Positions 1 through 39,903 of a stretch of 39,903 nucleotides of DNA are shown here, in pieces. Position 1 is the stretch's first letter; every line of letters starts with the position of its first letter. Under the pieces are notes generated by a model. That model searched no databases and was not told where the DNA came from. It saw only the letters and a list, made by a program, of their open reading frames with translations. This DNA comes from Acidobacteriota bacterium. GTDB lineage: Bacteria; Acidobacteriota; Terriglobia; Acidiferrales; UBA7541. The translations under genes were made by a program, and so were the position numbers. The DNA lies in assembly GCA_003224525.1 (NCBI GenBank), contig QHZB01000063.1, positions 1-39,903 on the forward strand. Reading direction: 5' to 3'.

Positions 1-2
1 TG

Positions 3-871
3 TTGGACATAACACTAGTATGCGCATCCCTGGCACTTGCCATTTCGCTCTTCGCGGCAGTGGATACCCCAAAGAGGGCCAATCTTTCCGCCGCCGCTAT
101 CGTTGACAAGAACATTGAGGCCCGAGGCGGATTGCAAGCTTGCGGGCGGTCCAGACGATCTCGTTGGCGGGGAAACTGGGTGTGGGAGGGAATCGGCGGG
201 CTGCGGTTCCAGTTCCAAATCCAGACCAGAGGGCCAGCAGACAGTCGCTCCCTTCGCGGCCGGCCGAGGAGGCTCAACTGCCGTTTGTGATGGAGCTGAA
301 GCGCCCCCGCAAAATGCGGTTTGAGCTGCAGTTCAACGTGCAGGTGTTTGACGGCGCCAACGGCTGGAAGCTAAGGCCATTCCTCAACCGGCGTGTGGTT
401 GAGCCTTTTACGACGGAAGAGATGAAGGCGGCATCCCTGCAACCGGACCTCGGTGGTCCCCTGGTCGATTACGCGGCCAAGGGCACGCACATCGAGTTGG
501 CGGGTATGGAAAAAGTTGAGGACCGCGACACCTATAAGCTCAAACTGACCCTGAAGAACGGACAGGCGGTCCATGTATGGATTGACGCGCAGACCTTTCT
601 GGAATCTAAAATTGAAGGGCAGCCCAGGCGGCTCGATGGCGTAGACCATCCCATTGAAATCTACTACCGCGACTACCGGCTGGTAAGCGGTCTTCGAATT
701 CCGTTTGCACTGGAGACAAGAGTTCTACAAGCGGCCCAGACGGCGCATGGGGTGAGGAGTCTCCCTGTTCCGCCAGAAAAAATCGCTATTGATAAGGTCG
801 TTGTGAATCCCAAGCTCGATGAAAACTATTTTTCGAAACCAGAAATCGCGGTCGCCCCGAATAATAAGTAG
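3..871 (+). pseudogene. Outer-membrane lipoprotein-sorting-like protein, frameshifted, possibly cut by window edge
   Basis: Two reading frames join into one protein. The first (from TTG at 3) gives a hydrophobic signal-peptide-like start and the motif IVDKNIEARGGLQA. The second continues from about 141 with RAVQTISLAGKLG and runs to 871. One missing G in the run at about 141-143 (restoring ...GGLQAWRAVQT...) would rejoin them. Opening with a 'GG...aRaV..l...G' segment, followed by beta-rich sequence and an 'IEIYYRDYRLVSGLRIPFALET' type ending, is typical of periplasmic LolA/outer-membrane lipoprotein-sorting-like proteins. The exact role is unknown. It may be a true pseudogene or an assembly error. 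The real start may lie left of the window. Confidence 0.6.
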
Positions 872-929
872 GCTACGGCGGAGGTTTGAGCTGTAACTTA
901 GCTCCGCTCTCAATTCGCTCCAACGTATC

Positions 930-1193
930 TTACCCCCCTTTACCGAGCGGGCCGTAAAGCCTCGGCGTTTTAGGTCGGGGATATAAGGCCCTGTCGCGCG
1001 CTTGATTTCTTGGCGGCATGGTTCTAAACTCCTCTTCGTCCAAAAGACCTATGGGCGGGCGGCCCAAAAGTGAAGCCTCTTCGTTGTCTCGCCTGATGTA
1101 AGGGCGCTGTGGGAGGAACCCACCGAAGCCATCTAGCAAAAACCAGCGAGAAGCCGTAGGAATCCTCTTCCTTCAGGGAGAGGAGGATGTCAA
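930..1193 (+). mobile_element. Right-end remnant of an IS200/IS605-type (TnpB) element with omega-RNA-like sequence
   Basis: No intact gene is present between 872 and about 1190. The stretch ends in an imperfect hairpin (1162-1188; arms ATCCTCTTC and GAGAGGAGGAT with one wobble pair) followed by GTCAA at 1189-1193. This resembles the right end of IS200/IS605-type elements, where a subterminal hairpin is followed by a TCAA-type cleavage site. The preceding 'gtgggaggaaccca' and 'gcgagaagccgtagg' segments look like the conserved 3' structural part of TnpB omega-RNAs. No tnpB or tnpA reading frame is left. The assignment rests on remembered element ends and is tentative. Confidence 0.45.
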
Positions 1194-1984
1194 GAGCTGT
1201 GTTTCCATCCTGGCGGCGCGGGCGGGGGGAGAGTTACGGTTGGGGAATACATCGATGGCCCGCCGCGGGCCTGGAGGTCTTCCGCCGGCTCCTTCGCGGT
1301 GAATTGGACGCTCTCCCAGTTCAGGAACTGTTTCAAGGCCCCATCTTCGGCTTGCTGTTGGTCTTGAAGCAGATCGCTGAGCAACTCGGACTCACCGCGG
1401 CCATCGGCCACAGCGCTCTCGGAAAACTGGCTTTGTTTCTGGTCCTCGCGCGCCTGCCTCATCAAGGCTCGCGCCTGTCGGCGGTACGCTGGGCCGAGGA
1501 TCATGCCGTCAACGAAGTGCTCGGTCTGTCTTCCTTCGACGAAGACGATCTCTACCTCGCGCTCGACGACCTGTGTGCACGTCAAGAAAAGATCGAGCAG
1601 GTTCTGTACCGCCGCTACCAGAGCCGCCGGGGTGCACCACCGCCGCGCTTGTTTCTCTACGACGTCATCATCAGCTATCTGGAAGGCGAAAAGAACGAAC
1701 TCGGGGAGTTCGGCTACGACCGCGATGGCAAGCGCGGCAAGCTGCAAATCGTCATCGGCCTGCTGACCGGCGCCCCAGGGGAGCCCTTGGCGGTGCGGGT
1801 GTTCCAAGGCAACACTTCCGATCCGACGACGGTAGCCGATCAAGTCAAGATCATCAAAGAGCAGTTCCAAGTGGAGGAATTAGTCTTCGTCGGCGATCGG
1901 GGTATGGTGAAGAGCAGGCCCTTCGGGGGGATTTATCAGAGTGGACTTGCCGCTCGTTCTATGCGATTGGGACATGCGAGATAA
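1194..1984 (+). pseudogene. IS1634-type DDE transposase fragment
   Basis: The reading frame covers the middle of an IS1634-family transposase: a helical N-terminal part (LFQGPIFGLLLVLKQIAEQLG), then the start of the catalytic fold (LFLYDVIISYLEG, GYDRDGKRGKLQIVIGLL, GEPLAVRVFQGNTSDP) and the GDRGMVKS motif at about 1891-1914. After about 1917 the family sequence stops and the frame ends at 1984 in unrelated residues. Full proteins of this family are near 500-550 residues, so both ends are missing and the element is dead. It abuts the IS200/IS605-like end at 1193, which suggests nested insertion and decay. No inverted repeats were found. Confidence 0.75.
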
Positions 1985-2145
1985 GCGGACATCGTAAGGC
2001 TATGGGCCGAAGCACAGCGCGCAACGACGGAAGCGAAGGCAAGCGCCGCCACATTCCTCCATCGCAGCAGCTCACCGCCCGCTGTTGCAGCAGTTTTCCC
2101 ACTTGTCCAGCGAGGACATCAGTTGAATGCTGATTTGGTAATTTG

Positions 2146-2996
2146 CTAATTTGGGGAAGGAGGTTTTCGGTCCTGCTGCATCTGCTTCCGCTGCTGGTAC
2201 ATGTTCTGTAACTTTTGGATCATTTGTTCGGAGGTCTTAGCTGCCGATTTGTCCGCATCGGCGTCCTGAGTCTCAGGTGAGGGCTGCAGCTCGGCTGGTG
2301 CGGGTTGCTGCTCCGTGGACGCAAGTGGTGGATTGCCTGCGGTTGGCACTTCTACGGGAGTCGCCGGTTCGGTTGAATTCTCCCGACCGGAGCTGGCCTG
2401 CCAGGTGCGACGACGGCGGCGCCGGCGCCGGGGGCCTTGGTACGGGGAGTCAGCAGCACACTCTGTATGCCCTCCGGATCAGTCTCAGACGCCTGGATAA
2501 TGTAGTCCAGATCCGTCCCACCCAGTAGTGCGGCAAGTACTCTGCGCGCGGGACCCGGTCCAAGCCGGACCCAGATCCGTTCGTCGGAAGCGCTCGCCGG
2601 GATTTCAATGTCTGCGCCCATGCGCTCGCTAACTGCTGCCAGGATGTCCCCCAGCTTTGAATTTTCTGCAACGATTGTGAGCTGCCCGTCTTCATAGGAT
2701 ACCTGGTGTCTGCTGGGCGTCCCTTGTTCCGCCGAGAGAGGCGCGGGCGCCTGCTGCGGTATCTGCTCTTGCCGCACCGGCGGCGACGCTAAAGCTGGCA
2801 GTATGGATTTTGCAAGGTCGGGTGGCTTCCGGCCGCTCGGAGGTGATGTTGGCAGTTTATGCGCGCTCACCGCGGGAGCCACGATCATGACTCCCAGTCC
2901 GCACAGCACAATGAACAGCTTACGAGAATGCATCTCGACACTGAGCCGAAGCGCTCTTCGGAAAGCTATCCGCAATTCGTTGAAGATACTGTTCAT
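2146..2996 (-). pseudogene. Exported STN-domain protein, frameshifted near its C-terminal third
   Basis: The minus-strand frame from 2996 (or the internal ATG at 2933, which gives a cleaner signal peptide MHSRKLFIVLCGLG...AVSA) encodes a Pro-rich linker. An STN-like fold follows (QLTIVAENSKLGDILAAVSE...IEIPAS...RRVLAALLGGTDLDYII), the short N-terminal domain of secretins and TonB receptors. The frame closes at 2352. A second frame running to 2146 continues with a Pro/Gln-rich tail (PATPVEVPTAGNPPLASTEQ...), so a one-base indel in the GC-rich tract around 2395-2440 has split the gene. It could be a sequencing error. It lies in the same orientation as the secretin at 4624-6420, so a shared envelope role is plausible but unproven. 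Confidence 0.55.
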
Positions 2997-3440
2997 CGAT
3001 TCGGCCCTTAGTACTCAGGAGAAAATCTGAGGGGACTAATTATCCTCTCCTGCTTGATGACCGGCGAGGTAGTCGAACTCCAGGTTCCCTGCAAGACTGT
3101 CTATCATGGTCTTTTTACCTGGTCAACAACCCTTTACGGCAAAACAATAGGTGTCACGAAACCCTGCACAGACTTGCAGTCACCAGAGAAATCGCTGCTG
3201 CACTCAGTTTCCGATCGAGGCGACTCTCCTGACCGTGCAGCCCGTCCTTTTCACAACACGCCGCGTGGAATCAGCACCGGTACTTCATCCACTGCCAGCA
3301 AGCCTCGCCCTGTTGGCCGGAGTGCTGTAGAAAAGATCTTACCTGGGCTTGCCGGATACGATCCGCTCCTAGATTACCGAAACTGCGATCCAAATACCTC
3401 CAGATGCAAGAGCAGGCGGAAAACGCTCGACGCGCGGAGA
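2997..3440. other. Intergenic, no gene seen
   Basis: Both strands were read. The plus-strand frame through this stretch has no family motif, no ribosome site and runs antisense into the Crp/Fnr gene, so it is not accepted as a gene. I see no strong hairpin or promoter. Confidence 0.4.
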
Positions 3441-4202
3441 TCATTTGAGTTCACTTATACCCATCAGGCCGAGAGGACTTCTTACCACTACAACTTCTCG
3501 TCGAAGGCTCAAGATGCCCTGCTTTTCCCAGCTCGAGAGTAGCCGACTCACGGTAAACAGCGTAGTCGCTGTCATCTGCGCCAACTCTTCCCGCGAAAGG
3601 TTGATTTCCAGCGCGCCATCCACTCTCCGGCCTACTTGCGGAAGCAGCCGAACCAGCTCACGAGCCAGGCGTGGGGCGACCCTTTCCGTGGAAATCTCTC
3701 GAAATCGGCCTTCGAGCACCTGCAGGCGCTTTGCCATGATACGCATCGTGTTGCGCTGAAGGAGAGGGAACCGTTGTGATAGGGCATCAAACGTCGGGGC
3801 ATTCCAGACCAGCGCCCTACACGGAAGAAGTGCCTCCGCCGTTGAGCTATGCCTACTGCGTTGCGCAGACCCAAGTGACCCTACTATTTCACCAGGCCCT
3901 TCGAGTCGGAGGATGACCGCGCTGCCATTCTCTCCCAGCTGCGTTATCTTTACGGAACCTTCGGTCAGCAACACTATGTCCTTGATCGCGTCGCCAGCGA
4001 AAAAGATCGTTTGCCGGCGCGGGAACTTCGTTGGGTGCGCGGCGGATACGATGATTGCGTAATCAGCCCGGGGGATACCCGCAAATAGCTGGGACAGCTC
4101 CGCATAATGGCTGCCTTGGCGGGCCACGACCTTCATCTCCAAGTCGCTGTTTTGCGGCAATTGCAATCTTGCTGTCAGTGAGGCCGTTTGGGCGTTTGCC
4201 AT
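3441..4202 (-). CDS. Crp/Fnr-family transcriptional regulator
   Basis: A 253-residue protein with the usual two-part layout. An N-terminal cyclic-nucleotide-binding-like beta roll (about residues 55-150: FPRRQTIFFAGDAIKDIVLLTEGSVKITQL, then LEGPGEIVGSLG) is joined by a long dimerisation helix to a C-terminal winged helix (about 195-245: LSREELAQMTATTLFTVSRLL, GILSLRREVVVVRSP). There is no FNR-type N-terminal cysteine cluster, so an oxygen-sensing Fe-S role is unlikely; the effector is unknown. The N-terminal tail (about 50 residues) is longer than usual. The gene stands alone, reading away from the secretin region. It could control neighbouring envelope genes, but no matching operator was identified. 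Confidence 0.88.
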   Translation of the reverse strand: MANAQTASLTARLQLPQNSDLEMKVVARQGSHYAELSQLFAGIPRADYAIIVSAAHPTKFPRRQTIFFAGDAIKDIVLLTEGSVKITQLGENGSAVILRLEGPGEIVGSLGSAQRSRHSSTAEALLPCRALVWNAPTFDALSQRFPLLQRNTMRIMAKRLQVLEGRFREISTERVAPRLARELVRLLPQVGRRVDGALEINLSREELAQMTATTLFTVSRLLSSWEKQGILSLRREVVVVRSPLGLMGISELK

Positions 4203-4623
4203 AGTTTTCAGAGTAGTTCCTGTCTCGATTGAGTTACAGGTCCTAGCTGCGGGGGTCGGACCTTAAGTAGTACGGGGCCTTGAAAGGACGGCGCAGTTCT
4301 TCCGACTGAATAATCCACTGTAGGCTTGAAGAGCGAACAAACCAGTCTGTACATGTGGGCACTCGTCCCAAGGCGAGTGTTGAATTATTCTAAGCAAGCT
4401 CCATGCCTAGCGCTCCTAACAGCAAGTTATTCATTCCACAGGAGTTGACTAGTGGCTCGCCGGTATTCGTGAAATATCTTGCGCAAATCGGGAACAGAAG
4501 GGAAAAATTTGACAAAAGGAATTGGGTTATTCACAGTGTAAGGAGCCGTGGTTGGCCAGACCAGGCGGGAAGCAGCCGTGCACAAACGCCTTAGCACAAC
4601 ACCATGACACCATGGGGAATGGA
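4203..4623. other. Intergenic, no gene seen
   Basis: This lies between the Crp/Fnr start and the secretin stop. A plus-strand frame of 63 codons (4403-4594) has neither a ribosome site nor recognisable sequence. The promoter of the Crp/Fnr gene must lie here but no convincing -35/-10 pair was seen. Confidence 0.35.
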
Positions 4624-6420
4624 TTAGGAAGTTGGTGCTGCCGGAACAGAGGTCGGGCTCTGTGGTCGCGCCACACCGCGAGCTGCGGGCTTGCTCGGCT
4701 GCGGCGCGCCGCTACCGGCCTTTTTCTTTGGTTCTCGCCGCCGCAAGCCAACAGAGGTGCCGGTGCCGATATCAATCAGCCGCAAATTCTCGTCGGTGAT
4801 CTCCTCTGCCCGCACGATGTGAGGTGTGATCGCGAAGACAATCTCGCTTTCGGTCCGTTCTTTCTTCTCCTGGCCAAACAGGTACTTCAAGAGAGGAATT
4901 TTTGCCAGCCACGGATAACCGCTCAGTGACTGTATTTCTGTATCTTGCAGAATGCCACCCACCAGGTTAATCTCACCGTCCTCCAATCGCGTTTCGTGCT
5001 CGATGCGGCGCTGTCCAATCTGAGGTTGAGTGATATCTCCGATAGTTACCTGACCCGAGACCGATGAAACTTCCAAAACCATCTTGAGGGTAACCTCGCG
5101 ATTTGAGTGAATTTGAGGAGTAATGTCGATATTCACGCCAACATCGATATACTGAAATTGAGTGTTGACCAGCGGGCTGATACCTCCCCCACTCACCCCG
5201 CCCGCTGAGAACGAACCGGTGGCGATTGGTATGCGATCGCCGATTTTCAAAGTAGCCTTTTGTTGGTCAAGGACGCGGATTTGCGGGTTCTGGAGGACCT
5301 TGGTGTTGCCGTCGGACATAAGAAACTCGAACGAACCGCCCGGAACCCCTATAGAGAAATTGCCTCCATTCACCGAACCCAGTTTGACCACGCCCGCGCC
5401 CAGTGGGGCAGCCGCAAGAGCGATGGACGTTTTCGTTGGAACAGTCGTACCCAGATTGCGCAATCGATCACGGCTTACTTGCAACACAGCGATTTCGATC
5501 ACCACTTCGGCCTTGGGCTTGTCAAGGTCGGAGATCAATTTCTGCGCCAGTACCAGCTGGTCCGGCGTGCCCCTTAGCGTGATCGCGCTGTGCGTGGGAT
5601 TTACTTGAATCCGGGTGATGTCCAGAATTCCCTTGAGCGTGCCGACCACCTCTTGTAACTCGGCCGGCGTCGACGCGTTGCGTAGATAGAATGTTGTCAT
5701 CACGTTGTCTTCAAAGTCTTTGCGCCTGCCTTCCGCGGCCACAAAGATGGCCTTGGTCGATACCGGCCGCCAAAAGGTCTTCGATTGCATGGCAACCATC
5801 CTGAGCGCCTCGCGCAAGGGGACGTCGTCCAACTCGATATTGATACGCTGTGGCTTGTAGTCCAGGTCGAACAGCACGTTGATTCCAGCTAGCTTGCCAA
5901 TGGTCTTATAGACGTTATCCGCCGTAGTCGTCATGCGTAGTGTAAGCGGGGTGTCCGAAAAGGGTTCCAGGTCGACTGGACCTTCAACATCTTCCATCAT
6001 TTTGCTCAATGGTGACTCCGCTGTCGGCGTGGCGGCAACCCCTGCCTGGGCTTGCTTTTTGATCATTGTGGCAGTGCGGCTCATCTCTTCCTGCGCCCCG
6101 AGGTTGGATCTGTCAATCTCTGCCGCACGCTGAAATTCCACGAGTGCTTCCTCTAATTTGAGGTTATCGCGCAGCAATCGGCCCTTTCGCATATGCTCGG
6201 CTGCGGCAGACTCTCGCGACCGCAGGTAAGCCGCCATGTATTTCGAATCCTTGGGCTTCAGCGCGTACGCTTCCTTATATGCTTCATAAGCAGCATCGTA
6301 TTGGGTCTGCGATTCGGCGCGAACACCGCGGGCATACGCAGCATTCGCTTGATCGGAATAGGCTGGCGCGCTGATCGCCATACTCAGGATCAAAGCCAGC
6401 ATAATGCGCAGATGTTTCAT
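4624..6420 (-). CDS. TPR-containing secretin (GspD/PilQ-type outer-membrane channel)
   Basis: The start is set at ATG 6420, preceded by GGAGG ten bases upstream and opening with the signal peptide MKHLRIMLALILSMAISAPAYS; an upstream in-frame ATG at 6501 has no such support. The 598-residue protein shows TPR-like helical repeats (about residues 25-110), an STN domain (VYKTIGKLAGINVLFDLDY...), secretin N-domains (TLRGTPDQLVLAQKLISDLDKPKAEV) and the secretin core with the signature VGGILQDTE...PLLKYLFG...SEIVFAITPHIVR. A Pro/Ala-rich tail follows. Secretins form the outer-membrane gate for type II secretion or type IV pili. No partner secretion or pilus gene (ATPase, inner-membrane platform, pseudopilin) is next to it, so the system it serves is encoded elsewhere. 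Confidence 0.9.
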   Translation of the reverse strand: MKHLRIMLALILSMAISAPAYSDQANAAYARGVRAESQTQYDAAYEAYKEAYALKPKDSKYMAAYLRSRESAAAEHMRKGRLLRDNLKLEEALVEFQRAAEIDRSNLGAQEEMSRTATMIKKQAQAGVAATPTAESPLSKMMEDVEGPVDLEPFSDTPLTLRMTTTADNVYKTIGKLAGINVLFDLDYKPQRINIELDDVPLREALRMVAMQSKTFWRPVSTKAIFVAAEGRRKDFEDNVMTTFYLRNASTPAELQEVVGTLKGILDITRIQVNPTHSAITLRGTPDQLVLAQKLISDLDKPKAEVVIEIAVLQVSRDRLRNLGTTVPTKTSIALAAAPLGAGVVKLGSVNGGNFSIGVPGGSFEFLMSDGNTKVLQNPQIRVLDQQKATLKIGDRIPIATGSFSAGGVSGGGISPLVNTQFQYIDVGVNIDITPQIHSNREVTLKMVLEVSSVSGQVTIGDITQPQIGQRRIEHETRLEDGEINLVGGILQDTEIQSLSGYPWLAKIPLLKYLFGQEKKERTESEIVFAITPHIVRAEEITDENLRLIDIGTGTSVGLRRREPKKKAGSGAPQPSKPAARGVARPQSPTSVPAAPTS

Positions 6421-7002
6421 GTCGTTGCTGCCTCCACACCGAACCTGCCATCCATGCCTCATGCGGACCATGAAAGCACGCGAGGTTGCTGGAAATGGCA
6501 AACTCAGTAGATGGGTAAGAGCAAATGTACGGCCACGGTGTGAAATCGCTTATCTCAAAGCACCGTCACTTATAACCCACAACTTGGCCCTACTTATTTG
6601 ACCTAGCGCAAAGAAAGAGGCTTCGCTCCCTTTAAATGCTCGTGTGTTTGCAATTGTGGTCAGGGTCGTTAAGAATTAAATGTCCTTTTAATGCAAATTT
6701 TCAAGAAGGCCACCTTTAGCCAGGAAAAGAAACCGGGCCAGGTGGGAAAGGCTTACGAAGACGTTCGAGGTGCAGAAGCCAGGTCGATTCCGCGCGGCAA
6801 TCGAGATCAGTGAATAAGTACTTCAAGTTCTGCAGCCAATCATGAATTTTCATAGCGCGACAATTCGCCGCTAAGGTTGTTGTAGCGCAAAGACGAACTG
6901 ACAAAATACGTTGATATTCGTTCTTGCCTAGCTCGGCTGGCTGCTGAATTCACGGCTGCCTATGCGGGACATCCCTGGTCCTGTGGAGTAAGTGTCTCAG
7001 GT
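6421..7002. other. Divergent intergenic region, no gene seen
   Basis: This 580-base region separates the minus-strand secretin from the plus-strand transglycosylase and must carry both promoters. It becomes AT-rich around 6600-6720. The minus-strand 62-codon frame at 6716-6904 lacks family features and is not accepted. No clear sigma-70 hexamer pair could be fixed. Confidence 0.35.
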
Positions 7003-7842
7003 ATGAAACTTGGTCACAAACTTGGCATCCTCACGACTTTGATCTTTCTGGCCATTCCATCAGCGTCCGCCGCGGACATGGCCATCTTGCGCAATGGCTT
7101 TGCCATCCGGCATGAACGTCGCGAAGCGCGAGATTCGATGACTCGCCTATACCTGGCCGAGACGCCAGACAATTACATTGACCTACCTACTGCCGACATC
7201 GTGCGCTTCGAAGAATTGGACTCACCCTTGCCGCCAGCCGTCAGCTTCGCAGCTGCCATCGGTCTCGACTCGGTCGTCAACGCCGCCAGCAAACGAAACA
7301 ACCTTGACCCCGATCTGGTCAACTCCGTGATTCTGGTCGAAAGCGGATTCGATCCAAACGCAGTCTCCCCGAAGGGCGCGCGGGGGCTGATGCAGCTGAT
7401 GCCGCAGACTGCTGCCCGGATGGGCGTACAGAACGCCATGGACCCCGCTGCCAACGTAGAAGGTGGCACGCGCTACTTGGGTGAACTACTGTCCCGCTAT
7501 CACAACGATCTTAGTAAGGCGCTGGCGGCCTACAACGCCGGACCAGATCGCGTCGAGCAATATCACGGCGTGCCTCCCTACCCGGAGACCCTGGCTTATG
7601 TCGCTCGAATTATCGGCGAGTTCAATCGTAAAAAAGAAGCCCAGCGACGCCTGCTGCCGGATCGCGGCAGTAAACGCTTGCAGGACCAGAGTTCCGTTGC
7701 CACCGAGTTCTCCGTGCCCGGCCCACCCAAAGTTGTGCGCTATACGCCCAGCGCCAACACTGCTTCCAGGGCTGCAATTTCTGATGCCGCCAGATTGATT
7801 TCCATGGTGAATTCAGTTCCTCAGGTGGATCAACCCGAGTGA
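7003..7842 (+). CDS. Exported lytic transglycosylase (SLT domain)
   Basis: A 279-residue protein with signal peptide MKLGHKLGILTTLIFLAIPSASA. After a basic N-terminal segment (ILRNGFAIRHERREARD) comes a Slt-type lysozyme-like domain at about residues 90-200. The catalytic glutamate is in ILVESGFDP (E113), followed by GARGLMQLMPQTA and the AYNAGP motif. Such enzymes cleave the MurNAc-GlcNAc bond of peptidoglycan to 1,6-anhydro products. The Pro/Arg-rich C-terminal tail is unassigned. The gene stands alone, divergent from the secretin. Transglycosylases often open the wall for envelope machines, so a link to the secretin is reasonable but inferred from position only. Confidence 0.93.
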   Translation: MKLGHKLGILTTLIFLAIPSASAADMAILRNGFAIRHERREARDSMTRLYLAETPDNYIDLPTADIVRFEELDSPLPPAVSFAAAIGLDSVVNAASKRNNLDPDLVNSVILVESGFDPNAVSPKGARGLMQLMPQTAARMGVQNAMDPAANVEGGTRYLGELLSRYHNDLSKALAAYNAGPDRVEQYHGVPPYPETLAYVARIIGEFNRKKEAQRRLLPDRGSKRLQDQSSVATEFSVPGPPKVVRYTPSANTASRAAISDAARLISMVNSVPQVDQPE

Positions 7843-8294
7843 ACTCTAGCGGTCTTGTTGACAAATAAATGCTAGCTGCCTACGCCGAGAATCAGCCGGC
7901 AATCGAGAGCCAATGTTTGAACTGGAGAGTAATTATTCGGCAAAAGGAATCGTTCCAGCGATAAAACAACACTGGGGCCATCCTCTGTCGTCCCACGTCT
8001 CCGACACGATCGCTCTGTTCGACCGTCCCTACACCGTTGTCCTGTCTACCGGCTCACGCTTGCCCACGCTGCTACTCTTGATCCCGGAGGCCCCGAATCA
8101 GATCTAAGCGGCCTGTCTAGTTTTCCAGAGAGGCACTACCCAAGGGCCCATCTTCCGATAGCTGGAATGCGGGGAGCGACACGCAACGGCTTCTATACCA
8201 TCACGACATCCTCCCCACAGCGACTGCACTTTAGGCTACCTTAAAGGGTCAACGCCTGCTGCCCATTGCGAATCGATAGCTCAAGGAGGAATGC
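7843..8294. other. Intergenic upstream of the porin operon
   Basis: A TTGACA at 7858-7863 lies just after the transglycosylase stop but lacks a good -10 at 16-18 bases. A 64-codon frame at 7913-8107 has no ribosome site or family motif and is rejected. The ribosome site AAGGAGG at 8283-8289 belongs to the next gene. Confidence 0.35.
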
Positions 8295-9644
8295 ATGAAG
8301 TTCTCTAGTCCCTCACCCATCAGAGTTATGTTGGCTCTGAAGCTCATCGGTCGGATGATCGCATGGCGGATATCTCCGTTGCTTCTGGGAATTCTGGTCA
8401 ACACCACAATTCTCCGGGCGCAGCAACCCGTCGACGTGGCGGCTGCGGATAAACAGACATTGCGGGTCTTGCTCCAACGAATTGATCAATTGGAGGCTAG
8501 AGTCAAGCAACTAGAAGCTGCCAAGCAGCAAGCTGCCCCTCTAAGCCTTGCTTCTCCACCCGTCCAAGCGAGTGTGCCTCCCGCAAGTGAAACTGAGTTG
8601 CAGGCGGACAACGCGGTAACTGAGAGAATGGATGTTAGCAAGACATTGTTGCGCATGCGCGGTTTCGGCGATATCACGCTTCACGGGGATAACCAGAGGC
8701 ACGATACGACCGCCTTCAGCCTTGGCCAACTCAACCTTTTCATCACTTCGGATATCTCTGAAAAATTCAAGTTCCTCAGCGAAATTGTCTTTGAAGGTGG
8801 GCCGGACAACATTTTTGGCGAAACACGCGGTGAAAATAATACCTTCGGTGTGGATGTCGAACGCATGGTTCTTCAGTATTCCCACAGTGATTTTTTCAAG
8901 CTCGCTGTTGGCCGATATCATACTGCGATCGGCTACTACAACACCGCCTATCACCATAGCACTTGGTTTCAGACAACGACGGGGCGCCCCTTTCTCTTTC
9001 AATTCGAGGACCGCGGAGGAATTCTGCCGGTTCATACTGTGGGTGCCTCGGTGTCGGGCCTGATCCCCTCCGGCCATCTCGGCTTGCACTACGTCGCAGA
9101 GGTTGGGAACGGGCGTGCCTCGCGTTCCCCGATTACTGAGGAACCGGTACAGAATGTGGTTGATGACCAGAACCATAAGGCCTTCAACCTTGCACTTTTC
9201 GCCCGTCCTGAGGCAGTTCGTGGCCTGCAGGTAGGTTTTTCTGCTTACCGCGACCTGCTTGCGCCGGTAAACCTCCCCAGAATCGGAGAAACTATCTTTG
9301 CGGCGCACGCCGTCTTGGTGCGTTCGAAGTTTGAATGGCTGAACGAAGCCCTGCTTATTCGTCATGCCCCCAACGGTATTCCACGCGTATTCAATACCCC
9401 CGGGTTTTACACCCAGGTTTCAAAACAGTTCGGCTCCTATCGGCCCTACTTCCGATACCAGTATGTGAACGCCTCTAGGACAGAGCCCATCTTCCCCGAC
9501 GTTGGATTGCGCCAAGGCCCCTCCTTCGGTCTCCGTTATGATGCCAGCGAGACGGTGGCTGTGAAGCTGCAATATGACTACACTGCCTTGCGAGGACAGC
9601 CGGCGGCCAATGCGCTTGCCCTTCAAGTCGGATTTACGTTCTAG
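8295..9644 (+). CDS. Outer-membrane porin-like barrel with N-terminal coiled coil
   Basis: ATG 8295 follows AAGGAGG at 8283-8289 with 5-base spacing. The 449-residue protein has an N-terminal hydrophobic export segment ending near ILRAQQ, then a short coiled coil (LRVLLQRIDQLEARVKQLEAAK), a common periplasmic anchor of trimeric porins. A long run of alternating beta-strand sequence follows, ending in aromatic GFTF as expected for barrel assembly. The strands carry paired phrases such as FLSEIVFEGG and YFRYQYVNAS. The substrate is not evident. It heads an operon with a small PstS-like binding protein and a two-component pair, which suggests nutrient (perhaps anion) uptake under dedicated sensing. 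Confidence 0.75.
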   Translation: MKFSSPSPIRVMLALKLIGRMIAWRISPLLLGILVNTTILRAQQPVDVAAADKQTLRVLLQRIDQLEARVKQLEAAKQQAAPLSLASPPVQASVPPASETELQADNAVTERMDVSKTLLRMRGFGDITLHGDNQRHDTTAFSLGQLNLFITSDISEKFKFLSEIVFEGGPDNIFGETRGENNTFGVDVERMVLQYSHSDFFKLAVGRYHTAIGYYNTAYHHSTWFQTTTGRPFLFQFEDRGGILPVHTVGASVSGLIPSGHLGLHYVAEVGNGRASRSPITEEPVQNVVDDQNHKAFNLALFARPEAVRGLQVGFSAYRDLLAPVNLPRIGETIFAAHAVLVRSKFEWLNEALLIRHAPNGIPRVFNTPGFYTQVSKQFGSYRPYFRYQYVNASRTEPIFPDVGLRQGPSFGLRYDASETVAVKLQYDYTALRGQPAANALALQVGFTF

Positions 9645-9656
9645 AAAGACCAACGC

Positions 9657-10196
9657 ATGCGTCGCATCGCAGGTCTCCTGTTCATTTTGGCGAGTGCCGC
9701 TTTCTCCATTGCGGCGCTCTCCTTAGAGTCTGCGCCAAACGCCAGTTCATTGCCGGAGCCGCAGATCGCGTCGGAGCAAAATTTGGCCGTTGTCGTTAAC
9801 CTTTCTAACCCGGTTCAGAATCTTTCCATGCCCGAACTGCGAAGAATTTTTCTTGGTGAGCGCAGTCACTGGCCAAATGGCCGCCGCATCACCCTCGTGA
9901 TGATGGAGCCCGGCCAGCCTGAGCGCGCCGTCGTGCTTCGCGATATCTGCCAGATGAATGAAACCGATTTCAATAATCACTTCCTGCACGGCGTTTTCAC
10001 TGGCGAAGTGCTTGTTTCCCCGAAAACCCTGGCAACTCCCGTGGGTGTGCGCAAGTTCGTATTTAACGTGCCCGGTGCCATTGGCTATCTTCGTGTCCTG
10101 GACTTGGACCCCTCGGTAAAAGCCATTCGGATCGATGAGCGCGGTCCCGAGGATAAGGGATACCGGCTTCACGTGCCACCACGCTCTTCCAAATAG
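9657..10196 (+). CDS. Small PstS-like periplasmic binding protein
   Basis: It starts 12 bases after the porin stop. The 179-residue product has a signal peptide (MRRIAGLLFILASAAFSIAALS) and a compact phosphate-binding-protein-like domain with the typical phrases VVNLSNPVQNLSMPELRRIFLGE, WPNGRRITLVMMEPG and PGAIGYLRVLD. The order 'l..il..iFlG....W.dG..i' followed by a late 'pgaIGY' is characteristic of the short PstS-like family. The protein is about half the length of a full PstS. No ABC permease or ATPase follows. The next two genes are a kinase and a regulator, so a role as a sensory binding partner for the kinase is a fair inference. Confidence 0.8.
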   Translation: MRRIAGLLFILASAAFSIAALSLESAPNASSLPEPQIASEQNLAVVVNLSNPVQNLSMPELRRIFLGERSHWPNGRRITLVMMEPGQPERAVVLRDICQMNETDFNNHFLHGVFTGEVLVSPKTLATPVGVRKFVFNVPGAIGYLRVLDLDPSVKAIRIDERGPEDKGYRLHVPPRSSK

Positions 10197-10198
10197 AT

Positions 10199-11683
10199 AT
10201 GAACGGGCAAAACAAACGCGCGCGCAAAGGGACATTGGCTGGCCCGGCTGCGCCGTTAGACCGTGTCTTGGCTCTTGCATCCCCCTACAATTCATCCTTG
10301 TTGCTTCTGATCGTGTTCTTTCTCGTTACCATGGTTGGCCTATTCGTGATACGCGATCTTCATGCTACGAACGTTGAGGCGCAGAAAATGTACGCTGGGT
10401 CCGTGCAGGGGCTTCAGAGGATTGGGGAGCTGCAATATGAAGTCCAGGAGACCCGTCGTAGCACTTTCTACGCCTTGACTACCAACGACAGCAATCTCCA
10501 ACTGGAATATGCCGACCAGTCGCGCGAAGCCGACCGGCTTGTTAACGAAGGAATCAGCGAATATCTGCGTCAGGCTCGAATGCCTCACGAAATCGAGGTG
10601 GGCAGGCGTCTCCAACTCGATTGGTCCGGCTATCTTGGTGTGCGCAATGAAGTGTTGGCTTCGATTCTTGAGGGCAGCACCAAAGAAGCGGTCAACCTGG
10701 ATCTCAAGGGGGGTGTGCCGTCCTTCGAACGTGTCCGCCAAGACTTGCAGGAAATCAAGCGGCTCTACGATGAGCAGGCTTCTCAGCAGCTTGCCAACGT
10801 CGCTGCCACCTCTCGGCGCACCATCTTCAGGCTGATCGGTGTCCTCGGTATTACCTTGGCGTTGGCCAGCGCTTCCGTCTGGGCCATCCAGAGAAGCAAA
10901 ATGCTCGGCGCGATTCAACTGGCCAAGCTGCAAATGGAGTTTGTTGCCTCCGTCTCTCATGAGCTACGCACTCCCCTGGCGGTCATCTCCTCCGCGGCGG
11001 ATAATATTGCAGACGGTCTTGTGGGTGGGAAGGATCAGCTTAAACGCTATGGCTCCGCAATCCAAAACCAATGCCGGCAGATCACCGAGCTGGTAAACCA
11101 GATTCTACTGTTTGCCTCGACGAAAGAAGGTAAGAACCGCTATACTCTGCGCCCACTGCAGGTGTCGCGAATCATCGATGCCGTGCTGGACAATACTGCG
11201 GAATTGGTGCAGGAAATAGGCTTTGTGATTGAGCGGCGCATCGAATCCGGGCTGCCCTGCGTAATGGGTGATTTATCCGCGCTCTCTCAATGCCTGCAGA
11301 ACTTGATCGTAAATGCCGTGAAGTACAGTGGTGAAAGCCGCTGGATCGGTATTCGCGCCTTTGTCCACGATTCCGAAGAGCGAAGCTGCAAGGAAATCCG
11401 GATCACCGTTCAAGATCGCGGTATGGGCATTGACCGCTTGGAGATGCCGCACATTTTCGAGCCCTTTTATCGCGGGGCGGCGGTCATGGCTGCCCAGATT
11501 CACGGGACAGGTTTGGGATTGTCTCTCGCCAAGAGCATTGCCGAAGCTATGGGAGGAACACTTTCCGTGGTTAGTGAACTGGCGGTTGGGAGTATATTCA
11601 CCCTCCACTTGCCAATCGTCGAGAAACAAGAATCGGAAATGGCATCCGTCACTTCTAAACCAGATCCGTCTATTCGAACATGA
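10199..11683 (+). CDS. Membrane sensor histidine kinase
   Basis: It starts 2 bases after the binding-protein stop. The 494-residue protein has TM1 at about 33-52, a helical periplasmic sensor domain of about 150 residues (four-helix-bundle-like: EVQETRRSTFYALTTND) and TM2 at about 209-230. The DHp helix carries the phosphoacceptor His254 in SVSHELRTPL. The ATPase domain has an N box (QNLIVNAVKYSG), a G1 box (VQDRGMGI), an F box (IFEPFYRG) and a G2 box (GTGLGLSLAKSIAEAMGG). There is no obvious HAMP domain. It overlaps the regulator by 4 bases (ATGA), so the two are translationally coupled. The likely stimulus is the ligand of the co-encoded binding protein. Confidence 0.92.
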   Translation: MNGQNKRARKGTLAGPAAPLDRVLALASPYNSSLLLLIVFFLVTMVGLFVIRDLHATNVEAQKMYAGSVQGLQRIGELQYEVQETRRSTFYALTTNDSNLQLEYADQSREADRLVNEGISEYLRQARMPHEIEVGRRLQLDWSGYLGVRNEVLASILEGSTKEAVNLDLKGGVPSFERVRQDLQEIKRLYDEQASQQLANVAATSRRTIFRLIGVLGITLALASASVWAIQRSKMLGAIQLAKLQMEFVASVSHELRTPLAVISSAADNIADGLVGGKDQLKRYGSAIQNQCRQITELVNQILLFASTKEGKNRYTLRPLQVSRIIDAVLDNTAELVQEIGFVIERRIESGLPCVMGDLSALSQCLQNLIVNAVKYSGESRWIGIRAFVHDSEERSCKEIRITVQDRGMGIDRLEMPHIFEPFYRGAAVMAAQIHGTGLGLSLAKSIAEAMGGTLSVVSELAVGSIFTLHLPIVEKQESEMASVTSKPDPSIRT

Positions 11684-12360
11684 ACGAGAATATTCTGTTG
11701 GTGGAAGACGAACAAGCATTGCGGATGACCCTGAGCGATCGTCTGCAAAGCGAGGGTTACGTCGTTGATTTCTCTCCCGATGGGGAACAAGGCTTCGAAA
11801 AGGCGACCAGTTTACCCTTCGATTTGATCATCCTCGATATCATGCTGCCTCGCCGCAGTGGTCTTGACGTCTGTCGCGACATCCGGCTGGCGGGGTTGGC
11901 AACCCCAATTCTGCTGCTTACCGCTCGTGGCCAAATTGTCGACAAGGTGGCCGGTCTCAAACTGGGTGCCGATGACTACGTCACGAAACCCTTCGACACT
12001 TTGGAACTTATAGCCCGTATCGAGGCCCTATTGCGGCGCGCCCCCACACGAACCGGCCAGGGCATTCTCCAGTTTGGCTCAATCCGCGTGGATATTCGCG
12101 GCACTCAGGTTACGCGAGAAGGCAGACCTGTTTATCTTTCTGCTCGGGAATTTCAGCTGCTGCGCTATTTCACGGAGCACAACGGGATCACTCTTTCCCG
12201 TGATGAGATCTTGCGCGAGGTGTGGGGCTACGAGGTCGGCACGTTCACACGCACCGTTGATGTTCACGTCGCCGGCTTACGCCAGAAATTGGAGAAGGCT
12301 CCCAAAAAACCTGAGCTGATCCTCACCGTCCCCGGCATCGGCTATAAATTTCAGGGATGA
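11680..12360 (+). CDS. OmpR/PhoB-family response regulator
   Basis: A 226-residue protein with a receiver domain (acidic pair VEDEQ near residue 10, phosphoacceptor Asp53 in LIILDIMLPRRSG, TARG, and lysine in GADDYVTKPFD). The C-terminal winged helix runs from about 130 to 226 (YLSAREFQLLRYFTEHNG, RDEILREVWGYE, RTVDVHVAGLRQKLE) and ends TVPGIGYKFQG, the normal family end. The gene is therefore intact although transposase debris begins immediately after its stop. It is coupled to the kinase by an ATGA overlap. Target promoters were not identified. Confidence 0.94.
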   Translation: MNENILLVEDEQALRMTLSDRLQSEGYVVDFSPDGEQGFEKATSLPFDLIILDIMLPRRSGLDVCRDIRLAGLATPILLLTARGQIVDKVAGLKLGADDYVTKPFDTLELIARIEALLRRAPTRTGQGILQFGSIRVDIRGTQVTREGRPVYLSAREFQLLRYFTEHNGITLSRDEILREVWGYEVGTFTRTVDVHVAGLRQKLEKAPKKPELILTVPGIGYKFQG

Positions 12361-13020
12361 AAGGTATTGACCGCACCATCCGAATATCCGGAAAATTCTC
12401 AGCGCCGACCAGGTGCACCCCCACAAAATTCAGTACTACCTGGAGCGGCGCGATCCCGAGTTTGACGCCCAGATGGTGCAGGTTCTGCATGTTTACAAGG
12501 AGGTGGAAATCTGGCGTGAGAAAGGCGCGCCGCCGCCGGATTTGGTCGCTGTGCTCTCCTACGACGAGAAGCCCGGTATTCAAGCCATCGAAAATACTGC
12601 CCCAGACCTGCCCCCGGTCCCAGGAAAATATTCTGCCACAGGGCGGGACCATGAATACATCCGGCACGGAACACTGTCCCTGTTGGCCGGAATCGACCTG
12701 CTGTCCGGCGAGGTTCTGGGCTTGGTGCGCGTATCCGTATTGTGCTCGACAATCATTCCGCACACATCTCCAAAGAGACCCGCACTTTCCTGGCCACGCT
12801 GCCAAACCGGTTTGCATTCGCCTTCACGCCCAAACACGGGTCCTGGCTCAACTTGATCGAATCGTTTTTCGGTAAGATGGCCAAAACCCTGCTGCGTGGC
12901 ATCCGAGTCGCCTCAGCCGACGAACTGAAAGCACGGATCGAACTCTACCTCAAGGAGGTCAATGAGACACCCGTGGTCTTCCGCTGGAAGTACAAACTGG
13001 AGACGTTGTCGGTGGTCTAG
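12361..13020 (+). pseudogene. IS630-type transposase remnant with internal deletion
   Basis: The frame from about 12413 encodes HPHKIQYYLERRDPEF, the long DDE-domain stretch PDLVAVLSYDEKPGIQAI and LLAGIDLLSGEVLGLVR. The second frame, from about 12739, resumes with VLDNHSAHISKETRTFL, TPKHGSWLNLIESFF and the C-terminal YLKEVNETPVVFRWKY. These are IS630-family catalytic motifs (D..., DNHSAH, WLN.IE). The usual segment between 'GLVR' and 'VLDNHSAH' (roughly 20 residues) is missing and the frame shifts there, at about 12730. The N-terminal helix-turn-helix part is absent. The element is inactive and sits directly after the response-regulator stop. Confidence 0.8.
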
Positions 13021-13367
13021 TCATTGGTATGCTATTTCGGAATCACAATACTAGGACCTCGCAAGCCCGGAGATGCCGGGCGAAAATCCGTGCTCCCGAA
13101 GAAACCGCCGAGCCGGCGCATTCGGCCTGTTCGCAAGCCTTCTTCCGGTGGCATGGCGCGCAGTTCGCCCATCCCCAACGCTTTCGCTCGTGCGGCATAC
13201 TAACAGCCACACTGTTGGCGCAAGTGATTATGCTGAAGATACTCCCTGCACCGTTCAAATATGGGCACCATCGGGAGTAAGGTGCGCGAAAACGTCTTCC
13301 TCGTGTGCTACCATGCCGCTATCCAGCCCTCGTACCATTGATTCAAATCCCCTTGAGGGAGGGTTTG
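13021..13367. other. Intergenic upstream of the cytochrome locus
   Basis: It holds a 6-bp hairpin (13065-13070 with 13076-13081) without a T-run. A weak promoter-like pair, TTGGCG at 13215-13220 and GATACT at 13238-13243 (17-base spacing), could drive the cytochrome genes. An 83-codon frame at 13029-13280 has no family features and is rejected. Confidence 0.3.
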
Positions 13368-15449
13368 GTGTATTTCAACGGGCCTACAGCGAAGAGTGCT
13401 TCTTTCCGAATTTGTCCCATTAGGCCGTTGGCGATACCCCTTTCCATTTTTTTCATATTAGTTTTCTTTGCCTGCGTTCCTGCGCGGGCACAAATTTCAC
13501 CGGGCCCTCTTGCGAAGGCCCACCAGTCTTTAAGCGGAACCATACAATGCGCCAGCTGCCACCAATTCGGCACCAGCACGCCGACTTTCAAATGCCTGGA
13601 TTGCCATAAAGAAGTGGCCCAACGATTGGCCGCGAAGCACGGATATCACGCCCAGATCCAGATGAAGAATCCCAATGGCAAGGATTGTGTCCGCTGCCAC
13701 CTCGATCACAACGGCGTGGATTTCGGCCTTATCCACTGGGAGCCTTCACAAAAACAATTTGATCACCGGTTGACGGGCTACATCCTGGAAGGGAAGCATG
13801 CGGGCCTTGCTTGCGAGAAGTGCCACCTGCCGGCATACATGGTTTCCGAGGAACGCGCGCTCATCAAGATGAAAGACCTTTCGAAGTCCTTTTTCGGATT
13901 GTCGCAAAATTGCGTACCGTGCCACAAAGATGTGCACAAAGGCCAACTCGGAGACAAATGCCTGCAATGTCATAATTACGTGGACTGGAAGGCGGCAAAG
14001 CAATTCGATCACTCCAAGACGCGCTATCCTCTGACGGGTCTTCACATCAAGGTCGAGTGCGAGAAGTGTCACAAGCCGGATGTGCCCGGCGGTCCGGCAC
14101 GCTACCGGGACATGAAGTTCCAGGCCTGCATCGACTGCCATATCGATCCGCACAAAGGCTCCTTCAAGCAGCGTTGCGAAGAATGTCACACCACCGAGGG
14201 CTGGAAAAAATTGCTACCTCGCTTTGAATTCGACCATTCCAAGACCAAGTACCCGCTCCTCGGAAAGCACGCCATGGTCGGCTGCGCTGAGTGCCATTTG
14301 AAGGGTGATTTCAAACGGGTCCTTCCGTTTGGTAATTGCAATGATTGTCATAAACCGGACCCCCACAAGGGCCAGTTCGAAGCACGTCCCAAAAAGGGCG
14401 AGTGCGCGGAATGCCACACCGTGGATGGGTGGAAGCCCTCGCTGTTCGGCGTGAAAGAGCACGACACATCCAAATACCCTCTGAAGGGCAAGCACGTCAA
14501 AGTGGAATGCGACAAGTGCCATCTACCCGCGGGCAAGGACACCATCTATAAGGTGAAATTCGCAGCCTGCACCGACTGCCACAAGGATGCCCATGACGGA
14601 CAATTTAAAGCCGCTCCATATCGAGACAAATGCGAAGATTGTCATACCGTTCTGGATTTTCACCGCTCCACCTTCACCATCGCCAAACATCGCAAGGCGC
14701 GTTTTGCACTGACCGGCGCGCACGCCGCCGTTCCTTGCTCCGATTGCCACAAAGTTGGCGCCGCCGGACGAACTGACAAGATCCTGCCGTTCCATTTCGA
14801 AGATCGGACCTGCACCGCCTGCCATGAGGATGTCCATCATGGCGAATTCAAAGAACGCATGGCGCGGCGCCGTGCCGATGGCACGCCTCAAGGGTGCGAA
14901 GCCTGCCATAACGTGAGGTCCTGGGCCGACGTGAATGGCTTCGACCATTCGAAAACCAAATTCCCGTTGCTCGGAGCGCATCGCGCCGTCAAGTGCGGTG
15001 ATTGTCACAAGGCGCCGGTCGGCAAAAAAGAAATACAGTTCAAGGACACGTCGCAAGTCTGCGAAGATTGTCACAAAGATGCCCATGACGGCCAATTCGC
15101 CAAGGCCGGGAAGACCCCTTGTGCGGACTGCCACGATTCGCAGCGCTGGGTGCCCTCCACCTTCAACCATGACACCCGGACGCATTTCCCCTTGCAGGGT
15201 GGGCACGCAGGCGTTGCTTGCGACAAATGCCATAAGCAGACGCGCACGGTCGACGCCAAGCCTGTGATAATCTACAAACAAGCCCCTTCAAAGTGTACCG
15301 ATTGCCACGGCCCGAATATCGGCCCTTTGAAGTCAAGTCTTCTGCAGTATGCAAATCCTGCCGCCAGTGGGAGAACGCTTCTTACCGAACCTTTGAATCT
15401 GTTCCCCACTCTGGCCGCGCTGCCGTCCCAGCCGATGGATTTCGCGTAA
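13368..15449 (+). CDS. Multihaem c-type cytochrome, 23 CxxCH motifs
   Basis: GTG 13368 is preferred because GGGAGGG at 13357-13363 precedes it; an upstream in-frame GTG at 13305 lacks a good site. The protein (about 693 residues) has a signal peptide with core PLAIPLSIFFILVFFAC and cleavage after ARA. I count 23 CxxCH haem-attachment motifs, from CASCH to CTDCH. Many occur in a repeated module in which 'FDHSKTxxPLxGxHxxVxC' precedes a CxxCH and a 'DxHxGQF' phrase follows the next; the conserved extra histidines are likely distal haem ligands. The family resembles the cytochrome c3/class III type of repeat-built electron carriers. It would act in the periplasm or outside the cell. It is the first gene of the electron-transfer locus. 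Confidence 0.92.
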   Translation: MYFNGPTAKSASFRICPIRPLAIPLSIFFILVFFACVPARAQISPGPLAKAHQSLSGTIQCASCHQFGTSTPTFKCLDCHKEVAQRLAAKHGYHAQIQMKNPNGKDCVRCHLDHNGVDFGLIHWEPSQKQFDHRLTGYILEGKHAGLACEKCHLPAYMVSEERALIKMKDLSKSFFGLSQNCVPCHKDVHKGQLGDKCLQCHNYVDWKAAKQFDHSKTRYPLTGLHIKVECEKCHKPDVPGGPARYRDMKFQACIDCHIDPHKGSFKQRCEECHTTEGWKKLLPRFEFDHSKTKYPLLGKHAMVGCAECHLKGDFKRVLPFGNCNDCHKPDPHKGQFEARPKKGECAECHTVDGWKPSLFGVKEHDTSKYPLKGKHVKVECDKCHLPAGKDTIYKVKFAACTDCHKDAHDGQFKAAPYRDKCEDCHTVLDFHRSTFTIAKHRKARFALTGAHAAVPCSDCHKVGAAGRTDKILPFHFEDRTCTACHEDVHHGEFKERMARRRADGTPQGCEACHNVRSWADVNGFDHSKTKFPLLGAHRAVKCGDCHKAPVGKKEIQFKDTSQVCEDCHKDAHDGQFAKAGKTPCADCHDSQRWVPSTFNHDTRTHFPLQGGHAGVACDKCHKQTRTVDAKPVIIYKQAPSKCTDCHGPNIGPLKSSLLQYANPAASGRTLLTEPLNLFPTLAALPSQPMDFA

Positions 15450-15659
15450 AGAGGGATGTACTGCAGAAGTGAGCTCCGAAGCTTGGCAAAGAATCCGCCA
15501 CGCTTAGAATCTGGCTCTTTCGTTTATAGACAAGGTTACGAGAGTACCGCCAGCTTGGTACTAATTTGCCATTTGAATTATCCCTGGCCAAAAACTGAAC
15601 GTCGGTACAGTTGTTATTGCCCCAGCGCAAAGACCATAATCCTCCCTGGAGTTATTATA

Positions 15660-15737
15660 ATGATGGCGTACCACAACTCGTCCAGCAGCGGAATCGGATT
15701 CACGGAAGCTGAAGCTTTGGGAGGCTGTTACGTCTAA
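15660..15737 (+). CDS. Possible 25-residue leader peptide ahead of the giant cytochrome
   Basis: ATG 15660 (or 15663) follows GGAG at 15648-15651 with good spacing. The short product starts MMAYHNSSSSGIGF and ends GGCYV. Its stop (15735-15737) lies just past the inferred ACG start (15730) of the giant cytochrome, and its last codons contain the GGGAGG site for that gene. The arrangement looks like translational coupling. No family is recognised, and the peptide may have no function beyond being translated. Confidence 0.3.
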   Translation: MMAYHNSSSSGIGFTEAEALGGCYV

Positions 15738-18700
15738 GTCCATTCAGATCCTGTGTTGCTTGCTGCTCTTCTCTTGGTCGGCAGCGAGCGCTCCCGTACC
15801 GGTACCCGCACCGCAGCGGGAGACTACTCGTAGTCCGCACGGACCGCTTGCCATCCCCTGCGAGAACTGCCACACCGCTACTGGCTGGCGCCCCATCCGC
15901 GCCGTCCCTGAATTTGATCACAATAAAACTGGGTATCCGCTGCGCGGCATGCACGAGAAAGTTCAATGCACGCAGTGTCACGTAAAACCGATATTCACAG
16001 ACGTGGGCAAGAACTGTCAGGATTGCCATGCCGATATTCACCAGCGGAAAATGGGCACGGACTGCGCGCAGTGCCACTCGGTTCTCGGTTGGAACAATGC
16101 CGTACAGCAAGTCAAGGATCACCAAAATCGCTTTCCGCTATTCGGCGCTCACGCCGCCGTGCAATGCGAGGACTGCCACAAGGGCGCGGCAGTGGGTCAA
16201 TTCCAGGGCCTATCGACGGCCTGCGCTTCCTGCCACTTGCAGGACTTTCAGAAGACCACGAATCCGAATCACGTCAGTGCAAAGTTCGCGACCACCTGCG
16301 ACTCCTGCCACACGTTTGACAGCTGGCTGGGCGCGAAGTTCGACCACAGCACCACCGGGTTCCTGCTGACGAATGGCCATGCCAACGTGGCCTGTGCCGC
16401 CTGCCACATTAACAACAATTACAATTTGACCACCGCCCCGACGGACTGCGGCAATTCCGGCTGCCATTTGACGACTTGGCAGCAGACGAGTAATCCAGTG
16501 CACTCTTCGGCTGGCGCGGCTTTTGGCGTGGCCAACTGCGCGGGATGCCACAACACCATTTCCTGGACCACGGCGATCTTCGATCACAGCACCACGGGCT
16601 TCCTGCTGACCAACGGGCACGCCAACGTGCCCTGCGCTTCTTGCCATGTCAACAACAACTACACTTTGACGATTGCGCCGACGGACTGCGGCAACTCCGG
16701 ATGCCATTTGACGAGATGGCAACAGACCACTACCCCAGTACACTCGACATCGGGGCCTGCTTTTGCGCCCACGAATTGCGCCACATGCCATACCACGCAA
16801 GGCTGGGACTCCGCGTCTTTCGACCACAGCACCACCGGTTTCGCGCTGACGGGTACGCATGCTTCTCCTTCGCCCACGCCCTGCGCTTCCTGCCACGTCA
16901 GCAACAATTACACACTGAACTCGGCCGACTGTATGGGCTGCCACCAGGCGGCGTGGAACACCACGCCTTCGTTCGGCGGCAGTGTGCCGGATCACATCAA
17001 GGCGAGCTTCCCCTCGACGGCCGCCGCTTGCGCCCAGTGCCACACCATCACCAAGTGGGCCGACGGCAAGTTCGATCACACCGCCTTCGGGTTCCCGCTG
17101 ACGAACTCGCACGCCCTGGTGACCGACGGCGGCAAGGTGCCGTCCTGCGCTTCCTGCCACATCAACAACAATTACAGCTTGACGACCTTGCTGTCGGACT
17201 GCGGGAATTCCGGATGCCATTTGACAACCTGGCAGCAGACCAATAACCCGACGCACTCAACCTCGGGACCGACGTTCGCTGTCGCGAACTGCATGACATG
17301 CCACAACACCATCTCATGGACTACCGCAGCCTTTGACCACAGCACCACGGGCTGGGCGCTGACGGGCTCGCACCAAATGGCGCCGGCCGGTAAAGTCGTG
17401 GCCTGCACCGACTGCCACGTGAGCAACAACTACACCTTCACGGTGGCGAACACGGATTGCTACGGCTGCCACCAGGCTGCTTGGCAAAGCACGACGACGA
17501 TGGGTGGAGCTGTACCGAATCACATCACGGCGGGCTTCCCGACCTCGCAATGTTCGACCTGCCACAACACGACTACCTGGACTTCAACCTTCAATCACGC
17601 GACCACGGGTTTCCCGCTGACGAATTCGCACCAGATGGCGCCGGCCGGGAAAGTTGTGGCCTGCACGGATTGCCACATCAACAACAACTACACTTTGGCC
17701 ACTGCGCCGACCGACTGCGGCAACTCCGGATGCCATTTGACGACCTGGCAGCAGACGAATAATCCCGTGCACTCGTCAGCCGGAGCGCCTTATGCCGCAG
17801 CGAACTGCACGACGTGCCACAACACCATCACCTGGACCACCGCAACCTTTGACCATAGCACCACCGGTTTCGCGCTGACGGGTTCGCACCAGATGGCGCC
17901 GGCCGGGAAAGTCGTGGCCTGCGCTGACTGCCACGTGGGCAACAACTACACCTTCACGGCGGCGAACACGGATTGCTACGGCTGCCACCAAGTCGCTTGG
18001 CAAACCACGACGACGATGGGGGGAGTGGTACCGAATCACGTCGCGGCGGGCTTCCCGACCTCGCAATGTTCGACCTGCCACAACACGACTACTTGGACTT
18101 CAACCTTCAACCACGCGACCACGGGTTTCCCATTGACGAATTCTCACCAAATGGCGCCCGCGGGGAAAGCTGCGACCTGCGCGTCTTGCCATATCAACAA
18201 CAACTACACGCTGACGATTGCACCGACCGACTGCGGCAACTCCGGATGCCATTTGACGACCTGGCAGCAGACCAACAATCCGACACACGCGTCAGCGGGA
18301 GCGCCCTTTGCCGCAGCGAACTGCATGACATGCCACAGCACCATCACCTGGACCACCGCAACCTTTGACCACAGCACCACGGGCTGGGCGCTGACGGGTT
18401 CGCATCAGATGGCGCCGGCCGGGAAAGTCGTGGCCTGCGCTGACTGCCACGTGGGCAACAACTACACCTTCACGGTGGCGAACACGGATTGCTATGGCTG
18501 CCACCAAGTTGCTTGGCAAAGCACCGCGATGCTCGGTGGAGCGGTACCGAATCACATCACCTCGGGCTTCCCGACCTCACAATGCTCGACCTGCCACGAT
18601 ACGGTGCTCTGGTCGACTGGCAAGTTCGATCACAGCACCACGGGCTGGCCGTTGCAGGGTGCGCACGTGACCACGCCCTGCGCTTCGTGCCACATGGGTG

Positions 18701-19041
18701 CCAACCCATTCGGCCTTACTACCGCGAACACGGATTGCTATGGCTGCCACCAAGCTGCTTGGCAAAGCACCGTGACGCTCGGCGGCGTCGTGCCGAACCA
18801 CGTTGCCGCCTTGTACCCGACCACTTGCCTGACCTGCCACACTACGTGGGTCACCACCGGTTGGCTCGGGGCGACCTTTACTCACAGCCAGTTCCGCATA
18901 CCGCATAATGGCTCGGTCTGTTCGGACTGCCACCTGGTTTCGACGAACTATAAGACGTTCTCTTGTGAGAATTGCCATACGAAGTCAACCGCGCACCGGG
19001 CCGGAATGTCGACGCGGTGCTACGACTGTCATAAGAATTGA
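15730..19041 (+). CDS. Giant repeat-built multihaem cytochrome, 35 CxxCH plus 5 CX4CH motifs
   Basis: The frame is open from 15664. ACG at 15730 is chosen as the likely (or mutated ATG) start because GGGAGG sits 5 bases upstream and the reading gives a fitting signal peptide, (M)SKSIQILCCLLLFSWSAASA; the next conventional start, TTG 15760, would cut into it. The mature chain of about 1,080 residues has 35 CxxCH motifs by my count. Five copies of DCGNSGCHLT (CX4CH) could take the total to 40 haems. From about residue 320 it is built of near-identical units with phrases FDHSTTGF, LTGSHQMAPAGK, NNNYTL, CYGCHQ and TSQCSTCHNT. There is no membrane anchor besides the signal. It is probably extracellular or periplasmic and partners the 23-haem protein and the downstream barrel. 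Confidence 0.92.
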   Translation, partial: TSKSIQILCCLLLFSWSAASAPVPVPAPQRETTRSPHGPLAIPCENCHTATGWRPIRAVPEFDHNKTGYPLRGMHEKVQCTQCHVKPIFTDVGKNCQDCHADIHQRKMGTDCAQCHSVLGWNNAVQQVKDHQNRFPLFGAHAAVQCEDCHKGAAVGQFQGLSTACASCHLQDFQKTTNPNHVSAKFATTCDSCHTFDSWLGAKFDHSTTGFLLTNGHANVACAACHINNNYNLTTAPTDCGNSGCHLTTWQQTSNPVHSSAGAAFGVANCAGCHNTISWTTAIFDHSTTGFLLTNGHANVPCASCHVNNNYTLTIAPTDCGNSGCHLTRWQQTTTPVHSTSGPAFAPTNCATCHTTQGWDSASFDHSTTGFALTGTHASPSPTPCASCHVSNNYTLNSADCMGCHQAAWNTTPSFGGSVPDHIKASFPSTAAACAQCHTITKWADGKFDHTAFGFPLTNSHALVTDGGKVPSCASCHINNNYSLTTLLSDCGNSGCHLTTWQQTNNPTHSTSGPTFAVANCMTCHNTISWTTAAFDHSTTGWALTGSHQMAPAGKVVACTDCHVSNNYTFTVANTDCYGCHQAAWQSTTTMGGAVPNHITAGFPTSQCSTCHNTTTWTSTFNHATTGFPLTNSHQMAPAGKVVACTDCHINNNYTLATAPTDCGNSGCHLTTWQQTNNPVHSSAGAPYAAANCTTCHNTITWTTATFDHSTTGFALTGSHQMAPAGKVVACADCHVGNNYTFTAANTDCYGCHQVAWQTTTTMGGVVPNHVAAGFPTSQCSTCHNTTTWTSTFNHATTGFPLTNSHQMAPAGKAATCASCHINNNYTLTIAPTDCGNSGCHLTTWQQTNNPTHASAGAPFAAANCMTCHSTITWTTATFDHSTTGWALTGSHQMAPAGKVVACADCHVGNNYTFTVANTDCYGCHQVAWQSTAMLGGAVPNHITSGFPTSQCSTCHDTVLWSTGKFDHSTTGWPLQGAHVTTPCASCHMGANPFGLTTANTDCYGCHQAAWQSTVTLGGVVPNHVAALYPTTCLTCHTTWVTTGWLGATFTHSQFRIPHNGSVCSDCHLVSTNYKTFSCENCHTKSTAHRAGMSTRCYDCHKN
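17197..18610 (+). repeat. 516-bp tandem super-repeat inside the giant cytochrome gene
   Basis: The 'gactgcgg' start of the CX4CH motif recurs at 17197, 17713 and 18229, exactly 516 bases apart. The 'gattgc' of the CYGCH motif ends at 17460, 17976 and 18492, again 516 apart. Each unit is 172 codons with seven haem motifs. A related copy starts at 16684 (513 bases before) and a shorter one at 16444. The near-identity at DNA level points to recent duplication or gene conversion. Confidence 0.9.
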
Positions 19042-19136
19042 TGGGGGACACGCTTCGCGCGCTTCTGGGGTCTTGGCGGGTAAAATGGTGCAAGAGCAAG
19101 TTCCTTGGGGAACTGTAGTAGGGGGAAGGAAAGCAA

Positions 19137-20927
19137 GTGTATCGAACGACCTGGAGGGTAAGCCTAGCCGCTAGACTTTTTTTCAAGCCATCTTTGGCTT
19201 TCGCTGTGTTGATTTGCTCCGCCCTCACCTTTCACGGTAGCGTTGCTCGCGCGCAGAATCCGCAGGCGGATCAATCGAGCAGCAAGCCTTCGGTTTTTCG
19301 TGTCAAGTATGTCGCCGACGGCTCGCTCTATATTGATGCCGGGCGCAACGCCAATCTCCAAGAAGCGATGAAGCTCTCGCTCGTCAACCCGCCTCCCGAT
19401 GGCGTGGTTTCCGATGCCGTGCGGTTCCGGGGCTACGAGCACGTCGCGGAGCTCAAAGTCGTTTCCGTGGCGGATTCATCTTCGGTCTGCGAAATCGTGA
19501 GCTCTAATGGTGAGATTAAGGCAGGCCAGTTAGCGTTTCTCACGCCCGATAGCGTGGTCGAACGCCGTGAGGCTGTGGATGCCGCTGAAGAAGACAAGTA
19601 TCCCATCGTCATGACTTTCACCTATGGCGACCCTCTCGAGGAAGAAGTTCGTACGACGCAAGAGCAAAAGCAGCTTCGAGAATCACCCGCCGGACAGATC
19701 CGCGGCCGGATCGGCTTTGACTACGGCGGGGTCCATGAAGCCGGCGGGCTCAATGGCAAGCAAGTGGGGCTGTCCATCTCCTCGGACATCAGCAACATCG
19801 GCGGGACCTACTGGAATTTCAAGGGCTACTGGCGCGGCAACATGAACGTGAGCAGTTCCACTCCGACGGGCGCCACTCCCACTACGCTCACGGATCTGCT
19901 CAACCGCACCTACCAAATCGGTTTATACTATCAAAGCCCTTATTCCCCGGTCACCATCGGCGTGGGGCGCTTGTTTCTTCCCTGGGCGCCGAGCCTCAGC
20001 ACGATTGACGGTGGCTATCTCGGAAGAAAAATCACGCGGCTCGCGACCGTGGGGTTCTTCGCCGGATCCACGCCGGATCCGACCTCATGGAGCTATAATC
20101 CGAACCAGCATATCACCGGGACTTTCGTGAATTTCGAAGCTGGCGACTTCGAACACACCCGCTTTTACAGTACGGCCGGCATCGCCGTTACCAGCATCCA
20201 ATGGAAGGTGGCTCGCCAATTTGCATTCTTCGAGAATAATTTGTCCTGGAAGCGCTACATCACGCTTTACAGCTCTTTGCAGGCGGACGAGGCCAGAACA
20301 TCTCCGCTGGTAAATGGCGGAAGCAATCCCACAGGTGTCTCCCAAAGTTATTCTTCGCTGCACATTCAGCCATTCCACCGCGTGGGGTTCGGCGTCAATC
20401 ACAATTATTTCCGCAGCCTGCCGACGTACGATCCCCGGCTGCTCGGCACCGGTCTATTGGACCGCTATCTTTTTCAAGGCTTCAGCGGGGACGTGCGCGT
20501 AGAGCTCATGAAGCACATCAGCGTGTACGCTAGCGTAGGCCGCAGTAAAGCCACCTCGGACAAGAAGAATTCGCTGAATCAGGCCTTTGGCCTCACCGTG
20601 CCCAACCTGTGGAAGACCGGACTGCTCGCCGATGTGCATTACTCGAAATTCGATAGCTCGTTCGGAAGCGGCAAATACACCTCTTTTTCACTTTCCAAGA
20701 ACCTCAGCGATTCGTTCCGCATTCAGTTCTTGGGCGGTCATCAGACCTTCAATTCCGCTCTTAGCGCCAATAACAGTTCCAATTTCGTCAACGCCGTGGT
20801 CGATTGGAACGTGGGCCCTCGCTATTTTGTGGAAGGCAATTTCGGCTGGTATCGCGGCACCACCATGAATTACCAGCAATGGACCACGGTTTTCGGCTAT
20901 CGCTTTGGAGGATATCGCAAAAAATGA
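19137..20927 (+). CDS. Large outer-membrane beta-barrel protein of the cytochrome locus
   Basis: GTG 19137 is supported by GGAAGGA at 19124-19130. The 596-residue protein has a signal peptide (core LAFAVLICSALTFHGSVARA) and an N-terminal soluble part of about 150 residues (FRVKYVADGSLYIDAGRNANL). From about 175 a long run of amphipathic strands follows (GQIRGRIGFDYGG, QIGLYYQSPYSPVTIGVGRL, SFRIQFLGGHQTF, FVEGNFGWYRG), ending YRFGGYRKK. It has no CxxCH. In metal-reducing and metal-oxidising bacteria an MtrB/PioB-type barrel sheathes a multihaem cytochrome. This protein could play that part, although I see no direct sequence match to those families. Confidence 0.7.
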   Translation: MYRTTWRVSLAARLFFKPSLAFAVLICSALTFHGSVARAQNPQADQSSSKPSVFRVKYVADGSLYIDAGRNANLQEAMKLSLVNPPPDGVVSDAVRFRGYEHVAELKVVSVADSSSVCEIVSSNGEIKAGQLAFLTPDSVVERREAVDAAEEDKYPIVMTFTYGDPLEEEVRTTQEQKQLRESPAGQIRGRIGFDYGGVHEAGGLNGKQVGLSISSDISNIGGTYWNFKGYWRGNMNVSSSTPTGATPTTLTDLLNRTYQIGLYYQSPYSPVTIGVGRLFLPWAPSLSTIDGGYLGRKITRLATVGFFAGSTPDPTSWSYNPNQHITGTFVNFEAGDFEHTRFYSTAGIAVTSIQWKVARQFAFFENNLSWKRYITLYSSLQADEARTSPLVNGGSNPTGVSQSYSSLHIQPFHRVGFGVNHNYFRSLPTYDPRLLGTGLLDRYLFQGFSGDVRVELMKHISVYASVGRSKATSDKKNSLNQAFGLTVPNLWKTGLLADVHYSKFDSSFGSGKYTSFSLSKNLSDSFRIQFLGGHQTFNSALSANNSSNFVNAVVDWNVGPRYFVEGNFGWYRGTTMNYQQWTTVFGYRFGGYRKK

Positions 20928-21811
20928 GAAACCTCCGGCGCCAAGATCTTCCAGGCTCCCGAACTCCGCTGACTGTGATGTTTGGGCAGCTTTCGGCTGT
21001 TTTCGCTGTGGCACTGCTGTGTTGCTGCGGCGCCGCGTTTGGCCAAGCGCAGTCTGGTGCTCAACCCGCTGGGGAGACGGCTGCTCCTCCCGTTTCGCCC
21101 CCGATGGCGGCTCTCTCTCGCGCCCGCGCAACCGTCGAAAAGTTCTTTGAGCAGGCCGCCAATGTGGTGTGCACGGAAAATGTAACCCAGGCGCTTGTCG
21201 GGAAGAACGGGAAAGCCAGTTATCGTGAGGAATCCGTCTTTGACTATCAGCTTCAGGCCAATCCCAATAGCGGATCGCTGAAGCTCGTCGAATCCCGCGA
21301 TACGCGCAAAGCTGCCTTCCGTGATTCGTCGCGCACCCTGCTCATTACCAACGGTTTCACCAGCATGCTCCTGATTATCCACCCGTCCTATGAGACCAGC
21401 TATACGTTCGAGCCCGCAGGCGAGGAGCTCATCGACGGTGTGGCCTTTGCTAAAGTAAATTTCAAGTTCGTTCCCGGGGCTTCATCGCCCGCGGCCCTTC
21501 AACTCCGGGGCAAGAACTATCCCATCCCGCTTTCTGGTACCATTTGGATTGAGCAGCAGAGCGGCGCCGTCGCTAAATTGGTCGCGACCATGGATTCCAG
21601 CCTGAGCGATCTGGGTCTTCACGGCATGCGCAGTGAAATTCACTACGCCACCGTGCATTTTCATGATCCCGAGGAATCCTATTGGATGCCCGTATCTGCC
21701 ATTATCGATGTTGAAGCGGCCCGCCAGCATTGGCGCAATATTCACCGTTTCACAGGTTACAAAAGATTCAGGGCCACCATTCAGGTGGAGGATCTCGAGA
21801 CAAAACGATGA
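20924..21811 (+). CDS. Exported protein of unknown function in the cytochrome locus
   Basis: ATG 20924 overlaps the upstream stop (ATGA) and GGAGG lies at 20907-20911; the frame is open further upstream but only inside the barrel gene. The 295-residue product has a signal peptide (FGQLSAVFAVALLCCCGAAFGQA). A beta-rich body follows with phrases RARATVEKFFEQAANVVCTENVTQ, LLITNGFTSMLLIIHPSYETSY and GTIWIEQQSGAVAKLVATMD. The last is reminiscent of lipoprotein-sorting/LolA-like folds but is not enough for an assignment. Tight coupling on both sides suggests it helps assemble or anchor the envelope components of the locus. Confidence 0.7.
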   Translation: MRNLRRQDLPGSRTPLTVMFGQLSAVFAVALLCCCGAAFGQAQSGAQPAGETAAPPVSPPMAALSRARATVEKFFEQAANVVCTENVTQALVGKNGKASYREESVFDYQLQANPNSGSLKLVESRDTRKAAFRDSSRTLLITNGFTSMLLIIHPSYETSYTFEPAGEELIDGVAFAKVNFKFVPGASSPAALQLRGKNYPIPLSGTIWIEQQSGAVAKLVATMDSSLSDLGLHGMRSEIHYATVHFHDPEESYWMPVSAIIDVEAARQHWRNIHRFTGYKRFRATIQVEDLETKR

Positions 21812-22752
21812 GCACATCCGCAACTGTTGGCACCGCCATACTGCCTCGCGAGGACGCCGAAAAGGGCCATCGCACACGCGTGTTCCTGTCCTGGATGCTG
21901 GCCTTGGCCGTCGTTCTGGTCATTGCCGGCTACGGCCTGAATTACTACACGCTCAGCGCCGCCCAGCGCCCCTTTTCGCCCAAGCACGAACTCCTCCGCC
22001 CCAGCGGCACGATTGGCATCAAGCTTGGCATGCTCGGCGTGTTGATGTTTTTTCTCATCTATCTTTATCCCCTTCGAAAGAAATGGGGATGGCTCGGCCG
22101 CATGGGCAACTCCCGCCATTGGCTTGATTTCCACATCGTCCTTGGCACCACCGCGCCCATCATCGTGGCCTTTCACTCCACGTTCAAATTCGGCAACATC
22201 GCCGGGATGGCCTTCTATAGTATGCTGATGGTCACCATCAGCGGCTTTGTCGGTCGCTATCTCTACGCCCACATTCCCCGCGGCCTCAGCGCTGCGGAAC
22301 TCACCATGAAAGAGATCCAGGAGAAAGAAGAGGCCCTACGCAAAGAGCTCGCCGAACAAAAGGCTACTTTCGGCTTTTGCGTCGATGCTCTTTCTGACTT
22401 GCCGACGCCGGCCGAAGTGGCCAAGGCCCCCTTGATTGCTTCTCTCCTTTCCATGTTTCTGCTCGACATCAAGCGCCCCTTCAAAGCTTCCGCGGTGCGG
22501 TTGCGCGAAGCCGGCTTCGTTCCCTGGCTGTTTGCCGGCTTAGGACTGTTCCCCACCCGCGACCAGAGACTCGAGCGCGCCCTTCTCATAAAGCAAAAAC
22601 AGGCCTCGCTCTCCCAGAGCATCGCCTTCCTCGCCCGTACCCAAAAGATTTTTCAGCTCTGGCACGTCGTTCACCGGCCCTTTAGTTATGCCTTCGCTAT
22701 CCTCGCCATCCTGCATATTGGCATCGCCCTCTTCATGGGCTATAGACTGTAG
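21808..22752 (+). CDS. Five-helix inner-membrane protein, probable b-type cytochrome
   Basis: ATG 21808 overlaps the previous stop by ATGA. The 314-residue protein has about five membrane helices: around residues 25-48, 70-90, 107-125, 130-150 and 292-312. Histidines lie in or next to them (HWLDFH, VAFHSTF, WHVVHRPFSYAF, ILHIGIAL) in the pattern expected for one or two b haems, as in ferric-reductase-like or dihaem cytochrome b proteins. A cytoplasmic loop between helices 4 and 5 carries a charged coil (KEIQEKEEALRKELAEQ). Its place before an Fe-S flavoprotein suggests that it takes electrons from cytoplasmic NAD(P)H and hands them to the periplasmic cytochromes. The haem content is inferred. 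Confidence 0.65.
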   Translation: MSTSATVGTAILPREDAEKGHRTRVFLSWMLALAVVLVIAGYGLNYYTLSAAQRPFSPKHELLRPSGTIGIKLGMLGVLMFFLIYLYPLRKKWGWLGRMGNSRHWLDFHIVLGTTAPIIVAFHSTFKFGNIAGMAFYSMLMVTISGFVGRYLYAHIPRGLSAAELTMKEIQEKEEALRKELAEQKATFGFCVDALSDLPTPAEVAKAPLIASLLSMFLLDIKRPFKASAVRLREAGFVPWLFAGLGLFPTRDQRLERALLIKQKQASLSQSIAFLARTQKIFQLWHVVHRPFSYAFAILAILHIGIALFMGYRL

Positions 22753-22851
22753 GCCGTTCCGATGCCGGGCCAGTTTTCATCTGTCTCCCAAGGAAACCAA
22801 TACAGAAATCGCCGGTAAGCCGGCCTCGATGTACCTGGAAAGGACTTTCGC

Positions 22852-23370
22852 ATGAAACGTATTTCTCTGGCACTGGGGCTCTTTGCCGCGCTTTTGGCCG
22901 CCGGCGGATGCAAGAAGCAGCAAAATGACAATGACGCCATTCGCGCAGGAATCATGCAGCATCTCACTGCAGTAGGCACCCTCAACATGAGCGCCATGGT
23001 GATGGACATCCAAAAGGTTTCCATCAACGGCAATCAGGCCCACGCCGAAGTTGAATTCCGGCCCAAAACCGGGTCGCCCCAGGGGGCTGGCATGCAGGTT
23101 TCCTATAACTTGGAAAAGCGCGACGGTGCGTGGGTCGTTCTCAAAACGCAGGCGGCGGGCGGCATGATCCAGCATCCCGATCCCAATCAAAACCCGCACC
23201 AAAATCAAGACGTACATTCTGGTGGTCTCCCGAGGTTCAACGACGTCCTGAATCCGGTTGCTGCCCCGGCTCAAGGGTCCCCGCCGCCGGGCCATCCCCC
23301 GGCCAAGTCACAGCCGCCCGCTTCGCAGTTGGGCGGGCAGGATCAAGCTTCCGCAAAAAAACCGCGCTGA
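22852..23370 (+). CDS. Small lipoprotein of the cytochrome locus
   Basis: AAAGGA at 22839-22844 precedes ATG 22852. The 172-residue protein has a lipoprotein signal with lipobox LAAGGC, followed by a short domain of alternating strands (MVMDIQKVSINGNQAHAEVEFRP, YNLEKRDGAWVVLKTQ). The tail is rich in Pro, Gln, Asn and His (HPDPNQNPHQNQ, GSPPPGHPPAKS). No enzyme motif is present. It lies between the membrane protein and the Fe-S flavoprotein and may be a structural or docking subunit. Confidence 0.7.
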   Translation: MKRISLALGLFAALLAAGGCKKQQNDNDAIRAGIMQHLTAVGTLNMSAMVMDIQKVSINGNQAHAEVEFRPKTGSPQGAGMQVSYNLEKRDGAWVVLKTQAAGGMIQHPDPNQNPHQNQDVHSGGLPRFNDVLNPVAAPAQGSPPPGHPPAKSQPPASQLGGQDQASAKKPR

Positions 23371-23374
23371 TTTT

Positions 23375-24754
23375 ATGGATACTCTTGTCGCCTTCATTGT
23401 GGCCGTGATTGTTATCGGCCTCTTCATGCGCTCTTATCTAAAGAAGCAGAAGAGGATAGAAGAACTGGCCCTTGCCGCTGAGGAAAAGGGGAAGTTACGT
23501 TCCGATGGCCCGCAATCCCAGCATCCTCATATCGACGCCAACAATTGCATCGGCTGCGCGGCCTGCACCATGGTCTGCCCCGAGGGCGATGTGCTGGCCA
23601 TGCTGGGTGGCAAGGCCGTCATTGTCAACGGCTACAAATGCATCGGCCACAGTCTTTGCGCGGAAGTCTGCCCGGTCGGCGCCATCACCATGGTCCTGGC
23701 CAGCCCCAGTATGGGCGGGGATATGCCCTACTTGACGCCCGAGTTTGAGACCACCATCAAGAACATGTTTATCGTCGGCGAGCTGGGTGGATTGGCGCTC
23801 ATCAAGAACGCCATCAACCAGGGCCGCGACTGCATCGACACTATTGCCAATAAAACGGCCTCCCAGGGCGGCGCACGGCGCTCCCCGGACGTATACGACG
23901 TGCTGATCGTGGGTGCGGGACCTGCGGGAATCAGCGCTGCCCTCCGTGCCACCGAGAAAAAACTCAATTACTTGACGATTGATGAGGGAGAGATCGGCGG
24001 CACGGTGGCCAAGTATCCGCGTCAGAAATTGGTGATGACCAGTCCGGTGGAATTTCCCATGCACGGAAAATTCAAGAAGACCGAACTTAGCAAGGAAGAA
24101 CTGATCGCCTTCTGGAACAAAGTCCTGCAGCGCGCGGATTTTAAGCTGCGCCAGGGTGAGAAGGTTGAGGACATCAAGAAAGGCGAGGACCAGATCTTCA
24201 CGGTCGCGACGGCCAAAGGCCAATATCGAGCGCAATCCGTGGTGCTGGCGCTCGGCAAGAGCGGCAGCCCGCGGAAACTCGGGGTCAAAGGCGAGGAACT
24301 TCCAAAAGTCATGTACCGCTTGATTGAGGCGGACCACTACATCAACAAGAAAATCCTGGTGGTGGGCGGAGGCGACAGCGCCATCGAAGCCGCCATGGGC
24401 CTCGGCCACCAGGTTGGCAATCAGGTCACGCTCTCCTACCGCAAAGAAGCCTTCAGTCGCATCAAGGAGCGCAACGCTCAGCGCATCGAGGAATCCATCC
24501 GCAAAGGCAAAGTCAAAGTCATTTACAACTCCGCTCCCGTGGAGTTCAAAGAGAAATCCGTGCTCCTGGATGTCAGTGGCAAACCGGAGGAAATCCCCAA
24601 CGATTACGTCTGGATCTTCGCCGGCGGCGAACCCCCCACTGCATTCTTGAAAAAGATCGGCATCGGTTTCGGGAACCAAGACCTCACATCGACAGGGAGC
24701 AAAGAAGCAAAACAGGCGAAAACGGAAAGACAGGCTGCGCTCTCTCCGATTTAG
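23375..24754 (+). CDS. Membrane-anchored 2[4Fe-4S] FAD/NAD(P) oxidoreductase
   Basis: ATG 23375 starts 4 bases after the lipoprotein stop. The 459-residue protein begins with one membrane helix (about 3-20). A ferredoxin-like domain follows: cluster 1 has CIGCAACTMVCP (C58, C61, C64, C68); in cluster 2 the second cysteine is histidine, CIGHSLCAEVCP (C89, H92, C95, C99). A thioredoxin-reductase-like flavin domain has the FAD motif DVLIVGAGPAGISAALRA near 153 and the NAD(P) motif ILVVGGGDSAIEAAMG near 330. The redox-active CxxC of thioredoxin reductase is not seen. It would oxidise NAD(P)H (or reduce NAD(P)+) and exchange electrons with the neighbouring b-type membrane protein. Confidence 0.85.
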   Translation: MDTLVAFIVAVIVIGLFMRSYLKKQKRIEELALAAEEKGKLRSDGPQSQHPHIDANNCIGCAACTMVCPEGDVLAMLGGKAVIVNGYKCIGHSLCAEVCPVGAITMVLASPSMGGDMPYLTPEFETTIKNMFIVGELGGLALIKNAINQGRDCIDTIANKTASQGGARRSPDVYDVLIVGAGPAGISAALRATEKKLNYLTIDEGEIGGTVAKYPRQKLVMTSPVEFPMHGKFKKTELSKEELIAFWNKVLQRADFKLRQGEKVEDIKKGEDQIFTVATAKGQYRAQSVVLALGKSGSPRKLGVKGEELPKVMYRLIEADHYINKKILVVGGGDSAIEAAMGLGHQVGNQVTLSYRKEAFSRIKERNAQRIEESIRKGKVKVIYNSAPVEFKEKSVLLDVSGKPEEIPNDYVWIFAGGEPPTAFLKKIGIGFGNQDLTSTGSKEAKQAKTERQAALSPI

Positions 24755-24790
24755 CTCTCCCGCTCCTGTCGAGTCGGCGAACTCCAGAGC

Positions 24791-25738
24791 TCATCGATTC
24801 TGTATCTTTTCCCTGGTTTTCCGCGCGATTGCCTTGGCCGTGCCTTGATCCGCCGCTGGAATAACCGTTCCTTTTCTCCCCGTGGGCTTTGCGGTTGGTA
24901 TTGTCATTGGTGTCCAGAAATTCGGATCGCCAGCCGCAAACTCTTTTGATACGTGGGACATCTCGCTGTTGACAAAGAAGAGGTTGCTTTCCGTGTTGAC
25001 ATACGATTCGCGCGCGATCTGTTGCAGCCGTTTCATGGCTTCTTCGCCTTCCGCTTCCTGCAGGTTTTCCTTCCATGAGAGTAGGTCGTCGTTTTGCTTG
25101 AGCGCGTTCATGGGCATGAAAATGAGAAATTCCGGCGACTGCATCCCCAAGTTCACCTGATAGACGAGCCACGGCGCGTCTGCTTTGATCTTCTCGTACG
25201 CCTCGCCAAGAATCTTAAACGATTCCACGAATTCGCTCTCATGCCCCGGCGCGAGGCGCACCTCAACCACGCGCATGAAGCGCATTTCCGACAGATCGAT
25301 GTTGTCTGTGTGATAGCCCAGGTCGTCGCGGCGTACCGCCACGACCGTGCGCTCGCTCGTCAGGAGCGCATCGACCTCTTCCTGCATCCGGGCGAGGTCG
25401 GGATGGGCGGCGTAGATCTTCTTCCACCCATCGAAGGACTGCTCCAATTGCTCGAAAGAGTCAAAAGGGTCAAAGGAGAGCACCTCCCGCCCCCCGGTCA
25501 GGGATTGCAAGGCAATCCAGGAATTGGGGACTTCCAGGCGATTACAGGCGCGCGCAATGGCGGCCGCTAACTTATTGCGCGCGTTTGCCTTGCCGTACGG
25601 GAATTCTTGGTACACCAGAACCAATAGATTTGGCGGCGCGGGGGCCGGATTCAAGGTCTTATTCTCCTGCCCCGAAGAAATGGAAACGTATCCCACGGAG
25701 AGTAAAATGATCGCTGCCAATCCTCGGATAACAGTCAT
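24791..25738 (-). CDS. Exported protein of unknown function
   Basis: The start is set at 25738 (MTVIRGLAAIILLSVGYVSISSGQE, a signal peptide), with GGAGGG 7 bases upstream; the frame is open to 25954 but without support. The mature part (about 290 residues) holds two related halves, each with an 'LVLVYQEFPYGKAN' or 'MRFMRVVEVRLAPGHESEFVESFK' type start followed by helical and 'WLVYQVNLGMQSPEFLIFMPM' strand segments. This pattern recalls dimeric alpha-beta-barrel (ABM/NIPSNAP-like) proteins, but I cannot name the family. It is convergent with the electron-transfer locus, 36 bases from its last stop. Confidence 0.65.
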   Translation of the reverse strand: MTVIRGLAAIILLSVGYVSISSGQENKTLNPAPAPPNLLVLVYQEFPYGKANARNKLAAAIARACNRLEVPNSWIALQSLTGGREVLSFDPFDSFEQLEQSFDGWKKIYAAHPDLARMQEEVDALLTSERTVVAVRRDDLGYHTDNIDLSEMRFMRVVEVRLAPGHESEFVESFKILGEAYEKIKADAPWLVYQVNLGMQSPEFLIFMPMNALKQNDDLLSWKENLQEAEGEEAMKRLQQIARESYVNTESNLFFVNSEMSHVSKEFAAGDPNFWTPMTIPTAKPTGRKGTVIPAADQGTAKAIARKTREKIQNR

Positions 25739-26034
25739 GCGACATCCCTCCAATAATTGAAAACGGGCACGGCGTGCCGTGTCACTGCATGAAAAACTCA
25801 AGGCCAGCGAGACTTTGTGCGCCCGGGTAATGACATTCGGACCGGATGCGCCTCCGGAAAACAAGGCGAGGCGCGCATTCGAAGTTCTGAATCTTGTCGA
25901 TGGCCAGCCTTCGGGAGCGGTCGGCATCGCGTTCTGAAAACTCCGGCCCTGCAAACTCTGCAGTTTTTCGTTCCGCGGGTTGCTCCTGACCGCGGTCGGC
26001 GATTCCGGAACCAGTTGTCAATAGTTTCCCGCCA

Positions 26035-26831
26035 TTAGCCTCGCCGGGACCTCACAATTCTACTCCAAGTCCTGTTTGGTACACAGTTTGTGATGTGGTA
26101 TGGGCTACGGGCGCCATCGCCAGCAAGTAAAGCATCATCAATTCGGAATAGGTATCCCAGCGGGTCGCAAGAAACCCGTTCTCTGGTGTCCAGCCCATCG
26201 ACAGCGTTGTTCCTCCGTTCAGCATCCAGTTGAAATCCACGTTGTTGTAAATTTGCGTCGCTAGCCCGGGAATTTGCGCGTCTTGCTAAAAGTGCTGCCG
26301 GCAGACCAGCACGCCGCACAGCAAAATGGCCGTGTCGATCGACGATACTTCGGAAGTGAACGCTCGCACTCCTGAAGTCATGTCGACGAAGTGATAGCAG
26401 AAGCCGTTCATCCCCTGCGGCTGCATCTGATTGAGGAGAAAACTCAGCGTTGTTTGCACGCGATCGCTGATCGACGATGTTGGCTGGTATCCCCGCTGAT
26501 CTCCGATGCACAGCGCTGTCAGCCCAAATCCGGTGGAAGCTATGCTTGAGACCGGCCGGTTGTCATTTCCACCCGCCGCGAAAGCGCGATCCTTGATTTG
26601 CCCCGTCCCCGGGTCGGCTTGCTCCCAGAAGAACTGAAAAGCCGCTTTGGTAATTTCCTCTAGGAGCTGGTCGTCGGTTCCGAAATACCCGTCGCCTGGT
26701 GGCGGAGGCATAACCAACGAACTTCCGCCACCGCATCCTGCCACAAGAAAAGGCAGGTTCGACACCGTACAGGCTCCTGCTGTCTTCCCCAGGTTCGCCA
26801 GCAGTTTCCGGCGTGTGATGATTGAACTCAT
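26035..26831 (-). pseudogene. Decayed glycoamylase-like gene with in-frame amber stop
   Basis: From ATG 26831 the frame encodes a Tat/lipoprotein-like start (ITRRKLLANLGKTAGACT...VAGCGGG). The N-terminal half of a glycoamylase-family domain follows (LLEEITKAAFQFFWEQADPGTGQIKDRA, SIASTGFGLTALCIGDQRGY, GFCYHFVDMTSG). A TAG at 26286-26288 interrupts it, yet the same frame continues with QDAQIPGLATQIYNNVDFNWML, TLSMGWTPENGFLATRWDTYSELMML. It then loses the family pattern near 26110, where a second frameshift is likely, and stops at 26052. The normal C-terminal half is absent. It is probably a dead gene rather than a read-through product. Confidence 0.75.
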
Positions 26832-27026
26832 TTCTTTCCGTCCGGCCGCTTTGACTTACCCCAGGCTCCATCGCCCGGTCGCGCGGCCTGAACATCATCA
26901 TCCGTAATAAATCGATTTTCTCATGCCGATGAACTAGCACCGTTCCAGGCACCTGCTCCGTGTATAGCGGGATGAACCAGAATCACAAAGGCGATCCCGG
27001 GATGAAGTTCGACCGACGTGTAGTCC

Positions 27027-27563
27027 TCAAAGAAGTGGTTTCACCGCTGACTCGATAACGTCGGTGTACTCAAATCCCACGACCTTCTTCCGCAGTATTC
27101 CTTGGCGGTCATAGAGCATTGTTGTTGGCAAACCTTCGATGCCGCCAAACTTCTGTTTCAAGTCGTCCGGGGCGACGGCCAGCGGATAGCGCACTCCGAT
27201 TTTTCTTGCGAATTGAATGGGGTCCTCCATATCCATCATGGTATCGAACTTGAATCCGATGACGGCAAATCCGCGTGAGCCGTAGAGATTGAGGAGTTTC
27301 TGATAGCCGGGCATCTCTTTCTTGCACGGCTGACACCAGGTGGCCCAAAAATCAACGAGCACCACCTTGCCGCGAAGGTCAGCCGATGAGATTTCGCGGC
27401 CCTGCAAGTCTTTCACGGAGAACTCGGGCAGGTATGAACGAATTTCACCTGCCGAGATTACGGCTTGTTTGGGCTGGGGAGAACTCGCCGGTTGCTGATC
27501 GCATCCGGCGAGGCCGAGTCCTGCAAGGCTGAGAAAAAACAGACTTTGTTTTAGTCTTAGCAT
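27027..27563 (-). CDS. TlpA/ResA-type thioredoxin-like lipoprotein
   Basis: A 178-residue protein whose ATG (27563) directly follows the stop of the HMA gene (27564). Signal with lipobox LAGC (C21). The thioredoxin fold begins at about 45 (LPEFSVKDLQGREISSADLRGK). The redox motif is WCQPC (C77, C80) in VLVDFWATWCQPCKKEMP, and the cis-proline segment is EGLPTTMLYD. TlpA/ResA proteins are periplasmic thiol reductases for cytochrome maturation or copper centres. Here its job is probably to keep the co-encoded metal-binding HMA protein reduced, since the genes are fused head to tail in one operon; this is inference from position. Confidence 0.93.
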   Translation of the reverse strand: MLRLKQSLFFLSLAGLGLAGCDQQPASSPQPKQAVISAGEIRSYLPEFSVKDLQGREISSADLRGKVVLVDFWATWCQPCKKEMPGYQKLLNLYGSRGFAVIGFKFDTMMDMEDPIQFARKIGVRYPLAVAPDDLKQKFGGIEGLPTTMLYDRQGILRKKVVGFEYTDVIESAVKPLL

Positions 27564-28088
27564 CTATTCCTTCTTTTGCACTTCGAGAATCAGCAGCTTC
27601 AGGGATGCCGAAGCTTCCGGTTTCTTCTTCCCCGCAGGCTTGTGGTACAACTCGCCGCGAAGGGTGAAGACCGCAGGTGAATCGGCAAGCGGTTCAACAG
27701 TCTTTAGTAAATCATTTGGTGCGATCGTAAAGGACTGATTCGGCGAAACCTGTAAAGCGAGATTGCCCGAAGTGTCCTTGACTATTTTTCCGCGCGCGGT
27801 TACTTCCATCTCCGCAACGGTCACACCACTGTCGTAAACCGCTTTGAGAAGTTGAGCGGGATCAATCTGGCCGTCTTCCTGGGGCGTAACATCGACCTTT
27901 CCATCGATCAAGCTAACATCCACTTTTTGAACGCCAGACTGGCGTCCGAGGTGTTGTTTCACCCCGTAGGCTCAAAAGTTTCAGGTCATGCCTTCGACGC
28001 GCATTTCGATGTGCTTGATCTGTGCCTGCAATGTCGGCACAAACACGCAACCTAGCAAAAATAGCAACACGAGTTTTCTTGTGTTCAT
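27564..28088 (-). CDS. HMA-domain metal-binding protein, candidate UxxU selenoprotein
   Basis: Read from ATG 28088 (AAAGGA 6 bases upstream), the frame is open for 174 residues to 27564 except for two TGA codons, at 27981-27983 and 27972-27974. The product starts with a signal peptide (MNTRKLVLLFLLGCVFVPTLQA). The HMA/MerP fold follows: HIEMRVEGMT-U36-NF-U39-AYGVKQHLGR, VQKVDVSLIDGKVDVTPQ, DPAQLLKAVYDSGVTV. In HMA proteins the motif is GMTCxxCA, so both TGA codons fall exactly on the metal-binding cysteines. A hairpin at SECIS distance follows. The C-terminal 80 residues (NQSFTIAPNDLL, FTLRGELYHKPAG) are unassigned. Conventional gene calling would start at GTG 27962 and miss the motif. The protein is periplasmic, in an operon with a TlpA-type reductase. 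Confidence 0.85.
27929..27947 (-). promoter_or_regulatory. Candidate bacterial SECIS hairpin
   Basis: On the minus strand GGACGCC pairs with GGCGTTC (7 bp, one G-U pair) around the loop AGTCT. The stem begins 24 bases after the second in-frame TGA, placing the apical loop about 31 bases downstream. The loop has a G at its second position. Spacing, small loop and early loop G agree with known bacterial SECIS elements, which lie in the coding region right after the UGA. Confidence 0.6.
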
Positions 28089-28099
28089 TGTTCATCCTT

Positions 28100-29062
28100 T
28101 CATTTGAAGTGAAGCCGAAACTGACGAGTAATTCCGAAACTGATGTGACGGCGGACAGGCATGAACATGGCGCCGGCCGAATGCGCAACATCCCAATCCA
28201 TGCCGAGCCAGACGTGCATTCCCGGACGCACACCTACGTAGGTCGTGATTCCTGCGAGCAAAACGTCGCCGCCGCTGCCGCTCTCTGTGACCGCCGCGAT
28301 GCGGTCATCTTGAGAGTGCAACCAAGTCAGGACGGGCCCAATGAACCATTCACGGGCCCCGTTCTTCGATTCATAAGGACGGTAGGATATCCAGAAGCGC
28401 GATTCGACGTCGCTGCCCAGGCGGCTCTTTTGCGTCCCTGGCGCGCGCAAGAGAGAATGGAAATCCTCGTCGGCGACAAGCCGCCTGAGATGGAAGAGCC
28501 CGGTGTAAGTCCAATTCGCTGCCACGAAGAAATCGCTAGAGCCCGAACCGGGCTGCAGACTCGCGGGCAGCCGTTTTCCGCTCCTAGCAGCTAGATTCGT
28601 TCGGCCTGTCGGAAGTTTGGGGCCTAACGTCACGGAAGCTTGCGTCGTGCCTCGTTTGGAATCCCGCCGGTAGAAGCGGTATTTCACGAGTACCCTCGCG
28701 TCGCCAAGACCTGTACCGCCACTCAGAGGATTCCCGTTCGCGTTTGGCATTTCGAAATGATTCGTCACCACAGGCACGAGCACTGTCAAATCAAAATCGC
28801 GGCGGAACCCCCAAGTGAAGTTGAAATCACCCTCGTGCGAAAACGTAGGGCGTGCCGTCAAGGGAATATCCCCCGACAGGCCGGAGATCAGGCCGCGGGT
28901 GGTGAAAATGGAGTTGTAGGAGATTAGTCCACCGCCAGGGAACAGCGGAGGTGCTGTCTCAGGAGCAGGTCCTTGCGCACCTGCTGCCGAAGCAAAAACC
29001 GCCAGAAGAACCAGTCCGAGCGGCCAAGGCCGCCCACGACCTCTTGCGTTTCGAAATCCCAT
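28100..29062 (-). CDS. Outer-membrane transporter-like beta barrel of the metal operon
   Basis: A 320-residue protein with a signal peptide (PWPLGLVLLAVFASAAGAQ). A strand-rich body follows, with phrases GDFNFTWGFRRDFDLTVLVPVVTNHF, GTGLGDARVLVKYRFYRR, ASVTLGPKLPTGRTN and ISFGITRQFRLHFK, ending in an aromatic-hydrophobic stretch. The 'GlGDa.l..Ky.....' plus 'G.klPtG' pattern is typical of the transporter/phenol-meta-pathway-like outer-membrane barrel family often found in metal-handling operons. It ends 11 bases before the HMA gene. The substrate is unknown; metal export or sensing is suggested only by its neighbours. Confidence 0.8.
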   Translation of the reverse strand: MGFRNARGRGRPWPLGLVLLAVFASAAGAQGPAPETAPPLFPGGGLISYNSIFTTRGLISGLSGDIPLTARPTFSHEGDFNFTWGFRRDFDLTVLVPVVTNHFEMPNANGNPLSGGTGLGDARVLVKYRFYRRDSKRGTTQASVTLGPKLPTGRTNLAARSGKRLPASLQPGSGSSDFFVAANWTYTGLFHLRRLVADEDFHSLLRAPGTQKSRLGSDVESRFWISYRPYESKNGAREWFIGPVLTWLHSQDDRIAAVTESGSGGDVLLAGITTYVGVRPGMHVWLGMDWDVAHSAGAMFMPVRRHISFGITRQFRLHFK

Positions 29063-29137
29063 TATTTTTCCTTCCAGAAGAAAGTAGTGTGCCGAGGCAC
29101 ACTCGCCCGCGAAGCCGCCAGACGACTGGAAGGTTGA

Positions 29138-29494
29138 TTAAATGCGAAGAGGCAAAGGTGCCGCTGCTTGTGGGACAGGTGGCGCGTGGCAATGCGCAGT
29201 AAGAACCCTCGACGGGGAAACCAAGACTTGCGATGCACTAAACCCTAGCAATACAGCGACGAAAACAGGTGAGAAGGTTAGAGCATGCGCTGAGGCCGTC
29301 TGTACAAAGGGCGCGTGCATGGACGGCATGGACTTGCAGCATTCCTGGCTATGCTCGTGGCCGTGCGACGAGCAAGGCATCGAATCGCAGCATTGCGTCG
29401 CGGCAGCCGGCGTCGACACGGCTAAGCAGTCGAACGCATACGTGGCAAAGGCAACCGTCATTACCGCCAGCAGAATTGGCCTGATAAAACTCAT
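29138..29494 (-). CDS. Small Cys/His/Met-rich exported protein, first gene of the metal operon
   Basis: A 118-residue protein with a signal-like start (MSFIRPILLAVMTVAFATYAFDCLA). A dense cluster of soft-metal ligands follows (QCCDSMPCSSHGHEHSQECC, KSMPSMHAP), then a hydrophobic helix (LTFSPVFVAVLLGFSA) and a Pro-rich tail. CC, HGHEH and MPSMH patterns suit copper or another thiophilic metal. No named family is recognised. It lies 75 bases before the barrel gene on the same strand and probably opens the operon that continues through the barrel, the HMA protein and the TlpA-like protein. Confidence 0.65.
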   Translation of the reverse strand: MSFIRPILLAVMTVAFATYAFDCLAVSTPAAATQCCDSMPCSSHGHEHSQECCKSMPSMHAPFVQTASAHALTFSPVFVAVLLGFSASQVLVSPSRVLTAHCHAPPVPQAAAPLPLRI

Positions 29495-29623
29495 CTGTAA
29501 CCAAGGTAGACGTGTCCCAAACTGAAGTCAAGGCCCGCCACGTCGTAACCTGTCGAACTCTATGCGAGTTTGGCCAGAAACAAGACATGGTTCTTGAAGA
29601 TATTTCTTCGGCGGCCCGCGAAC

Positions 29624-30733
29624 CTATTTAGCTAGATAGTCTTCTTCTTGCATGTGTTGCGTGCCTGCTGTGATGGTCCGTAATTGACGGACGGGGGCGG
29701 GTCCTGTGGACTGACGAATCACAAACTCGGGCTCGATGGCGATCTCTGTCACGTATTCGCCGCGCCCTTCAATTTGGTCGACGACGGTTTGCGCCGCGAT
29801 TTGGCCCATCTTCACAAGTGGCTGCCTTACTGTGGTTAGTCCGGGATTGGCGTAGGCCGCTCCGGCAATATCGTCGAAGCCGACAATGGAAATATCTTCG
29901 GGCACGCGCAAGCCAGCTTCGCGGAACGCCCAGATCGAGCCGATTGCCGAAATGTCGTTGTAAGCAAAAAGTGCAGTGAAAGGATGCTTCCTTGCCAGGA
30001 GTTGCTTGGCGAAGGGATATCCAATGGCGGGCGTCGAATCGATGCCCTCTAACTGGATGGTCAGCTCGGGACGAATGCGAATGTCGAGCTGCTGCGCTAC
30101 CTCGCATATCGCGCTCCAACGCACGGCGGAATCCGAACTGATGGTCTGCCCCTTGATGAACGCGATTTCTTCGTGACCGAGATCGCGAAGGTGTTCGAGG
30201 GCCAGCCTCGCGGCGCGCTTGTGATCCAAGATGATGTTGGTCACGCCATCGACGCGCTCATGCCCTGCGACCGCGACGGTAGGCAGAGCAAGCTTCTCCG
30301 TCAGCGACGTATCGGTGGTGATGAAGCCCTCCACGCCCCGCGTCAAAAGCATTTGCGCGTAGGTTTGCAGGAGCTTTGGATCGTGCCGGTGGATCACCGT
30401 GAGGAAGAAATAATTGTTTTTGCGCAGGTATTCTTCGATACCGCTAATCACTAGGGCGCCGTAGGCATCGCCGATTTCTTCAGCGATCACGCCAATCGTA
30501 TAGGTTCTCTTCAAGCGCAGGGTGCGAGCGAAAAAGTTAGGTCGGTAATTGAGCGCTTGCGCCGCCTCGATGATGCGATTTTTCGTATGCTCGGGAATGG
30601 AACGTGCCGCGGGAGAATTGTTCAGGGCAGCTGAGACCGTTCCTGGGGTCAGCCCGAGATGCTCCGCAATGGTCTTCAGGGTGACCTTATCCTCGTGGCG
30701 CGGGCCAGACTTCTTTCTCGGTGGTGGCGTCAT
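29624..30733 (-). CDS. LacI-family transcriptional repressor
   Basis: A 369-residue regulator. The helix-turn-helix at residues 17-40 (VTLKTIAEHLGLTPGTVSAAL) is followed by the hinge RIIEAAQALNYRPNFFARTL. A periplasmic-binding-protein-like effector domain follows (YTIGVIAEEIGDAYGALVISGIE, GVEGFITTDTS, GHERVDGVTNIILDHKRAARLALEHL, TALFAYNDISAIGSIWAFREAG, ISIVGFDDIAGAAYANPGLTTVRQP). Family members usually bind sugars or sugar derivatives. It is divergent from the sugar-binding-like protein and the TIM-barrel/GMC genes to the right, which it may control; no operator was pinned down. Confidence 0.94.
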   Translation of the reverse strand: MTPPPRKKSGPRHEDKVTLKTIAEHLGLTPGTVSAALNNSPAARSIPEHTKNRIIEAAQALNYRPNFFARTLRLKRTYTIGVIAEEIGDAYGALVISGIEEYLRKNNYFFLTVIHRHDPKLLQTYAQMLLTRGVEGFITTDTSLTEKLALPTVAVAGHERVDGVTNIILDHKRAARLALEHLRDLGHEEIAFIKGQTISSDSAVRWSAICEVAQQLDIRIRPELTIQLEGIDSTPAIGYPFAKQLLARKHPFTALFAYNDISAIGSIWAFREAGLRVPEDISIVGFDDIAGAAYANPGLTTVRQPLVKMGQIAAQTVVDQIEGRGEYVTEIAIEPEFVIRQSTGPAPVRQLRTITAGTQHMQEEDYLAK

Positions 30734-31515
30734 TTACAGAAACCTTCGAGCACCTTCCAAAATTGGGATTTGGGAAATGGCTTGCCCCAGCGTGAGAATA
30801 CATCCTGCCAGGTTCGCCCGACGTCCTGTAAGCCGCGATTCTAGCTTAACTTGGGCTTTGTCAGGCGAGTATTCTACGCACCAAGCTGACTTGAGGTTTC
30901 GCCTGTGGGCCGGCATGGTCCTACATTTATACTGATAAAAGGCGCCCCTGGCGGCTCTCTCCAAGCGAGGAGGGCTCCCTACCCTCCATTCTTCCCGGCG
31001 CAAGAATATCATTATTTCTGATTCACAAGCCCCGGGTTAAGCGACCGAAGGGTTTAATGGGGAGCGATCGGTGACCACGACTACGACGGCTGGCCGTACC
31101 TGTAGCCGACTTGCCTCGGAAGGAACGAAGAGCAATCGCCTCGCGATCGCCGTAAGAGTCAAAGTCTGCGCCAAGGGAATGACGCAAATTCGCTGGCCCT
31201 CTGGAAAACTGGACACACTCATGGGTTGCCAGCCAGTTCTATTCCGCGCTGGAAGGTACTGGCGCCGTGCCTGGAGAACGTATCTGCCCCACTCCTGTAC
31301 TCCTGCCGCCCCAAGTCCAAATCCGCAACAAGCCCCGCAATCGTTATCCAAACCGCCCCGCAGGCCGTCCGTGGCGGCCAACCTCCCTTGCAATGAATCG
31401 TCCTCATTTCCCCTTTTTCCCGAAGAGTTAAGATATCAACCGAGAAGCCATTTGCACTGAAGAAACGCTTGTTGCACTTTCTCGTTGCTGCGACCCCGCC
31501 CCATGTATCGTTAGC
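30734..31515. other. Divergent intergenic region, no accepted gene
   Basis: A 780-base gap between the LacI start and the binding-like protein. Overlapping frames on both strands (31071-31460 plus, 31037-31393 minus) carry no family motif or ribosome site. No CGnn-type LacI palindrome, tRNA or clear promoter pair was found by eye. The gap may hold a decayed gene. Confidence 0.35.
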
Positions 31516-32448
31516 ATGGAGTCCAAAGAGGGGCTTCGAACTGCCATGAAAAAGTTGCGCTTTTTGGTTTCCCTGACGACGAACGACAATGATTACCAGA
31601 TCGAGCAGGCGCTATCTGCGGAGCAGATGGCCCGCCGACTGGGCACGGAAGTCCAAATCGTTTATGCGGATAACGACGCGATTACGCAGAGCACGCAGAT
31701 CCTGAAAGCCATCCAGGCGGCTGAGGATAAGAGGCCGGATGCCGTTGTTTTTGAGCCGGTTGGTGGCACCGCTTTACCCCAAGTCGCCCGGGCGGCCGCA
31801 TCCGCCGGTATCGGATGGGCCGTGCTGAATCGCGACGCCGCCTACATCCCGGAATTGCGCAAATCATCGTCTGCTCCTGTTTTCGGCGTGAGTTCCAACC
31901 ATCTCGAAATTGGCCGGATTCAGGGCCGTCAATTTGCCGCTCTGCTGCCCCATGGTGGCGCGATCCTCTATATTCAAGGGCCGGCGGAGAATTCCGCGGC
32001 CAAAGAGCGCGCCTTGGGGATGCAGGAGACGAAACCGTCCAATATCCACGTCACCGTGCTCAGGGCTCAATGGACCGAGGAGAGCGCTCAGCGAGCCCTC
32101 CGTTCTTGGCTGAAACTGAGTACCTCGCAAAGGGCAGCCGTGGATTTGGTTGGGGCGCAGGATGATTCCATGGCGGTCGGGGCCAGGAAAGCCTTTGAAG
32201 AATTGACGAACGAATCGGAGCGGGAGCGCTGGCTGAAACTGCCCTATACCGGCTGTGATGGTTTGCCCAAGACCGGCCAATCCTGGGTGCGCACCGGGCT
32301 CTTGGCCGCGACCATTTATGTTCCTCCCAATACCGGGCAGGCCATCGAGATGCTCGTCCAGGCATTGCAGCACAGAAATCCACAGCCGGAGCGCGCGCTG
32401 ACCGTTGCTGTTTCCATCCCCTCTCTGGCGGAGTTAAAACCTCGCTAG
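31516..32448 (+). CDS. Sugar-binding-protein-like (Peripla_BP_4 type) protein without signal peptide
   Basis: A 310-residue protein; ATG 31546 (MKKLRFLVSLTTNDNDYQ) with AGAGGGG 12 bases upstream is an alternative start. The fold is that of periplasmic sugar-binding proteins: first lobe NDYQIEQALSAEQMARRLG and VQIVYADNDAITQSTQILKAIQ; PDAVVFEPVGGTALPQVARAA; AVLNRDAAYIPELRK; then VDLVGAQDDSMAVGARKAF and the second-lobe segment PYTGCDGLP. Neither a signal peptide nor a DNA-binding domain is present. It therefore acts in the cytoplasm, perhaps as a sensor or carrier, or has lost a fusion partner. It stands between a LacI regulator and a sugar-oxidation cluster. Confidence 0.8.
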   Translation: MESKEGLRTAMKKLRFLVSLTTNDNDYQIEQALSAEQMARRLGTEVQIVYADNDAITQSTQILKAIQAAEDKRPDAVVFEPVGGTALPQVARAAASAGIGWAVLNRDAAYIPELRKSSSAPVFGVSSNHLEIGRIQGRQFAALLPHGGAILYIQGPAENSAAKERALGMQETKPSNIHVTVLRAQWTEESAQRALRSWLKLSTSQRAAVDLVGAQDDSMAVGARKAFEELTNESERERWLKLPYTGCDGLPKTGQSWVRTGLLAATIYVPPNTGQAIEMLVQALQHRNPQPERALTVAVSIPSLAELKPR

Positions 32449-32531
32449 CCGCACGCCCCTCGCCTCTCACTCCTTGCCTGCCCGCGCTTCCTGGGTTCAG
32501 ATGAGTTCCCTTAGAAGAACGATTTACTTGC

Positions 32532-32559
32532 TTGTCCGGAGCGTGCGTCGTCGTATAAT
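32532..32559 (+). promoter_or_regulatory. Sigma-70-like promoter of the TIM-barrel gene
   Basis: A -35 TTGTCC (32532-32537) and a perfect -10 TATAAT (32554-32559) are 16 bases apart, about 50 bases ahead of the start at 32613, which has GAGGAG at 32600-32605. Confidence 0.6.
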
Positions 32560-32612
32560 GCCTCGGACTCACTGGTGCTTATTCAAATGCTGCGTTCATC
32601 GAGGAGACGCGC

Positions 32613-33743
32613 ATGAAGAAACAACCCAAGGACTCCGCCATCGGCCGGAGAGGGTTTCTGGCTGCTACGGGCGGTCTGCTCGCGGCGGCGGTCCCCGGGG
32701 GTGAAATAATCGCCCGTGCGGCAAATTCCGAAGTCTCGCTTTTAGGCTTTCCCGCAGCCAAGGCTTCCGGTAGTTTGCGCAAGATTCCTATCGGCGTGTT
32801 TGATCCGGTCTATGACCATCTCTCCCTCGACGCCATGCTGGACAAGGTCACCGCCCTTGGTCTCGAAGCCATGGAGATCGGCACGGGAGGCTATCCGAAC
32901 AATCCCCATTGTCCCCTGGACGAGCTCATCGCCGATCGTTCCAAGGCCAAAGCCTGGCAGAAAAAGTTTGAAGACCGGGGAATTCGCGTCGCCACTCTCA
33001 GTTGTCATGGCAACCCCATTCATCCCGATCCCAAGCATGCCCAGAAAGACATCGATACCTTCCGCAAGACCGTCCTCCTCGCCGAAATCCTCGACGTAAG
33101 AGTCATCGTCGGTTTTTCCGGCTGCCCGGGCGGCACTCCGCAGGATACCCAGCCGAATTGGATCACTTATCGCTGGCCCCCCGAATACGCCCGCATGCAG
33201 GACTGGCAGTGGAAAGAAAAAGTCATCCCCTATTGGAAGGAAGCAGCCAAATACGCGCGCGATCACGGCATCAAACGTCTTGCTTTCGAAATGCATCCGA
33301 ACTTTGTTGTTTATAATCCCCGAACATTGATGAAACTCCGCGAGGCCGTCGGCGAAGAGATTGGCGCGAACTGCGATTTGAGCCATCTCTTCTGGCAGGG
33401 CTGCGATCCGGTCGAAGTCATCCACTTTCTGGGTAAACAGGGCGCCCTTTTCCACGCGCACATGAAGGACACCGTTTTCTTTCCAGAGAACGTCAATAAG
33501 TATGGAGTGCTGAACTTTGCGTTTGAAACCAACGAACTAGACTTGGCCTCGGAGACTTTCCGCGCCGTCGGCTATGGCCACGGTGCCGGTCTCTGGAAAT
33601 CGATCGTCAAGGCTTACATGGACGTCGGCTTCGAAGGCATTCTCAGCATTGAAAATGAAGATCCCGTTCTCGCTGGAGAAGTCGGGGTCGAACGCGCCGC
33701 TTACGTTTTGAAAAACGTGCGCAAAGAACTTTTGGGTGAATGA
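32613..33743 (+). CDS. Tat-exported TIM-barrel sugar isomerase/epimerase-like protein
   Basis: GAGGAG precedes ATG 32613. The 376-residue protein has a twin-arginine signal (IGRRGFLAATGGLLAAAVPGG). A xylose-isomerase-like/AP-endonuclease-2 TIM barrel follows: YDHLSLDAMLDKVTALGLEAMEIGTGG, GIRVATLSCHGNPIHPD, FRKTVLLAEILDVRVIVGFSG, LAFEMHPNFVVYNP, NCDLSHLFWQGCDP, FHAHMKDTVFF and FEGILSIENEDP. The Glu/Asp/His set at strand ends (E in FEMHP, D in CDLSH, H in HAHMKD, E in SIENED) fits a divalent-metal site. Family members isomerise or epimerise sugars; some relatives cleave 3-keto-glycosides. The GMC cluster downstream makes the latter attractive. A terminator follows directly, so it forms its own transcript. 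Confidence 0.88.
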   Translation: MKKQPKDSAIGRRGFLAATGGLLAAAVPGGEIIARAANSEVSLLGFPAAKASGSLRKIPIGVFDPVYDHLSLDAMLDKVTALGLEAMEIGTGGYPNNPHCPLDELIADRSKAKAWQKKFEDRGIRVATLSCHGNPIHPDPKHAQKDIDTFRKTVLLAEILDVRVIVGFSGCPGGTPQDTQPNWITYRWPPEYARMQDWQWKEKVIPYWKEAAKYARDHGIKRLAFEMHPNFVVYNPRTLMKLREAVGEEIGANCDLSHLFWQGCDPVEVIHFLGKQGALFHAHMKDTVFFPENVNKYGVLNFAFETNELDLASETFRAVGYGHGAGLWKSIVKAYMDVGFEGILSIENEDPVLAGEVGVERAAYVLKNVRKELLGE

Positions 33744-33767
33744 CCCGGGCTGCCGCGGGATTTTTTT
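33744..33767 (+). terminator. Rho-independent terminator after the TIM-barrel gene
   Basis: CCCG (33744-33747) pairs with CGGG (33756-33759), with inner GGC/GCC pairing. Seven T residues follow at 33761-33767, immediately after the stop codon. Confidence 0.55.
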
Positions 33768-33824
33768 AACACGCGCGCCCTGGTGCTAAGACATTCGAAT
33801 CGTGAAGTAAGGTTAGGAGGAATT

Positions 33825-34421
33825 ATGCAGCGGCGTGAAGCGTTGAGGTTGCTCATGGCTGGCGGGGTTTTGCCCGCACTGCCCACGAATCTTTTTGCTT
33901 TTTTCCAGGGAGCGCACCCCGCATCCGGATACACGCTGCGCACGCTCAACCCGCATCAGAACGACACGGTTGTCGCGATGATCGATCAGATCATTCCCGC
34001 AACGGATACTCCCAGCGCCCAAGGTGCGCGCGTCAATGAATTCATTGACGTCATCCTCACAGAATGGGCCGACGCCGAAGAACGCATGAATTTTCTCGAC
34101 GGTCTCGCCGGAGTGGACAAACAAACTAACGACCTCTTCGGAAAGAATTTCGTGGACGCTTCGCCCGCCCAGCAAGTCACATTGCTCCGCTCCATGGATG
34201 AATCCGTCGCTGCGCAACGCACTCGCAGGATGCGCCATGGCAACACCATCCCGGAAGAGCGCGATAAACAGTTGCGCGGCGAATTTTTCAACGTCTTTAA
34301 AGGCATCACCGTTCACGGATACTACACTTCCGAAATCGGCTTCTCACAAGAATTGAATCTGCAAATCATTCCTGGCGCCCAGCATGGTTGTGCGCCGTTG
34401 CCCGCAGAGAAAAAGGCTTAG
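33825..34421 (+). CDS. Gluconate 2-dehydrogenase subunit 3-family protein (first copy)
   Basis: ATG 33825 follows AGGAGG (33815-33820); the open frame upstream to 33783 has no support. The 198-residue protein begins with a Tat-like signal (QRREALRLLMAGGVLPALP). The subunit-3 domain follows (LNPHQNDTVVAMIDQIIPATDTPSAQGARVNEFID, LDGLAGVDKQTNDLFGKNF, FFNVFKGITVHGYYTSEIGF), ending in PGAQHGCAPL. This small subunit accompanies GMC-type flavoprotein dehydrogenases and carries the cofactor-loaded partner through Tat. The GMC gene starts 11 bases after its stop and has no signal of its own. Confidence 0.9.
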   Translation: MQRREALRLLMAGGVLPALPTNLFAFFQGAHPASGYTLRTLNPHQNDTVVAMIDQIIPATDTPSAQGARVNEFIDVILTEWADAEERMNFLDGLAGVDKQTNDLFGKNFVDASPAQQVTLLRSMDESVAAQRTRRMRHGNTIPEERDKQLRGEFFNVFKGITVHGYYTSEIGFSQELNLQIIPGAQHGCAPLPAEKKA

Positions 34422-34432
34422 GGGAGATCTAC

Positions 34433-36118
34433 ATGGCTACCAACACTTACGACGCAATCGTCGTCGGCTCGGGCATCACCGGCGGCTGGGCGGCAAAAGA
34501 GCTCACTGAAAAAGGACTCAACACTCTCGTCCTCGAAGCGGGGCGCTCCATCGTTCCGGAGCAGGATTACGTCGAGCACGTTCCCATCTATGACCTGAAA
34601 TACCGCGGCTGGGATGACCGCGCCGAACGCCAGCGCACGCAACCTATCCAGCGCGAGGTTTATTACGCTTGCGATGAGTACTCCAGCAAATTTTTCGTCA
34701 GCGATAAGGAAAATCCTTACACCTACGATCCCGGCAAAAAGTTCTCGTGGATTCGCGGCCGCCAGGTCGGCGGAAAATCCATCACTTGGGGGCGCCAGAG
34801 TTACCGCTGGAGCGATCTCGATTTCGAAGCGAATTCAAAAGACGGAATCGCCGTGGATTGGCCGATCCGCTACGCAGACGTCGCGCCGTGGTACGACTAC
34901 GTGGAAGAGTTCGCCGGCATCAGCGGGCAGGCCGAAGGCTTGCCGCAATTGCCCGACGGCAAATTTCTCCCGCCCATGGAAATGACCTGCGTCGAACAGG
35001 ATTTCCGTGCCGCGCTCGCGAAAAATTTCGATGATCGCATCATGACCATCGGCCGCTCGGCCGTGCTCACGCGCGTGCACAAAGGCCGCGCTGCCTGCCA
35101 CTACTGCGGCGTTTGCCACCGCGGCTGCATTACCAGTTCGTATTTCAGCAGCCTGAATTCCACGCTCCCTGCCGCGCAGAAAACCGGCCGGTTCACCATT
35201 CGCCCGTACAGTGTTGTGCACAGTCTGGTCTTCGATCCGCAAACGCGCCGCGTCAGCGGCGTTCGCGTGATTGACGCGCAAACCAAAAACGCGCTGGAAT
35301 TCAAGGCCCGCCTCTTTTTCATTTGCGCTTCCACGCTCGAATCCACGCGCATTCTGCTGAATTCCGCAACGCCGGAATTTCCCGGCGGCCTCGCCAACTC
35401 CAGCGGCGAACTCGGCCACAACCTGATGGATCACCACATGGGCGCGGGCGCCGGCGGTGAAATGCCCGGTCATGAAGACAAAATGCCTTTCGGCAACCGC
35501 CCCAACGGCATCTACATCCCCCGGTTCCGCAACGTCAATACAAAACAAAAAGAATTTATCCGCGGCTATGGCTACCAGGGCGGGGGAAGCCGCGACGGCT
35601 TGTCAGCAGCCGCCTCCCGTGCCGGAATCGGCGTGGACTTCAAGAACTCTCTCAAGATGCCGGGCCCCTGGCGCATGGGAATGGGCGGATTCGGCGAGTG
35701 CTTGCCCTATCACAGCAATTACGTGGAAGTGGATAAAGAAAAGCTCGACGCCTGGGGGATCCCCACTCTGAAGATTCACTTTGAGTGGCGCGATAACGAA
35801 CACGCCATGTCGAAAGACATTGCAGTGCAGGCCGCGGAAATGCTCGCGGCGGCCGGCGGCAAGGAAATTTTTGTCTATCAGGAAATTTCCACGCCCGGTC
35901 TTGGAATTCACGAAATGGGCACCGCGCGGATGGGCCGCGATCCGAAAACGTCTGTTTTGAACGAGCACAATCAGGCCCATGACGCGAAGAATCTCTTCCT
36001 GCCCGATGGCGCGTGCATGACCTCCGCATCGTGCGTGAACCCTTCGCTCACGTATATGGCGTTGACGGCGCGCGCTTGCGATTTCGCGGTTTCCGAAATC
36101 AAGAAGCACAATCTGTAG
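34433..36118 (+). CDS. GMC-family FAD dehydrogenase (first copy)
   Basis: ATG 34433 follows GGGGAG. The 561-residue protein opens directly with the FAD motif DAIVVGSGITGGWAAKEL and has no signal. RGRQVGGKSITWGRQSYRWSDLD is the GMC flavin-contact region. A cysteine motif CHYCGVCHRGC (near residue 222; C-x2-C-x2-C-x3-C) looks able to hold an Fe-S cluster, as described for the FAD-dependent glucose dehydrogenase catalytic subunit. The C-terminal signature has the active-site histidine in GIHEMGTARMG, and the end reads NPSLTYMALTARACDF. It would oxidise a sugar or glycoside in the periplasm after Tat export with subunit 3. The electron acceptor is unknown. Confidence 0.92.
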   Translation: MATNTYDAIVVGSGITGGWAAKELTEKGLNTLVLEAGRSIVPEQDYVEHVPIYDLKYRGWDDRAERQRTQPIQREVYYACDEYSSKFFVSDKENPYTYDPGKKFSWIRGRQVGGKSITWGRQSYRWSDLDFEANSKDGIAVDWPIRYADVAPWYDYVEEFAGISGQAEGLPQLPDGKFLPPMEMTCVEQDFRAALAKNFDDRIMTIGRSAVLTRVHKGRAACHYCGVCHRGCITSSYFSSLNSTLPAAQKTGRFTIRPYSVVHSLVFDPQTRRVSGVRVIDAQTKNALEFKARLFFICASTLESTRILLNSATPEFPGGLANSSGELGHNLMDHHMGAGAGGEMPGHEDKMPFGNRPNGIYIPRFRNVNTKQKEFIRGYGYQGGGSRDGLSAAASRAGIGVDFKNSLKMPGPWRMGMGGFGECLPYHSNYVEVDKEKLDAWGIPTLKIHFEWRDNEHAMSKDIAVQAAEMLAAAGGKEIFVYQEISTPGLGIHEMGTARMGRDPKTSVLNEHNQAHDAKNLFLPDGACMTSASCVNPSLTYMALTARACDFAVSEIKKHNL

Positions 36119-36132
36119 GGAGATAGCAGCGC

Positions 36133-37836
36133 ATGGCTCAAGTGATCCGTTCTCCAAAGCAGTACGACGTTTGCATTATCGGCTCCGGCGCCGGCGGCGG
36201 CATGGCGGCAAAAGTTCTCACCGAAGGCGGCCTCAATTGCGTGCTGCTCGAAGCCGGGGCAAACCTAAATCCCGAAAAAGATTTCAAGATGCTCATGTGG
36301 CCGTACGAATCGCCGCACCGCGGCGCGGGCGTCGGCGGCCACGCCCGCGAAAATTTCGGCGAGTTCCTCGCGCCCAACGGGGCCTGGCAGATTGAGGGCG
36401 AGCCTTATACTTCGGCGCCGGGCGCGAATTTCCAGTGGTTTCGTTCGCGCATCGTCGGCGGCCGCACCAACCACTGGGGCCGCATCGCGCTACGCTTCGC
36501 TCCCATCGATTTCAAATCCGCAACGCGCGACGGCCTGGGCGACGATTGGCCCATCACCTACGATGACCTCGCGCCCTACTACGACAAGACCGAAGCTTAC
36601 ATCGGTGTCTTCGGAACGAAAGAAAACGTTTCAAGCGCGCCCGACGGCGTCTTCCTTCCTCCTCCCAAACCGCGTTGCACCGAATTGATGGTCAAGAAGG
36701 CCTGCGACAAGCTCAACATCATCTGCATCCCCTCGCGCCTCGCGATCATCACGCGTTCGCTCAACGGCCGCCTGCCTTGCCACTACTGCGGCCAGTGCGG
36801 CCGCGGCTGCATCACGGCCTCAAATTTCAGCTCCAGCCAGGTTCTGCTGCCCCCGGCGATGAAAACGGGAAAGCTGACGCTGATTACCGGCGCGATGGCC
36901 CGCGAAATTCTCGTCGGCAAAGAAGGCAAAGCGGAAGGTGTCTCCTACGTTGATAAAGCAACGCGCACGGAAAAACGCATCAGCGCGCGCGCCATCGTCG
37001 TGGCCGCCAGCGCTTGCGAGTCCGCGCGTCTGCTGCTGAACTCCAAATCTTCCGCCTTTCCAGGTGGCATCGCCAACTCTTCCGGGACCGTCGGCAGATA
37101 TCTCACCGACTCCGTCGGCAGCGCCGGTTCTGGCTACTTCCCGCAGCTCGAGAAGACGCCGCCCCACAATCACGATGGCGTCGGCGGAATGCACATGTAC
37201 ATGCCCTGGTGGAAATTTGACCGCAAGAATGATTTTCCCCGCGGCTATCACATCGAATTTGGCGGCGGACGCGAGATGCCCGGCGTCGGCATGTTCCATG
37301 GCTTGTGTCACGATGAAGAAGGCTACGGTGCCCATTTGAAGCAGCGCGCCCGCCAGGTCTACGGCACGCACATCGGCTTCGCCGGCCGCGGCGAGATGCT
37401 TCCGAACCCAGACACCTACTGCGAGATCGATCCCGACGTCGTCGATCAGTGGGGCATTCCCGCGCTGCGCTTCCACTTCAAGTGGTCGGACTACGAGTTG
37501 CTTCAGGCCAAGGACATGCAGGAGACGTTTCGCGCCATCGTCGAAACCATGGGCGGCGAATATAGGACCAAAACTTCCATCCACGGGCAGTATCCCTTCG
37601 GGATTGAGGAAGGCGGCAAGATTATTCACGAGGTGGGCACCGCGCGCATGGGCGCCGATCCAAAAACCTCCGTGCTCAATGGCTTCTGCCAGGCGCATGA
37701 CGTCAAGAATCTTTTCGTCACCGATGGCGCTCCGCTGGTCACCAATCCGGATAAGAATCCGACGCTCACGATCATGGCGCTCTCCTGGCGGGCCTCCGAA
37801 TATTTGCTAGAAGAAGCCAAGAAAGGCAACCTCTAG
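36133..37836 (+). CDS. GMC-family FAD dehydrogenase (second copy)
   Basis: It starts 14 bases after the first GMC gene with GGGAGA upstream. The 567-residue protein has the FAD motif [18 protein letters not shown], flavin-contact region [19 protein letters not shown], cysteine motif [11 protein letters not shown], and the C-terminal signature [14 protein letters not shown] with [17 protein letters not shown]. It is clearly a paralogue of the preceding gene but only moderately similar outside the motifs, so the two may act on different substrates or form a heteromer. It lacks a signal peptide and is likely exported with one of the two flanking subunit-3 proteins. Confidence 0.92.
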
Positions 37837-37871
37837 TATGCCGCTCGTAAGCGCATTGCCGCGGGTCTGTA

Positions 37872-37964
37872 GGGGCGGGGCTTGCCCCGCCCGTCTGGTT
37901 CATTTCTCCGTCTTCTCCGTGATATCTGTGTCCTCCGTGAACTCTGTGTTAAATCCTTCCGTTT
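37872..37964. repeat. Intergenic hairpin plus degenerate 'tccgtg-a-ctctgtg' repeat
   Basis: A perfect 9-bp inverted repeat (GGGCGGGGC at 37873-37881, GCCCCGCCC at 37884-37892, TT loop) is followed at about 37910-37955 by reiterated 'ctccgtga..tctgtgt' phrases. Both look like dispersed intergenic repeat units rather than gene-specific signals. The hairpin lacks a T-run, so it is not a classic terminator. Confidence 0.5.
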
Positions 37965-37982
37965 TCTGTCGTGAGGGACGCC

Positions 37983-38579
37983 ATGGCGAATGAAAGTATA
38001 AGCAGGCGCGACATATTAAGGACGCTGGCTCTGGGCGCAGCCGGCGGCTCCGTACTACAGGTCATCCCCGCGGAAGCCGCCGAGTACATCCACCAGATGG
38101 TGCACAAGGAGAAAGCTGCAGCCCCGGCAGGGAAGTACGCTCCCAAATATTTTTCCGCCTCGCAGTACGCGTCGGTGACGTTTCTGTGCGATGCCATCAT
38201 CCCCAAGGACGAAAAATCCGGTGGCGCGGTGGAAGCCGGCGCGCCGGAATTCATCGATCTGCTCACGAGCGAAAACCCCGAATATCAATTGAAGCTCGGC
38301 GGCGGCCTCTTCTGGCTCGACGCCGCTTGCACGGATCGTTACGGCAATGTCTTTATGGAATGCACCCCGGAGCAGAAGAAAGAAATCATGGACCTCATCG
38401 CCTTCCGCAAAAATGCCAAACAGGATGCCTCGCTCAGCCAAGGCGTGGCCTTCTTTGCGTTTCTGCGCAATCTCACCACCGACGGCTTCTACACCAGCAA
38501 AATCGGCATCGCCGACCTTCAATACATAGGTAACACCTCGCTGCGCGAGTTCCCCGGTTGTTCCCCGCCGCCGGAATAA
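37983..38579 (+). CDS. Gluconate 2-dehydrogenase subunit 3-family protein (second copy)
   Basis: ATG 37983 follows GAGGGA; GTG 37971 is a less likely start. The 198-residue protein has a clear twin-arginine signal (SISRRDILRTLALGAAGGS). The subunit-3 domain follows (FSASQYASVTFLCDAIIPKDEKSGGAVEAGAPEFIDLL, FFAFLRNLTTDGFYTSKIGI), ending LREFPGCSPPPE. It lies 146 bases after the second GMC gene, beyond an intergenic repeat, and probably serves that enzyme as its Tat partner. The C-terminal GC next to the product end parallels the HGC of the first copy. Confidence 0.9.
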   Translation: MANESISRRDILRTLALGAAGGSVLQVIPAEAAEYIHQMVHKEKAAAPAGKYAPKYFSASQYASVTFLCDAIIPKDEKSGGAVEAGAPEFIDLLTSENPEYQLKLGGGLFWLDAACTDRYGNVFMECTPEQKKEIMDLIAFRKNAKQDASLSQGVAFFAFLRNLTTDGFYTSKIGIADLQYIGNTSLREFPGCSPPPE

Positions 38580-38881
38580 AGAGGGCGACTAGATAACTAG
38601 GAGTCTGTCGGAGTTAATGGAAAAGCGGCTAGGGCTCAAGCCGCAAGATGCCGCCGACAGTCGGAGGGCAGTGGCATGGTTTGCGAAAACGGGCTATTTG
38701 TATACCATACCGGCAGGCCGCTGGCATTGCGCGTAGTCGATCGATGACCCCCACTCCCAGTTCGGTAAATTTCTGATTTCTATTTGCGATTTTCCCGCGC
38801 CGCTCGCCCTTGAACCGGCTTCCTCTCGTTTTTCTGCCAAATGCCATTGACAATTGGTTTCTCCCACAACATACTGCCATC
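38580..38881. other. Intergenic, no gene seen
   Basis: No accepted reading frame. The stretch contains 'gtcggagttaatgg' and a partial complement 'gccgacagtcgg', which may form a weak hairpin. The promoter of the VapBC-type pair should lie near its right end but is not obvious. Confidence 0.3.
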
Positions 38882-39142
38882 ATGGCCACCAAGCTCACCC
38901 TCGATAAAGCCGGCCGCGTCGTTCTGCCCAAGCCCATTCGTGACCGCTTGCAACTCGCTCCCGGCGACACCCTCCATCTGGAATCGGAAGGCGAGCGCAT
39001 CACTTTGCGTCCCGTCCGCCAGAACGTCATGCTCAAGAAGGAACTCGGCGTTTGGGTCTACCAGGGGGAACCGGCAGACGCCTCCATCCCCGATCTTGTC
39101 GACCGCGAACGCGAAAACCGCCACCGCGCAGTTACCGAATAA
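38882..39142 (+). CDS. AbrB/MazE-type antitoxin
   Basis: ATG 38882 starts an 86-residue protein with the SpoVT/AbrB swapped-hairpin DNA-binding domain in its first half: TKLTLDKAGRVVLPKPIRDRLQLAPGDTLHLESEGERITLRP. The C-terminal tail (YQGEPADASIPDLVDRERENRH) is the usual toxin-binding extension. The frame is open further upstream but without a ribosome site. It lies 9 bases ahead of a PIN-domain gene, the standard antitoxin-toxin order. It would repress its own promoter together with the toxin. Confidence 0.9.
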   Translation: MATKLTLDKAGRVVLPKPIRDRLQLAPGDTLHLESEGERITLRPVRQNVMLKKELGVWVYQGEPADASIPDLVDRERENRHRAVTE

Positions 39143-39151
39143 AGTCCGCGG

Positions 39152-39577
39152 ATGAAAGAGTTCTTCGATACTTCCGTTCTGGTCGCCGCCTTCCGGGGCG
39201 GTCATGTTCACCACGTACCCAGCCTCAAGCGCTTCGCTGCGGCGGTAAAGAGAAATTCTGCCTGCGGCATTCATTCGCTTGCCGAAGTTTACGCCGTCAT
39301 GACCGCTTTGCCGGTCAAGCCCATGATTCCGCCCGAGCAAGCCTTGCTGTTTGTCGAAGAAGTCCGCAAGCGGCTGACTCTCGTTTCTCTCGACACGGAG
39401 GAATACTTCGCGGCCATTCAGAACACTGCCTCACGGGGTTTCATCGGCGGCCGCAATTACGATTCTTTGCTCTTGGCTTGCGCCGCCAAATGCAAAGCCC
39501 AAGCCGTCTATACCTGGAATCTCAAGCACTACCAGTCCCTCGCCCCCGACCTTGCTCCCCGCATCCAAACCCCCTGA
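39152..39577 (+). CDS. PIN-domain VapC-type toxin
   Basis: A 141-residue PIN-domain protein, probably an Mg-dependent RNase. Acidic residues typical of the active site are visible: D6 in EFFDTSVLVAAF, E45 in HSLAEVYAVMTALP, and D103 in GRNYDSLLLACA. A further acidic residue near the end is less clear, because the usual last Asp position reads TWNLKHYQ. The VapC family cleaves tRNA or rRNA when freed from its antitoxin. It ends without a visible terminator in a low-complexity AC-rich region. Confidence 0.9.
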   Translation: MKEFFDTSVLVAAFRGGHVHHVPSLKRFAAAVKRNSACGIHSLAEVYAVMTALPVKPMIPPEQALLFVEEVRKRLTLVSLDTEEYFAAIQNTASRGFIGGRNYDSLLLACAAKCKAQAVYTWNLKHYQSLAPDLAPRIQTP

Positions 39578-39672
39578 CTCGCGCTCTCTATTGCAGGCTC
39601 CTTTCCCGTTTCTCTCTTTGCACCCTCTATCCTCGGTACCCGCCCCAGCACCAAACCAATTTCTTCTCCGAC

Positions 39673-39771
39673 CAAACTAACAACTGACAACTAACAACCA
39701 ATAACCAACAACGAAGAGCCACTAGCCCATTTCTCCTCCTCGACTGAGCACTGACAACTGACCACTGAAAA
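39673..39771. repeat. Low-complexity 'aactgac/aactaac' repeat tract
   Basis: Two clusters (39673-39711 and 39742-39771) of reiterated 7-base phrases such as ACTAACA, ACTGACA, ACCAATA and ACTGACC. There is no coding potential. It resembles a dispersed intergenic microrepeat and not a CRISPR, since there are no constant repeats with unique spacers. Confidence 0.55.
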
Positions 39772-39820
39772 CAATTCCTGCCGTTAACCGTTCCTTTTCT
39801 TCATCTTAAGTCGTCATTTT

Positions 39821-39860
39821 CATTCGAAAGTACTACCAAATCCATTCGAAGCTAGTACCA
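39821..39860 (+). promoter_or_regulatory. Two 18-bp direct repeats, 22-bp period, upstream of the edge promoter
   Basis: CATTCGAAAGTACTACCA (39821-39838) and CATTCGAAGCTAGTACCA (39843-39860) match at 15 of 18 positions. The period is about two helical turns and they end 13 bases before the -35 box, a typical place for an activator. Confidence 0.5.
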
Positions 39861-39873
39861 CATCAGAAAGTAT

Positions 39874-39902
39874 TTGACAAGATAACATTTCCATGTTAGC
39901 AT
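39874..39902 (+). promoter_or_regulatory. Promoter with overlapping palindromic operator, for a gene beyond the window
   Basis: A -35 TTGACA (39874-39879) and -10 TAGCAT (39897-39902) are 17 bases apart. A perfect inverted repeat, TAACAT-TTCC-ATGTTA (39883-39898), fills the spacer and touches the -10, so a repressor bound there would block RNA polymerase. The controlled gene lies to the right of the window. Confidence 0.6.
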
Positions 39903-39903
39903 G

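Follow-up and report, generated by a model that had tools for sequence, protein, structure and literature searches.

Predicted selenocysteine pair at the metal-binding site of a two-domain HMA protein family in Acidobacteriota

Gene, domains and operon

The window (the whole stretch of 39,903 nucleotides analysed here) comes from the draft genome of a soil Acidobacteriota bacterium, designated G000, which is 98% complete and consists of 516 contigs. On its minus strand, four genes follow one another in the order small Cys/His/Met-rich protein, outer-membrane barrel, selenoprotein and TlpA-type thioredoxin. The first gene of the set (29138–29494, present in 12 of 14 neighbourhoods compared) encodes a small secreted or membrane-anchored protein rich in Cys, His and Met (CCDSMPCSSHGHEHSQECCKSMPSMH), which matched no Pfam or NCBIfam family and is a possible metal binder. 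The second gene (28100–29062) encodes an outer-membrane beta-barrel-like protein of the PF13557 type, found upstream of the selenoprotein gene in all 14 neighbourhoods; the PF13557 model itself is reached by two distant relatives of the barrel, not by the window copy. The selenoprotein gene (27564–28088) is followed directly by a gene for a TlpA/ResA-type lipoprotein thioredoxin with a WCQPC motif (27027–27563), whose start codon abuts the selenoprotein stop codon, and which lies downstream in 14 of 14 neighbourhoods. Next to the operon, at 26035–26831 of the same strand, a lipoprotein-like frame (26286–26831) seems to end early, with a possible continuation in another frame (26035–26511), and a frameshift may have disrupted the gene.

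With TGA read as U, the minus strand of 27564–28088 gives a frame of 174 residues that closes with a TAG stop codon (27564–27566) and contains U only at residues 36 and 39. It reads MNTRKLVLLFLLGCVFVPTLQAQIKHIEMRVEGMT-U-NF-U-AYGVKQHL and ends in VQKKE; the sequence around the pair is IKHIEMRVEGMT-U-NF-U-AYGVKQHLGRQSGV. The two in-frame TGA codons, UGA1 (codon 36, 27981–27983) and UGA2 (codon 39, 27972–27974), sit exactly at the first and second Cys positions, respectively, of the CxxC pair of HMA/CopZ/MerP proteins (GMT-U-NF-U in the window). A reading of 27564–28088 on the plus strand was rejected, as it has TAA and TAG stops in frame.

Three parts can be distinguished in the encoded protein. 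Residues 1–22 (28023–28088) form a predicted signal peptide, recognised from a hydrophobic leader ending in LQA, in a region where the structural model is of low confidence. The HMA domain comprises residues 24–96 (27801–28019). The Pfam HMA model (PF00403) matches residues 29–84 with 35.5 bits against a cut-off of 24.8, with C in place of U, and sequence and fold searches of the PDB with residues about 22–99 lead to CopZ, MerP, PacS and the Menkes/Wilson domains (Z about 10–11.5 for the CopZ, MerP and PacS folds). Residues about 98–174 (27567–27797), common to the Sec and the Cys relatives, are tentatively described as a second, OB-like domain: OB folds (SSB, PriB) dominate the list of fold matches to the model, of which the best reaches a Z score of only 7.8 at a pLDDT of 72. 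The original prediction, which named no strand, described a signal peptide, GMT-TGA-NF-TGA-AYGVKQHL, and then an HMA fold up to the stop codon. Both TGA codons and the open frame stand as described, but the HMA fold is confined to residues about 24–96 and is succeeded by the OB-like domain. The product is very probably a periplasmic two-domain selenoprotein, that is, an exported HMA protein with Sec at both sites. Standard annotation splits the gene in two, hiding the protein, and the family is split or dropped in the routine annotation of genomes of the Acidobacteriota, which are abundant in soil.

Conservation of the two UGA codons and the Sec machinery

A scan of GTDB genomes gave 15 loci with homologues, and in a scan of 89 genomes from the same taxonomic family, 16 proved to carry full-length homologues at 50–99% identity; after the removal of duplicates, 22 distinct close orthologues were retained. 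In every close homologue both codons are TGA and the aligned frame contains no other stop. A phylum-wide profile search added six further UxxU genes from several families of the Acidobacteriota, at identities as low as about 25%, with the motifs UNAU (two), USLU, UPLU (two) and UGLU, and with differences in the surrounding residues as well. All 28 distinct UxxU genes thus have both TGA codons, in a frame that contains no further stop over the aligned region. The C-terminal domain could be aligned in five of the six distant genes; the sixth (L071) has a divergent tail and was excluded. The search of plasmids returned a single distant HMA match (34.8% identity over 53% of the query).

A frame with two internal stops, in a draft assembly of 516 contigs, might indicate a pseudogene or an error of sequencing or assembly. 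This reading, to which we assign practically no probability, is refuted by the comparative data, since the identical two TGA codons recur in independent assemblies of 22 distinct close orthologues and in the six distant genes, the rest of the frame is intact, and the operon around it is conserved. The earlier argument that two stop mutations would hardly fall by chance on just these codons is borne out by the same genes, and the frame, far from being randomly broken among the homologues, is intact in all of the close ones.

The exchange of Cys and Sec sought at residues 36 and 39 was also found, with CxxC and UxxC homologues aligning exactly at these positions. Five CxxC relatives share the two-domain architecture (L067, L070, L072, L073 and L074, with GLTCPFC or GLSCPFC/GMSCPFC), as do two UxxC relatives (L076 with UPFC and L057 with UEVC), and the UPFC gene L076 stands in tandem with the CPFC gene L067 in one genome. 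Such an exchange is the classical signature of Sec in the place of a catalytic or ligand Cys. Comparison of the homologous genes shows that selection maintains both UGA codons as sense codons, and that Cys stands at the corresponding positions of homologues. The gene tree is weakly supported; the UxxU, UxxC and CxxC labels cluster on it beyond chance, and the number and direction of the switches are not readable from it. The UxxU, UxxC and CxxC orthologues form a clean natural set for asking what selenium buys in metal binding.

The genes for Sec synthesis and insertion were sought in G000 by family search, and the four named in the original prediction, selA, selB, selC and selD, are all present. 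SelA scores 471 bits, SelB 364 bits and SelD 351 bits; the SelD gene (L022, G000:C379:15159–16124) itself carries a TGA in frame, at the established Sec site (AAGUAAK). The tRNA-Sec gene, selC, scores 63.8 bits with Rfam, and ARAGORN assigns it the anticodon TCA (UCA in RNA). SelA is found in 77 of the 89 genomes of the taxonomic family and in 15 of the 16 that carry the UxxU gene, and as it is nearly universal in the family, this co-occurrence is compatible with the selenoprotein reading but does not discriminate. TGA is an ordinary stop codon in 9 of the 21 likely genes of the window, which means that the genetic code is not simply reassigned.

An equally open frame would result if a recoded or suppressor tRNA inserted Cys, Trp or some other standard amino acid at UGA, TGA = Cys being the case in point. 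We consider such decoding highly improbable, given the complete selABCD set with its UCA tRNA-Sec, the use of TGA as a normal stop in those 9 of 21 genes, and the hairpin obeying the SECIS rules which follows the UxxU versions of the gene and is absent from the CxxC versions (see below). The proposal that the two UGA codons specify selenocysteine is upheld by the selABCD genes, the Cys/Sec exchange, the intact frames and this bSECIS-type hairpin, and Sec almost certainly occupies both positions, residues 36 and 39.

Any Sec codon yields a truncated product when Sec-tRNA is short, and two consecutive UGA codons would make a product especially sensitive to such a shortage. The codons could hence act mainly as a selenium-sensing switch, with the full-length protein made only when selenium is plentiful. 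We regard this as very unlikely to be their main role, because selection on the full-length protein is evident from the CxxC relatives and from the conservation of the frame beyond the UGA codons, and the truncated product of 35 residues would be a bare signal peptide with about 13 further residues.

Hairpins downstream of the UGA codons

Two hairpins can be formed in the RNA that follows UGA2. Hairpin 2 (27930–27946, minus strand) is the candidate bacterial SECIS. It has a CGCC-AGUCU-GGCG core, a stem of 6 bp, a loop (AGUCU) of the N-G-[G/U]-N-N type and an MFE of -10.3, and is placed 31 nt after UGA2. In the published bSECIS consensus model the distance between the UGA and the loop is 16–37 nt (PMC13188914, Fig. 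2A), and relative to UGA2 hairpin 2 agrees with the published rules. Its loop varies among the relatives (AGGCU, AGGAU, UGGAU, UGGAA), and all of the rules hold relative to UGA2 in 28 of 28 UxxU genes and in 0 of 5 CxxC genes. The stem is absent in the five CxxC genes and in the two UxxC genes; the latter would therefore need another element. The CxxC proteins mostly have Lys or other residues where the codons of the hairpin encode Arg or Gln, so that the missing stem of the CxxC genes partly reflects the difference in amino acids.

Selection on the RNA is also suggested by the synonymous diversity, which is 0.04 over codons 49–54 compared with 0.44 in the remaining codons (p = 8e-5), and by the six-fold degenerate Arg codon within hairpin 2, which is invariably CGC. 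When the native RNA was compared with synonymous reshufflings encoding the same protein, most UxxU genes (13 tested) fell among the most stable 1–2%; L055 and L056 were not significantly more stable than their shuffles, and L069 was borderline. Three CxxC genes also fell below 3%, so it is the specific hairpin that discriminates, not the overall stability. The search of the window with Rfam at the gathering thresholds gave no match, and the case for a SECIS accordingly rests on the comparison of the relatives.

The geometry relative to UGA1 is different. The loop of hairpin 2 lies 40 nt from UGA1, outside the published 16–37 nt, and the rule does not hold for this codon. As a subset of putative bSECIS elements breaks the consensus model (PMC13188914), this distance weakens only the idea of a single textbook element for both UGA codons. 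Hairpin 1 (27948–27965, minus strand; GGGGUG-AAACAA-CACCUC), located between UGA2 and hairpin 2, has its loop 21 nt from UGA1 but lacks the leading G. It is formable in most relatives, with a 3' arm that slips by 1–2 nt, and in distant relatives substitutions in both arms preserve the pairing (GGGGUG/CACCUC in the window, GGGUC/GACCC in L064, GGGCC/GGCCC in L068). The same slippage of the register accounts for the weak covariation support in a count over fixed columns (only 66.7% paired cells) and for the merely modest consensus returned by RNAalifold for the close set.

We propose that SelB and Sec-tRNA(Sec) would decode both UGA codons, guided by hairpin 2, and that hairpin 1, as a spacer, may bring the UGA codons closer to hairpin 2 and shorten the effective distance to UGA1. 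In contrast to the published bSECIS elements, here one hairpin follows two UGA codons that are 9 nt apart, with UGA1 40 nt from the loop and a second hairpin in between. The gene offers a compact test case for two closely spaced Sec insertions from one SECIS in bacteria.

Known families, neighbours and possible function

HMA-type metal-binding selenoproteins with UxxU are already catalogued. The family NF041115 (UxxU_metal_bind, 'metal-binding (seleno)protein') is listed as a PRK13748-like 'putative mercuric reductase' with UxxU and 2 Sec (PMC9312934, PMC13188914), and this reduces the novelty of the present finding. The window protein resembles it in the HMA-type domain, in Sec at both metal-binding positions and in bacterial Sec decoding, but scores 39.6 bits against a cut-off of 95. 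Moreover, the NF041115 model is a single domain of 74 residues, whereas the window family adds the OB-like domain and the operon with the barrel and TlpA. In a scan of 396 Acidobacteriota genomes with NF041115, none (0/396) reached the cut-off, and there were many sub-threshold HMA matches. What is new here, as far as sequence comparison can tell, is a family far below the NF041115 cut-off with an additional conserved domain and a distinct conserved operon. The literature search found no paper that joins UxxU with HMA or describes an HMA selenoprotein of Acidobacteriota.

Other models are matched in the HMA part. NF045683 (MerT/CopZ fusion-like heavy metal transport selenoprotein) likewise describes a selenoprotein with a CopZ-like HMA domain; it is, however, a fusion model of 235 positions with a MerT-like part, and the window protein matches only its HMA part, with 29 bits against a cut-off of 375. 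MerP (TIGR02052, 30.7 bits, cut-off 92.55) and CopZ (NF047957, 50.7 bits, cut-off 85) have the same HMA fold and the GMTxxxx loop, and MerP is also exported, but both use CxxC, while the window protein has UxxU and an extra C-terminal domain.

The neighbours of the family point to a common theme, which is probably the handling of soft metals in the periplasm. Distant homologues of the barrel adjoin UxxU or UxxC genes in other families (32% identity at L097, weaker at L098 and L100). The surroundings of the distant members L098 and L100 include MerR-type regulators, MerT-like membrane proteins, a MerTP fusion and CusB, and one closer member (L103) lies near a CusA/CzcA-type pump. Both isolated MerT-like proteins were identified by inspection and are matched by none of the NCBIfam models. 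Because the distant relatives adjoin MerR, MerT-like, MerTP and CusB genes, the role of a soft-metal (Hg/Cu/Ag) chaperone is the most likely one. Mercury as the specific metal is a more doubtful, tentative suggestion. No mer genes were recognised in the window operon, which has the barrel and TlpA instead and hence lacks the MerT/MerA operon context that marks MerP, and a search for MerT in the window's own genome, run without a positive control, gave no match.

The main rival to a role in metal binding is a redox function, in which the Sec pair would cycle between diselenide and diselenol, be reduced by TlpA, and serve as a periplasmic electron shuttle or a peroxide-resistant reductant on an HMA scaffold. 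The WCQPC thioredoxin abutting the gene in 14 of 14 neighbourhoods is consistent with such a cycle, as is the presence of a TlpA-type thioredoxin next to a UxxU gene of a different family (L097), and the known Sec sites are mostly redox sites (2026 review, PMC13188914). The fold and the position of the motif are, on the other hand, those of metal chaperones, the relatives adjoin the metal-related genes named above, and a metal site in the periplasm would equally be expected to have a TlpA partner that keeps it reduced. On balance we hold the redox function to be unlikely.

In the preferred reading, as a soft-metal chaperone, the exported protein would hold a selenolate pair in the usual metal-binding loop of the HMA domain and capture a periplasmic soft metal ion, which would be Hg(II), Cu(I) or Ag(I). 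For export or detoxification of the metal it may partner the Cys/His/Met-rich protein and the outer-membrane barrel, delivering the metal to the barrel or co-operating with it, and the TlpA thioredoxin encoded next to it might keep the Se-Se (or Se-S) pair reduced. Discussions of Sec mostly concern its role in redox catalysis; here both metal-binding residues of a classic metallochaperone would be exchanged for Sec, and the exchange is conserved across the Acidobacteriota phylum together with a matching RNA element. The reading in its complete form, that is, phylum-wide two-domain periplasmic UxxU metallochaperones of Acidobacteriota, in which one SECIS and a spacer hairpin direct the insertion of two Sec encoded 9 nt apart, and which act with a dedicated barrel and thioredoxin in the export of Hg, Cu or Ag, comes close to an even chance in our estimate, though somewhat short of it.

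Several further loci were noted in the course of the searches. At L098 (G465:C87:42500–60000), UxxC and CxxC copies of the selenoprotein family stand in tandem within a metal-resistance island, which also contains two MerR-type regulators, a MerT-like protein, CusB, a large pump-like frame and the MerTP fusion. This fusion scores 158 bits on NF041115, and the HMA match at C87:56369–56581 is reported with one TGA in frame; the FAD reductase of the same locus is closest to the glutathione reductase and MerA models, below both cut-offs. At L097, a YHS-domain protein (4632–5039, plus strand) lies between the UxxU gene and the barrel gene and weakly matches NF041384 ('YHS domain-containing (seleno)protein'). 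Some of the sub-threshold NF041115-like HMA matches have exactly one TGA inside (L081 in G411:C2, L082 in G405:C113, L084 in G089:C6, L096 in G187:C113, and others), and these either represent additional candidates for Sec/Cys HMA proteins or have an ordinary stop at the edge of the match.
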